From: an uncultured Verrucomicrobiota bacterium
GTDB lineage: Bacteria > Verrucomicrobiota > Kiritimatiellia > RFP12 > UBA3636
Length of the DNA: 47,951 nt
Direction of reading: 5' to 3'
NCBI GenBank assembly: GCA_946534105.1
Contig: CAMNCG010000004.1
Span: 1 to 47,951 of the forward strand
In this document: positions 1 through 47,951 of the stretch, in pieces
How the letters are laid out: every line of letters starts with the position of its first letter
Position numbering within the stretch: the first letter of the stretch is position 1
The notes under the pieces: model-generated
Database searches by the model: none
The model's input: only the letters and a program-made list of their open reading frames with translations
What the model was told of the DNA's origin: nothing
Made by a program: the position numbers and the translations under genes

Positions 1-2
1 TG

Positions 3-3000
3 AACAGCTACCACGACATCTTCGAGGGTTCGCTTGCCGCGAACAACGCGCTGACGGGCGAACGGGCGGTGTCCGTGGGCCTTGAGGCGCTCGATCCTTC
101 GATATCGCGCGAAGGCGTGATCAACGGCGGTACGCCGACGGTGCTGAAGCTCGCGTTCGGTGAGAACGATGATAACCGAATGGTGAAGTTCGACATTCCG
201 GCCGGAGTTCGTGTAACGTATGGCTTCGGTTTCATGCCGGGAGGGACGCGCTCCGTCGCGTCCGGCTCGGTCGTCGCGACATCCGACGGCGCGATGTTCC
301 GGGTCCCTGATGGCGCGATGGACGTGTACGTCATGCTTGAAGCGGACGCGACGGCGACCTACGCCCTCTCGACTGAAACAACCAAACTGGCGATTACCGG
401 CGTGACGCCCTCGACGCTTCCCTCCAGTGGCACGACGACGCTCACCATCGCTGGCGCCGGCTTCGGCGACGAGAACGCGGTGACGCTGTCGAATGCAAAC
501 GATAGCTATCGCGTGCAATCGATTGCCAAGGACGCCAGCGGCAACCTCATCGCCACCGTCGACTGCGCCGCGCTCACGGCGGGACAGATCTACGACCTTG
601 ATGTTTCAGGAGGGTCGCCGTCCTCGGCGACCGCAACCCTGCCAAGCGCGGTGAGTGTCGCCGCCGTGAAGGGCGAAGGCAAATTCTGGGCGCGGCTCGT
701 CGTGCCGGATTCCGTTCGCGAAGGTCGCAAGGTCTCATGCGCCATCGAATACGGCAACAGCGGCAACGCCGACTTGCTGGCGCCGGTTCTTCAGGTTTCC
801 ATGGACGGAACGGGGTCGCTGGCGTATCTCAATGGGCTTTTCGGCCTCAAGGTGTTGCAGTTCATTGCCGCTGGAGAAGCATCCAGCGCGGGCGTTCTTC
901 GTCCCGGTGCTTCTCATCTCATCAGGTTTGAGATGCTGGCCGGGTCGAGCAATCAAATTTCGCTTTCAACGTCTGTTAATAATGATTTCACCCCTGTAGG
1001 ATGGGAAAATTCAGAAGACTATCTGACGGCAATGTCTTTATCGGCTACTCGCATTGGTCTTTGTGGGCGGGATCCGACAGACTACTACGCGACCATGCGC
1101 CTAGTGTCTCGCATGTTAAATCACGAAGCCGTGTCGGTGGTGTCGGGAGTTGTCTCGGATGGCGCGGAAACGGCAATCGATGGGTTGCTTCTTGAACTAT
1201 CCAATGAAGCGAAAAAATACAATACGCTCACCGATTCTGAAGGCACGTTCTTGTTTGACGGAGTCGCGCCAGGGAACTATGAGATCGTTGCACCATTTCT
1301 TGGACTGACGCTAGGCGTAGTGAACGTTGTATCGTCAGAAGACCTTTGCGGTCTGGCCTATTCGATTGGAACCGCTCAAGGAACGAAAGTTCGTGTTGTT
1401 TCGCCAGAGGAAATTCCCAGTGATTTGATTGTTACAGCGCTTCCCATGGGCGAAAACTTTAGCAATGTCGTTTTCGCAGTAAGGACTTCGGATTGCGAAT
1501 TTGTGTTCAAGGGGTTGACGGACGGATTCTATGATATCCGTGGCATTGCCGAAGGGGTTGCAGCGGAGACTGTCGCCGAAATAGCCGATGGTGGTGTCGT
1601 TGGAATGCCGTTGCTATTGGAACTGGAACAGACTTTTTCCGTAACTGGTCATGTGGAAAACGTCGCGAATGCGGAACTTGTCACGGTTTATGCGGTGGGT
1701 TCGGCTCATGTGTCTAAAACAACGTTGAACGAAGACGGATCCTTTGTCTTTGACGGGTTGGCGGCGGATGATTATGAATTCCAAATAGTGGGCGACGAAT
1801 CGGCTTCCTATGAACCGATCTCCATGGCCGTGCCTGTGGAGGACAACGCGGCAGGGCCTGTGTTCGAGCGATTGAATGCCTTGGGGCGCAGCACCTTGTC
1901 CTTGGCGCGGACGGCATCGGCGAAGGCGGTGGATTACAATCGGTATCTCTTTTTTGAAGTGCGCCAGGTCGGACGGCATTTAAAGGAACAGGCGGATTTG
2001 CTTTATCGCCTGAAGACTGTCCCTCTTCCGGAAGTGCGATGCGCGGAGAACATGGCGACTTATGCGCATTATTGTGAGTTACGTAGGGAATTTGAACTCT
2101 GGAAACAGCATTACGAATTCATGCTTGGCTTGTATAGCCAAACAAAAGGCTCGGATGCTGTCAAAGAAAGCGTATTCCTTGTAGCAAAAGCGCTTGCGGC
2201 ATTGGCTGATTTGAAAGGGACAGGGGATTTGTTCTCCTCATACGTCGCTGAGGCCGAAAATCTTATTGATGCCGCACTCGCTGCAGAAATTGGGTTTAAT
2301 GCCGAAACGGTAGCAAACATCACAGTGTCGCTCAGAACAATGCTTACCTCTGGGCAACACGCCATTGATGTGATGACAAGTATCGACTTCGAGAACGATT
2401 CATTTTTAGTTCTTTCAGAAAAGATTGCGTCTATTTTGGCAGATCTTTCTGACATCTACAAGTCGTTTGAACGAATAAAAAGCTTCGGAGATATGCTTGA
2501 AGCGGCGGCCGGCAAGCGGAAGGCGAACACACGTCTGGTGGCAATGGCTCGTGACTACAAGTGGCAGCACACTCGGGCGCTTGGATTTGTTGGTTTCGTG
2601 AGGTCATGCCTTTCACTATATAAGTCGGCGAAAAAGGCGACGGAAACCGTGTTTTCCTACTTTAACGAAATCGAAGGTCTTCGTCGTGCCGCCAATTTCT
2701 TCCAGCCAATCGTCGACAATTATTCGAAACTAAAGTTTGATGGATACCATGATGATTGCATGAATCCCGTTCCGAACCCGCCTTATCCGCCTTCACAGAC
2801 CCTGTTCCCTTCCGTCCCACGTTCTTGCGACCCGAACGAGATGGTCGGCCCGCTGGGCGTAGGCGATCCGGAGATGGAGCGGCAGCTGGTGCCGGGCGAG
2901 TGGGCGACCTACACCATCTACTTCGAGAACCAGACGAACGCGACGGCGGCGGCGCAGGAGGTGTATGTGTCACAGGCTCTGGATGAGAACCTCGACTGGT

Positions 3001-4448
3001 CCACGTTCGAGATGTGCGAAGTGGCCTTCGGCGACCAGCTCGACCTTGGGCTGGCGGGCAGGAAGAACGGTTCGAGTGAGGCGACGATGACGGGGACGAA
3101 CCTCCTCGTGCGGACCGAGCTCGCGCTCGACGAGACGACCGGTCTGGCCATCTGGTATCTCCGCATCGTCGATCCCACGACGGACACCGGTTGGCCCAAG
3201 GACATCCTTGCCGGCTTCCTGCCGCCGAACGACCCTGAGACGCACTGCGGCGAGGGCCACATCACCTACCGCGTGAAGGTGCGCGATGACGCGGAGACTG
3301 GGGCGCGGATCGACGCCAGCGCGACGATCGTGTTCGACTACAACGACCCGATCGAGACCGATCCGGCGTGGTGGAACACGGTGGGGGCAGTCGCGGAGGC
3401 GATGCCCGTTTACCGGTTCTACTCGAAGAACTACAAGGGGCACTTCTTCACGGTGTCGGAGGGCGAGATGTGGACGATTCGCAACACGAACCGGAACTGG
3501 TCGTTCGAGGGGACGGCATACATGGCGTTCACGAACCAGGTGAACGGCACGGTCCCGCTCTACCGGTTCTACTCGAAGGGATACCGGGGCCACTTCTTCA
3601 CGATCGACGCCGACGAGGCGGAAGTCGTGAAGAAGAACCGGAACTGGGAGTACGAGGGCGTCGCCTACTACGTCTATCCCCAGGAGGTCGATGGTTCGGT
3701 TCCGGTCTTCCGGTTCTGGAGCGACCGCTACCGCCACCACTTCTACACCATCGACGAAAACGAAAAGACTTACCTTGAACAGCACGATCCCAACTGGAAG
3801 TTCGAGAACATCGCCTTCTGGACGCTCCCGGCGGAACCCGCGGAGGGCGGCGTGAAGTCGCTGAAGAAGTCGGTCTCGTCTGCGGCGGTCGCGGCGGCAG
3901 GGGAGGAAACGCGGACGGGAGGCCGCCTCCCCGGCAACGGTTCAAGCGAGGCGGCGGAGTCCGGATCCTCGCTTCGCACCGCCATGCGCGCGGACGCTTC
4001 GTCGGTGGGTGCTACCGCCGGAGACGAGTGGCTTGCCGACGCCGCGCCGTGGACGCTCTGGACGCGCGATGGAACGCCAATCCAGCGCGACGGCGCGACC
4101 GAGTTGGGGGCGATTGTCGTCGAGTCGCGCCCGGATGCGCCCGACGCGGCGGAACTCGCCGCCGGCGCGGACAGCGAATTCGACGCGGAGGATGCGAACG
4201 GAAGCCTGGCTCCTGAAACTCGCGAACCGATCCAACCCGGCTTCCTCCGCCTTGCGCTCCCCGACGGGTCGTGGAACGCGACGCTCTGGAGCGCGACCGA
4301 AGGCACGGTGTCGGAAGAGCCGGCCGAAGGGTCCTTCGACTTCGACCTGCCCGCGATGGGCGTCTGGCACTGGCTGCGGATCCGGGATGCGGCGGAGGAA
4401 AACGCGCCGGACGACTTCTCGCTCTGGCTCCGGGCGACGGAGAATTGA
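3..4448 (+). CDS. Large secreted modular protein (TIG, carboxypeptidase-regulatory, DUF11-like, 3x DUF5648), 5' end outside window
   Basis: The reading frame is open from base 3, so the gene begins upstream. The tracked start at 69 is only the first GTG in the window. In visible order there is an IPT/TIG-like beta domain (about residues 115-180), carboxypeptidase-regulatory-like segments (from about 380, motif GTFLFDGVAPGNYEI), and a helical middle (about 640-900). Next comes a DUF11/DUF7619-like domain that starts at SCDPNEMVGP and ends near FDYNDPIET. Three DUF5648 repeats follow (about 1135-1280), each with the pattern Y/F-R-F-Y/W-S-x5-HF-Y/F-T. The last roughly 200 residues are an Ala/Ser-rich hinge and an unrecognised tail ending FDFDLPAMGVWHWL...LWLRATEN. 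The protein is probably exported and surface-associated. The signal peptide is not visible and the function is unknown. The 3' end shares a 251-bp identical block with the next gene and a 372-bp block with the gene at 8411. Confidence 0.85.
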   Translation, partial: NSYHDIFEGSLAANNALTGERAVSVGLEALDPSISREGVINGGTPTVLKLAFGENDDNRMVKFDIPAGVRVTYGFGFMPGGTRSVASGSVVATSDGAMFRVPDGAMDVYVMLEADATATYALSTETTKLAITGVTPSTLPSSGTTTLTIAGAGFGDENAVTLSNANDSYRVQSIAKDASGNLIATVDCAALTAGQIYDLDVSGGSPSSATATLPSAVSVAAVKGEGKFWARLVVPDSVREGRKVSCAIEYGNSGNADLLAPVLQVSMDGTGSLAYLNGLFGLKVLQFIAAGEASSAGVLRPGASHLIRFEMLAGSSNQISLSTSVNNDFTPVGWENSEDYLTAMSLSATRIGLCGRDPTDYYATMRLVSRMLNHEAVSVVSGVVSDGAETAIDGLLLELSNEAKKYNTLTDSEGTFLFDGVAPGNYEIVAPFLGLTLGVVNVVSSEDLCGLAYSIGTAQGTKVRVVSPEEIPSDLIVTALPMGENFSNVVFAVRTSDCEFVFKGLTDGFYDIRGIAEGVAAETVAEIADGGVVGMPLLLELEQTFSVTGHVENVANAELVTVYAVGSAHVSKTTLNEDGSFVFDGLAADDYEFQIVGDESASYEPISMAVPVEDNAAGPVFERLNALGRSTLSLARTASAKAVDYNRYLFFEVRQVGRHLKEQADLLYRLKTVPLPEVRCAENMATYAHYCELRREFELWKQHYEFMLGLYSQTKGSDAVKESVFLVAKALAALADLKGTGDLFSSYVAEAENLIDAALAAEIGFNAETVANITVSLRTMLTSGQHAIDVMTSIDFENDSFLVLSEKIASILADLSDIYKSFERIKSFGDMLEAAAGKRKANTRLVAMARDYKWQHTRALGFVGFVRSCLSLYKSAKKATETVFSYFNEIEGLRRAANFFQPIVDNYSKLKFDGYHDDCMNPVPNPPYPPSQTLFPSVPRSCDPNEMVGPLGVGDPEMERQLVPGEWATYTIYFENQTNATAAAQEVYVSQALDENLDWSTFEMCEVAFGDQLDLGLAGRKNGSSEATMTGTNLLVRTELALDETTGLAIWYLRIVDPTTDTGWPKDILAGFLPPNDPETHCGEGHITYRVKVRDDAETGARIDASATIVFDYNDPIETDPAWWNTVGAVAEAMPVYRFYSKNYKGHFFTVSEGEMWTIRNTNRNWSFEGTAYMAFTNQVNGTVPLYRFYSKGYRGHFFTIDADEAEVVKKNRNWEYEGVAYYVYPQEVDGSVPVFRFWSDRYRHHFYTIDENEKTYLEQHDPNWKFENIAFWTLPAEPAEGGVKSLKKSVSSAAVAAAGEETRTGGRLPGNGSSEAAESGSSLRTAMRADASSVGATAGDEWLADAAPWTLWTRDGTPIQRDGATELGAIVVESRPDAPDAAELAAGADSEFDAEDANGSLAPETREPIQPGFLRLALPDGSWNATLWSATEGTVSEEPAEGSFDFDLPAMGVWHWLRIRDAAEENAPDDFSLWLRATEN

Positions 4449-4513
4449 TTCAGAACCGTGTCATGAAAATGCCGCCGCGTTGCAACGGCGGCTGGAACAC
4501 CGTGCGCACGGAA

Positions 4514-4544
4514 CCTTTTGGGTGTAGAATGGACTCCCAAAAGG
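4514..4544 (+). promoter_or_regulatory. Inverted repeat flanking a -10-like box upstream of the C10 protease gene
   Basis: A perfect 9-bp inverted repeat, CCTTTTGGG and CCCAAAAGG with a 13-nt centre, brackets TAGAAT (4525-4530). The -35 position (about 4502-4507) is poor. TAGAAT is the -10 variant seen at other promoters in this window, so this could be an operator over a promoter for the gene starting at 4584. It could also be a hairpin ending the upstream gene, although no T-run follows. Confidence 0.4.
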
Positions 4545-4583
4545 GCAACGCCGCTTTTCACCCGCCACCGTGAGGAACCAACC

Positions 4584-7565
4584 ATGAAACATGACATTCG
4601 GATGTCCGACATGCGATGGTTCCGAAAGATTGCTCTTTGCGGGATGGTCGCTCTCTCGGCCCGCGGAACCGAAATTTCTCCGGAAGAGGCCGGAACCGCC
4701 GTTCAAAACTGGGCGGACCGGGGGTTTTCCATGGGAAAGCTTTCCGGACGAACCGTGGCGTCCGCCGAAGCGCTTTCGGACCCGGAGACCGGCGCGGCGT
4801 TCCGAATCGTGAAATTCGATGGCGGCGGATTCGTCGTGACCACCGCGGACGATCGCGTCGATCCGATCGTGGCGTTTTCCGAAACCGGAGACGCCCTGCG
4901 TCCGGACGACGGAAATCCGTTCTGGGCGCTCGTCCGGGGCAACGTCGCCGCGCGCGAGGCCGCCGCGGGAATGGCCCGGTCCGGTGACGGGGCCGTCCGG
5001 TCCCGCAAGCGGGTTCTCTCCGGTCCGGACTCCTCCCCGATGCCGACCGCGTCGCAGCGCCGTTGGGCGCAACTTCTGGATCGCGCGCCGGACGGCGAAG
5101 CCGCCGCCCTGCGAAAACGGGGCGCCGTTTCAGGCCGTTCCTCCGTTTCCGACATCCGCGTTGATTCCTTCGTCGCATCCCGATGGGGACAATCGACGGT
5201 CGGCCGGAAAAACTGCTGGAACGCCTGCACGCCGAACCACGATTACTGCGGATGCGTCGCCACGGCGGTTGCCCAGGTCATGCGGTATTGGCGGAAACCG
5301 GACGGCCCGGTCGAAGCAAAATCGCAAGTCTGCAGGGTGCAGGGCGAAAACAAACCCCGGCTGTTCACGATGTACGGGGGAACGTACGACTGGGACGCCA
5401 TGCCGCTCGTCCCGACGACCGCCGCGATGCCGACGGACGCCCAATGCCTTGAAATCGGAAAACTCCTGTACGACATCGGCGTCGCCGTGAAAATGGAATG
5501 GGGTGACGACGGAAGTCTTGCGAATCTCAATTCGGCGGCTTTCGCGCTGAAAGAGGATTTCGGATACGAAAGCGTCGTCAGTCTCCTGTACGACGCCGGA
5601 TACTACGACTGGTCGCTGGCGGAATTCGCAAAGGCGGTGATCCCGAACTTGGACGCCCGATGCCCGGTCGTGCTGGGCATCGAAAACTCCGAGTACGGAC
5701 ACGCCGCGGTCGCCGACGGATACGGATATTCCGACGGCGATTTCTTCCTCCACGTGAATTTTGGCTGGACGGGAATTTCCGACGCCTGGTACTGTCCCCC
5801 CGACCTCGAGGAATTTACGACGATCACCGACGTGCACTGCAACATTTTTCCCGAAGCGTCCGGAACCCTGGTCAGCGGCCGGGTTCTCGACGCAAGCGGT
5901 TCTCCGGTGTCGGGAGCGTCCGTGTCGCTTGTGCAAAACGGAAGAACCGTGGCCTTCGACCAAAAAACGGACGACAAGGGCATCTACGCGTTCATCGTTC
6001 CCTCCACGGGCGTCTGTTCGATCCGGGCGGCGTTTCGGGGCTCGACCGCGGCTGTGTCGGTCACCCCCGGAAAAACGGTTTCGATGGACATCATCGACCG
6101 CGACGGAACCTACTACCAGATGGCGTGCGCGATCGGAAACCGCCATGGAAACGACATCGTGCTTCCGGACGCGCCGGGGGAATCTACGGCCAGCGGCCTC
6201 TTCTGGCACGAAGACCGCGATTCGGCCGTCGCCGCGGCCTTGCGGGAAAACAAGCGCATTTTCCTCGTTGCCGGACGGAACGGGGACCCGGCGACCAGCG
6301 CCGTCCGGTTCTCGTCCTGCGAAGATGAAACCGTGCGGGCGTTTCTCACGGCGGAATTCGTCGCATGGTACAACGACCTCGACGAACGGGGGGCGGAAAC
6401 GTCGGAATACGTGCATTCGTCCGGTTCCGGCGGTTTGCCGCTCCTGTGCATTCTGGAACCCGGCGCCATGGATTCCGTCTCGGGCATGACGAGCGGATTC
6501 AAAACCGCGGCCGAGCTTCTGGCGTTTCTTTCCATGCCGACCCCTCCGGCCTCTCCCGTCTACCGCTTCTACTCGAAGAACTACAAGGGCCACTTCTTCA
6601 CCATTGACGAGGACGAGATGTGGACGATTCGCAACACGAACCGGAACTGGTCGTTCGAGGGGACGGCGTACAGGGCCTTCACGAACCAGGTGAACGGCAC
6701 GGTCCCGCTCCACCGGTTCTACTCGAAGGGCTATCGCGGCCACTTCTTCACGATCGACGCGGACGAGGCGGAAGTCGTGAAGAAGAACCGAAACTGGAAA
6801 TATGAGGGCGTTGCCTACTACGTCTATCCGCAGAAGGTCGATGGTTCGGTTCCGGTGTTCCGCTTCTGGAGCAAAGGCTACCGGCACCACTTCTACACGA
6901 TCAACGAGTCGGAGAAAAATACGCTTATCGCCACCAATCCCAACTGGGCATACGAAGGCGAGGCGTTTTACGCGCTCCCGGCGGAAACCGCAGAGGGCGG
7001 CGTGAGGTCGCTGAAGAAGTCGGTCTCGTCTGCGGCGGTCGCGGCGGCAGGGGAGGAAACGCGGACGGGAGGCCGCCTCCCCGGCAACGGTTCAAGCGAG
7101 GCGGCGGAGTCCGGATCCTCGCTTCGCACCGCCATGCGCGCGGACGCTTCGTCGGTGGGTGCTACCGCCGGAGACGAGTGGCTTGCCGACGCCGCGCCGT
7201 GGACGCTCTGGACGCGCGATGGAACGCCAATCCAGCGCGACGGCGCGACCGAGTTGGACGCGGTAGTAGTCGAGTCGCGCCTGGACGCACCCGATGCGGC
7301 GGAGCTGCGGTCCGCGGAAACGGCGGAGGGTGACGCTCTTTTGGCGGAGAAGCCGCCAGTTGAACTGAGCCTGCGCCTGTCTGGCGCTCCCGCCATGCGG
7401 AACGCAACTCTGTGGAGCGCATCGGACGGCACTGTGTCGGAGGATGACTTTGACGGAACGCTGGACTTCGACCTTCCCGCGACCGGCGTCTGGCACTGGT
7501 TGCGCGTCGCGGACGATTCCGGCAACGAGTCGATCTCCGTCTGGCTTCGGGCGACGGCGGACTGA
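4584..7565 (+). CDS. Secreted C10 family (streptopain-like) cysteine protease with regulatory-like, thioredoxin-like and DUF5648 domains
   Basis: The start was placed at ATG 4584, not 4518, because a hydrophobic N-terminus begins there (ALCGMVALSARG) and a GAGG lies just upstream. The roughly 993-aa product has a propeptide-like region (about 25-180) and then a papain-fold C10 catalytic domain. The nucleophile motif is GCVATAVAQVM (Cys224), the catalytic His is in GHAAVADGY (His373), and NFGWTG...WY is the C10 signature. Next come a carboxypeptidase-regulatory-like domain (about 429-500), a thioredoxin-like segment (about 538-650) without an obvious CxxC, three DUF5648 repeats (about 659-801) and the family tail ending VWLRATAD. 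It is probably an extracellular or surface protease. The third DUF5648 repeat matches the gene at 16355, whereas the hinge and tail match the upstream gene, so the 3' end is mosaic. Confidence 0.9.
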   Translation: MKHDIRMSDMRWFRKIALCGMVALSARGTEISPEEAGTAVQNWADRGFSMGKLSGRTVASAEALSDPETGAAFRIVKFDGGGFVVTTADDRVDPIVAFSETGDALRPDDGNPFWALVRGNVAAREAAAGMARSGDGAVRSRKRVLSGPDSSPMPTASQRRWAQLLDRAPDGEAAALRKRGAVSGRSSVSDIRVDSFVASRWGQSTVGRKNCWNACTPNHDYCGCVATAVAQVMRYWRKPDGPVEAKSQVCRVQGENKPRLFTMYGGTYDWDAMPLVPTTAAMPTDAQCLEIGKLLYDIGVAVKMEWGDDGSLANLNSAAFALKEDFGYESVVSLLYDAGYYDWSLAEFAKAVIPNLDARCPVVLGIENSEYGHAAVADGYGYSDGDFFLHVNFGWTGISDAWYCPPDLEEFTTITDVHCNIFPEASGTLVSGRVLDASGSPVSGASVSLVQNGRTVAFDQKTDDKGIYAFIVPSTGVCSIRAAFRGSTAAVSVTPGKTVSMDIIDRDGTYYQMACAIGNRHGNDIVLPDAPGESTASGLFWHEDRDSAVAAALRENKRIFLVAGRNGDPATSAVRFSSCEDETVRAFLTAEFVAWYNDLDERGAETSEYVHSSGSGGLPLLCILEPGAMDSVSGMTSGFKTAAELLAFLSMPTPPASPVYRFYSKNYKGHFFTIDEDEMWTIRNTNRNWSFEGTAYRAFTNQVNGTVPLHRFYSKGYRGHFFTIDADEAEVVKKNRNWKYEGVAYYVYPQKVDGSVPVFRFWSKGYRHHFYTINESEKNTLIATNPNWAYEGEAFYALPAETAEGGVRSLKKSVSSAAVAAAGEETRTGGRLPGNGSSEAAESGSSLRTAMRADASSVGATAGDEWLADAAPWTLWTRDGTPIQRDGATELDAVVVESRLDAPDAAELRSAETAEGDALLAEKPPVELSLRLSGAPAMRNATLWSASDGTVSEDDFDGTLDFDLPATGVWHWLRVADDSGNESISVWLRATAD

Positions 7566-7582
7566 TGTGGCGGTGATGGTGC

Positions 7583-7603
7583 GGCCCGCGCGGCGCGCGG
7601 GCC
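7583..7603. repeat. REP-like GC palindrome (type A) after the C10 protease gene
   Basis: The arms GGCCCGCGCG and CGCGCGGGCC surround a single G and are followed by CCTACC. The same 21 bases plus the CCTACC tail recur at 17383. Variants sit at 17479, 18597 and 30747. The element could act as a terminator hairpin for the upstream gene, but no T-run follows. Confidence 0.7.
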
Positions 7604-7624
7604 CTACCAGACGCGGCGGCTCTG

Positions 7625-7933
7625 CTATTCGCTCCAGCGCGGGCCGAAGTGGGCCGCAATTCTCGCCGGTCCGAAACGGTCGTCGAGAACTGCTTTTACG
7701 ACGACGTCCTCGCCTTCGACATCGTAGTAAATGGAAAACGGAAAGTGCGGGACGCTCGCGCGGTGGTGCCCGAACCGAACCGGATGGATTCCGGCGGTAA
7801 TGACAAGGCCGGAGAACGCCTTGTCAACGTACTCCAGAAAATGGTCAACAACCCACAGCCCAGCCTGCGCGTAGAAATCCTGCGCCTCGGCCAGATCGAA
7901 TTCGGCAAGGGCTGTGATCCGTATCCGCTTCAC
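7625..7933 (-). CDS. RelE/ParE superfamily toxin of a type II toxin-antitoxin module
   Basis: The protein is about 102 aa from a GTG at 7933 (VKRIRITALAEFDLAEAQ). It has the ParE/RelE layout: an N-terminal helix carrying ALAEFDLAEAQDFY, a central PHFPFSIYYDVEG strand and a C-terminal VVKAVLDDRFGPARI. The tracked ORF's longer N-terminus is shadow sequence from the antitoxin gene. GTG 7933 lies 1 nt after the antitoxin TGA, the usual coupled order of antitoxin then toxin. Family members cleave ribosome-bound mRNA (RelE) or poison gyrase (ParE). Which one applies cannot be told from the sequence. Confidence 0.8.
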   Translation of the reverse strand: MKRIRITALAEFDLAEAQDFYAQAGLWVVDHFLEYVDKAFSGLVITAGIHPVRFGHHRASVPHFPFSIYYDVEGEDVVVKAVLDDRFGPARIAAHFGPRWSE

Positions 7934-7934
7934 G

Positions 7935-8162
7935 TCAGAGAGCGGCTCTGCGTGCCTCAAGCCGCGCCTTCGCCTCGCCCCAGTCGAAGACAGGGATCTT
8001 GTTCTCCGCGTAGAGCCGGTCGCGACGCTCAAGTTCGCGGCCGTGCCATGACGGCGGCTCGTAGCCGCCTGCATCCGCCTCCAGAGAGGTCCATAGATAG
8101 TCCATGGCCTGCACCTTTTCGGCGCGGCTCATTTTGTCGATCGAGTCCAGAAGTGTCGGCAT
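7935..8162 (-). CDS. Addiction module antitoxin (Unstab_antitox-like)
   Basis: The protein is 75 aa from ATG 8162, chosen because a GGAAAGAG lies about 7 nt upstream and MPTLLDSIDKMSRAEK is the usual family start. The tracked start at 8234 would place the promoter inside the gene. It has the helical layout of putative addiction-module components: LSRAE-like helix, YLWTSLE, then W-H-x-x-ELERRDRLY and a C-terminal KARLEARR that normally wraps the toxin. It is the first gene of a two-gene operon with the ParE/RelE toxin. These antitoxins usually repress their own promoter. Confidence 0.82.
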   Translation of the reverse strand: MPTLLDSIDKMSRAEKVQAMDYLWTSLEADAGGYEPPSWHGRELERRDRLYAENKIPVFDWGEAKARLEARRAAL

Positions 8163-8201
8163 GTTCAAACTCTTTCCATTGTGTCCCGTTGACGGAGACG
8201 C

Positions 8202-8230
8202 ATCATAGCACCGCGGCCCGCCGGTGGCAA
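8202..8230 (-). promoter_or_regulatory. Sigma70-like promoter of the toxin-antitoxin operon
   Basis: Read on the minus strand, TTGCCA, a 17-bp spacer and TATGAT lie 39 bp before the antitoxin ATG. Both boxes are near consensus and the spacing is ideal. The promoter is divergent from, and close to, the plus-strand promoter at 8255. Confidence 0.65.
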
Positions 8231-8254
8231 TCATAAATCGAGGCGCGAAAGCCG

Positions 8255-8283
8255 TTGCGCCGGGTTTTCGTGTCTGCTAGAAT
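8255..8283 (+). promoter_or_regulatory. Promoter TTGCGC-N17-TAGAAT, copy 1 of a duplicated promoter region
   Basis: TTGCGC (8255-8260) and TAGAAT (8278-8283) are separated by 17 bp. The stretch from about 8247 through the ATG at 8291 is nearly identical to 13807-13857, which precedes a truncated ATPase start. The -10 box ends 7 nt before ATG 8291, so the transcript would be leaderless at that codon. It may now drive the beta-helix gene at 8411. A second -10-like TATGAT sits at 8324. Confidence 0.6.
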
Positions 8284-8290
8284 CCGCGCC

Positions 8291-8320
8291 ATGGAACGGT
8301 AACATCGCGGCCCATCCCTC
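8291..8320 (+). pseudogene. Degenerate remnant of an AAA ATPase gene start
   Basis: ATGGAACGGTA is followed by ACATCGCGG and CCCAT. This matches the 5' end of the relic at 13851 (ATGGAACAGTACTTCAACATT) if a few bases are deleted. The frame stops after three codons. It is interpreted as the scar of the same leaderless ATPase family. The alignment was made by eye and is short. Confidence 0.4.
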
Positions 8321-8410
8321 TGCTATGATCCGCCCCGTCCCGGAACGACAATGCTGTGTTTCGCGCTTGGGGAATGGTCCAGACTGATTACAAACCCCAA
8401 GGAGAAGAAT

Positions 8411-11400
8411 TTGACAAATCCCATGAAACACGCAATTCTTTCAACAATCCTATTCTTCACAGTCCTTCCGTTCTCGATGGCTGACTCGGATTTTTCCGGC
8501 TCGCCATTGTCATCCCTTTTCATTTACGGGAATGACGGGAAAACGAAAGTGAGCTTCACGAAAAGCAAGCCAAGCGGAACGTTGGACGGGACCGGGCTCA
8601 CAGGAACGGTTTCCAGCGGCGGCGACCACTGGATTGTCAATATAACCGGCGGGGTGCTGTACGGATCCATCTGGACGAAATGGGGGGTGGAGATCAACAT
8701 CTCAGGAACGCAAGTCGGCCTTTCAAATAGCGCGAGTGGGAAAACGGCGGTTTACGGTGGCAGTGGCGTCCGCATCTGTGGTCCTGGAATGCTCCACATC
8801 GATCAATATGCCAATCAACCGGCAATTAACGGAGGCGATGGGAACGTTGCGCTGGCGCAGGGAGCCGTCGTGGGCGTCAATTGTCTTAATGGTCAGCACG
8901 CCATTGAGGGAACAGGTGTCCGCATCCTTTTGTCCTCACTTCATGTTGGCAGCACAGAAGGCATAGGCATTTACTGCGGGGGGGACGGTTTGAGCATTGG
9001 CGAATCAATCGTTTCGGTCGTTTCGGCCAAGGCGGCGGTATACATCCGGAGCAAAGGCGCATTTACCTCCACGATGAGTTCTGTCCATCTGACTTCCGCC
9101 ACCGGGTCCGCCATCCAGTCAGGCTCGGACGTCATACCTGGCGGAAGTTCCATTTCGTTCGTCAATAGTGTGTTCTGCGCGCTTGGGGCGAAACACGGCA
9201 TCCAATGCACACTTGGCGGAACGGCCATGCCCGTGTTCTTCAACAATGTCGTCGGCGTCATCGCCGGCAATGATTGCGGCATATACAATTCCGCAGCCAT
9301 CGAAGTGTCGGGCGGTTCGACGAAGCTTTCCATTGCAGGGAACATGTCAGGATCCCATTCCGGCGAAATATCCGGCGTAAATGTCCTTGCCGGTGACACG
9401 TCGTCCGGACAGGCAATCCAGATGTATTCGCCGAGGAAAACGCTTTACTACCAGGAAGCGGGTTCCGTCAAGCTCTTCAGCCCCGGAACCGTCGCCCTCG
9501 TTTCCGCGACGAACATCGTCGTCGGCGGTTCGCTGGCAATCGACCACAAGCCTTCCTACGGCGACTTCCAGACGCTCTTCACCTGGCAAGGCGCTATCTC
9601 CGCCACGGAAATTGTCGTCGGCCGGAACCTTTTCCAATCGGATGCCATTTACGCGGACTTCGACATTGCCCAGTCTTTTTCCGCGATTTTGCCCTCATCG
9701 GCAGTTCTGTTCGCGACTGACTCCGCAAAGGCTTCGACTGGCATCCGTTCCGATGTCACATACGTGACTGGCGGCAAGGTTTCCGTCAAGGCGGCCGGAA
9801 CCGGCATTCTCGTTGGCGGCCGTAATTCCGACTTTGGATTCCTGCGCATCACAGGCGGAAAAGTGTCCGTTGATTCTGACATGGTTGGAGTGGCGGATCG
9901 CAATGCGGCCAGCGGAGGCGCCCCGTCGACACTGGATTCGGATTACTACGTCGAACTGAACGGCGGACTCCTTTCCGCAAAGGGCAAGCTTGACGGCATC
10001 CTGACATGCGGCGGAATCTGGATGGATGGCGGAACTTTCGAGGCTGCGGCCACGGGCGGCTATGCGGCCGAGACGATTTCAGCACCCCCCGGACTGCGCG
10101 GCTATGCTCTGAGCGCCAACAACGGCCTATATGTCAACGGCGGCTCGTTCCTCGCGACTTCCGGGACATTGAGGACGACGCCCCGCACCTATTCCGACCA
10201 CGGCTTCGCCGCAGTCCACCCTTGCGACCTTGCCATTTCCGGTGCCAGTTCAGACAGCACAGTCACCATCACGGACATGGTTCCGTCATGGTATGGCGTA
10301 AACGACCTCTATCCCGTCAACGGAAAACTCCGCTTCTGGCTGCCCCTCGGCGCGGCGTCGCTGCAGTGGAACGGAACTTCCTACAAGGCGGGCGACAGCG
10401 GGAACGTCGTCGCCGGGAACAATGTCTTCAAGGCGGTGGGAACAACAGGAAAAACGCTCTCCTCGATTTCCGTTTCCGGCCCGGTTTCCGTGGCGTCGGG
10501 GGCGTCAGCAACATACACTTGCACGGCGACCTACTCCGACGGCAGCACCGCAATTGTAACGCCCGTCTGGTCTCTCTCGTCCGGTACGGCCTACGGCAGC
10601 ATAGATACAGCGGGCTCGCTTACGGTCAATGCCTCTGCGACGTGCGGGGTCGTGACTGTCCGGGCGAATTATGGCGGAAAAACCGCAACCAGGACGGTAG
10701 AAATCTTGAATGCGGGCAATTCTGCACCAACTTTCAAAAGCGTATTCCCGGCCGGCGATTCGCTGTCAATGAAAACAGGAGAAACACAAGAGTTTTCGAT
10801 CTCCGTTTTCGATCCGGATGGCGACAATCTGTCGATCCTATGGGGCTGGGTTGACATCGACACCGGGAAATATGGCTTCTGCGGCGATGACACGGAATGC
10901 TCGTTCGTTCCCGATGCCGAAGGACATTACAACGTTGAAGTTTACGTCTATGACGGACACGACTACGCCTACAAGGGATGGAGCGTGACCGTCATCCGAA
11001 AAGGAGCCGATTGGTACGTGGACAAGGCTACGGGAAACGATTCAAATGACGGCAGAAGCTGGTTGACGGCTAAACGCGACATACAGGCCGCAATTGACGC
11101 CGCTTCGTCGGGCGACCGCATTTTCGTTGCCGACGGAACCTATGCGCCGATCCAGACGGTAGGGAAATTGCTCAGCATAGAATCGGTTAACGGCGCCGAC
11201 AAAACCATCATCAACGCTGGCTTTTCCAGAGACCAAATTGACAATTGGAACGGATGGGAAGACGTCGAAGGTCGGTGTGCAACGCTTGTCTCCGAGGATG
11301 ATGTGGATTTTCTTTCCGCTCTTGTCGAGAAATTCGAGACAATAACGACTCTCAAGGGGTTTACGCTCCGCAACGGATTCCAGACAGGAGACGGCGGAGG

Positions 11401-13738
11401 CGCGTTCGGCGGGAAACTCGTCGATTGCGTCTTGAACAACAATGGTTGCACGGGATGCGGAGGAGGGGCCTATCAAAGCATTCTCGTCAACTGTGACGTG
11501 TCGGACAACGCATCCTACGTCTGTGGTGGCGGAGCGTGGGGGGGGATCGAGTTCCGATGCCGCATTTCTGGAAACAAGGCGGGACGCCAGAATTCCACCA
11601 GCGCTGCCGGTGGCGGGGGCTTGGCCTACGGTTTTGCCGTGAACTGCACCATCTCCGGCAATTCGTTTGTCGCACCGACATATGGAGGCGGAGGGTGCTA
11701 CGAGACGGATTTGTTCGATTGTGTCATCGACGGAAATTCCGCTTCTTATGGAGCGGCCATGATGGGTGGATCGGCTTGGCGTTGTGACATCCGCAGCAAT
11801 TCGGGCGTCTATGACATCATTTCGCCCGGTATGGCTTCTCCGACGTTATTCAACTGTCTTGTTCGAAACAACACCGCGAGTCGTTCGTCTTCGGCAAGCT
11901 ATCCCGTTTCCGAAATCTATGCATCAGGGGGGGGCGTTTTCAACTGCACTTTCTACGGAAATGTCGCCGAATCCATTGCCGGTTCGGGGGGGGAATTCAA
12001 AAACTGCATCGTATGGGGCAACTCGTGCAGCAAGAAAGTTTTTGGAACCTACGCGAACGGCATCCACAACAATTGTATTCAAGACAACAGTCATTCTGGA
12101 GCTTCGGATTCCAGCGGGAATTTTACGGCCAACCCCCTTTTCGCGAATGCGACGGCGGGCGATTTCCGTCTTTCCGCAAATTCTCCTTGCATTGATTCGG
12201 GAAACAATCTGTTCACGGAAACAGGGGCGAACTATACGACTTTTTCCGTTTTTCGCCGCTGCAACGAATCCGGGACTCTTCCTGCCGCATTCCAGTACTA
12301 TGACCTTCTCTATGGACTGGTGGATTTTGACGGCAATCCTCGCATTTCCGGCAAAACCGTCGACATCGGAGCATTTGAGTTTGGTGCTTCCGAAAAGACA
12401 TACGTCGCATTGAACCATCAAGGTGGATTTCCACCAGATGATTATCCTTTTTCGGCCACGATTGAATCCGGAAAACGAGTTGACATCGCTCCCGGTTGGG
12501 CTGATTCCAGAATGGATGGGGTTTATTGCACGAGCGCGAAAATCGGCGAACCTATGCCAACCATTTCCGTTCCGATGCGCGAGGGCTACGTTTTTCATGG
12601 ATATTGGACGGGTAAAAATGGGACAGGAACGCAATACTATGCAGCGGACGGAACGAGCGTACGCAATTGGGACTTGATAGACCCAACGACGCTTTACGCC
12701 AAGTGGACGCCTCCTACGACGTCCCTTCCCGTCTACCGGTTCTACTCGAAGAACTACAAGGGCCACTTCTTCACCATTGACGAGGGCGAGATGTGGACGA
12801 TTCGCAACACGAATCGGAACTGGTCGTTCGAGGGAACGGCTTACATGGCGTTCACGAACCAGGTGGACGGCACGGTCCCGCTCTACCGGTTCTACTCGAA
12901 GGGCTATCGCGGCCACTTCTTCACGATCGACGCGGACGAGGCGGAAGTCGTGAAGAAGAACCGGAACTGGGAGTACGAGGGCGTCGCCTACTACGTCTAT
13001 CCCCAGGAGGTCGATGGTTCGGTTCCGGTCTTCCGGTTCTGGAGCGACCGCTACCGCCACCACTTCTACACCATCGACGAAAACGAAAAGACTTACCTTG
13101 AACAGCACGATCCCAACTGGAAGTTCGAGAACATCGCCTTCTGGACGCTCCCGGCGGAACCCGCGGAGGGCGGCGTGAAGTCGCTGAAGAAGTCGGTCTC
13201 GTCTGCGGCGGTCGCGGCGGCAGGGGAGGAAACGCGGACGGGAGGCCGCCTCCCCGGCAACGGTTCAAGCGAGGCGGCGGAGTCCGGATCCTCGCTTCGC
13301 ACCGCCGCGCCGTGGACGCTCTGGACGCGCGACGGAACGCCGATCCAGCGCGACGGCGCGACCGAGTTGGGGACGATCCTCGTCGAGTCGCGCCCGGATG
13401 CGCCCAATGCGGCGGAACTCGCGGGTTCCGCGGAGGATTCGCGTGACGAAGGCCATGCGAAGTCCGTCGCGGAAACCCGGCATCCCGAAACTTCCGACGG
13501 GGATCCGGACCTTTGCCCCTTCCGTCTGATTCTCCCCGCCGGCTCGTGGAAATCTCTCCTGTGGAGCGCCGAAAGGGGCGTGATCGCGGAAGAGGAGTCG
13601 GACGGCGCGTTCGACTTCGACCTGCCCGCGACCGGCGTCTGGCACTGGCTGCGAGTCTCGCCGGATGGTTCGGATGGTTCAGATGGTTCGGATGATCTGA
13701 ACACGTCTGCCTTCTCCGTCTGGCTGCGGGCGGAGTAA
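8411..13738 (+). CDS. Very large secreted beta-helix protein (BIG2, Ig-like, choice-of-anchor Q, InlB repeat, 3x DUF5648)
   Basis: The start is TTG 8411 because AAGGAG sits 6 nt upstream. ATG 8423, four codons later, is the alternative. The product of about 1775 aa begins with a signal peptide (ILSTILFFTVLPFSMA). A Gly/Ser/Asn-rich repetitive beta-solenoid fills about residues 30-680. It is followed by a BIG2-like Ig domain (about 680-767), a second Ig/PKD-like domain (772-865) and a pectate-lyase-like helix beginning WYVDKATGNDSNDG. A choice-of-anchor Q-type segment (about 1239-1327, PCIDSGNN...VDIGAFEFG), an InlB/Flg_new repeat (GYVFHGYWTGKNGTGTQYY), three DUF5648 repeats and the family tail complete it. 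It is probably a surface adhesin or glycan-binding protein. Relative to its paralogues the tail lacks a 60-bp segment (20 residues). Confidence 0.9.
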   Translation: MTNPMKHAILSTILFFTVLPFSMADSDFSGSPLSSLFIYGNDGKTKVSFTKSKPSGTLDGTGLTGTVSSGGDHWIVNITGGVLYGSIWTKWGVEINISGTQVGLSNSASGKTAVYGGSGVRICGPGMLHIDQYANQPAINGGDGNVALAQGAVVGVNCLNGQHAIEGTGVRILLSSLHVGSTEGIGIYCGGDGLSIGESIVSVVSAKAAVYIRSKGAFTSTMSSVHLTSATGSAIQSGSDVIPGGSSISFVNSVFCALGAKHGIQCTLGGTAMPVFFNNVVGVIAGNDCGIYNSAAIEVSGGSTKLSIAGNMSGSHSGEISGVNVLAGDTSSGQAIQMYSPRKTLYYQEAGSVKLFSPGTVALVSATNIVVGGSLAIDHKPSYGDFQTLFTWQGAISATEIVVGRNLFQSDAIYADFDIAQSFSAILPSSAVLFATDSAKASTGIRSDVTYVTGGKVSVKAAGTGILVGGRNSDFGFLRITGGKVSVDSDMVGVADRNAASGGAPSTLDSDYYVELNGGLLSAKGKLDGILTCGGIWMDGGTFEAAATGGYAAETISAPPGLRGYALSANNGLYVNGGSFLATSGTLRTTPRTYSDHGFAAVHPCDLAISGASSDSTVTITDMVPSWYGVNDLYPVNGKLRFWLPLGAASLQWNGTSYKAGDSGNVVAGNNVFKAVGTTGKTLSSISVSGPVSVASGASATYTCTATYSDGSTAIVTPVWSLSSGTAYGSIDTAGSLTVNASATCGVVTVRANYGGKTATRTVEILNAGNSAPTFKSVFPAGDSLSMKTGETQEFSISVFDPDGDNLSILWGWVDIDTGKYGFCGDDTECSFVPDAEGHYNVEVYVYDGHDYAYKGWSVTVIRKGADWYVDKATGNDSNDGRSWLTAKRDIQAAIDAASSGDRIFVADGTYAPIQTVGKLLSIESVNGADKTIINAGFSRDQIDNWNGWEDVEGRCATLVSEDDVDFLSALVEKFETITTLKGFTLRNGFQTGDGGGAFGGKLVDCVLNNNGCTGCGGGAYQSILVNCDVSDNASYVCGGGAWGGIEFRCRISGNKAGRQNSTSAAGGGGLAYGFAVNCTISGNSFVAPTYGGGGCYETDLFDCVIDGNSASYGAAMMGGSAWRCDIRSNSGVYDIISPGMASPTLFNCLVRNNTASRSSSASYPVSEIYASGGGVFNCTFYGNVAESIAGSGGEFKNCIVWGNSCSKKVFGTYANGIHNNCIQDNSHSGASDSSGNFTANPLFANATAGDFRLSANSPCIDSGNNLFTETGANYTTFSVFRRCNESGTLPAAFQYYDLLYGLVDFDGNPRISGKTVDIGAFEFGASEKTYVALNHQGGFPPDDYPFSATIESGKRVDIAPGWADSRMDGVYCTSAKIGEPMPTISVPMREGYVFHGYWTGKNGTGTQYYAADGTSVRNWDLIDPTTLYAKWTPPTTSLPVYRFYSKNYKGHFFTIDEGEMWTIRNTNRNWSFEGTAYMAFTNQVDGTVPLYRFYSKGYRGHFFTIDADEAEVVKKNRNWEYEGVAYYVYPQEVDGSVPVFRFWSDRYRHHFYTIDENEKTYLEQHDPNWKFENIAFWTLPAEPAEGGVKSLKKSVSSAAVAAAGEETRTGGRLPGNGSSEAAESGSSLRTAAPWTLWTRDGTPIQRDGATELGTILVESRPDAPNAAELAGSAEDSRDEGHAKSVAETRHPETSDGDPDLCPFRLILPAGSWKSLLWSAERGVIAEEESDGAFDFDLPATGVWHWLRVSPDGSDGSDGSDDLNTSAFSVWLRAE

Positions 13739-13746
13739 CGGCGCGC

Positions 13747-13775
13747 GCGAGGGCGGCTCGGCGATCCGCCCTCGC
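13747..13775 (+). terminator. Hairpin after the beta-helix gene
   Basis: The arms GCGAGGGCGG and CCGCCCTCGC, 10 bp each with a 9-nt loop, begin 9 nt after the stop codon. No T-run follows, so this is a hairpin-type or Rho-assisted end at best. Confidence 0.45.
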
Positions 13776-13783
13776 CGTCAAAT

Positions 13784-13823
13784 CCGGCGCAACGGCTTTC
13801 GTGCACGAAAGCCGTTGCGCCGG
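13784..13823. repeat. 40-bp perfect palindrome overlapping a promoter -35 box
   Basis: The left arm CCGGCGCAACGGCTTTCGTG is followed directly by its exact reverse complement with no spacer. The right arm contains TTGCGC, the -35 box of the promoter at 13815. The palindrome could be a large operator, a cruciform or an insertion junction. The copy-1 promoter at 8255 carries only the right-hand part. Confidence 0.85.
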
Positions 13824-13843
13824 GTTTTCGCGTCTGATACAAT
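13815..13843 (+). promoter_or_regulatory. Promoter TTGCGC-N17-TACAAT, copy 2
   Basis: TTGCGC (13815-13820), a 17-bp spacer and TACAAT (13838-13843). The -10 ends 7 nt before ATG 13851, predicting a leaderless message for the short relic ORF and then the DUF4062 gene. It is nearly identical to the promoter at 8255. Confidence 0.65.
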
Positions 13844-13850
13844 CTGCGGC

Positions 13851-13958
13851 ATGGAACAGTACTTCAACATTGCTGGGCCATGCGTTCCCGGAAAACACTA
13901 CATGATTCCCGTCCTTGAGCGTCTCTTCGAGTGTATGACCTCATGGACAGGGCGATAG
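13851..13958 (+). pseudogene. 35-codon N-terminal remnant of an AAA ATPase, upstream of the DUF4062 gene
   Basis: The ORF begins MEQYFNIAGPCVPGKHYM, which I recognise as the usual N-terminus of a bacterial AAA-type ATPase family (pattern YFN-x-AGPC-x-P-x-x-HYM). The similarity is lost after about residue 25 and a TAG follows at codon 36, 5 nt before the ATG of the DUF4062 gene. It looks like an ATPase gene replaced after its first codons by the downstream gene. It may now act only as a coupled leader ORF. The family assignment comes from memory of the motif. Confidence 0.5.
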
Positions 13959-13963
13959 TTGAG

Positions 13964-15466
13964 ATGAAACGGATTTTCATATCCAGCGTCCAAAAGGAGT
14001 TTGCGGAAATCCGCAAGCTCCTGAAACGCTACATTTCGAAGAACCCCGCCTACCGGCGTCTTTTCGACACGTTCGTGTTCGAGGAGGACGTGGTGGCGAA
14101 AGACCGCCGCGCCGACGAGGTGTATCTTGACGAACTTGCGCGGTGCGACGTCTATCTGTGCCTCGTCGGCCGCGAATACGGTTTCGAAGACGCGGACGGC
14201 GTGTCCCCGACGGAACGCGAGTTCGACGAGGCGACCCGTCTCGGATTGCCGCGCCTCGTGTTCGTGCTGGACGGAACCGCCTCGCCCCGCCATCCCAAGG
14301 AAACGGCCTTCCTGTCGAAAATCTCCTCGTCGCTCGTCCGCGCGAAATGTCCGGATGCGGCATCGCTCGTGATGGAAATCTATGCGGCCCTCGACGGTCT
14401 TCTCGTGGAGCAGGGTGCGTATCGCATGGGGCCGTTCGACGCCTCGCCCTGCGACGGGGCGACGATGAAGGACGTCTCCAAGGCCAAGATCCGGGAATTC
14501 CTCCTCCTTGCGAAGATGAAGCGGCAGTTGCCGCTGGCGGTTTCCACTCCGGCCGAAAAGGTCCTGGCCCATTTCCATCTGGCGGACGAAACGGGGACCC
14601 CGCTCAATTCGGCCATTCTCCTGTTTGGACGGGATCCGCAGAAATGGTTCCCGACGTCGCATGTCATGTGCGTCGAATGGCCCACCGAACGGCGGGGCAA
14701 GCCGATCAAGGACCACCGGATCTTCTCCGGAACCCTGTTCGACATGGCCGATGCCGCGACCTCGTTCGTCCTCGACAAATTGGAGCATTGGATCGGCGTC
14801 AGGAACGACGGCGCCGTGGCCCCCACCGGTTACGACATCCCGCGTTTCGTGGTGGCGGAAGCCATCGTGAACGGAATCGCGCATCGGGACTATTCCAACA
14901 CGGGGTCGCTCCAGGTCGAACTGTTTCCGGACAGGCTCGTCGTGATGAGTCCCGGCGCGCCGCATCCGCTCACGGACGTTTCCACGCTGGACAGAACGCA
15001 CAAATCCTATCCGGTGAATCCGCTCATCGCCGACGCGCTCTACCAGACCGGCCACATCGAGCGGCTTGGCACGGGGCTTGAAGAACTCTTCGAGCAATGC
15101 CGCGCGGCGGGACTGCCCAAACCCAGAATCGAGGTGTTCCGAGGTGAATTCCGATTGACGATCTTCCGGAAACCAAAAGGCGGTCGGGTTCAGACAAAAC
15201 CCGGACAGAAAATCCGGTCAGAAAAACCGGACAGTGGCGATTCACAGAAAAGTTCACAGAAAAGTTCACAGAAAAGTTCACAGAAAATACTTGATGCGAT
15301 TTCCGGAAATCCAGACATTACCACGAAGGAACTGGCGGAAATGCTTGGCATAACGCGCAGAGCGGTCGCGAAGCACATGGCGGCACTCCAGTCTTCGGGT
15401 CTTCTCCGCCGCGTCGGCCCTGACAAAGGCGGACATTGGGAAGTCATCGCCACCAGTCCTCAATAA
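13964..15466 (+). CDS. DUF4062 / RecG-C-type ATP-binding protein with C-terminal winged helix
   Basis: The start is ATG 13964 because MKRIFISSVQKEF is the typical DUF4062 N-terminus. GTG 13931 and ATG 13943 are in-frame alternatives overlapping the ATPase relic. In the 500-aa product, residues 1 to about 115 are DUF4062, which has a nucleotide-binding TIR/SLOG-like flavour in the family (CDVYLCLVGREYGFED). Residues about 180-400 match the RecG C-terminal/HATPase_c_4 type domain (VVAEAIVNGIAHRDYSNTG, HIERLGTGLEELF). A linker of four SQKS repeats and a winged helix follow (TTKELAEMLGITRRAVAKHM). The usual family has AlbA_2 where DUF4062 stands here. A regulator or defence-type switch is plausible, but no function is proven. 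Confidence 0.85.
   Translation: MKRIFISSVQKEFAEIRKLLKRYISKNPAYRRLFDTFVFEEDVVAKDRRADEVYLDELARCDVYLCLVGREYGFEDADGVSPTEREFDEATRLGLPRLVFVLDGTASPRHPKETAFLSKISSSLVRAKCPDAASLVMEIYAALDGLLVEQGAYRMGPFDASPCDGATMKDVSKAKIREFLLLAKMKRQLPLAVSTPAEKVLAHFHLADETGTPLNSAILLFGRDPQKWFPTSHVMCVEWPTERRGKPIKDHRIFSGTLFDMADAATSFVLDKLEHWIGVRNDGAVAPTGYDIPRFVVAEAIVNGIAHRDYSNTGSLQVELFPDRLVVMSPGAPHPLTDVSTLDRTHKSYPVNPLIADALYQTGHIERLGTGLEELFEQCRAAGLPKPRIEVFRGEFRLTIFRKPKGGRVQTKPGQKIRSEKPDSGDSQKSSQKSSQKSSQKILDAISGNPDITTKELAEMLGITRRAVAKHMAALQSSGLLRRVGPDKGGHWEVIATSPQ
15241..15288 (+). repeat. Four tandem copies of a 12-bp unit encoding an SQKS linker
   Basis: TTCACAGAAAAG is repeated four times in frame inside the DUF4062 gene, separating the ATP-binding and winged-helix domains. 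Copy number is likely to vary by slippage while keeping the frame. Confidence 0.8.
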
Positions 15467-15559
15467 GCCTTCTCGACTCCACCACCCACAAATACCCCAA
15501 CTACTTCACTCCTCGACACGCCAACCGACCAACGGACCTGACCACCCACTCGCAACCCC

Positions 15560-16321
15560 ATGAAGAAATCGTTATTCGCCATTTGCGTCTTCGCGGCTTC
15601 GTTCTGCGCCCTTTCCGATACCGAAACCGTCGATGGCATCACGTGGAACTTCATCATTGAGGATGAAGGGGCTGTTATAGAAAAATTTGGAGAATATGGG
15701 TGGATGGAGCCGGCAATCCCGACTTCAACATCAGGTGCAATAACCATTCCGTCGGCATTGGGTGGCCATCCGGTGATGTGTATCGACAATTATGCGTTCG
15801 CTGGTTGCAGCAATCTTACGTCCGTGATAATCCCCGACAGCGTGACGAGCATTGGTGACGGTGCGTTCCATGGTTGTACAAGTCTTTCGTCCGTGACAAT
15901 TCCGGAAAGCGTCCAGACACTTGAGACCTCGGCATTTGACGGTTGCGACAGGCTGTGGACATCGTGGTATCGGTCATTGGCGAATCTCACGGCCAGCAGC
16001 GGCGATTCCGCTGGCGCCCCGCGCTATGCGCTGGCGTCCAGCCCCGCCGACCGATCCATCGCCACACTCACCGTGGACGGCGATTGCTCCATCGGGGAAT
16101 TCGCCCTTCTGGACGGCAAGGTGTTCGACATGGCGCTGCGCGTCGTGAACGTGTCGGGAGCGGACGTGACGCTCTCGTTGCCTCCAGGACACGCCTACGA
16201 GAAGTTCAAGGGAACGTCGCCACTGACAATTCCCGCCTCTTCCACGAATCTGCTGACGCTGACGAGAATTGCAGAAAACGTGTTCTTCGTGGCGCGCGAA
16301 CAACTTGAGGCGGCGCAATAG
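15560..16321 (+). CDS. Small secreted BspA-type leucine-rich repeat (LRR_5) protein
   Basis: A 253-aa protein with a signal peptide (MKKSLFAICVFAASFCALS). LRR_5 repeats lie at about residues 55-125, with the pattern SVIIPDSVTSIGDGAFHGCT. The C-terminal half is a beta-rich region, VVNVSGADVTLSLPPGHAY. It has no DUF5648 tail, unlike its neighbours. The leader has no clear Shine-Dalgarno sequence and is strikingly G-poor. The gene ends 33 nt before the DUF5648 protein gene and may share its transcript. LRR_5 proteins are usually surface adhesins. Confidence 0.8.
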   Translation: MKKSLFAICVFAASFCALSDTETVDGITWNFIIEDEGAVIEKFGEYGWMEPAIPTSTSGAITIPSALGGHPVMCIDNYAFAGCSNLTSVIIPDSVTSIGDGAFHGCTSLSSVTIPESVQTLETSAFDGCDRLWTSWYRSLANLTASSGDSAGAPRYALASSPADRSIATLTVDGDCSIGEFALLDGKVFDMALRVVNVSGADVTLSLPPGHAYEKFKGTSPLTIPASSTNLLTLTRIAENVFFVAREQLEAAQ

Positions 16322-16354
16322 AGCACCACCTGGAGCGACGCGAGGAGGTTTGCC

Positions 16355-17365
16355 ATGAGAATAGCAAGAAGATGGCCGTCATCTGTTGCCTTGGCGGCGG
16401 CGACGCTTGCCATGTGCATTCCGGCGGCGGCGATGCCACTCGGTCTGCGCACCGCGATGTGGGGCATGGAGGCTGAAATACGTGGCGACATGATCGAGCC
16501 CCTTTCCATCCACCGTTTCTACTCCAAGGCGTACAAAGGGCACTTCTTCACGATTTCGGAAGAGGAGAAGGATGACCTCATCGCGCACAACCCGAACTGG
16601 AAGTACGAGGGAATCGCCTACTACGTGTATCCGGACGAGGTCGAAGGCTCCGTGCCGGTGTTCCGCTTCTGGAGCAAAGGCTACCGCCACCACTTCTACA
16701 CGATCAACGAGTCGGAGAAAAATACGCTTATCGCCACCAATCCCAACTGGGCATACGAAGGCGAGGCGTTTTACGCGCTCCCGGCGGAAACCGCCGAAAG
16801 CGGCGTGAAGTCGCTGAAGAAGTCGGTCTCGTCTGCGGCGGTCGGCTCGCGCGGAGTCCTCGCCTTGTCGGCGGCGGATGGCGGCGCGACAGGAGCCGGC
16901 CTCGGCGCGACGCTCGGCGGCGGCGACGCGGCAGGGTCCGGCCTTCGTGCGACACTCGGCGGCGGTCGCGGAGCGACCTCGCTGCCGGACGAGACCTCGT
17001 CTCTGACCGAATGGACGCTTTCGGCGGAGGACGGCACGGCGATCGCCGAGCCGGGAACGACGGAAGTCGGCGGGATTCTCGTCGAGACGCTCCAGGACGT
17101 CCCGGATTACGCGGAGTTCGAGGAGGACGCCTCCCGTGCGGAGCGCCAGACCGTTTCCCTGCATCTGGTTCTTCCCGCCGGCGTCTGGCGTGCGAAGCTC
17201 TGGAGCGCGGTGGACGGCGAGGGCGACGAAGAGAGCGCGGAAGGAGCGCTGGACTTCGAACTGCCCGCGACCGGCGTCTGGCACTGGCTGCTGGTTGCGC
17301 CGGAAGATGCGGAAAATCCGGATTCTCCGGCCTACTCCCTGTGGATCCGCGCGACGGCGGATTAG
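16355..17365 (+). CDS. Short secreted protein with two DUF5648 repeats and the family tail
   Basis: A GGAGG lies 6 nt before ATG 16355. The 336-aa product has a signal peptide (VALAAATLAMCIPAAAM), then two DUF5648 repeats (about residues 50-145: RFYSKAYKGHFFTISEEE and RFWSKGYRHHFYTINESE), a Gly/Ala-rich hinge and the common tail ending LPATGVWHWL...SLWIRATAD. It is the minimal version of the module found at the ends of the three larger secreted proteins upstream. It may be a stand-alone gene or the remnant of a larger one. The second repeat is identical over 107 bp to the third repeat of the C10 protease gene. Function unknown. Confidence 0.85.
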   Translation: MRIARRWPSSVALAAATLAMCIPAAAMPLGLRTAMWGMEAEIRGDMIEPLSIHRFYSKAYKGHFFTISEEEKDDLIAHNPNWKYEGIAYYVYPDEVEGSVPVFRFWSKGYRHHFYTINESEKNTLIATNPNWAYEGEAFYALPAETAESGVKSLKKSVSSAAVGSRGVLALSAADGGATGAGLGATLGGGDAAGSGLRATLGGGRGATSLPDETSSLTEWTLSAEDGTAIAEPGTTEVGGILVETLQDVPDYAEFEEDASRAERQTVSLHLVLPAGVWRAKLWSAVDGEGDEESAEGALDFELPATGVWHWLLVAPEDAENPDSPAYSLWIRATAD

Positions 17366-17382
17366 TCTGGCGGTGACAACAC

Positions 17383-17497
17383 GGCCCGCGCGGCGCGCGG
17401 GCCCTACCGTGGGCGGCGGTCTTCAGACCGCCGCGGATGTAAGTTTCCGGCGGACTGGAGTCCGCCGCCCCTTTCCCTGCCCGCGCGCCGCGCGGGC
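17383..17497. repeat. Cluster of four REP-like palindromes between convergent genes
   Basis: There are four dyads in 115 bp. 17383-17403 is a type A palindrome (GGCCCGCGCG/CGCGCGGGCC, then CCTACC). 17413-17434 has arms GCGGCGGTCT and AGACCGCCGC. 17448-17467 has arms CGGCGGACT and AGTCCGCCG. 17479-17497 is an inverted type A (GCCCGCGCG/CGCGCGGGC). The cluster lies between the convergent genes ending at 17365 and 17499 and may serve as a bidirectional terminator. Confidence 0.75.
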
Positions 17498-17498
17498 T

Positions 17499-18578
17499 TT
17501 ACCGGCGATGGGACGAGAGGCGGCGGATTGCGGCGAGGGCGAGGCCAGCCGGGGCGACGAGAAGGGAGCCGAGACGAAACGAGAGCGACTTGCGCAGCAG
17601 GCCCACTTCGCGCTCCCGCGCGTTCTTCTCTTCGACGAGTTTCGCGAATTCCCGTTCGGAACGCGTTTTGAGCATCGTGTTCAGCCAGAAGGAATCCAGC
17701 GGCGGCAGGTCCGCCGCGCGGCGGCGTTCCGCGTCGTCGACGCGACCCCAAAGATACCGGACCGCCCCAACGGCCATTTTCGCGGCAATCGCCGCGGCCC
17801 GCCTCTCCTCGTCGTGCTCCGGCGGCTGATTCCAGCCAAATCGGAGGATTTCCCGCGCGACGACGGCGCAGCTCGCGACGTTGCGGAACTTCGGAGGCGA
17901 GGAAGCGTAGTCGGAATCTTCCCGGATTCGGTATCGGTGGCATGTCTTTCCGACGGCCGCCGCCCGCTTCGCGTTCACGAGCGAGAGAAAGGTGAACAGC
18001 AGGTCTTCCTGCTTGATGTCCTCGCGAAAACGGATGCCGCGTTCGGCCACGTAGTCTCGACGAAGGATGTAAAGCCAGACGGGCACGTCGTATTCGCCGG
18101 CGGCCGCCATGTCGAGAAGCAGCGCGGGGCCGGTCCTTGGCGCGGAAAAGGCGTTGGAGCGCGGGTGCCCGCGTTCCTCCTTGGGGCAGCGCTCCTTCAG
18201 GGCGGCACTGTCGAATGCGGTTTCGCTTCCGAAGAACAGAATGTCCAGATTATCCCGCCTGGCCTTCTCCAGAAGCGTTTCCAGCGCGCCGGGAAGGAGC
18301 ATGTCATCGCTGTCGAGGAAATGGACGTAGTTGCCCGAACAGGCGTCGAATGCGGCGTTGCGCGCCGCGCCCTGCCCGCGATTGGCGGCGTGGATCACGC
18401 GAACGCGGCGGTCCGCCGCCGCCCGAGCGTCGAGAATCGCACCGGAGCCGTCGGTGGAGCCGTCGTCGATGCAGACCACCTCCAGGTCCTTCACGGACTG
18501 GCCGAGGACGGAATCGAGGCACGCGTCGAGCCACGGCGCCGAGTTGAAGACGGGAATCAAAATCGAAATTTCAGGCAT
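17499..18578 (-). CDS. Glycosyltransferase family 2
   Basis: A 359-aa protein. The N-terminal GT-A domain starts ISILIPVFNSAPWLD, with VVCIDDGSTDGSG and the metal-binding HFLDSDD motif. A middle helical region follows, with an EDLLF segment (DIKQEDLLFTFLSL). The C-terminus is charged and coiled, then amphipathic (KSLSFRLGSLLVAPAGLAL), which suggests membrane association. The same coil plus S-L-S-x-R-L-G ending occurs in the GT2 at 24244. It is the last gene of a minus-strand GT run and probably adds a sugar to a surface polysaccharide. Donor and acceptor cannot be deduced. No Shine-Dalgarno sequence is visible at the ATG. Confidence 0.88.
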   Translation of the reverse strand: MPEISILIPVFNSAPWLDACLDSVLGQSVKDLEVVCIDDGSTDGSGAILDARAAADRRVRVIHAANRGQGAARNAAFDACSGNYVHFLDSDDMLLPGALETLLEKARRDNLDILFFGSETAFDSAALKERCPKEERGHPRSNAFSAPRTGPALLLDMAAAGEYDVPVWLYILRRDYVAERGIRFREDIKQEDLLFTFLSLVNAKRAAAVGKTCHRYRIREDSDYASSPPKFRNVASCAVVAREILRFGWNQPPEHDEERRAAAIAAKMAVGAVRYLWGRVDDAERRRAADLPPLDSFWLNTMLKTRSEREFAKLVEEKNAREREVGLLRKSLSFRLGSLLVAPAGLALAAIRRLSSHRR

Positions 18579-18596
18579 GGCGACGGTTGACGTAGC

Positions 18597-18615
18597 GGTC
18601 CGCGCGGCGCGCGAG
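18597..18615. repeat. Degenerate type A REP-like element between glycosyltransferase genes
   Basis: GGTCCGCGCGGCGCGCGAGC followed by CCTACC differs from the 7583 and 17383 elements at two positions. It sits in the 61-bp gap between two minus-strand GT genes. Confidence 0.55.
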
Positions 18616-18639
18616 CCCTACCGGATGTGTCAATGGCAG

Positions 18640-19698
18640 TTATCTGCAGAAGCGGTCGTGGAAGGCCAGGAACGTCGTCAGGGCCGTCTTCGGTTCGTGG
18701 AGCAGCTGGAACGCGCCGCCGCAGGGGATGTTGTTGGCGTCGCGGTCGGGGACGAGGAGAAGGCGCGGAATCTTGAGCGCTTCGGCCATGGCGAAGAAAC
18801 CGGTCTGGTTGCCGAGGACGAGCCGCGCCGAGCCGAGCACGTCGAGCGCTTCGGCGAAATCCGCGATTTTCCGGTGGAAAACCGGGAAGCAGCCTCTTTC
18901 GAATTCCGCGTGTTCGGCGTTGGTCCCGAGGAACAGAATTTCGTCGCGGAACGGTTCGAGGAACGAAAAGGAAAAGCCGGCGCGCTGCGACCGCTCCGTG
19001 GCGAAAAGGACGATCGTCTTCCCGCCCAGATCGGTTCTGCGTCCTCCGAAGAGCCAGGACTTCGAGAGATCGGGGACGTCGACGAGCCAGGGCGCAAGCG
19101 GCAGGTAGTAGAGCGGGATATTTCCGCGCCAGAGCGGGATGCACGTCTGGGAGCGGAAGGGATCGAGGTCCAGCGCCCCTTCCGGCAGGGCGTCGGAGAT
19201 CGTGACGGATTCCACGTAGGGCTGGCGCTCAAGCAGCGGGCGCAGGAGTTCGGCGCCGGCTCTATTGAACTGGGGCATCGGAAATACGAATCCGTCCGCG
19301 CGGACGCGCTCGACGCCGGTTCCGGTCCGAAGATGCACCGAAAAGCGATCATGACCGGTGGCGGACGCGACGGCGCGGCAGAAGGGAAGCGCAAAGACGA
19401 GGTCGCCAATCTTTCCGGAATGGGAGAAGACGAGCGGCCGGTCGGGGGACGGGCGCGGAAAGGCGTCCGGGCCGTGCGGTCCGACGATTCGCTGGAAGGC
19501 GGGCGACGGCACGGGGGCGAAGTCCTGCGGGGAGACAGCTTCCCGCCGAACGGCGCCCGGCGGAAGGGGCGGGGCCGGAGCGGGAGCGGGCGAACGAGGC
19601 GGCGCGGCGGGGGGCGGGGGGAGGAGCATCCCGCGCAGACGCCTCCAGGCGGCGAAGGCGGGGCGAAGAATGGCGGAATTTCGGAGATTCTGCGTCAT
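18640..19698 (-). CDS. GT9-like (heptosyltransferase-type, GT-B) glycosyltransferase
   Basis: The real start is ATG 19698 (MTQNLRNSAILRPAF), overlapping the upstream stop as ATGA. The tracked 678-aa ORF from 20676 is mostly a shadow of the upstream GT. The product is 352 aa with a Pro/Ala-rich stretch near residues 30-55. The GT-B domain opens with FSHSGKIGDLVFALPFCRA, the usual GT9 G-x-x-GD start. A second-domain motif, RLVLGNQTGFFAMAEALKI, parallels the GT9 N-x-T-G-x-x-H/M-x-A-A-L signature. It probably transfers a sugar in the LPS or surface-glycan pathway and is coupled translationally to the three-domain GT. Confidence 0.75.
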   Translation of the reverse strand: MTQNLRNSAILRPAFAAWRRLRGMLLPPPPAAPPRSPAPAPAPPLPPGAVRREAVSPQDFAPVPSPAFQRIVGPHGPDAFPRPSPDRPLVFSHSGKIGDLVFALPFCRAVASATGHDRFSVHLRTGTGVERVRADGFVFPMPQFNRAGAELLRPLLERQPYVESVTISDALPEGALDLDPFRSQTCIPLWRGNIPLYYLPLAPWLVDVPDLSKSWLFGGRRTDLGGKTIVLFATERSQRAGFSFSFLEPFRDEILFLGTNAEHAEFERGCFPVFHRKIADFAEALDVLGSARLVLGNQTGFFAMAEALKIPRLLLVPDRDANNIPCGGAFQLLHEPKTALTTFLAFHDRFCR

Positions 19699-22600
19699 GG
19701 CGAGGCGTGGACAAGGCCGTCGAAAAGCCGCGGATACTCGTTCAGAATCGCTCGAAACTGGCGGTTGTTGCCGCCCTTGTCGTTGTTGTCGCGGCTGAGG
19801 GCGTGGGGACCGAGTTCGTCGGCGGTGTCGAGGCTCTGGATGTCGGAGGCGGCGACGAAGCGCACCGGCGTGCCCTGCCGGACGGCCATGGCCCAGAACC
19901 AGAGGTCGTCGGCGGTCGGGGCGAGACGGAGAAAAGCCGAGGCGTCCGTCGCGTCCGGGTGCAGGGAACCGGGCGGATAGAGGACTCCGCCGCACCCCGT
20001 GGGGAGATTCAGGGCGGAGGGATTTTCGCCGCAGGCGGCGTTCATGGGCCAGGCGGCGTAGGAAAGGGGAATCCCGAAGGAATCCAGGCGGACGTGGCGG
20101 ATGCGCCGGGCGACGATTTCGCCGGGATGCGCATGGTGGGCCTCCAGAAGGGACTGGAGCCAGTCGCGCGGGTAGAAGACGTCGTCGTCCGCGGTGACCA
20201 GGACCGCGCCGGGCCAGGTTTCCAGCGCGGGAACGAGCTTCTTGTAGGAGCGAAGTCCGGGGCGGCACCAGCGGATGTCGAGTCCTTTCTTCCTCAACGC
20301 CGCGAACTCCGGCGGCAGACCGGACTCGCGTCCGGGGAACTGCTCCGGGTCCAGCCAGAGAACGACGGCGTCCGGCCGGACGCTTTGCCGAAGGAGCGAA
20401 GCGGCGGCCACCGAAGCGAGGCGGATGCGCGCGGGATAGGAGGTGAACGAGACGACGACGGCGCCTGGAGCGGCCGGGTCCCGGCCGGTCGTTCCGGGAA
20501 CGCCGGAGTCGATTTCCTCGAGCAGAAGGCCGCGAAGCGTCTTCTCGGCGCGGAGCATGTGGTCGCGGAATACGGCGCGATCGTTCGCGAGGGTGCCGCG
20601 TTCCGCCTGAAGGTGGCGCAGTTCGGCGAGACAGGCGTCGACGGCGCGCAGGTGCGGCCCGATTACGGGAAGGCACCGCGCCAGTGCGGCGGCGGCGGCG
20701 TGAAGCGGTCCGGGTGGTGGTGCGGAAGAAGGCGCAATGCTTCCGGCGGCTTTCTTCAGGGCGGCGTTAAGAGCAGTGTCGTCCTTGTGGACCAGGGCGA
20801 GAAGCGTCGGGAGCGCGGGGCCGATTTGCGGAGCCATCGGCGCAAAGAGGGCTTGCAGCATTTCGATGCCTTCGTCGCGCGACGACGCGGGCATCGAGAG
20901 AATCGCCTCCGCGACGATCTGGTCGCACCAGGGCAGAACCGTCGCGCGCTTTTCCGGTGGGAGGCGATTGTTTTCCGCGAACTCGAACACGGATGGCAAT
21001 GCGCGCACGAGGTCGAACGAGGCGTCGATTTTTCCGCGTCTGCGAAGCGACACCAGCGATCCGCGCCGTCTGCGGTAGGTGTAGAGCCGGTCGGAAATCG
21101 TGGTCGCCTCGCCGGCGACCAGCTGGTAGCAGAAGCAGAAAACGGCGTCGAACCCGAAGCGGATGCCCGGATCGCGGGGGAAGCGCAGGCCGCTGCGCTC
21201 GATGAGGTCGCGCCGGAAAATCTTGTTCCAGAGCACGTCGTCGCGGCCGCGGACTTCCGCCGGGGCGCGAAGGACGTCCGGGCGGGTCCGGTTTCTGATT
21301 TCCCGCTCGGTGAAGGCGCCTTCGTGGCGGGCGCTGCAGATGGCGAGATCGACGCCAAGTCGCTCCATGGCGCCGACCATGACGGCGCACATCCGAGGGG
21401 CGTATTCATCGTCGGCGTCGCAGAACATCACATAGGGGGCCGTCGCCTTTTCCATGGCGACGGAACGGGCCCATTCCGCCCCGTGGTTCTCGCCGAAGAC
21501 GGCGACAATGCGCGAATCCTTCGCGGCGTAGCGGCGGAGAATCGCGGCGGTGCCGTCGGTGGAGCCGTCGTCGACGCACACGATCTGGATGTCGGGGAGA
21601 GTCTGTGCGAGAAGGGAGTCGAGGCAGTTGGGCAGAAATCGCTCGACGTTGTAGGCCGGAACAATGACGGAGACCCTGGGCGCGGCGGAAGCCGGCTCCG
21701 ATGGCGGCGGCGCGGCGAACGGAGGGCGGAGGACGGCGACGTGGAGCGCCGCGAGGCGCGCGGCGAGGGGCGAGTTCGGCGGCAGGGTCGCCTCGTCCGC
21801 GACAACGGCCTCCGCGCCGCATTCAAGGACTTGCGAGACGATTTCGTCGTCGCGGGCGAGGCCGAGCTGCGCCCAGGCGCCGGCATCGCCGCCGTCCGGC
21901 ATGACGGCTTCAAAGCCCTGAGGGGCGGAATTTCCGGAGAGCAGGAGGACGCGCGGAAGGGGTTTCGGCGCGTCGAAGGCGCGAATGCCGCGGTCAACGA
22001 GACGCAGCGCCGGCCGGCGCGCGGCCCAGAGCGGACGGTGAAGGAGCTTGAGCGATCCGAATCCCGGATGGATTTCGTTGAGCAGCCGACTGGAGGCCTC
22101 GATGCGCGCGGCGCGGTAGGCCGGATCGAACGTCCCGCCCTCGAGATGCCTGACGAACGCGCGGGTGGTGATGCGGTGCCGCCATCCGCGTTCCCAGGCG
22201 CGCAGACACAAGTCCAGTTCCTCGCCGTAGCCCTTGCCGAACCGTTCGACGTCGAGCGGCCCGACGTCGTCGAGCATGTCGCGCCGGAGGTAGAGGCAGA
22301 AGCCGTGGCCCGTATGCTGGTCGAAGGCGAATTCGTGGGCGTGGAGCCATCCGCGCGCGGTTTCGGCGACGGTGAGGCCCGGCGGCATGGGATTGGGGCC
22401 TTCCTCCGGAACGGAGGCGAACCAGGCGTTGTCGGAAATCGGGGTGGCGCTTCCGATGCGGGCGTCGGCGTATGCCGCGAGCCGGAGCGAATCGGTCCAG
22501 CGGGGGCTGACTACCGTGTCGTTGTTGAGGAGAATCACGTCGCGCGGCGCCACGGCGCGGATGCCGTGGTTGCAGGCGCCGGCGAAGCCGACGTTTTCGT

Positions 22601-23183
22601 CGAGGCATTCCACGCGGACGCGGTCCGGGTTCCTTTCGGCGAGGCGCAGGAGCGCGGGTCGGACCGCGGGATCGCGGCTTCCGTTCTCGACAAAGAGAAT
22701 CAGGACGTCCGGAGGCGTGTGCTCCAGCAGCGATTCCGCGAGCGTCGGCAGGTATTCGGGGTGATTGTAGAAGGGGATGATGACGGCGAGCGGCGGCTTG
22801 GGGGCCGCTTCGGCGCGGAGGCGCCCGCGGACCTTTTCCTCCCAGAGATCCGGCCGCAGTTCGCGCCAGAGGCGGCGGAGCGAAGCCGTGGTCGGCTTCC
22901 GCCTGCGGCCGAAGACGCGCACGTGGGCGAGCAGCGGATTTTCGCGGGGTGGAATGAGGTCGGGCGGAATGGGGGGGACCTCGGGGGCGAAGCCCCATCC
23001 CTTGCGCCAGCCCTCGGTGCAGTAGTGCAGGAGCGGGGACGCGAAACGCCGTTGCATGACTTCAGGATGCGACCTAACGTAGAAGTCCCGGTCGAAGAGG
23101 CCGGAATTCCTCGCGACGACGATGTCGCGGACGAGGCAAAGCGCGGCGGACGGATTTTCCGAAATGCCTCTTCTTTCGATCAT
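19695..23183 (-). CDS. Three-domain glycosyltransferase (GT2 + GT2 + GT-A) with a polysaccharide-cluster N-terminal motif
   Basis: The start is ATG 23183 (MIERRGISEN), which overlaps the upstream GT2 stop as ATGA. The tracked start at 24062 is shadow. The product has 1162 aa. Near residues 28-66 is the FDRDFYVRSHPEV...PLLHY...GW motif common at the N-terminus of polysaccharide GTs. GT domain 1 (about 131-370) opens AVIIPFYNHPEYLP, with LLNNDTVVSP and a GYGEELDLCLR motif. GT domain 2 (about 502-720) opens VSVIVPAYNVERFLP, with CVDDGSTDGT and FCDADDE. GT domain 3 (about 905-1150) opens VVSFTSYPARIR, with VTADDDVFYPRDW. One polypeptide could therefore add three residues in order. It is probably cytoplasmic or peripheral to the inner membrane. 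Confidence 0.88.
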   Translation of the reverse strand: MIERRGISENPSAALCLVRDIVVARNSGLFDRDFYVRSHPEVMQRRFASPLLHYCTEGWRKGWGFAPEVPPIPPDLIPPRENPLLAHVRVFGRRRKPTTASLRRLWRELRPDLWEEKVRGRLRAEAAPKPPLAVIIPFYNHPEYLPTLAESLLEHTPPDVLILFVENGSRDPAVRPALLRLAERNPDRVRVECLDENVGFAGACNHGIRAVAPRDVILLNNDTVVSPRWTDSLRLAAYADARIGSATPISDNAWFASVPEEGPNPMPPGLTVAETARGWLHAHEFAFDQHTGHGFCLYLRRDMLDDVGPLDVERFGKGYGEELDLCLRAWERGWRHRITTRAFVRHLEGGTFDPAYRAARIEASSRLLNEIHPGFGSLKLLHRPLWAARRPALRLVDRGIRAFDAPKPLPRVLLLSGNSAPQGFEAVMPDGGDAGAWAQLGLARDDEIVSQVLECGAEAVVADEATLPPNSPLAARLAALHVAVLRPPFAAPPPSEPASAAPRVSVIVPAYNVERFLPNCLDSLLAQTLPDIQIVCVDDGSTDGTAAILRRYAAKDSRIVAVFGENHGAEWARSVAMEKATAPYVMFCDADDEYAPRMCAVMVGAMERLGVDLAICSARHEGAFTEREIRNRTRPDVLRAPAEVRGRDDVLWNKIFRRDLIERSGLRFPRDPGIRFGFDAVFCFCYQLVAGEATTISDRLYTYRRRRGSLVSLRRRGKIDASFDLVRALPSVFEFAENNRLPPEKRATVLPWCDQIVAEAILSMPASSRDEGIEMLQALFAPMAPQIGPALPTLLALVHKDDTALNAALKKAAGSIAPSSAPPPGPLHAAAAALARCLPVIGPHLRAVDACLAELRHLQAERGTLANDRAVFRDHMLRAEKTLRGLLLEEIDSGVPGTTGRDPAAPGAVVVSFTSYPARIRLASVAAASLLRQSVRPDAVVLWLDPEQFPGRESGLPPEFAALRKKGLDIRWCRPGLRSYKKLVPALETWPGAVLVTADDDVFYPRDWLQSLLEAHHAHPGEIVARRIRHVRLDSFGIPLSYAAWPMNAACGENPSALNLPTGCGGVLYPPGSLHPDATDASAFLRLAPTADDLWFWAMAVRQGTPVRFVAASDIQSLDTADELGPHALSRDNNDKGGNNRQFRAILNEYPRLFDGLVHASP

Positions 23184-24244
23184 CGGACCGTTTGAACTCC
23201 CTGCTTCTTTCCACGAAAACGAGGAAGGATGATCTCCGCGATCCACCGCAACGGCGCGGTGAGCGCCATTCCAAGACGATGGGAAAGGGACCGCTCGATC
23301 GTTTCGATGCGCTTTCCGGCGCGTCCGAGCGCCTCTTGCGTGGCCGTCAGCGCTTTTTGCCTGGACTCCAGCTCGGCGTGAGTCCGCGCGAGGGCCTCGC
23401 GGGTGTCGGCGAGGACCCGGCGATGGTCGTCGAGGGCTTCGCGGTGCCGCTGAAGGGAAAGCTCCAGGTTTCGGGCGCGGTTGCGGTCCCGGAGGGCGAA
23501 GCGGTAGAGGTCGGCCAGCGCGGCGGGATCCTTTTCGAAGACGGCCGCGACGGACCGGCCGCAGGTCTCCGGATCGGATTTCCAGAGCCCGGTGATGGAG
23601 TCGACGTCCTCCGCGCGGTCCGTCGTCTGGCGGAGAAAGTGCTCCCCCGTGATCTTGCGCAGGTGGGCGGGCGGCGAGAGCCGTGCGAGGCGGCGGATGT
23701 AGTCGTAGTCGATCAGGATCCGCAACGTTTCGTCGTAGGGTCCGGCCTCGTCCGCGAGGCGCTTCGTGTGGAGGATCTGCTTGTGGTTGATCTGGTTGAA
23801 GAAGCGGATGTCCTCGAAAGAGACGTCGTCCTCGTTCTCGACCTGGCGGCGAATCTCCTTTCCGTCCGGACCGATCCAGACGGCATAGGTGTCGGAGTAG
23901 ACGAATTCCGCGCCCTTCCGCTCCGCAAAGGAGACGAGTCCCTCGAGATGGTCGGGGTAGACGATGTCGTCGTCGTCCATGTAGGCGACGAACTTCGAGC
24001 GGACGAGCGAAAGGCCGAAATTGAGGGCGGCTGCCTTGCCGAGGTGCGGGCGATCGTGCCATTCGATCCGGTCATCGCCGAACCCCGCCACGACATCCGA
24101 AACATCCTCTCCGCCGTCGTTCACGACAAGGAGCCTCCATCCCGGCATCGTCTGGTTCCGGATCGACCGGATCGCAACGGGGAGCAGCTCCCGGCGATTG
24201 TAGGTCGGGAGGAGGACCGTGACGAGGGGCGTACCCGTATTCAT
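23180..24244 (-). CDS. Glycosyltransferase family 2 with C-terminal coiled coil
   Basis: The start is ATG 24244 (MNTGTPLVTVLLPTYNRREL). The longer tracked ORF would run through the promoter. The product is 354 aa. The GT-A domain has VVNDGG and the metal site YMDDDDIVYPDH, then a HTKRLADEAGPYDE region. From about residue 235 a long heptad-type coiled coil (LQRHREALDDHRRVLADTRE) leads to RSLSHRLGMALTAPLRW, a likely membrane-contact segment. It is the first gene of the minus-strand GT operon that continues with the three-domain GT and the GT9-like gene through ATGA overlaps. The predicted mRNA start is at or next to the ATG. Confidence 0.88.
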   Translation of the reverse strand: MNTGTPLVTVLLPTYNRRELLPVAIRSIRNQTMPGWRLLVVNDGGEDVSDVVAGFGDDRIEWHDRPHLGKAAALNFGLSLVRSKFVAYMDDDDIVYPDHLEGLVSFAERKGAEFVYSDTYAVWIGPDGKEIRRQVENEDDVSFEDIRFFNQINHKQILHTKRLADEAGPYDETLRILIDYDYIRRLARLSPPAHLRKITGEHFLRQTTDRAEDVDSITGLWKSDPETCGRSVAAVFEKDPAALADLYRFALRDRNRARNLELSLQRHREALDDHRRVLADTREALARTHAELESRQKALTATQEALGRAGKRIETIERSLSHRLGMALTAPLRWIAEIILPRFRGKKQGVQTVR

Positions 24245-24252
24245 GCGCGAAG

Positions 24253-24281
24253 ATTCTAGGCAAATTCCCTCTCCCACGCAA
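24253..24281 (-). promoter_or_regulatory. Promoter of the glycosyltransferase operon
   Basis: On the minus strand, TTGCGT, a 17-bp spacer and TAGAAT, with the -10 ending 8 nt before ATG 24244. Boxes and geometry match the other leaderless-type promoters in the window. Confidence 0.7.
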
Positions 24282-24364
24282 GCGGTTGCACACAGACGCA
24301 GAGCTTCCCAGTCGGGGCGGTTGCCGTGTCGCGACCGCCCCCGATTGGGAATTTCCGAAAGTTT

Positions 24365-24403
24365 CGTAACGAACTTTACGTAACGAACGGATTGCGCTAG
24401 AAT
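24365..24403 (+). promoter_or_regulatory. Promoter with direct repeats for the Arch_ATPase gene
   Basis: TTTACG (24375-24380), a 17-bp spacer and TAGAAT (24398-24403) end 7 nt before ATG 24411, predicting a leaderless mRNA. CGTAACGAAC occurs twice, at 24365 and 24379, 14 bp apart across the -35 box. This is an operator-like arrangement. Confidence 0.6.
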
Positions 24404-24410
24404 CCCCGCC

Positions 24411-25595
24411 ATGAAGCCGAGCAACCCCTTCCTCGTCCGCGGCTACGCCGGCCCGGAGTTCTTCTGCGACCGGGCGGCCGAGACGGCCAGCCTCGTCTCG
24501 TCGATCGAGAACGACCGGGACGTGACGCTGATCGCCCCGCGGCGCTACGGCAAGACGGGGCTCGTCCACAACGTCTTCCACCGGTTGCGGGGCAGGATGC
24601 CGACCGTCTACGTCGACATCTTTCAGACCCGCTCGCTCGCCGATTTCACGCGTCTGTTCTCCTCCGCCGTCGCGGGCGCGCTCGACACGAGGCTCGAGCG
24701 CGCCGCCGCTGCCGCCGCGCGCTTCTTCAAGAGCTGCCGACCGACCCTTTCCGCCGGTCCGGACGGCTCCCCGTCGATCTCCTTCGACGTCGTCCCCTCC
24801 CGGGCGGAGGAGACGCTGGCCGAGACGTTTGCGTATCTCGCCCGGCGCGACCGCCGCGCCGTGATCGCGATCGACGAGTTCCAGCAGGTGCTCGAGTATC
24901 CGGAGCAGGGGACCGAAGCGCTGCTGCGCTCGCAAATCCAGTTCGTCCCCGGAGTCCGTTTCGTCTTCGCGGGCTCGCGCCAGCACCTGATGCGGGAAAT
25001 GTTCCTTTCCCCGAAGCATCCGTTCTACCAGAGCACGGACATCCTCTCGCTCGGTCCGATCGACCGCGCCGCCTACCTCGCCTTTGCGCGCCGCCACTTC
25101 CGCGCGGCTTCGCTGGAGCTTTCCCAGGAGGCCTTCTCCGCCCTCTACGACCGGTTCGGTGGCGTCACCTGGTATCTGCAGATGGTCCTCAACCGGCTCT
25201 GGGCCCGACGGCGCGACGTGGAGTCCCCCGCGGCGATCGAGGAGGTCGTCTCCGAACTCCTCGAAACCCGCGCCCTCGAATACAACGACCTGCTGCGGTC
25301 CCAGCCGCCGTCCTCGCAGGCGGTCCTGCGCGCCCTCGCCGCGGAGGGGACCGTCGCCGAACCGACTTCCGGCGCCTTCATCGCGCACTGCGGGCTCGGC
25401 GCCGCCTCCACGGCGGCCTCGGCGCTGGAAGCGCTCCGCCGGCTGGATCTAGTCTACGAAACTCCGGCCGGTTGGATCGTCTACGACCGCTTCTTCGGCG
25501 AGTGGCTCGCCCGTTTCGCCCCGCCTTCCCCGCTCCCGCGCAAACGCGCCGCGCCGCGCTCCCGCTCCAAACGCCCCCGAAGGGACATTCCATGA
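24411..25595 (+). CDS. AAA ATPase of the Arch_ATPase (COG1672) type
   Basis: A 394-aa protein. The N-terminus NPFLVRGYAGPEFFCDR is the usual zinc-free lead-in of this family. Walker A is APRRYGKTGLV (about residue 43), Walker B is AVIAIDEFQQVL, and the sensor strand is VRFVFAGSRQHLM. A C-terminal winged-helix region (about 290-380) and a basic tail follow. Family members are STAND-like ATPases that are often mobile and of unclear role, sometimes linked to defence or regulation. It has its own promoter, and its TGA overlaps the start of a short secreted ORF as ATGA. It is probably an insertion into the glycan locus. Confidence 0.85.
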   Translation: MKPSNPFLVRGYAGPEFFCDRAAETASLVSSIENDRDVTLIAPRRYGKTGLVHNVFHRLRGRMPTVYVDIFQTRSLADFTRLFSSAVAGALDTRLERAAAAAARFFKSCRPTLSAGPDGSPSISFDVVPSRAEETLAETFAYLARRDRRAVIAIDEFQQVLEYPEQGTEALLRSQIQFVPGVRFVFAGSRQHLMREMFLSPKHPFYQSTDILSLGPIDRAAYLAFARRHFRAASLELSQEAFSALYDRFGGVTWYLQMVLNRLWARRRDVESPAAIEEVVSELLETRALEYNDLLRSQPPSSQAVLRALAAEGTVAEPTSGAFIAHCGLGAASTAASALEALRRLDLVYETPAGWIVYDRFFGEWLARFAPPSPLPRKRAAPRSRSKRPRRDIP

Positions 25596-25828
25596 AGGAA
25601 TTCCTCCCCATCCTCCTCGCCACGCTGCGCCTGGCCTCCGCTCTCCAAGCGGAGGAGCCGGCACCCGCATCCGTGGCGCCTGAATTCACGCGGAGTTCGC
25701 GGAGTCCCGATCTCACGCGGAGTTTGCGGAGTCCGCGGAGGTTGGCTCCCCCGGACAAGAGGGACGAGCGGGACGAGCGGCCCGGGGACAGCAGGGACTT
25801 CCGGGACAGCCGTCCCCATCGTCTCTAG
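25592..25828 (+). CDS. Short ORF with a signal peptide followed by Arg/Ser/Asp-rich repeats
   Basis: A 78-codon ORF starting at ATG 25592, which overlaps the upstream stop as ATGA and has AAGGGA 6 nt before it. The first 20 residues (MKEFLPILLATLRLASALQA) resemble a signal peptide cleaved before EEPAPA. The rest encodes a 9-residue repeat (FTRSSRSPD, LTRSLRSPR) and charged RDERDE text. It may be the 5' end of a secreted-protein gene overrun by repeats and no longer functional. The initiation signals look real, but the product may not be. Confidence 0.35.
   Translation: MKEFLPILLATLRLASALQAEEPAPASVAPEFTRSSRSPDLTRSLRSPRRLAPPDKRDERDERPGDSRDFRDSRPHRL
25686..25734 (+). repeat. Two 22-bp direct repeats at 27-bp period
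   Basis: TCACGCGGAGTTYGCGGAGT occurs at 25686 and 25713 with one mismatch. The period is a multiple of three, so the short ORF stays open. A further GTCCGCGGAG follows. GGGACGAGC and GGGACAGC repeats continue to about 25815. Confidence 0.7.
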
Positions 25829-25849
25829 CCCAGATTGGAGGGGATTCGA

Positions 25850-25933
25850 TTCGCCCATTTTTTCGTTTGAAATCGTCTAAATTTCACTCATCTTTTCGGG
25901 ACGGCATTCATTCAGTTCGCTCATTTTTTCGGG
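25850..25933 (+). repeat. Three copies of a 16-18 bp motif at exact 33-bp spacing upstream of an ATPase gene
   Basis: TTCGCCCATTTTTTCG (25850), TTCACTCATCTTTTCG (25883) and TTCGCTCATTTTTTCG (25916) are each 33 bp apart. The last copy ends just before the -35 box at 25940. The intervening sequences are unrelated. The same core at the same period occurs at 31711-31756 on the other strand. It is probably a protein-binding array. Confidence 0.75.
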
Positions 25934-25939
25934 TTTCCC

Positions 25940-25968
25940 TTGCTTTTGTGGATGCGACGTGGTAGAAT
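25940..25968 (+). promoter_or_regulatory. Promoter of the DUF4143 ATPase gene
   Basis: TTGCTT (25940-25945), a 17-bp spacer and TAGAAT (25963-25968). The predicted leader is about 14 nt and contains GGAAAG just before ATG 25989. Confidence 0.7.
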
Positions 25969-25988
25969 GTCCGCCCATTGGAAAGCAC

Positions 25989-27335
25989 ATGAACTACCTT
26001 CGGCGGAAAATGGATGACCGGCTTCTGGGCTGGAAACGCGACGAGCGGCGGCTGCCGCTTGTCGTGCAAGGTGCCCGTCAGGTCGGAAAGACCGAGTCGA
26101 TCCGGACGTTCGCCCGTGCCAACTACACCCGGTTCGTGGAGATCAACTTCGCGGAGGATCCCCGCTTCCGCGAGGTCGTGCAGGATGGCTATGCGACGCG
26201 GGACGTCCTTCGCAATCTGACGAGGATCGAGCCCGAGCTCCGCCTCGAACCCGGGCGGACGCTCCTCTTCTTCGACGAGATCCAGGAGTTTCCCGACATC
26301 GCTTCCACCTTGAAGTTCTTCGCGCAGGACGGGCGCTTCGACGTCATCTGCAGCGGATCGCTTCTAGGCGTTCACTACAAACGGATATCCCATGTCGGCG
26401 TCGGCTACAAGACCGAGCTGACGATGGAGTCAATGGACTTCGAAGAGTTCCTCTGGGCGCGCGGATACCAGGCGGACTTCATCGAAGACATGCTCGGCCG
26501 TATCGTCGCGCGCAAGCCCCTCGGCCCCGTCGAGACGACCGCCCTGTCGCGGCTCTTTCTGGACTATTGCGTCCTCGGCGGCATGCCGGCGGCCGTGTCC
26601 CGTTATTTCGAGAACGGCACCTTCGAAGGGGTGCTTGACATCCAGCGCGGCATCGTCGCGGACTACAAGGACGACATGCGCAAGTATGCTGAGGGTGTCG
26701 ACCAGGCCCGGATTCTCAACGTGTTCAACCGAATTCCCGTCCAACTCGCCGCCGAAAACAAGAAGTTCCAGATTTCAAAGGTCGCCAGGGACGCCCGGTT
26801 CAAGGACTACCGCGGCTGCATCGACTGGATCTGCGACGCCGGCATCGCCCGCCGGTGCCACTGCCTTTCGTTTCCGGCCTCGCCGCTCCGCGGCAACTTC
26901 GACCCGGACCGCTTCAAGCTCTACATGGCGGACACCGGCCTCCTCGTTTCTCTCCTCGACGACGAAACGCAGCGGGACGTTCGCGCCAACCGCAACCTCG
27001 GCGGCTACAAGGGCGGTCTCTTCGAGAACATCGTCGGGGAGGCTCTAGCAAAGCAGGGCTACGACCTGTTCTACTACAAGCGCGAAGACTCCACGCTCGA
27101 GGAGGACTTTTTCGTCCGCGCCGGCGACAACGTTGTCCCCGTCGAGGTCAAGTCCACGCAGGGGCGGAGCAAATCGCTCCGGACGCTGATCAACAGCGAC
27201 CACTACCCGGATATCCGCTGGGGCGTGAAGTTCACGGCTGGCAACGTCGGCTTCGAAAACCGAATCCTCACGATACCCTACTACACCGCCTTCCTCCTGC
27301 GAAGGATCCTTGAACGCGGAACCCCTTCCCCATGA
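25989..27335 (+). CDS. AAA_14 / DUF4143 ATPase
   Basis: The start is ATG 25989 (MNYLRRKMDDRLLGW), preceded by GGAAAG. The tracked start at 25959 would overlap the -10 box. The product is 448 aa. Walker A is GARQVGKTES (about residues 28-37), Walker B is LLFFDEIQEFP, and the sensor strand is VICSGSLLG. DUF4143 follows from about 200, with a C-terminal PD-(D/E)xK-like strand pair EDFFVR...VVPVEVKSTQG. These ATPases are abundant and mobile in gut anaerobes. Their function is unknown, although the nuclease-like fold suggests a role in genome conflict. An upstream 33-bp motif array may control it. Confidence 0.88.
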   Translation: MNYLRRKMDDRLLGWKRDERRLPLVVQGARQVGKTESIRTFARANYTRFVEINFAEDPRFREVVQDGYATRDVLRNLTRIEPELRLEPGRTLLFFDEIQEFPDIASTLKFFAQDGRFDVICSGSLLGVHYKRISHVGVGYKTELTMESMDFEEFLWARGYQADFIEDMLGRIVARKPLGPVETTALSRLFLDYCVLGGMPAAVSRYFENGTFEGVLDIQRGIVADYKDDMRKYAEGVDQARILNVFNRIPVQLAAENKKFQISKVARDARFKDYRGCIDWICDAGIARRCHCLSFPASPLRGNFDPDRFKLYMADTGLLVSLLDDETQRDVRANRNLGGYKGGLFENIVGEALAKQGYDLFYYKREDSTLEEDFFVRAGDNVVPVEVKSTQGRSKSLRTLINSDHYPDIRWGVKFTAGNVGFENRILTIPYYTAFLLRRILERGTPSP

Positions 27336-27399
27336 AAAAAGTCTACGTCGCCCGTCTCGCGGCCTCGCACGGCGCGCCCGCGCCGGCTTCGACCGTATG

Positions 27400-27433
27400 G
27401 CGCGGCTCCGCCGCGCGGAAGTCCAACTTCCGC
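27400..27433. repeat. Pair of REP-like hairpins before the HlpA-like GT gene
   Basis: GCGCGG/CCGCGC with a 5-nt loop (27400-27416) overlaps GCGGAAGT/ACTTCCGC with a 3-nt loop (27415-27433). The second resembles the CGGCGGACT dyad at 17448. Both lie in the 121-bp gap after the DUF4143 gene. Confidence 0.55.
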
Positions 27434-27456
27434 ACCAACGCAGAACGGGGTCAACC

Positions 27457-28422
27457 ATGAATTGTGCGCCAATCCTCCTGCTCGGCTTCAACCGGCCCGA
27501 ACTCCTCCGCGGACTCGTGGCGATTCTCGCCAAAGTCCGCCCTCCGAAAATCTACCTTGCGGTGGACGGACCGCGTTCCGACCGTCCGGGCGAAGCGGAG
27601 AAGTGCGCCGCGTGCGCGGCGGTCGCGGAAGCGATCAACTGGCCCTGCGAGGTGAAGAAGCTCGTCCGGGAGAAGAACCTCGGCTGCCGTCTCGGCGTCT
27701 CGGGCGCGATCGACTGGTTCTTCTCGCAGGAGGAGGAGGGCATCATCCTCGAGGACGACTGCTGGCCCGATCCGTCTTTCCTCCGCTTTGCGACGGAGCT
27801 CCTCGAACGCTACCGCGACGACGAGCGCGTGGGAATGATTTCCGGAAACAACCATTACGGATTCATGTCCGAACCGAAGGCGTCCTACCGGTTCACGAAC
27901 TTCGTCCTGATCTGGGGCTGGGCGACGTGGCGCCGCGCATGGAAACTGAACCAGCCCGATCCGGAAGCGTTTCGTGCCACGGGGCCCGACATCATCCGCA
28001 AGGCAAACCGGACTCGACGGATGAGAACAATGTATGGCCGGTTCCTAAAGGATGTCTTGGACACCCGGTCTACGTGGGACGTTCCATGGATGCTATCCTT
28101 GCAGGAAGCCGGACTGCTGTCTGTCATGCCTCGCGGCAATCTTGTTGTCAACCGCGGATACGGACAGGGTGGAACGCACACGGATGGATTCTCCTACGAC
28201 CAGTATCTCCACTCAACAGCTTTCGAAATGCCCTTCCCGCTTGTCCACCCCGACACGGTCGCACGCGATGTCGAGGCGGACCGGCTCTACGAGCTTCGCT
28301 CCTTCGCATGGCTGCCACGCATCCTGACCGTTGTCGGCTTGAAACTCGGCATGCTCGGCCGTGCCGTCGCCGACTCCGCGCATCCGGTTGAACGCGCCTT
28401 CCCTGCGTTGTTCCGGTTGTAA
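27457..28422 (+). CDS. HlpA-like GT-A glycosyltransferase
   Basis: The start is ATG 27457 (MNCAPILLLGFNRPELL). The extra 49 residues in the tracked ORF come from the hairpin-rich gap. The product is 321 aa. It has the family pattern of LGFNRP at the first strand, YLAVDGPR, REKNLGCRLGVSGAIDWFF and the acidic metal site GIILEDDCWPD, then GMISGNNHYG and IWGWATWRRAW. This matches proteins annotated as hemolytic protein HlpA-like or GT family A, which are found in polysaccharide loci. It probably transfers a sugar in the surface-glycan pathway. It is transcribed away from the next GTs. Confidence 0.8.
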   Translation: MNCAPILLLGFNRPELLRGLVAILAKVRPPKIYLAVDGPRSDRPGEAEKCAACAAVAEAINWPCEVKKLVREKNLGCRLGVSGAIDWFFSQEEEGIILEDDCWPDPSFLRFATELLERYRDDERVGMISGNNHYGFMSEPKASYRFTNFVLIWGWATWRRAWKLNQPDPEAFRATGPDIIRKANRTRRMRTMYGRFLKDVLDTRSTWDVPWMLSLQEAGLLSVMPRGNLVVNRGYGQGGTHTDGFSYDQYLHSTAFEMPFPLVHPDTVARDVEADRLYELRSFAWLPRILTVVGLKLGMLGRAVADSAHPVERAFPALFRL

Positions 28423-28535
28423 TCACTTGCCATCCCTCCGCATTATTGCGAAGTGTTGCATCTTCCCCGGAATCCGGCGAATTCAACCACGGCCATCATC
28501 GAGAAAATCCGCGAATAGGTAGCGGAGCGAACGGA

Positions 28536-29750
28536 TTAGGACGGTTGCTCTTGGCGTGCGAAGCCAACTGCAATCCGATGTCTGGCTCGAATGAAGGCGA
28601 GATATTTGTCGCAGGAATGCCCATCTTCGTATTCGATGAGATCACGGGCCCGTTTCCCGCACTGATTGCGGGCTTCGTCGAAACGGGAAATCGCATCGCA
28701 TAGTTCGTCGAACGTCTTCGACACGACGCCGAACCGGATGTCGGCGATGTCGGCGACAAGACCGGAGTCTTCCTTCGTGTAGTATTCGTAGTCATAGACG
28801 AAATGGAACACGGGCTTTCCCTGAAGGAAGAAGGGAACAACGCTGCTTGAATAGTCGGAAACGATGGCGTCGGCCGCCAGCCAGAGTTCGTGCGGCTCGA
28901 TGGCCTTCGCCGCCGGCCCGGCGATTGAAAAGACATGTCCGTCGCTTTCTGGATTGAGACCGGTGATACGATTCGGATGAAGCTTCTCGACTATTACGGC
29001 TCCGATTGTGTCCAGTACCGCGTCCAGCTTTTTCCGTTCGTCGGCGGAGGCGTCCCGGAAGGAATAGTTCTTTTCGGACAGATGGCGAAACGTCGGCGCG
29101 TAGACGATCCATTTCCGGTCGGAAGGCAGCCCGAATGCCGTGGCGAACTTCTGGCGGAGTGAAGCGATCAGCGCGGCTTTGTCCTTGTTCGCGAGAATGA
29201 AGTCGAGCGTGGTCGAACCGAAGGGCAGCGTAGGTGATTTGAAAGAGCCGGGAAACCCTGCGAGAGTGTTTTGGCTTTGCCACTCGCTGGGCATAACTAG
29301 GTAAGGCGGGTTATGGAGCAAACGAGACAGCGGGCTGAACTTGCCCTTTTTCCATCCAGGGCACATTTCTCCAACCTGCTTGAGCGCGATCCCGTGACAG
29401 GTGTCGATCTGGAGGGAATTACCCCAGATTGCAACGAGGGCGATGTCGTTCGGAGAATGGCTGAAAACCCAGGTCTTTGCCGTTAGTGCGTGCCACAGGC
29501 CGAGCGGCGAATGCCGAACCGCGAACGAAGCATTAGGGGGGAGTGTAGGAAGCGTCTTCGTAACGGGCCGCTTTCCAATCCAGACGACGCGGAACTCCGG
29601 ATGCTTGAAAAAGAACTCGAAGAGGTATTTTGGATTATCCGCATAACTGTTCCCATGCCAGGCGCCGAAGACAATCTTTCTCCGAAATCGTGGGAAAAGA
29701 TGTCCGAGAGCCAGAAAAGCGAGATTGATCAGGTCCTTGATTGTTCTCAT
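28536..29750 (-). CDS. CDP-glycerol glycerophosphotransferase family protein (TagB/TagF-like)
   Basis: The start at ATG 29750 (MRTIKDLINLAFLALGHLFP) lies 7 nt after the upstream stop. ATG 29798 and 29783 are alternatives that overlap the GT9 gene. The product is 404 aa with a membrane-anchoring N-terminus. The Glyphos_transf fold shows TCHGIALKQVG, IVYAPTFRHL, VEKLHPN and SDYSSSVVPFFLQGKPVFHF, with the conserved HG and SDYSS motifs. Family enzymes add glycerol- or ribitol-phosphate, or otherwise modify polymers. In Gram-negatives they occur in capsule and O-antigen loci. It is coupled to the upstream GT9 gene. Confidence 0.85.
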   Translation of the reverse strand: MRTIKDLINLAFLALGHLFPRFRRKIVFGAWHGNSYADNPKYLFEFFFKHPEFRVVWIGKRPVTKTLPTLPPNASFAVRHSPLGLWHALTAKTWVFSHSPNDIALVAIWGNSLQIDTCHGIALKQVGEMCPGWKKGKFSPLSRLLHNPPYLVMPSEWQSQNTLAGFPGSFKSPTLPFGSTTLDFILANKDKAALIASLRQKFATAFGLPSDRKWIVYAPTFRHLSEKNYSFRDASADERKKLDAVLDTIGAVIVEKLHPNRITGLNPESDGHVFSIAGPAAKAIEPHELWLAADAIVSDYSSSVVPFFLQGKPVFHFVYDYEYYTKEDSGLVADIADIRFGVVSKTFDELCDAISRFDEARNQCGKRARDLIEYEDGHSCDKYLAFIRARHRIAVGFARQEQPS

Positions 29751-29757
29751 TCTGTTT

Positions 29758-30735
29758 TCACGCAAGAGCAATTGATTCAAGCGCATTGAATGCCGCACCG
29801 CCCGTCACATCTGTGAGATTGTGAAACTGTACGATCTGTGAAGCTATGAGTCTGGGAAGAATGGAAGCGGGTTTATGATGGGGGGCGGCGCCGACGATTG
29901 CAACTCGTTTGCCAAGCGCGTCGGGATAGGGCCAGAAGGCGCCTCGGCCTTCGATGCCGTTCACGACGCCGACTGCCGGCACGCCGAGCGCAGCTGCGAG
30001 GTGGAGGGTCATCGTGTCGTTGGAGACGACCGCCTTGCAGGAGGAGACAAGACGGGCAAACTCGGAAAGTGACCGGTTTTGCGGCGCTTCAAAGGCTTCG
30101 AGTTCCGAAGGTAGCAGACTCGCCAGTTCGTTCCACCTACGCCGGGGCCAGCGCTTGGTCCAGTGGGAGGCGCCCGTGAAGAACATGACGCGGTTTGTTC
30201 GCGGTGGAGGATCCGGGATGTCAAACGATAGGGGGATATCGCAGGGTTCGCCGGTGAGGTCGGAAACAAGCGCGCGGTTCCGGAGGAAAACGAACGGCTC
30301 CGGACCCGGATTCACGAGCCGGGTGTACATCGAGGAGTCGAGACCGTCGGCACGGACGCCGACAACCTCCGGCGCGAGGCCGGCGACGAACTCGTCGAGG
30401 AGCGGATCGCGGCTGGGCTGGAGGGAGAGAACGAGGTCGTATCGGCCTGCGGTCAGTTTTTCGCGTAGGCGCGCCTGCGCCTTCGCCACGCGGCGGTGCC
30501 AGACGGCGCGGGGGAGGAGGTTCTCGTACCCCTTGCGGAACAGGTCGCCGCGCCGTTCGACCCAGAACCACTCGTCGGCGAGGTCCTTGTCAAAGGCCTC
30601 CGCGAGACCCCGCCACGCAGGATTGCCGAGAATCGTCCAGTGCGTGTCCGCGAAGCGCGCGGACCGGCGCAGCGCGTGCAGGGCGTTGCGGCAGAGAATC
30701 CAGTCGCCGATCGCGTCGAGACGGACGACGAGCAC
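29758..30735 (-). CDS. Glycosyltransferase family 9 (heptosyltransferase family)
   Basis: The start is proposed at GTG 30735 (VLVVRLDAIGDWILC), where GT9 proteins normally begin. The tracked TTG at 30828 adds residues encoded by REP-like hairpins. The product is 325 aa. The first domain has RLDAIGDWILCRNAL. The second domain opens FFTGASHWTKRWPRRRW, with the GT9 site VVSNDTMTLHLAAALGVPAVGVVNG. It is likely a LPS-core or surface-glycan heptosyl- or sugar transferase. It lies just upstream of the TagB-like gene. Confidence 0.82.
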   Translation of the reverse strand: MLVVRLDAIGDWILCRNALHALRRSARFADTHWTILGNPAWRGLAEAFDKDLADEWFWVERRGDLFRKGYENLLPRAVWHRRVAKAQARLREKLTAGRYDLVLSLQPSRDPLLDEFVAGLAPEVVGVRADGLDSSMYTRLVNPGPEPFVFLRNRALVSDLTGEPCDIPLSFDIPDPPPRTNRVMFFTGASHWTKRWPRRRWNELASLLPSELEAFEAPQNRSLSEFARLVSSCKAVVSNDTMTLHLAAALGVPAVGVVNGIEGRGAFWPYPDALGKRVAIVGAAPHHKPASILPRLIASQIVQFHNLTDVTGGAAFNALESIALA

Positions 30736-30746
30736 GCGCTTTCGCT

Positions 30747-30790
30747 CGGCCCGCGCGCCCGCGCGGGCCGCCGATCCGGCTTCGGCCGGA
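30747..30790. repeat. Type A REP-like palindrome plus UUCG-type hairpin
   Basis: GGCCCGCGCG and CGCGCGGGCC with a 2-nt centre (30747-30768) are followed by ATCCGGC-TTCG-GCCGGAT (30773-30790). Both lie upstream of the proposed GT9 start and downstream of the Fic pseudogene. Confidence 0.6.
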
Positions 30791-30842
30791 TGGTCCGTGG
30801 AGGAGGGAGGTGGGGCGTCGCCGATCAATTCGGGGAGGGGAG

Positions 30843-30882
30843 GAAAGGGGTTGAAAGGGTTGAAGGGGTTGAAGGGGGCAAG
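30843..30882 (+). repeat. Short tandem repeat GGGTTGAA
   Basis: Three copies of GGGGTTGAA/AGGGTTGAA lie in a purine-rich stretch (30830-30920) between the GT9 gene and the Fic pseudogene. It is a simple-sequence tract. Confidence 0.6.
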
Positions 30883-30924
30883 TGACGAGTGAAGAGAGGG
30901 GGAAGGAGAAAGGAGGAAGGGGGA

Positions 30925-31463
30925 TTAAGCGGAGGGGACGTTGAACGGCTCCCAATCGTCGGCGCCGTCGCAGAGGACCCGGAGGAGCCGGTGGTTGAGG
31001 TAGAGTTTTTCGCGGCCGGCAGGGATTTCGCGGAGGATGCCGGCTTCGGACAGCGCGTGGAGGTACCGGCCGGCGGTCTGCTGCCGGGCGACGCCGGCGT
31101 CGACAAGGTTCCGGATCCTGCAGTAGGGAAGCTTGAACAGGGTGTCGATCAACTCGTGGGAGTACAGCCGTCCTCCCAGCGCCTTGATCGCGATCTTCGT
31201 TTCGCCCATTAGGCGGACGACGACGCGGATTCGGTCCGCGGTCCACTCCGCCGTCCGCCGCACGGCCTCCATGAAATACAGCAGCATCGGTTCGTAGTTC
31301 CCCGTCGTCCGGACATCGCCCAGCGCGCGGTAGTACGCCCCCTTGTCGCGGACGATTTCGCCGCTGAGATAGAGAACGGGTTGCTCGAGCAGGCCCTCCT
31401 CTCCAGTTTTGCGACCTGTGGGCACAATAGCGGCAAATCGTTGTTTGGCGTCAGTGGGTTCAT
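30925..31463 (-). pseudogene. Fic family protein gene with the catalytic core deleted and a frameshift
   Basis: ATG 31463 opens MNPLTPNNDLPLLCPQVAKLE, matching the Fic_N start (N-N-x-LPLLPP). After about 21 codons the similarity jumps, in another frame, to the C-terminal part of Fic proteins: GLLEQPVLYLSGEIVRDKGA, YYRALGDVRTTGNYEPML and a winged helix (LIDTLFKLPYCRIRNLVDAG). The central Fic domain with HxFxDGNGR is absent and the junction is out of frame. The tracked ORF from 31494 reads the C-terminal frame with a nonsense N-terminus. Intact relatives AMPylate target proteins. This copy should be inactive, although its winged helix could still be made. Confidence 0.7.
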
Positions 31464-31494
31464 GGCGTGTCTTTGTGGAATGGAAATGATGCAC

Positions 31495-31680
31495 AATTAT
31501 GGATAAAAGTCAACAATGAAATCATTTTACGAACAACATACTTACAAATTTTAAAAATATAACTATGTTTTTACCATATTGTGATGGCATCACTGAATCG
31601 CGAAAACATGCTTACAAAAATCGATTTTGTAAGCAGGTGTCAAACAGGTCGATGGCGTTTTACTTCCCCATTTACTCACC
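31495..31680. other. AT-rich island upstream of the Fic pseudogene
   Basis: This stretch is markedly AT-rich against the GC-rich surroundings and contains no convincing ORF. It holds the repeated sequence TACTTACAAA (31539) and the palindrome at 31609. Together with the Fic relic it looks like a laterally acquired fragment. Confidence 0.6.
31609..31635. promoter_or_regulatory. Operator-like inverted repeat TGCTTACAAAA/TTTTGTAAGCA
   Basis: Perfect 11-bp arms surround a 5-nt centre (ATCGA). A related half-site, TACTTACAAA, lies at 31539. It sits about 150 bp upstream of the Fic pseudogene, whose C-terminal winged helix is the obvious candidate binder. Confidence 0.55.
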
Positions 31681-31710
31681 CACTTGCTCCCCATGGATGG
31701 TTGCCAACAC

Positions 31711-31756
31711 AAAAAGATGAGCCATTTTGCGGATAGACATTACAAAAAGATGAGCC
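31711..31756 (-). repeat. Two copies of AAAAAGATGAGCC at exact 33-bp spacing
   Basis: AAAAAGATGAGCC occurs at 31711 and 31744. Read on the minus strand, GGCTCATCTTTTT matches the core of the array at 25850-25933 (CTCATYTTTTCG) with the same 33-bp period. It points toward the Fic pseudogene. Confidence 0.7.
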
Positions 31757-31769
31757 AATTTAGGCAACA

Positions 31770-31975
31770 TCCGCGAGGAAGGGGGCGGCAGAGCGCGTCG
31801 CGCACCGCCTGCTCACCCGCGCTCACGAAGCCGCTCATGATCGCGAAGCCCCGGTCCGCGGCCCGCTCCATGCGCGCGACTACCGAAGCGATGTCGCGGA
31901 CCTGGCGCGAGATGCGGAGGGGAGCGGATTGTAGGCGATGTAGCGCTCGGTTGCGGCGATGAAGCGCCGGGAGAG
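31770..31975 (-). pseudogene. Decayed coding fragment, possibly transposase-related
   Basis: On the minus strand one frame reads RFIAATERYIAYNPL. After a slip it continues RISRQVRDIASVVARMERA and GFAIMSGFVSAGEQAVRDAL, ending at a stop inside the 33-bp repeat array. ERYIxYNP resembles the end of IS200/REP-associated transposases, but this is a weak match. The rest of 31464-32016 has no recognisable gene beyond the repeats and promoter listed separately. Confidence 0.3.
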
Positions 31976-31977
31976 GC

Positions 31978-32007
31978 TTGCGGGGAGGAGGCCGCCTCTG
32001 CTAGTAT
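31978..32007 (+). promoter_or_regulatory. Promoter of the GT2 gene at 32017
   Basis: TTGCGG, an 18-bp spacer and TAGTAT, with the -10 ending 9 nt before GTG 32017. The context CTAGTATCCCCGCC matches CTAGAATCCCCGCC at 24397. Confidence 0.55.
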
Positions 32008-32016
32008 CCCCGCCCC

Positions 32017-32889
32017 GTGACCGCCATCGTCGTCCTCCACTACGAGCGCATCCCGCTCACGGCCGAATGCTGCAAGACTCTGGTCGCGCAGAAGGAGAAG
32101 GCGCGCATCATCGTGGTGGACAACGGTTCGCCCTCGCACGGCGAGGCGGAGCTGCGGGCCGCGCTGCCGCCGGAAGTCGAGGTGGTGCGCCTGCCGGGGA
32201 ACCGCGGCTTCGGCGGCGGCATGAACGCGGGGATGCGCCGGGCGCTCGAAGACCCCGCCACCGACTCGGTGCTTTTCCTCAACAACGACACGCGATGCCC
32301 GCCGGAGATGGTCGGCGCGATGCGCGCCGCGCTCGCCGCCGATCCGGCGACGGGGCTCGTGGGCTGCGACATGGAGGGCGCCGGCGGCGGCGAGTCCGCG
32401 CCCGCCGGATACCGAATCGGGCGCGTCTTCGGCTATCCGCGCCCGTGCCGGCCCGGCGAGGAGCCGGACTATCTTCAGGGTTCTTGCCTGCTTCTTCCTC
32501 GCGACGTTCTCGAAGCAACCGGCGGGTTTGACGAGGACTATCGCTTCTTCTTCGAGGACGCCGACCTCTCGCTCCGCGTGCGCAAGCTCGGGCGGCGCCT
32601 CGCGATCGCGCCGGGCGTGCGGATCTTCCACTACGGCTCGGCGACGATCGGCGCCCACGACGGCCGCAAGGCCGCGTGGTTCCGAGCGGGCCACCGCCTC
32701 TTCCTCCGGAAGTGGCGCTCCTTCCCGCGCCTGCGCGCCCTGCCCCCCTTCCTCGCGGCCCTGGCATGGCACCTCGCGCGCGGGCGCTTCGCTCTGGCGG
32801 CGGGCTCCTGGCGGGGCTACTTCGAGCCGTTGCCGAAAAGCGATTCGAAGAACGCCTCGAACCGCTCCGCGATTTCAGCCCAGGAGTAG
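32017..32889 (+). CDS. Glycosyltransferase family 2 (rhamnosyltransferase-like)
   Basis: The GTG start at 32017 is fixed by the promoter just upstream. The product is 290 aa. The GT-A domain has IVVLHYERIPLT, RIIVVDNGSPSHG, LPGNRGFGGGMNAGM, the metal site LFLNNDTRCP and a C-terminal DYRFFFEDADLSLRVRKLG, which is the WbbL/rhamnosyltransferase layout. A basic amphipathic C-terminus follows. It probably adds a deoxyhexose to a lipid-linked glycan. Its last 73 bp overlap, tail to tail, the convergent GT4 gene, and both reading frames look genuine. Confidence 0.85.
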   Translation: MTAIVVLHYERIPLTAECCKTLVAQKEKARIIVVDNGSPSHGEAELRAALPPEVEVVRLPGNRGFGGGMNAGMRRALEDPATDSVLFLNNDTRCPPEMVGAMRAALAADPATGLVGCDMEGAGGGESAPAGYRIGRVFGYPRPCRPGEEPDYLQGSCLLLPRDVLEATGGFDEDYRFFFEDADLSLRVRKLGRRLAIAPGVRIFHYGSATIGAHDGRKAAWFRAGHRLFLRKWRSFPRLRALPPFLAALAWHLARGRFALAAGSWRGYFEPLPKSDSKNASNRSAISAQE

Positions 32890-33854
32890 ACCGGGATGTC
32901 GCGGGCGGCGTTCTCGGCGAGACGGCGGCACAGGGCCGGATCGTCGGCGAGGCGAAGCAGGAGCGGCGCGTAGTCGCCGCCGGGCGCGAGGAGCGCATTC
33001 TCGCCATTCTTGAAGAAGTTGTTGGCCTCGCCGTCGAAGGCGAGGATCGGCTTCTTCCAGCGCAGATACTCCTGAAGCTTCGCGTTGCAGTCCTGGTCGG
33101 AGGTGCAGACGAACGCGTCGGCCTGCGACATCACGGCGAACTGCTCGGGCTTGGAGAGCCAGCCGAGGAAGACGCAGTTTTCGCTCGCGTAGGGCTTGAG
33201 ATACTCCTCCGTGCGGCCGGTGAGGTAGAGCTTCACGTCCTTCGGAACGCGGCGCATCGCCCTGCAGATGTCCTCCGTGCGCTTCCACCGGGCCTTGTCG
33301 CCGGTGTAGACGAGCTTGAAGCGGCCGTCGAGCTTCGGGCCGTCCGCGATTTCGAGCCCCTCGACCGGGTCGGCGCCGTTGGGGATGTATTCGCACTCCA
33401 CGCCCCAGCGGCGGCCGATTTTCTGCAGCTCGTAGCTGAGCGTCACGACCGCGTCCGAGTTCCGAACAATGCGCTTCTCGATCCAATCCATGAAGAGGCG
33501 ACCCGGCCAGCCCGCCAGATTGCCCCAAATGCGGCCATAGTGGTCATCCCAGCCGTGCACGATCCGGAAGTCCTTCCACCGGCAGAGAAAGCGGCGGCAG
33601 ACGAGGGGGTGCAGGGCGAGAAGCGAACCGTGCGAATACACGATGTCCGGCTTGAATTCGTCAATCTTCCTCGCCAGACGGAACGGATCGCGCGTCGAGG
33701 ACCAGCCGCACCAGGCGACCTTCCAACCCCGTTTCGACAGGTTGTATCCGATGGCTTCGATGGAATAGGGCGCGTCCCGGTAGTGGGCGAGCGGGTCCTG
33801 GTTCTCGAATCCGTTCCGCCTCGTGCTCGAGGCATAGAGAATGCGCCTGTTCAC
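32817..33854 (-). CDS. Glycosyltransferase family 4 (group 1)
   Basis: The start is proposed at GTG 33854, with GAAGGGG 7 nt upstream and the first Rossmann strand RILYASS following. ATG 33890, overlapping the upstream GT8 gene, is the alternative. The product is 345 aa. The GT-B second domain opens FKLVYTGDKARWKRTEDICR, with CVFLGWLSKPEQFAVMSQAD and the nucleotide-sugar site NAKLQEYLRWKKPILAFDG. The first-domain motifs include DIVYSHGSLLALHP and HGWDDHYGR. It is probably a retaining sugar transferase of the surface-glycan pathway and the last gene of the minus-strand run from 39.8 kb. Confidence 0.85.
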   Translation of the reverse strand: MNRRILYASSTRRNGFENQDPLAHYRDAPYSIEAIGYNLSKRGWKVAWCGWSSTRDPFRLARKIDEFKPDIVYSHGSLLALHPLVCRRFLCRWKDFRIVHGWDDHYGRIWGNLAGWPGRLFMDWIEKRIVRNSDAVVTLSYELQKIGRRWGVECEYIPNGADPVEGLEIADGPKLDGRFKLVYTGDKARWKRTEDICRAMRRVPKDVKLYLTGRTEEYLKPYASENCVFLGWLSKPEQFAVMSQADAFVCTSDQDCNAKLQEYLRWKKPILAFDGEANNFFKNGENALLAPGGDYAPLLLRLADDPALCRRLAENAARDIPVYSWAEIAERFEAFFESLFGNGSK

Positions 33855-33870
33855 GAAAAGGCCCCTTCGG

Positions 33871-34926
33871 CTAGACGGTTTCTTCGGCATGAGACGGTTC
33901 CATCCCGATCCGCACCCGCTTGCGCGGAAGGTGCGAAAGGTAAAGCCAGAGGCCGAAAATCCGGCGGGAGTAGATGTAGAGAAAATCGCACAACGGAAGA
34001 GGCGCTCGCCGGTACAGCCAGCGGAAAAGCCGTTCCTTCGCGCCAAGCGGCGGAAAGGGCGGAAGGGGGGCCATGCCCTTCCATGGCGACCGGTCGCAAT
34101 ACGCCCACCAAAGATCGCGGTTGAAATCGAGGCTTCCCTCCTCGCAGGGCCGGTAGAGGAACGTCCTTGCAAGGTGGATGATCTCCGGACGGGCGACGGC
34201 CTCGAGAATTTCCTCCCTGGTGTAAACGGGCGCGTTGTGATACCGCAGCAGATTCTTCCGGGACATGTGCGTCACCATGTCATACACGTTGTACTTGAGA
34301 GGCAGCTGGACGAATTCGTCCTGAAACTCGACGTTCAGAAGGCCCTGATCCTTGCTCCCGTAGATGTCCCCGATTTCCCGGATGTGGCGGAGAATGCGCG
34401 CCTCGCAACGGTGCCGCCGCCATTCGGGCAAATGGAAGTAGACCATTTCGGCAATGCAGGCGCGGTAGCGCCAGGGATGGTATCGCTCGTGCTGCCGTTC
34501 GGTCCAGTTCATCGCGAACGGGGCACCGCCGAAATCGAAGTCCGCCAGACCTTCGAGCGAACCCGTCACGAGCGTGTCGGCGCCAACATGGAGAATGCGA
34601 TCCACGTCGGTGTTTCCGAAATAGCGGTCGAGGAGCAGCTTGAAGTACGTGACGTAACTGCCGCGGTGCGCGTGGACCCGCAGCGACACGAACTCCCTCT
34701 CGAACGGTTCCGCGTCGACAATGGTGAGGCGATAGTCCACGTCCGGATGCAAGGCCCGGAGCGCCTCGAACTTCGCGCGCGACGCGTCGGACAGGCGCAA
34801 TGCGAAATAATAGATGTCGTAAAAGACGCCGGAACTTGCGTTTTCAAGCAGCGACGACATCGCCACGCCGACCATGAACGCGAAGTTGTCGTCGCTTTGG
34901 AAAAGAAGGTTGACTCTTTTTTTCAT
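33871..34926 (-). CDS. Glycosyltransferase family 8 (LPS galactosyl/glucosyltransferase-like)
   Basis: The start is ATG 34926 (MKKRVNLLFQSDDNFAF). The tracked 1072-aa ORF has a shadow N-terminus. The product is 351 aa. GT8 features include the first strand with SDDNFAFMVGVAMSSLLENA, the YVTYFKLLLDRYF helix and the acceptor-side motif SKDQGLLNVEF, with FLYRPCEEGSLDFNRDLWW at the end. The metal-binding position reads HVGADTLVTGSL (residues 113-124) where the family has YLDAD, so the first Asp of DxD is Gly. The enzyme may bind metal differently or be weakened. It lies between GT2 and GT4 genes in the same direction. Confidence 0.85.
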   Translation of the reverse strand: MKKRVNLLFQSDDNFAFMVGVAMSSLLENASSGVFYDIYYFALRLSDASRAKFEALRALHPDVDYRLTIVDAEPFEREFVSLRVHAHRGSYVTYFKLLLDRYFGNTDVDRILHVGADTLVTGSLEGLADFDFGGAPFAMNWTERQHERYHPWRYRACIAEMVYFHLPEWRRHRCEARILRHIREIGDIYGSKDQGLLNVEFQDEFVQLPLKYNVYDMVTHMSRKNLLRYHNAPVYTREEILEAVARPEIIHLARTFLYRPCEEGSLDFNRDLWWAYCDRSPWKGMAPLPPFPPLGAKERLFRWLYRRAPLPLCDFLYIYSRRIFGLWLYLSHLPRKRVRIGMEPSHAEETV

Positions 34927-34969
34927 CGTTTCGGATTTCCGCTCGCCGCGCAAAGTCCCATCCGGAGTT

Positions 34970-35932
34970 TCACGGGTGCATCGCGCGTTCCGGGGCAGAC
35001 GGGGCGGGAAGGCGGGAAAAAACGCCGCGAAGAAAGCCGCGAAGGTACGCGAAGGCGATGTCGGGGCGGCGATGACGAAGGGCGACCGCGCCGTACCAGA
35101 CGACCGAGAGCGGCGCGAAGACGAAAAGCACGGAAAGGCGGCTCGGCAGGGGAAAATGACGACGCGCGAACCAGACGCGGTTCCGGGCGAAGCAGTATGT
35201 CCGGAACGGCTTTTCGACGCCGAGGGCGCGGAGCGCCGGGACGCATTCCGGCTCCAGAAAGCCGTGGTGGTCGGTGCGGGCCGCGGAGACGATCGCCGCG
35301 CGCTTTCCCGCCGCGAGCACGCGCCAGCCGAAATCCGACTCCTCGAAAAACGCGGCGAAGGCTTCGTCAAATCCCCCGACGGCCCGGAACACCACGCGCG
35401 GCACACAGAACGCGTTGGGACTGTAGGTGGTCGGAAACAGCGCCTCGGAGGAGGGGACGTCCGCCTCGCGGCTGCGCGGCGCCCGGTCGCGGGGCCGCGA
35501 CGTGAGGCGGTCGAAATCGGAACCGAGCGTCCACACTTCGCGGCGTCCGTCGGACAGGACGTGCACGGAGACCGGCGCGGCGAGCCCGAGTTCCGGGTTT
35601 GCCCGCAAGGCCGAAACGAGGGCGGCGCACGCACCGGGATCGAGGACGTTGTCGTCGTCGAGAAAAAACAGAAACTCGCCCCGCGCGATCTTCGCGCCGG
35701 CGTTCCGGGCCGCGGCCTGGAAGGAATTGCGGGGAAGCCGGACGCAACGGAAACGGGGATCGGCGCCGAAGGCGGCGCGGAGGACGGCGCCGGTATCATC
35801 GGGGGAATGGTCGTCCACGACGATGCATTCCAGATCGACGCCCCGGCTCGCAAGAACGGATTCCACGCACCGCCGGACCATTTCGGCGCGGTTGTAGGTG
35901 GGAATGATGACGGAAACGGCCGGCGGGTCCAT
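34970..35932 (-). CDS. Glycosyltransferase family 2
   Basis: A 320-aa protein starting MDPPAVSVIIPTYNRAEM. The GT-A domain has CIVVDDHSPDDTG, FQAAARNAGAKIARGEFLFF and the metal site LDDDNVLDPG. A later FEESDFGWRVLAAG is the catalytic-base region. A hydrophobic C-terminal segment (LSVLFVFAPLSVVWYGAVAL) suggests membrane anchoring. There is no visible Shine-Dalgarno sequence. A 12-bp-stem hairpin separates it from waaF. It is part of the minus-strand surface-glycan run. Confidence 0.88.
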   Translation of the reverse strand: MDPPAVSVIIPTYNRAEMVRRCVESVLASRGVDLECIVVDDHSPDDTGAVLRAAFGADPRFRCVRLPRNSFQAAARNAGAKIARGEFLFFLDDDNVLDPGACAALVSALRANPELGLAAPVSVHVLSDGRREVWTLGSDFDRLTSRPRDRAPRSREADVPSSEALFPTTYSPNAFCVPRVVFRAVGGFDEAFAAFFEESDFGWRVLAAGKRAAIVSAARTDHHGFLEPECVPALRALGVEKPFRTYCFARNRVWFARRHFPLPSRLSVLFVFAPLSVVWYGAVALRHRRPDIAFAYLRGFLRGVFSRLPAPSAPERAMHP

Positions 35933-35951
35933 TTCGGAAAGGCAGGGATGT

Positions 35952-35982
35952 GCGCTGAAAGACGAGCGGCGTCTTTCAGCGC
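35952..35982 (-). terminator. Strong hairpin across the waaF stop codon
   Basis: GCGCTGAAAGAC and GTCTTTCAGCGC form a 12-bp stem with a 7-nt loop that overlaps the waaF TGA. No U-run follows on the minus strand. It could attenuate transcription into the downstream GT genes or stabilise the upstream mRNA. Confidence 0.5.
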
Positions 35983-37001
35983 CCGGGATCGGAAGACGGG
36001 AGGGAGGAGGGGAAAAGGTGTGGAAGAAGCGGAAGAAGCGCGTCTGCGACGCGGGCGGCGGAGACGGAGAGAAGCGCGGAAACGGCGGCGGGATCGTCGC
36101 GGCGGACGGCGCGGGCGGCCCGGACGCCCTCGGCGCGGACGACGACCGCGCGCGGGCCGACGGGCCCCGTTTTCTCCGGATCGGTGACGCCGAAGACGGC
36201 GACGACGGGAACGCCGAGCGCCGACGCGAGGTGCATGCCGCCGCTGTCGTTGCACAGCACGGCGTCGCACGCGCCGAGAAGCGAGGCGAACTGCGGCAGG
36301 TCCGTGCGCCCGCACAGATCGGGCGCGCCGAGCGCCGAGGCGACGTCGGCGCAGGCGCCTTCCTCCCCCTTGCCGCCGAAGACGGCGAAACGGACGTCCG
36401 GCCGCGCGGCGGCGACGAGCGCCGCGGCTTCGGCGAAGCGCGGCCAGCGTTTCGACGGGCCGCGCGCGGCGCCGGGCACGATCCCGACGAGGGGACCGCC
36501 GCCGCGCGGAAGAAGCGAGGCGAGCGCCGGATCCGGCACGCCGGGGCGAAATCCGGTGTCCGCGGGATCGCACTGCGCGGACCCGCAGAGGATCTTCGCG
36601 TACTCGAAGACCTGGTGAAGGCGCGCCTCCGCGGCGGAAAAGCGCACGGGATCGTTCACGAGCAGCCGCCGCGCGGGCCGCGCGGTGCCGCGCCGGCGCG
36701 GGATCCGGGCGAGAAACGGGGCGACGGCGCTGCGGAAGGAATTCGGAAGGAGAAGCGCCTCCGAAAACCCGGCCGCGCGAAGGCGGCGGGCCGCGCGAAA
36801 CGTGGCGGACTCCGCCTTCGGAAGCGCGAGAACGTCCGCGACGCCTTCGACCGCGCGCCACAGCGGCGCGAGCGCGGGACGCGAAAGCACGGAGACGCGC
36901 GCCTCCGGGCGCTCCCGCACGAGGCGGCGCAGCGCCGGCATCGCCATCACGGCGTCGCCGAGCCAGTTCGGGGAAACGACAAGGAGAGCGTCCGTTTTCA
37001 T
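35976..37001 (-). CDS. waaF: ADP-heptose:LPS heptosyltransferase II
   Basis: A 341-aa GT9 enzyme. The N-terminus VVSPNWLGDAVMAMPALRRL is the WaaF signature region. The second domain has LVGIVPGAARGPSKRWPRF and the GT9 site CNDSGGMHLASALGVPVVAVFG, followed by TDPEKTGPVG. WaaF adds the second heptose of the LPS inner core in the cytoplasm. ATG 37001 overlaps the stop of the small membrane-protein gene as ATGA, which places waaF in the ECF-sigma operon. The exact heptosyltransferase type is inferred from motifs only. Confidence 0.85.
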   Translation of the reverse strand: MKTDALLVVSPNWLGDAVMAMPALRRLVRERPEARVSVLSRPALAPLWRAVEGVADVLALPKAESATFRAARRLRAAGFSEALLLPNSFRSAVAPFLARIPRRRGTARPARRLLVNDPVRFSAAEARLHQVFEYAKILCGSAQCDPADTGFRPGVPDPALASLLPRGGGPLVGIVPGAARGPSKRWPRFAEAAALVAAARPDVRFAVFGGKGEEGACADVASALGAPDLCGRTDLPQFASLLGACDAVLCNDSGGMHLASALGVPVVAVFGVTDPEKTGPVGPRAVVVRAEGVRAARAVRRDDPAAVSALLSVSAARVADALLPLLPHLFPSSLPSSDPGR

Positions 37002-37381
37002 TGCGGAAAGTCCGGACGGGGTTCCGGCGGATCGCCCGGAAGGTCCACGGGCTCGAATTCCGGGTCAAGTTCCGGCACGGCGTCGCCACCGGGCGCGGAG
37101 AGCGTCATTTCAACCGGCGGAAGAAGGCTTTCCCTGCGGGCCCGGATGGCGAAGAGAACGGCCGCGACGGCCGCGACGACGAGCGTCGCGACGCACAGCG
37201 CGGTGGCGCGATGGTGGCTGGCGAGAAACGCCAGAAGCGGACGCTCCATGAACCAGACGAGCCGTTCGCGGCGGCGTCCGGAGAGTCCCGGCGGCGCGGC
37301 TTTCGCGGGATCGCGCGCGCGAAACCACGCGGCGATTTCGTCCCACTGCGCGTCCTCGCGCGCGGTTTGGGTCGCGTTCAT
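36998..37381 (-). CDS. Small single-pass membrane protein, candidate anti-sigma factor
   Basis: A 127-aa protein. The N-terminal cytoplasmic part is about 58 residues and rich in charged residues (MNATQTAREDAQWDEIAAWF). One transmembrane helix follows (TALCVATLVVAAVAAVLFAI, about 60-80). An acidic Pro-rich C-terminus (PELDPEFEPVDLPGDPPEP) completes it. No zinc motif (HxxxCxxC) is present. The anti-sigma call rests only on position: it overlaps both the ECF sigma gene upstream and waaF downstream by ATGA. I do not recognise the sequence itself. Confidence 0.75.
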   Translation of the reverse strand: MNATQTAREDAQWDEIAAWFRARDPAKAAPPGLSGRRRERLVWFMERPLLAFLASHHRATALCVATLVVAAVAAVLFAIRARRESLLPPVEMTLSAPGGDAVPELDPEFEPVDLPGDPPEPRPDFPQ

Positions 37382-37923
37382 CGCGGAAATCCTTTCTTCT
37401 TGGCGGCGAGATGCGCCGCGAGTTTCGCGCGCGCGACGTGAAGAATGAATCCGACATTGCCTTCCGAGAGGCCGGTCGCGGCCGCGATTTCCCGGTAGGA
37501 CATGTCTTCGTAGACCTTCATCGCCACGACGGCGCGATCGCGGGGGGAGAGGATGGAGAGCGCTTCGGCGGCCTCCGCGGCGGCGTCGGAGACGTCGCCC
37601 GGCGCGCCGCCCTGCCCGCTCGACGGCGCAACGGCGCCTCCCCGCTCCTCGGCGCCGCGCAGATGGAGCGCGCGAAGGCGCTCTTCGCGCCGCACGGCGT
37701 CAACCGCGGCGTTGTGGACGGTGCGGCGGAGCCACAGGGTCATCTGAGGCGAAGGTTCGAGCGGGCCCTTCCACGACGTCGCGAAGCGCAGGAAGGCGTC
37801 CTGCACGATGTCCTCCGCCGCGGAAGGATTGCCGGAGACGCGCGCCGCGTACGCGACGAGCGGGCCGCCGTATTCGCCGACGATCCGCTCGAAAAGCGAG
37901 TGTCTTCCGTCCGGACCGCCCAT
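37378..37923 (-). CDS. ECF-type RNA polymerase sigma factor
   Basis: A 181-aa protein. Region 2 reads LVAYAARVSGNPSAAEDIVQDAFLRF, with TLWLRRTVHNAAVDAVRREE. Region 4 reads LSILSPRDRAVVAMKVYEDMSYREIAAATGLSE and ends RAKLAAHL. An Ala/Gly-rich linker of about 35 residues joins them. It would direct RNA polymerase to a small regulon. Its gene lies 3 nt after the WPFW lipoprotein gene and overlaps the membrane-protein gene. The operon content suggests the regulon concerns the envelope. Confidence 0.9.
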   Translation of the reverse strand: MGGPDGRHSLFERIVGEYGGPLVAYAARVSGNPSAAEDIVQDAFLRFATSWKGPLEPSPQMTLWLRRTVHNAAVDAVRREERLRALHLRGAEERGGAVAPSSGQGGAPGDVSDAAAEAAEALSILSPRDRAVVAMKVYEDMSYREIAAATGLSEGNVGFILHVARAKLAAHLAAKKKGFPR

Positions 37924-37926
37924 CGC

Positions 37927-39348
37927 CTAGTCTTCGTCGCTCCCGAAGAGCCAGAGGAAGCGCCACCGCGACGACCCGTCGGCGCGGCCGGAGCGGCCGA
38001 GCAGGCCTCCGAAAAGCGACCAGTCCCACGCGCCGTCCCCGCCTTCGCCGCTGCGGAGGATTCCCCAGAGCCATTCGCGGTCGACGCGGCGCGGCGCACC
38101 GTCCGCTCCCGTGTTTTCGCCGCGGGTGTACAAGGTGAACATCCCGAGAAGGTTCCGCTCCAGCGGCCCTTCTCGCTTCTGGAAGGAGAAATCGGGAATG
38201 CGCGTGTAGCGGCGCGCCGGATCATGCCGCCGCGACCAGAACGGCCACGCGCGCACGTAGCGCTCTTCGAGCGCGTAGCCGCCCGGCGCGTCCGCGTCGG
38301 CGCGCTCGGCCGTGGAGGCGTGGAAGACCGGAAACAGAGACCATTCGGAAACGCGGCGCGTCCGCGTGACGGACCGCCGATCGCTCCAGAACGGCCACAG
38401 CACGATGCGCGAGGAGGCCTTGCCGTCCTCGCGCCAGCGGCGGCCGTAGAACGGGAAGAACCGCCGCGCGTGCGCGTCCTCGTCGTCCCGCAGCAGGACG
38501 AGCGGCCACGGCGCCCACGTCTTTCGATACGCGGGCGTCCTGCCGCGGCCGGACGCGTGCGAAAAGAACGGCGGAAGGACGTACCACGCGTTTTCGTTCG
38601 TGCGCGAGACGTGGCCGGCGAGCGGCCAGAGCATCCAGTCCGAACCGGGGTTCACGCCAACGTGTTCGGCCCGCGTCCAGAACGGCCACAGGACGAACGA
38701 GGCGTCGTAGTGCCCGTCGAACTTCGAGCGCCCCCACAGCGGAAAGATCCGCGTGGCGTCCCGCCGCGGACCGGTCTGGCGCTGGACGATCGGCCAGAGC
38801 GCGCTCCACGTGTGGTTGCCGTTGCGGTCCCACGTCGCCCACAGCGGAAACAGCGCGAACGAAATCCGGTCGTAGTACATTTCCCGGATCGTCCCGCCGA
38901 GCGGGAACAGCGCGGCGTAGTCCTCGCCGGTCTTCGCCGTGCCGGAGAACCAGAACGGGAAGAGCCACGTCCGGTCCTGCGGAGACGTTTCGCCGGAAGC
39001 GTCCTTCTCCATGCCGGAGAAGATCAGAAAACGCCACGCCGTCTGGCCGGAGCGTTCGCTCCTCGAATAGAGAGGCCACAGCCACTCGGAGAGCGCCACG
39101 CCCGGCTCGGCCGCCTCGATGCGCGTGTGCAGGAGCGGCCGCCAGGATTCGCGCCGCGCGCCGTCCTCGGTGCGCACCTCCTCCCAGAACGGCCCCGCCT
39201 TGCGGGCGCCGGAAATCCTCCGCCCCTCCGCCGGACGGCCCCACAGCAGGTGCGCGTCGCGCGCGCGCCCGGTCGGGGCGGACGCGCAGCCGGCGCAGAG
39301 CAGCGCGATGACCGAACACGCGGCCGGGATCAGGTGTGAAAGGCGCAT
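37927..39348 (-). CDS. Lipoprotein with repeated W-P-F-W motifs
   Basis: A 473-aa protein. The signal peptide and lipobox are MRLSHLIPAACSVIALLCAG with Cys21 as the lipidated residue, so it is a lipoprotein. The mature part consists of repeats of about 40-50 residues, each containing a W/F-P-L/F-W/F core. Examples are FPFWFSG, FPLWATW, FPLWGRS, LWPFWTR, FFPFYGRR, LWPFWSD and AWPFWSRR. The aromatic spacing suggests a beta-propeller or beta-barrel-like repeat. I do not recognise a named family. It lies directly upstream of the ECF sigma factor and downstream of a second lipoprotein, so it may feed into that regulatory operon. Confidence 0.82.
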   Translation of the reverse strand: MRLSHLIPAACSVIALLCAGCASAPTGRARDAHLLWGRPAEGRRISGARKAGPFWEEVRTEDGARRESWRPLLHTRIEAAEPGVALSEWLWPLYSRSERSGQTAWRFLIFSGMEKDASGETSPQDRTWLFPFWFSGTAKTGEDYAALFPLGGTIREMYYDRISFALFPLWATWDRNGNHTWSALWPIVQRQTGPRRDATRIFPLWGRSKFDGHYDASFVLWPFWTRAEHVGVNPGSDWMLWPLAGHVSRTNENAWYVLPPFFSHASGRGRTPAYRKTWAPWPLVLLRDDEDAHARRFFPFYGRRWREDGKASSRIVLWPFWSDRRSVTRTRRVSEWSLFPVFHASTAERADADAPGGYALEERYVRAWPFWSRRHDPARRYTRIPDFSFQKREGPLERNLLGMFTLYTRGENTGADGAPRRVDREWLWGILRSGEGGDGAWDWSLFGGLLGRSGRADGSSRWRFLWLFGSDED

Positions 39349-39384
39349 CGCGACCGGTCCGGGAGGAAACGGCGGGCGGATGGC

Positions 39385-39801
39385 CTACCGCGCGAACGAG
39401 CAGGAATACGTTCCGCCGCCGTACTTGTAGCCGGTGCCGGAAAGGCGGTTCCCGGAAAACGAGAGTTTCCATGTGTCACCGCCCCCGATGTGGAGCGTGA
39501 CGGACGCGCCGCTGCGCGTCCCGGACACGCTGCGCGTGTCGCCGGGCCAGGCGAGGGAACCGGAAATCTTCCCGTTCGTTTCGGAGAGGTAGAGCTTCGA
39601 GGAGGCCTGGCCCGTGCCCGACCGGCCGGACCACGTGCCGGACACGCTCGACGAAGACGCCGAAGAGGACGAAGACGTGGAGGCCGCAGGGGCGTTCTGG
39701 TAGACGTAGACCGTTTTGCTCTCGTGGTCTTCGCAGGAGCAGAGGAAGACCGCGGCAACGAGAGCGGCGGCGACGGAAAGAAGTGGAAAGCGAGTTTTCA
39801 T
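39385..39801 (-). CDS. Small lipoprotein with a Ser-rich linker and a beta domain
   Basis: A 138-aa protein. The signal peptide ends in a lipobox near FLCSC (Cys23). A Ser/Ala-rich linker ([16 protein letters not shown]) precedes a beta-rich domain of about 85 residues with alternating strands, [19 protein letters not shown] and [20 protein letters not shown]. The fold looks lipocalin-like. Function unknown. It has its own upstream promoter and heads a run continuing to the WPFW lipoprotein, with lolD just upstream. Confidence 0.8.
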
Positions 39802-39849
39802 TGGATGTTGCGTGTTGTCGTTTCTGGCGAAAAACCGGAAACGGACAAA

Positions 39850-39878
39850 ATCTTATCAGAACGCCCGTCCGCGTGCAA
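39850..39878 (-). promoter_or_regulatory. Promoter of the small lipoprotein gene
   Basis: Read on the minus strand, TTGCAC, a 17-bp spacer and TAAGAT, about 48 bp before ATG 39801. Unlike others in the window this transcript would have an ordinary leader. Confidence 0.6.
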
Positions 39879-39901
39879 ATCGGGTGGAACCGCGGGCGGG
39901 A

Positions 39902-40603
39902 TCAGTCGCGGCCGATGCGGACCGTGCGGTCGCAACGGGCGGCGATGGCGTCCGAATGGGTCACCACGACGAGCGCCGGGGCGGCGTCGGAAAAGCGGCC
40001 GGAAAGATCGAAGAGCAGATCGAGCACGGCGTCGCCGGTCGCGGGGTCGAGGTTGCCCGTGGGCTCGTCGGCGAGAACGAGGCCGGGGGCGTTCATGAGC
40101 GAGCGGGCCACGGCGACGCGCTGCTGCTCGCCGCCGGAAAGCTCCGCGGGGCGGTGCCCGAGACGGTCCGAAAGCCCGGCGGCGGCGAGCAGGTCGCGCG
40201 CGCGGCGGAGCGCGGCGTCGCGTGAAAAACGCGGAGCGGCGCGCGCCGGAAGCGCGACGTTCTCCTCGATCGGAAGTTCCGGAAGGAGATGGAACGACTG
40301 GAAGACGAACCCGATGCCGGTGGCGCGGACGAGCGCGCGGACGCGCTCCGGCGCGCCGACGATGTCGCGCCCCGCGATTTCGACGCGGGCGCCGAAGCCT
40401 GGATCGGGCGAATCGAGGCCGCCGAGAAGATTCAATAGTGTGCTCTTGCCGGAGCCGGAGCGCCCGAGCACGGCGACGTGCTCCCCGGGTTCCACGCGCA
40501 GGGACACGCCGGAAAGGACCTTCAGGGGCGGCGCGCCGGGAAGGCGGTAGGTCTTGTGCAGGTTTTCCGCGAAAAGGGCCGGAACGGACATGGACGTCGT
40601 CAT
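39902..40603 (-). CDS. lolD: Lipoprotein-releasing ABC transporter ATP-binding protein
   Basis: The start is ATG 40603 ([19 protein letters not shown]), overlapping the LolC/E stop as ATGA. The tracked longer N-terminus is shadow. The product is 233 aa. Walker A is GRSGSGKST, the Q-loop region is [12 protein letters not shown], the signature is [15 protein letters not shown], Walker B is [12 protein letters not shown], and the H-loop is VVVTHSD. LolD powers release of outer-membrane lipoproteins from the inner membrane. It is paired with the LolC/E gene upstream, and two lipoprotein genes follow. MacB-type ATPases are close relatives, but the permease partner supports Lol. Confidence 0.88.
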
Positions 40604-41838
40604 TTCTGGTTGAGCGCCTTCACCGGATCGAGGCGCGAGGCGAGATACGCGGGCAGAAACGCGGCCGCGGAGCAGAACAGGAAGACGGTCGCGACGACCG
40701 CCGCGACGTCCCCCGGAACGACGCGCCACGGAATCTCGGCGAGCCCGTACACGGACTTCGGGAAGACTTCAAGGCCGAAGGAGGCGAGAAGCGCGACGAG
40801 GCGCTGCAAGTTGTGCAGGACGAGCGCGCCGAGCACCGCGCCGAGCGCTTCGCCGGCGACGCACTGCAGAAGGCCGCCGACCACGAACGAGGCGCGGATG
40901 CGGCCGGCGGAAAAGCCGAGCGCCTTCAGCAGCCCGATGTCGTGCGTCTTCTGGATCGTGATGACGATGAGCGTGTTGGTCACGCAAAACGCGGCGACGA
41001 CCGCGATGAACGCGAGAAGCACGAACATCATCGTCTTTTCAGTCCGAAGGGCGTTGAAGAGGACGCGGTCCTGCTCCTCCCACGTCGCGACCTTGTACCC
41101 GGGTCCGAGCGCGGCGGAGAGCGAGAACGCCGCCTCCCACGCCCTTTCGGGTTCCTCGACCTGCACGTTGACCATCCCGGCGCCGGAATCGAGGCCCAGC
41201 AGGTCTCGCGCCATGCCGAGAGAGCAGACGATCACGCCGTCGTCAAAATCCCGCATGCCGAGGTCGTAGACGCCCGCGACGCGCATCTGCTCCGGAAACC
41301 ACAGTTCATCCGCCGAGCGGAGGTTGAGCGGGGAATAGCAGAGTAGACGCGAGCCGGGTCCGAGCCCGAGCCGCCACGCGAAATCGACGCCCACGACGGC
41401 GCCGTCCTCGACCGGGGAAAACGAGCCGGACGCCATCTTGGACGAAAGCCCGGAGAGCATCGACGGGCGCAACGCGTCGACGCCGACGACGGTGACCGTG
41501 ACGGGATCGCCGCCCGCTTCGTCGCGCGCCATGGCCGGGAACACGATCGCCGGCGACGCCGACACGACCCCCGGCACGGCTTCCGCCGCGGCGCACACCT
41601 TCTCCGGGTCTTCCACGACGCCGGAAAAATGCGTCACGACAACGTGCGGCTTGAACGAAAGGATCTTCTCGCGCCAGACGTCGCCAAACCCCGTCATCAC
41701 CGCCAGCACGATCATCAGGATCGCCACGCCGAGCGCGACCCCGGTCACGGTGATGACGGGGATGACCGAGGCGAACGACCTGCGCGGACGCAGGCACACG
41801 AGCGCGAAGTAGAGCGGAAAACCCATGACGGCGCCCAT
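40600..41838 (-). CDS. Lipoprotein-releasing system permease (LolC/LolE family)
   Basis: A 412-aa protein of the FtsX/LolCE family. An N-terminal transmembrane helix (VTGVALGVAILMIVLAVMTGF) is followed by a large periplasmic domain (about 50-270) and three C-terminal helices, including MFVLLAFIAVVAAFCVTNTL and VVATVFLFCSAAAFLPAYLA. Position 838 is the tracked ATG. ATG 41826 (MGFPLYFAL) is an equally possible start. Only one permease gene is present next to lolD, so it may work as a homodimer as in LolF-type systems. It extracts mature lipoproteins for transfer to the outer membrane. Confidence 0.88.
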   Translation of the reverse strand: MGAVMGFPLYFALVCLRPRRSFASVIPVITVTGVALGVAILMIVLAVMTGFGDVWREKILSFKPHVVVTHFSGVVEDPEKVCAAAEAVPGVVSASPAIVFPAMARDEAGGDPVTVTVVGVDALRPSMLSGLSSKMASGSFSPVEDGAVVGVDFAWRLGLGPGSRLLCYSPLNLRSADELWFPEQMRVAGVYDLGMRDFDDGVIVCSLGMARDLLGLDSGAGMVNVQVEEPERAWEAAFSLSAALGPGYKVATWEEQDRVLFNALRTEKTMMFVLLAFIAVVAAFCVTNTLIVITIQKTHDIGLLKALGFSAGRIRASFVVGGLLQCVAGEALGAVLGALVLHNLQRLVALLASFGLEVFPKSVYGLAEIPWRVVPGDVAAVVATVFLFCSAAAFLPAYLASRLDPVKALNQK

Positions 41839-41885
41839 CCTACCACAACCTTTCCCGGAGCGCGTTTCCCGCGCCCGGGGCGGAC

Positions 41886-41914
41886 TTGACAGCCGGACGC
41901 GCGATCCGGATCAT
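41886..41914 (+). promoter_or_regulatory. Promoter of mutY
   Basis: TTGACA (41886-41891), a 17-bp spacer and GATCAT (41909-41914), the -10 ending 7 nt before ATG 41922. This is the same leaderless geometry as at 24403 and 13843, though the -10 matches only four of six consensus bases. Confidence 0.55.
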
Positions 41915-41921
41915 CTTCCGC

Positions 41922-43055
41922 ATGCAAACCCCGCACGAATCGCGTCGCCGAGCGCCCGCCCGCGCCGCCCGGCGTTCCCCCGGGGACCCGCCGGCCGTCC
42001 CCTGGAAAAAATTGCTCGCCTGGTACCGCGCGAATCGGCGCGAGATGCCCTGGCGCGGCTCGCGCGATCCCTACGCGATCTGGGTGAGCGAAACCATGCT
42101 CCAGCAGACCCGCGTCGAAACGGTGCGCGGCTACTTCGCGCGTTTCCTCGCGCGCTTTCCGGACGTCCGCGCCCTCGCCGCGGCGGAGACGGACGACGTC
42201 CTCAAGCTCTGGGAAGGCCTCGGCTACTACCGCCGGGCACGCAACCTCCATGCCGCCGCGCGTCTTGTGGCGGAGCGCGGCCGCTTTCCCGGGACCGCCG
42301 CCGAATGGGCGGCGCTGCCCGGCGTGGGCCCCTACACGGCCGCGGCCGTGGCGAGCATCTGCGACGACGAGCCGGAACCTGTCGTCGATGGCAACGTGAC
42401 GCGCGTCGCGATGCGGCTGCGCGCCGCGCCCGGCGACGGCCGGGACGCCCGCGAGAAAGCCCGGATCGCCGCGTGGCTGCGCCCCGCCGTCGCCGCGTTC
42501 GGCGCGCCGGGCGACTTCAACCAGGCGGTCATGGAACTCGGGGAGACGCTATGCGCACCTCAAGCCCCCCAATGCCTTCTCTGCCCCCTGCGCGCCGCGT
42601 GCCGCGCCTTCGCGGAAGGCGATCCGGAGCGCTACCCCGAGCGGCGTCCGGCCAAAGAGACGCCGGTGCGCCGCCTCTTCGCGTTCGTCGTGCGCGACGC
42701 CGCCGGGCGCGTCCTGCTCGCGCAACGGCCCGAAACGGGTCTGCTCGGCGGCCTTTGGGAACTGCCGATGGCGCCCGCCGACCCCGGGAAAAACCGCGGC
42801 GGCGCGTCCGCCGCCCGCCGGGCGCTCGCCTCGCTCGGGCTTCGCGCGCGGGCTCTCCGGTCGCTCGGAGACGTCCTCCATGCCTTTTCCCACTTCCGGC
42901 AGGAGCTCCACGTCTGGGAGGCCCTCGACGCGGAAGAGACGGAACCGCGGGAAAACCGCGCCTTCGCGAACCCTTCCGACCTCGCGGTGGCCACCGCCAC
43001 CACCCGGGCCCTCGCGCTCCGGCCCGCCCCGGAGACGGTCGTTCCGGAAACGTAG
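41922..43055 (+). CDS. mutY: A/G-specific adenine DNA glycosylase
   Basis: The start is ATG 41922 (MQTPHESRRRAPARA), 7 nt after the -10 box, rather than the tracked ATG inside the promoter. The product is 377 aa. The catalytic glutamate region is YAIWVSETMLQQTRVET. The helix-hairpin-helix reads LPGVGPYTAAAVASI, and the catalytic Asp lies in VVDGNVTRV. The 4Fe-4S ligands are CAPQAPQCLLCPLRAAC (C-x6-C-x2-C-x5-C). A NUDIX-like C-terminal domain (VLLAQRPETGLLGGLWELP) recognises 8-oxoG. It removes A opposite 8-oxoguanine. It is divergent from lolC/E and convergent with the ribosomal operon. Confidence 0.93.
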   Translation: MQTPHESRRRAPARAARRSPGDPPAVPWKKLLAWYRANRREMPWRGSRDPYAIWVSETMLQQTRVETVRGYFARFLARFPDVRALAAAETDDVLKLWEGLGYYRRARNLHAAARLVAERGRFPGTAAEWAALPGVGPYTAAAVASICDDEPEPVVDGNVTRVAMRLRAAPGDGRDAREKARIAAWLRPAVAAFGAPGDFNQAVMELGETLCAPQAPQCLLCPLRAACRAFAEGDPERYPERRPAKETPVRRLFAFVVRDAAGRVLLAQRPETGLLGGLWELPMAPADPGKNRGGASAARRALASLGLRARALRSLGDVLHAFSHFRQELHVWEALDAEETEPRENRAFANPSDLAVATATTRALALRPAPETVVPET

Positions 43056-43105
43056 CGCCCCCCCTGCCCCGACCCGGGCTGCTCCCGCCGCCGAAGCAGA
43101 GGAGA

Positions 43106-43123
43106 GGCGGTCGCCAGACCGCC
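43106..43123 (+). terminator. Small REP-like hairpin after mutY
   Basis: GGCGGTC and GACCGCC with a GCCA loop, 50 bp after the mutY stop. The arms match the GGCGGTCT dyad at 17413, so it belongs to the same REP-like group. No T-run follows. Confidence 0.4.
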
Positions 43124-43164
43124 GTCCGGAAGCGAAGGAGCGGGGCCGCCTGGACGGAAAACGA

Positions 43165-43194
43165 CCGCGGCGGGCGCGTTCGCGCCCGCCGCGG
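43165..43194 (-). terminator. Terminator of the ribosomal protein operon
   Basis: CCGCGGCGGGCGCG and its reverse complement form a 14-bp stem with a 2-nt centre, 20 bp past the rplO stop. On the minus strand it is followed by TCGTTTTCCG, a short T-run. Confidence 0.75.
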
Positions 43195-43214
43195 CAGGAG
43201 TGCGGGAAACCGTC

Positions 43215-43664
43215 TTACTTGACGATCTCGACCGAACCGCCGAGAGCTTCGATCTTGGCCTTGGCCGCGGCGGAAACCGCGTTGGCCTTGACCTGGAGGC
43301 CCTTGACGGCGAGTTCGCCCTTGGCGAGGACCTTGAAGCCGCCGTTCTCGAACTTCTTGCAGAGTCCGGTGGCGAGGAGCTCGGCGGCGCCGACCGTCTG
43401 GCCCTCGGAGAAGCGGTTGAGCTGCTCGAGGTTGACGGGGGTGTAGGCGGTGCGGGCGGGGTTCTGGAAGCCGCGCTTCGGAAGACGGCGGACGAGGATC
43501 ATCTGGCCGCCTTCGAAGCCGATCTTGCGCTTGTGCCCCTTGCGGGCCATCTGGCCCTTGGTGCCCTTGCCGGACGTGCCGCCCTTGCCGGACGCGTCGC
43601 CGCGGCCGAGGCGCTTGGAGGTCTTGTGGGAACCGGGGGTCGAAACGAGTTCGTGGAGTTTCAT
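43215..43664 (-). CDS. rplO: 50S ribosomal protein L15
   Basis: A 149-aa protein. The start MKLHELVSTPGSHKTSKRLG and the Gly/Lys-rich GRGDASGKGGTSGKGTKGQM stretch are typical of L15, and the C-terminus matches (VSAAAKAKIEALGGSVEIVK). AAGGAG lies just before the ATG, and the gene follows rpsE by 12 nt. No rpmD lies between them. This is the last gene of the operon here, and secY does not follow. Confidence 0.95.
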   Translation of the reverse strand: MKLHELVSTPGSHKTSKRLGRGDASGKGGTSGKGTKGQMARKGHKRKIGFEGGQMILVRRLPKRGFQNPARTAYTPVNLEQLNRFSEGQTVGAAELLATGLCKKFENGGFKVLAKGELAVKGLQVKANAVSAAAKAKIEALGGSVEIVK

Positions 43665-43676
43665 TCGCGTTTCTCC

Positions 43677-44306
43677 TTATGCCTCCGCGGGGGCGGGGGC
43701 GGCTTCGGCGGGGGCCGGAGCGGGTTCGACGGAGGCGGGTTCGGCGGGCGCCTCGACGGCTGCGGCTTCGGCCGCGACCTCGGAGGCGGCGGCCTCGGCG
43801 GCCTTCGCCTTCAGGGGCGGCAGGCCGCGGTCGGCGCGGATCGCCTCGGCGGTGCGGAGCTGGGAGAGCGCGTCGAACGTGGCCTTCACCACGTTGAGTC
43901 GGTTCTTCGAGCCCTGGCTCTTGCCGATGACGTTGCGGACGCCGGCCATGTCGAGCACGGGGCGCATGCCGCCGCCGACGATCATGCCGGTACCGTCGGA
44001 CGCGGGCATGAGGAGCACGCGGCCGCCGTCGCATTGACCGCTCACGGCGTGCGGGATGGTGGTGCCCTTCATGACGACGCGGACGAGGTGGCGGCGGGCG
44101 GCCTCGCCGCCCTTGCGGATGGCGTCGGAGACCTCGTTGGCCTTGCCGTAGCCGAGGCCGACGCGGCCTTTGTGGTCGCCGACGACGACAACGGCGCTGA
44201 AGCAGTTGCGGCGGCCGCCCTTGGTGGTCTTGGACGAGCGGTTGATGAAGACGATGTCCTCGTCGAACTCCGGCTCCTCGCGCTTGCGGGTGTCTTCGCG
44301 TGCCAT
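43677..44306 (-). CDS. rpsE: 30S ribosomal protein S5
   Basis: A 209-aa protein. The double-stranded RNA-binding N-domain has FSAVVVVGDHKGRVGLGYGK, and the C-domain has VLLMPASDGTGMIVGGGMRP and VRNVIGKSQGSKN. S5 is usually about 165 aa. This one carries an extra Ala/Glu/Pro-rich tail of about 45 residues (EAPAEPASVEPAPAPAEAAP). The ATG overlaps the L18 TAA by one base (TAATG). Confidence 0.95.
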   Translation of the reverse strand: MAREDTRKREEPEFDEDIVFINRSSKTTKGGRRNCFSAVVVVGDHKGRVGLGYGKANEVSDAIRKGGEAARRHLVRVVMKGTTIPHAVSGQCDGGRVLLMPASDGTGMIVGGGMRPVLDMAGVRNVIGKSQGSKNRLNVVKATFDALSQLRTAEAIRADRGLPPLKAKAAEAAASEVAAEAAAVEAPAEPASVEPAPAPAEAAPAPAEA

Positions 44307-44671
44307 TACTTGGTCTCCTTGTCGTTGAGCTTGAGGCCGGCTTCGAGCGCGGCTTCGACCGCGGCCTTGACGCGGCCGTGGTACTTGAAGCCGCCGCGGT
44401 CGACGACGACGAGCGAAATCCCGGCCGCCTTGGCGGCCTCGGCCGCCGCCGCGCCGACCTTGCGGGCCGTTTCGACGTTGAGCTTGGCCTTGAGCGGAAG
44501 GGACGAGGCGGACGCGAGGGTCTTGCCCGCGTCGTCGTCCACGAACTGGATGTAGAGGTTCGTGTTCGAGACGCAGAGCGCCATGCGCGGGCGCGCCGCG
44601 GTGCCGACGACCTTCTGGCGGAGGCGCAGGTGGCGGCGCCGGCGGTAGTCTTTGAGATTGTTGAGCTGCAT
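44306..44671 (-). CDS. rplR: 50S ribosomal protein L18
   Basis: A 121-aa protein matching L18 in length. Motifs include LRQKVVGTAARPRMALCVSN, IYIQFVDDDAGKTL-like LYIQFVDDDAGKTLASAS and a C-terminal VVDRGGFKYHGRVKAAVEAA. AAGGAA precedes the ATG. It binds 5S rRNA in the central protuberance. Confidence 0.95.
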   Translation of the reverse strand: MQLNNLKDYRRRRHLRLRQKVVGTAARPRMALCVSNTNLYIQFVDDDAGKTLASASSLPLKAKLNVETARKVGAAAAEAAKAAGISLVVVDRGGFKYHGRVKAAVEAALEAGLKLNDKETK

Positions 44672-44694
44672 GATTCGGTTCCTTCTCCGCGGCG

Positions 44695-45234
44695 CTAGGC
44701 CACGGTCTTGCCTTCCTTGCGGCGGATCTTCTCGCCCGTGTAGCGGATGCCCTTGCCCTTGTAGGGCTCGGCCGGCTTGAACGCGCGAATGTCCGCGGCG
44801 ACGCGGCCGACGAGCTGCTTGTCGATGCCCGAAACGTCGAGATGGAGGCCCTGGTTGGCGACCGTGATGTCGACGCCGGCGGGAATGTCGTAGGCCTTGG
44901 GGTTGGCGTAGCCGATGGAGAGAAGCAGCTGGCTTCCCTTCTTGTCGAACTTGAAACCGACGCCCTCGATGTCGAGGTGCTTGGCGTAGCCCTTCGAGAC
45001 GCCCTCGACCATGTTGGCGAGAAGCGCGCGGGAGAGGCCGTGGAACGCCTTGACGCGACGATCGTCGGACGCGCGGGCGAGGGTCGCCACGCCGTCCTTC
45101 ACCTCGCAGGAGATGCCGGCCGGAAGCGTCCAGGAGAGTTCTCCCTTCGGCCCCTTGGCCTTGACGACGGAGCCGTCGACCGTGACGGTCACGCCGGCTT
45201 CGAGCTTGACGGGTTCTTTTCCGATTCTGGACAT
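44695..45234 (-). CDS. rplF: 50S ribosomal protein L6
   Basis: A 179-aa protein of normal length. It starts MSRIGKEPVKLEAGVTVTVD and contains VKAKGPKGELSWTLP. The C-terminal signature EPYKGKGIRYTGEKIRRKEG is characteristic of L6. AAGGAG lies before the ATG. It sits between S8 and L18 as in the standard spc order. Confidence 0.95.
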   Translation of the reverse strand: MSRIGKEPVKLEAGVTVTVDGSVVKAKGPKGELSWTLPAGISCEVKDGVATLARASDDRRVKAFHGLSRALLANMVEGVSKGYAKHLDIEGVGFKFDKKGSQLLLSIGYANPKAYDIPAGVDITVANQGLHLDVSGIDKQLVGRVAADIRAFKPAEPYKGKGIRYTGEKIRRKEGKTVA

Positions 45235-45249
45235 TGGGAATTCTCCTTG

Positions 45250-45645
45250 TTACCAGACGGTGCAGACGAGTTCCCCGCCGAGCTTGCGGCGGCGGGCCTC
45301 CGTGCCGGACATGACGCCGGAGGAGGTGGAGACGACGGCGAGGCCGAGGCCGCCGAGGACGCGCGGGATCGTCTTCCAGCCGCAGTAGCGGCGGAGGCCC
45401 GGCGAGGACTCGCGGCGGAGGCCGCGGATGACGGCCTTGCCTTCGGCGTTGTACTTCAGGGCGATGCGGAGGACCTTCTTCACGTCGCCTTCGACCTCGT
45501 AGTCCGCGACGTAGCCTTCGTCCTTGAGGACCTTGGCGACGGCGGTCTTGAGGTTGGAGGAAGGCATCTCGACGATTTCGAGTCCGGCCGCCTGGCCGTT
45601 GCGGACGCGGGTGAGCATGTCCGCGATGGGATCAGACCAACTCAT
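45250..45645 (-). CDS. rpsH: 30S ribosomal protein S8
   Basis: A 131-aa protein. It starts MSWSDPIADMLTRVRNGQAA and ends with the S8 signature VVSTSSGVMSGTEARRRKLG followed by GELVCTVW. AAGGAAA precedes the ATG. It binds 16S rRNA helix 21 and in enterobacteria also represses the spc operon. Regulation here is not known. Confidence 0.95.
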   Translation of the reverse strand: MSWSDPIADMLTRVRNGQAAGLEIVEMPSSNLKTAVAKVLKDEGYVADYEVEGDVKKVLRIALKYNAEGKAVIRGLRRESSPGLRRYCGWKTIPRVLGGLGLAVVSTSSGVMSGTEARRRKLGGELVCTVW

Positions 45646-45660
45646 TTCGATTTTCCTTTC

Positions 45661-45897
45661 CTACCAGGAGGCCTTGGTGACGCCCGGAATCTTGCCCTGG
45701 AGGGCGAGCTCGCGGAAGCAGATGCGGCAGAGCTTGAACTTGCCGATGAACGCGCGGGCGCGGCCGCAGCGGGTGCAGCGGTTGTAGGCGCGCGAGGTGA
45801 ACGCCTTAGCGCCCTTGCCCTCGGCTTCCTTCTTGTACTGCCCGGCCTTCTTCGCGCTGGCGCGCTCGGCCTTGGCGATGAGGGATTTCTTTGCCAT
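45661..45897 (-). CDS. rpsN: 30S ribosomal protein S14, zinc-binding type
   Basis: The start is ATG 45897 ([19 protein letters not shown]). The product is 78 aa, longer than the usual 61-aa zinc form because of a basic N-terminal extension. Two CxxC pairs ([13 protein letters not shown] and [11 protein letters not shown]) are intact, so it should bind zinc. The tracked ORF from 46173 includes shadow residues. Confidence 0.93.
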
Positions 45898-45914
45898 GGT
45901 GTTGAAGCTCCGGA

Positions 45915-46454
45915 TTAGCGGCCGACGAACGGAACGCCGAGCTGCTCGAGCAGCGTGCGGGCGGCCGCGTTGTCCTTCGCGGTGGTGACGACGGTGATGT
46001 CCATGCCCTGTTCGGGGGCGCCGTGGCGGGAGAGGTCGATTTCGGGGAAGATCGTCTGCTCCTTGATGCCGAGCGAGTAGTTGCCGCGGCCGTCGAAACC
46101 GCGGGCCGGGACGCCGTGGAAGTCGCGGATGCGGGGCAGCGCGATGTTCACGAGGCGGTCGAGGAAGTCCCACATCCGGTCGCCGCGGAGCGTGACCTTG
46201 GCGCCGATGACCATGCCTTCGCGGAGCTTGAAGTTCGCGACGGACTTCTTGGCGGGGCAGAGGGCGGGCTTCTGGCCGGTGATCTTCGCGAGGTCGTCGA
46301 CGACGGACTTCTGCGTGTCCTTGTCCACGATGCCGAAGGCCATGTTGACCACGATCTTCACGAGACGCGGAACCTGCATGGGGTTCTCGTATCCGAACTT
46401 CTCGCGGAGGGCGGGGACCGCCTTTTCCACGTAGGTATTCTTCAGGTTAGCCAT
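45915..46454 (-). CDS. rplE: 50S ribosomal protein L5
   Basis: The start is ATG 46454 ([20 protein letters not shown]), with AAGGAAACGGAA upstream. The product is 179 aa of standard length. L5 signatures are [34 protein letters not shown] and [20 protein letters not shown]. It binds 5S rRNA and the P-site tRNA side of the central protuberance. The tracked ORF's first 150 residues are shadow. Confidence 0.95.
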
Positions 46455-46465
46455 TTCCGTTTCCT

Positions 46466-46783
46466 TTATTCGAAGCGGGTTCCGGTGCCCTTGGCGACGC
46501 GGACGGAGCGGTCGCCCTCGCGGACGCGGGAGATGCGGACGCCCTTCTTGGCCTTGGCGTCCCAGGGCATGACGTTGGAGATCGCGATCGGCGCGGGGCG
46601 CTCGACGAAACCGCCTTCGGGGGCGGCCTCGCTCTTGCGCACGGCCTTCTTCACGAGGTTGACGCCCTCGACGAGCACGACGCCGCGCTTCACGTTGACG
46701 GCGACGACCTTGCCGGTCTTGCCCTTGTCGCGGCCGGCGATGGCGACGACGATGTCGTCCTTCTTGATTCTTTCGACGCTCAT
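46466..46783 (-). CDS. rplX: 50S ribosomal protein L24
   Basis: A 105-aa protein. The KOW motif reads DDIVVAIAGRDKGKTGKVVA, followed by VLVEGVNLVKKAVR and the C-terminal KGVRISRVREGDRSVRVAK. The ATG starts directly after the L14 TAG (TAGATG), so the two are translationally coupled. L24 starts assembly of the 50S subunit. Confidence 0.95.
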   Translation of the reverse strand: MSVERIKKDDIVVAIAGRDKGKTGKVVAVNVKRGVVLVEGVNLVKKAVRKSEAAPEGGFVERPAPIAISNVMPWDAKAKKGVRISRVREGDRSVRVAKGTGTRFE

Positions 46784-47149
46784 CTAGAGGACCTCCGGTG
46801 CGAGAGAGATGATCTTGGCGTTGTCGCCGTCGCGAAGTTCGCGGGCGACCGGCCCGAAGATGCGGGTGCCGATCGGCGACTTCTTCGCGTCGACGATGAC
46901 GCAAGCGCTGTTGTCGAACTTGACGTACGAGCCGTCGGGGCGGCGGATCGGGTAGCCGGTGCGGACGACGATGGCGAGGCAGACCTGCCCCTTCTTCACC
47001 GCGCCGCCGGGCTGCGCTTCCTTGACCGCCACGCGGATGGTATCGCCGAGATGCGCGTACTTCTTGCGCTGGCCGAGAACGCGGAAGCAGCGCACGCGGC
47101 GCGCGCCCGTGTTGTCGGCGACGGCGAGGTCGGTACCTTCCTGGATCAT
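46784..47149 (-). CDS. rplN: 50S ribosomal protein L14
   Basis: A 121-aa protein. It starts [20 protein letters not shown] and carries [20 protein letters not shown] and the C-terminal [20 protein letters not shown], all standard for L14. GGGAAG lies before the ATG, which starts 3 nt after the rpsQ stop. Confidence 0.96.
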
Positions 47150-47152
47150 GGC

Positions 47153-47494
47153 TTACTTCCCTTCTTCCTTGGCTTCGATCGCCTCGGCCTTGGCCTCGGC
47201 GGCGGCCTCCTTGGCCTTCGCGGAGACGAGAACCTCGACGAGGCGCCAGCGCTTGGTGGCGCTGAGGGGGCGCGTTTCGGCGATGAGCACGACGTCGCCG
47301 ACGCCGGCTTCGTTCTTCTCGTCGTGAACGTGGTACTTCTTGGCGTCGGTCAGCTGTTTGCCGTAGACGGGGTGGGCGTAGCGGCGCTCGACGAGCACGG
47401 AGAGCGTCTTGTCGCCGCTCTTCTTCACGACGGTGCCGCGGCGCGTCTTGCGGTTGCCGCGCACGGCCGTTTCGTTTTGGGTTTCTTCGCTCAT
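47153..47494 (-). CDS. rpsQ: 30S ribosomal protein S17
   Basis: A 113-aa protein, longer than the usual roughly 84 aa. The core is [20 protein letters not shown], then [20 protein letters not shown] and [18 protein letters not shown]. An extra Ala/Glu/Lys-rich C-terminus ([20 protein letters not shown]) follows. The ATG overlaps the L29 stop as ATGA. Confidence 0.94.
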
Positions 47495-47703
47495 TTCTGG
47501 TTCTTCTCCCCGGCGAGCTCGCGCTCGCGCTGGACGGTGAGCATGCGCGCGACGTCGCGGCGCAGGGTGCGGATCTTGAGAGGATTGCCGCCGGCCGCGG
47601 CGGCGTCCTTCTTGATGCGGGCCTGGAGGATCTGCGCGCGAGAGTCCTTGATCTGCGCGGCGAGGTCCTCGGGGGCCGTTTCGCGGATTTGCTTGATCTT
47701 CAT
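47491..47703 (-). CDS. rpmC: 50S ribosomal protein L29
   Basis: The start is ATG 47703 ([20 protein letters not shown]), with AAGGAG 8-9 nt upstream. The tracked start at 47742 overlaps L16. The product is 70 aa with the paired-helix L29 layout and the signature [20 protein letters not shown]. It sits near the tunnel exit next to L23. Confidence 0.93.
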
Positions 47704-47722
47704 GCTGGTGGCTCCTTCGGCG

Positions 47723-47951
47723 CTACTGTGCCTGGACGGCACGGGACACCATGCGGGTGCGGACGCCGAGTTTGTTGGCCGCGAGGCGGAAGGCTTCGCG
47801 GGCGAGGGAGTCGGGAACGCCGGCCACCTCGAAGAGGATCGCGCCCGGGAGGACGACGGAGACCCAGAATTCCGGATCGCCTTTGCCCTTGCCCATGCGG
47901 ACGCCGATCGGCTTCTTCGAAACCGGCTTGTCGGGGAACACGCGGATGAAG
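47723..47951 (-). CDS. rplP: 50S ribosomal protein L16, C-terminal part (5' end beyond window)
   Basis: The frame stays open to the window edge. The tracked ORF starts at an internal GTG. Visible residues include [20 protein letters not shown] and the L16 signature [20 protein letters not shown], ending [15 protein letters not shown]. This is about the last 75 residues of the expected roughly 137. The gene lies upstream of L29 as in the S10 operon. Confidence 0.94.

Follow-up and report, generated by a model that had tools for sequence, protein, structure and literature searches.

A zinc-finger-less homologue of RsiW-type anti-sigma factors follows an ECF sigma factor gene and precedes waaF in uncultured Kiritimatiellia

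We wanted to know whether four closely spaced genes of an uncultured Verrucomicrobiota bacterium, encoding a lipoprotein, an ECF sigma factor, a small membrane protein and WaaF, form one unit that senses the envelope and controls LPS core synthesis, as an earlier note on this DNA had proposed. The window, meaning the whole stretch of 47,951 nucleotides that was analysed, is the whole contig C4 of a 3.9-Mb draft genome. On its minus strand, the lipoprotein gene is followed after 3 nt by the sigma gene, then by the gene of a 127-aa protein with one transmembrane (TM) helix and by waaF, the last two junctions being ATGA overlaps (Table 1). The letters GCG make up the 3-nt gap between the stop codon TAG of the lipoprotein gene and the sigma start codon, ATG at 37923; the TGA of the sigma gene overlaps the ATG of the membrane protein gene at 37378-37381, and the TGA of the latter overlaps the ATG of waaF at 36998-37001. 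These coordinates agree with the overlaps and the gap described in the earlier note. ATGA overlaps are routine in the window, where they join 5 of the 33 same-strand neighbour pairs called, including lolC/lolD, and by themselves they say little. The togetherness of the sigma gene, the membrane protein gene and waaF goes beyond chance, as it is kept in relatives whose proteins are only ~35-70% identical.

Table 1. Features of the locus discussed in the text, with positions in the window.
Feature	Position	Strand	Remarks
'WPFW' lipoprotein	37927-39348	-	473 aa; MRLSHLIPAACSVIALLCAGC|ASAP
ECF sigma factor, SigW-like	37378-37923	-	181 aa; Pfam/NCBIfam, PDB profile
Zinc-finger-less membrane anti-sigma homologue	36998-37381	-	127 aa, one TM; aligned with zf-HC2 anti-sigmas
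Putative helix 3 remnant, aa 10-23, then DP linker	37313-37354	-	aligns with C-terminal half of G012 helix 50-68
Putative helix 4 equivalent, aa 34-47, SGRRRERLVWFMER	37241-37282	-	G012 model helix 81-91
Predicted single TM helix, aa 60-80	37142-37204	-	sequence; G012 model helix 94-129
waaF, LPS heptosyltransferase II	35976-37001	-	341 aa; TIGR02195

The locus was compared with 59 genomes of relatives, among which G001-G010 belong to the window's genus (g1) and G011-G018 to other genera of the same family, G011 standing for genus g2. Genes in the relatives were called with a simple codon-bias caller followed by a check of the reading frame. Most of these genomes are drafts, and the absence of a gene from an incomplete genome is by itself no proof of absence. 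The sigma factor matched Sigma70_r2 (6e-12, aa 15-82) and Sigma70_r4_2 (4e-13, aa 119-168) in Pfam, scored above the cut-off of TIGR02937 in NCBIfam and has the conserved P-x-x-GQGG linker; with sigma2 and sigma4 domains only in ~180 aa, it is a group IV ECF factor. Its top match in a PDB profile search was SigW (5wuq_A, 3.6e-20). Orthologs were found in 16 of the 19 family genomes, including all six high-quality ones, and also in family f6 and in two named Kiritimatiellae, and the top named matches to the sigma alignment were Verrucomicrobiota/Kiritimatiellae metagenome genomes. In every genome with an ortholog, the same-strand gene directly downstream overlaps the sigma gene by a few bases.

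The product of this downstream gene in the window matched no Pfam or NCBIfam family, and zf-HC2 (PF13490, C-Xn-H-X3-C-X2-C) was found neither in it nor in the tested congeners. The sigma-partner of G012, G014, G016, G017 and G023 carries zf-HC2 above the Pfam cut-off, and that of G013, G018, G038, G041, L165 and L166 has the C...H-x3-C-x2-C pattern; these partners overlap the sigma gene by an ATGA-type junction or by 1-20 nt. The membrane proteins of the window and its congeners align to the C-terminal part of these zf-HC2 partners, with 24-36% identity for the window protein. The PDB profile search with the anti-sigma homologue gave RsiW as best match (2.2e-6), then ChrR (2e-4) and RsrA (8e-4), and the fold search gave weak matches only, with the anti-sigmas RslA and ChrR at the top. 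The place right after the sigma gene is common to the trimmed and the zf-HC2 partners and was never lost. Altogether, outside the lost domain, the membrane protein shares descent with the zf-HC2 class I anti-sigmas, and the sigma factor and the membrane protein would both derive from an RsiW-type ECF/zinc-anti-sigma pair. The idea of a possible anti-sigma was thus borne out as far as homology goes, by the relatives with zf-HC2 and by RsiW and SigW as top PDB profiles; what had been overlooked is the loss of the zinc-finger bundle that binds sigma.

The membrane protein has no zinc-ligand segment in the window and in G001, G002, G003, G006, G007, G008, G010 and G011, and the zinc bundle is lost in 9/9 g1+g2 genomes where the sigma gene was found. 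In G003, low-complexity repeats occupy the place where the segment stood. A move of the zinc domain into a separate gene was ruled out for the seven genomes searched as a whole (G000, G001, G003, G007, G008, G010 and G011), since zf-HC2 is nowhere in them; in G012 and G017, it occurs exactly once per genome, at the sigma-partner gene. In the sigma tree, g1 and g2 grouped with an ultrafast bootstrap/SH-aLRT support of 93/94, slightly below the strict level, and the trimmed form thus probably makes one clade, in line with a single loss. H174 of SigW is a contact of anti-sigma helix 1. The equivalent sigma4 residue is kept in all but two sigmas of the g1+g2 clade, so there is no sign at this residue that sigma adapted to the loss of the helix. 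At residue 19 a clean E-to-G/N switch, together with changes elsewhere, separates the sigmas of the trimmed clade from the rest; as a mark of adaptation to the lost helix it was set aside, since it lies on one branch only and is not separable from descent.

Which genes accompany the pair differs with the clade. The window WaaF scored 169 bits with TIGR02195 against a cut-off of 134.6, which makes it a heptosyltransferase II like WaaF/RfaF, from which it differs in an operon context with an ECF pair that is found only in g1+g2. waaF overlaps the pair or lies <=50 nt away in G000, G001, G003, G010 and G011, follows it by ~155 nt in G007 and comes after one extra gene in G008; the contigs of G002 and G006 end before it, and G012 cannot be judged. 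The link is therefore kept in 7/7 clade genomes with long enough contigs, though the genes upstream of sigma differ. Outside the clade, waaF follows a SurA-like gene that itself follows cysS, and is not near the pair, in G013, G014, G016 and G018, and it is away from the sigma gene in G015, G017 and family f6. The pair is preceded by a 2-hydroxyacid dehydrogenase-type (serA-like) gene in L165 and L166, and pdxA comes after it in L166 and G038. Since waaF is next to the pair only in g1+g2, the link arose when the zinc domain was lost or close to that point. As for the expected conservation of gene order, the genus and one sister genus keep sigma, membrane protein and waaF in this order, without the lipoprotein.

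We also looked for promoters. A dyad search of the 19 regions upstream of sigma genes, as a sign of a shared ECF promoter, gave counts barely above those of shuffles and GC-rich words only, and essentially no GGAAC-type -35 pattern was found in these regions. In the window region, scans for sigma-70-like promoters and terminators returned nothing exceeding chance. By eye, a housekeeping-like promoter (TTGCGC-17-TATACT/TAGAAT) is present close upstream of the sigma gene in G002, G006 and G010, indicating that the sigma gene need not be autoregulated. With no common ECF promoter upstream of the sigma genes, and with orthologous pairs outside the clade not near waaF, the proposal that the sigma unit controls LPS core synthesis found no support. 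waaF could even be a passenger, brought there by a rearrangement accident and held by translational coupling without regulatory meaning. Its different neighbourhood in four family genomes, after the SurA-like gene, and the routine 4-nt overlaps of the window speak for this, but the link has survived in seven clade genomes despite changed neighbours upstream of sigma, and we hold a passenger to be possible rather than probable. Such a role of waaF is compatible with our best explanation of the sigma pair.

To understand what the trimmed protein could still do, we looked at what remains of it. The zinc bundle of RsiW is made up of helices 1-3, of which helix 1 is in contact with sigma4, and sigma2 is bound by the linker and helix 4 (PMC5358783); a dual sigma2/sigma4 interface and this role of helix 4 are general among class I anti-sigmas (PMC7406223). 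Of the RsiW helices, CnrY has equivalents of 3 and 4 alone, and its binding to the sigma factor CnrH is similar (PMC5358783). In the model of the G012 homologue, helices span residues 19-30, 36-48, 50-68, 71-78 and 81-91, and the TM helix spans 94-129. By alignment and by this one moderate-confidence, single-chain model, on which the helix assignment is based, the segments retained in the window protein would match the last part of helix 3, helix 4 and the TM helix. The helix 4 equivalent would be, by homology, the sigma2-contacting helix; the near-invariant columns of the family are in the helix 4 region and just beyond, where the most conserved segment lies. The positive-inside rule predicts a cytoplasmic N-terminus, and a proline-rich acidic tail, predicted to be periplasmic, follows the TM helix. 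Comparison of G010 with G002 gave a dN of 0.024 and a dS of 0.264 (dN/dS ~0.09) for codons 1-95 of the membrane protein gene, and a dN of 0.05 and a dS of 0.31 for the sigma gene. The trimmed gene is thus under strong purifying selection and not decaying.

Two known systems are close to the pair. Like SigW/RsiW of Bacillus subtilis (class I, zinc, PDB 5WUQ), the best PDB profile match for both partners, it has a gene for a one-TM anti-sigma homologue immediately behind the sigma gene, and the last part of helix 3 can be aligned, as can the linker. Unlike RsiW, the window protein is without helices 1-2, half of helix 3 and all the CHCC zinc ligands, which relatives outside g1+g2 keep, as RsiW does. 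It would share with CnrY of the CnrY/CnrH pair of Cupriavidus metallidurans (class II) a short cytoplasmic part, equivalents of helices 3 and 4 and one TM helix (PMC5358783). It differs from CnrY in its derivation from a zinc anti-sigma; the PDB profile search gave no sequence match to CnrY, and no CnrX-like sensor gene was recognised beside the window pair.

We think it probable that the sigma factor and the membrane protein are an ECF/anti-sigma pair, derived from an RsiW-type pair, trimmed to a CnrY-like form and heading a waaF operon. In the ancestor of g1+g2, the anti-sigma would have been cut back to the last part of helix 3, the linker, helix 4 and the single TM helix, with helices 1-2, the zinc ligands and the front half of helix 3 gone, and the pair would have come to head an operon that includes waaF. 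It is most likely that the remaining helices would bind sigma2 and hold sigma at the membrane, as CnrY does CnrH, and sigma could be released by proteolysis or by a conformational signal at the periplasmic tail. We infer the binding and inhibition of sigma by the trimmed protein from position, homology and constraint; the signal, and any effect on LPS, are presumptive. Against this proposal count the kept equivalent of H174 in sigma4, the clade support slightly under the strict level and the negative search for a shared ECF promoter. The lost bundle, moreover, includes helix 1, the sigma4 contact in known class I anti-sigmas, and its loss could abolish inhibition. The trimmed protein might then no longer be an inhibitor: sigma would be controlled by its own transcription, a reading that the housekeeping-like promoter in three genomes favours together with the missing zinc bundle, and the membrane protein would be a tether or a partner in the WaaF step. 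Nevertheless, helix 4, the element that binds sigma2, is part of the conserved remainder and is constrained like the sigma gene, and the place after the sigma gene was never given up, which makes this alternative unlikely. The precedent of CnrY likewise favours a minimal anti-sigma over a loss of function.

The lipoprotein has another history. The window is the one place where it was seen beside the sigma gene, perhaps together with the closest relative, G005, whose contig C22 stops 50 nt past the lipoprotein gene; these 50 nt contain an open frame, MTGAAPKIEAYE, that could be the start of a sigma gene. Lipoprotein and sigma genes are on different contigs in G001, G002, G003, G006, G007, G008, G010, G011, G012 and others, which covers every relative with both genes. 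A single LPS-core sensing unit made up of lipoprotein, anti-sigma, ECF sigma and waaF is very improbable, since the tight spacing within the window and these 50 nt of G005 (with MTGAAPKIEAYE as a possible opening of a sigma gene) stand against the separate contigs in relatives, the mlaE linkage of the lipoprotein in 101 genomes and the location of the sigma pair outside the clade, not near waaF. The lipoprotein thus appears to be a mere neighbour in the window and not part of the sigma unit, contrary to the membership first proposed for it; it would have come next to the sigma gene recently.

The lipoprotein matched no Pfam or NCBIfam model, MlaA (PF04333) included. It was found in 53 of the 59 relatives and, in a phylum-wide sample of 241 genomes, in 109, nearly all from the window's own class. 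The next gene downstream, in the same orientation, is mlaE in 29 of the 53 order-sample genomes and 72 of 79 further ones, that is, in 101/132 Verrucomicrobiota; at two Pfam-checked loci, the genes 3' of the lipoprotein encode MlaE, MlaD and, at the one locus where this gene was checked, an ABC ATPase. This adjacency characterises the WPFW lipoprotein family except in the window's own genus, where the lipoprotein is away from mlaE (0/10 genomes adjacent). By eye, a gene X is directly before mlaE in G001, and a similar protein start is found in G003 in the gene before the lipoprotein, as expected if an order X-lipoprotein-mlaE was broken within the genus. Of the 30 genomes tested, 28 had no MlaA and 29 no MlaC. 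The AlphaFold model of the lipoprotein is all-beta with ~38 short strands (pLDDT 78, pTM 0.53) and gave no useful TM-score against the PDB (0.16 at most over the query); a propeller, a barrel and a single-layer sheet are candidate folds.

MlaA and MlaC occur for the most part in Proteobacteria only, MlaD of the PVC group is without the outer-membrane beta-barrel, and whether non-homologous proteins in general replace missing outer-membrane parts is a published question (PMC10665443). As in the Mla systems of E. coli (MlaA, MlaC, MlaFEDB) and Veillonella (minimal MlaEFD), mlaE and mlaF- and mlaD-like genes stand together, here directly behind the lipoprotein gene in most of the Verrucomicrobiota genomes examined; unlike there, the lipoprotein is not MlaA, MlaA and MlaC are mostly absent, and in the window's genus the lipoprotein is outside the mla operon. 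Judged by gene order, the lipoprotein probably is a member of the Mla phospholipid-transport gene set, and its family is a candidate for the outer-membrane side of Mla in Verrucomicrobiota. An unnamed family placed before mlaE in 101 of 132 genomes is a concrete candidate for the missing outer-membrane part. That both things hold, the lipoprotein replacing MlaA/MlaC and the beta-barrel of long MlaD as the Verrucomicrobiota Mla outer-membrane partner, and the anti-sigma being a CnrY-like trimmed RsiW-type protein, seems to us somewhat unlikely; if true, an envelope-stress sigma pair, an Mla lipoprotein and an LPS-core gene would share one operon in this lineage. The pair itself would be a case of an anti-sigma changing class, with a zinc-finger form in sister genera and a minimal, zinc-less form in g1+g2 beside the same sigma factor, which would make it testable which half of the sigma2/sigma4 interface suffices for control.

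When the ECF sigma factor of the window was aligned with its orthologs, residue 19, which lies close to the start of region 2.1, was found to be Glu in all 10 sigmas with a zinc-finger partner, and Gly or Asn in all 9 sigmas with a zinc-less partner. Just 5' of the sigma start, two congeners of the window (L073 in G010 and L076 in G002) carry almost the same element, TTGCGC-17 nt-TATACT, with the ATG only a few bases further on, and the counterpart upstream of sigma in G006 reads TTGCGC-17-TAGAAT. This element resembles a housekeeping promoter whose leader would be very short.

In G015, from another genus of the family, the anti-sigma encoded directly after sigma is present as a 62-aa zinc-finger piece and a 108-aa membrane piece with an in-frame stop between them (L069, G015:C289; -11 to +517, counted from the stop of sigma), which could be a true split, decay or a sequencing error. 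In the congener G003 (L066, G003:C17), the N-terminus of the membrane protein holds a tandem repeat of SPPALQPLHGAAGTPQHG-like units where the zinc domain was lost, a repeat not present in congeners.

In other Kiritimatiellae (L165, L166, L075), the same ECF/anti-sigma pair was found close to serine/PLP-pathway genes: a 2-hydroxyacid dehydrogenase (serA-like) gene precedes it in L165 and L166, and pdxA follows it in L166 and L075.

The unnamed 'WPFW' lipoprotein family, to which the window gene and those at L041, L042, L092 and L100 belong, occupies a fixed position upstream of mlaE across Verrucomicrobiota (101 genomes), mostly in genomes without MlaA and MlaC.

The WPFW lipoprotein gene of the window and the genes just upstream of it
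Feature	Position	Length
WPFW lipoprotein	37927-39348 (-)	473 aa
Small lipoprotein-like gene	39385-39801	138 aa
lolC-lolD	39902-41838
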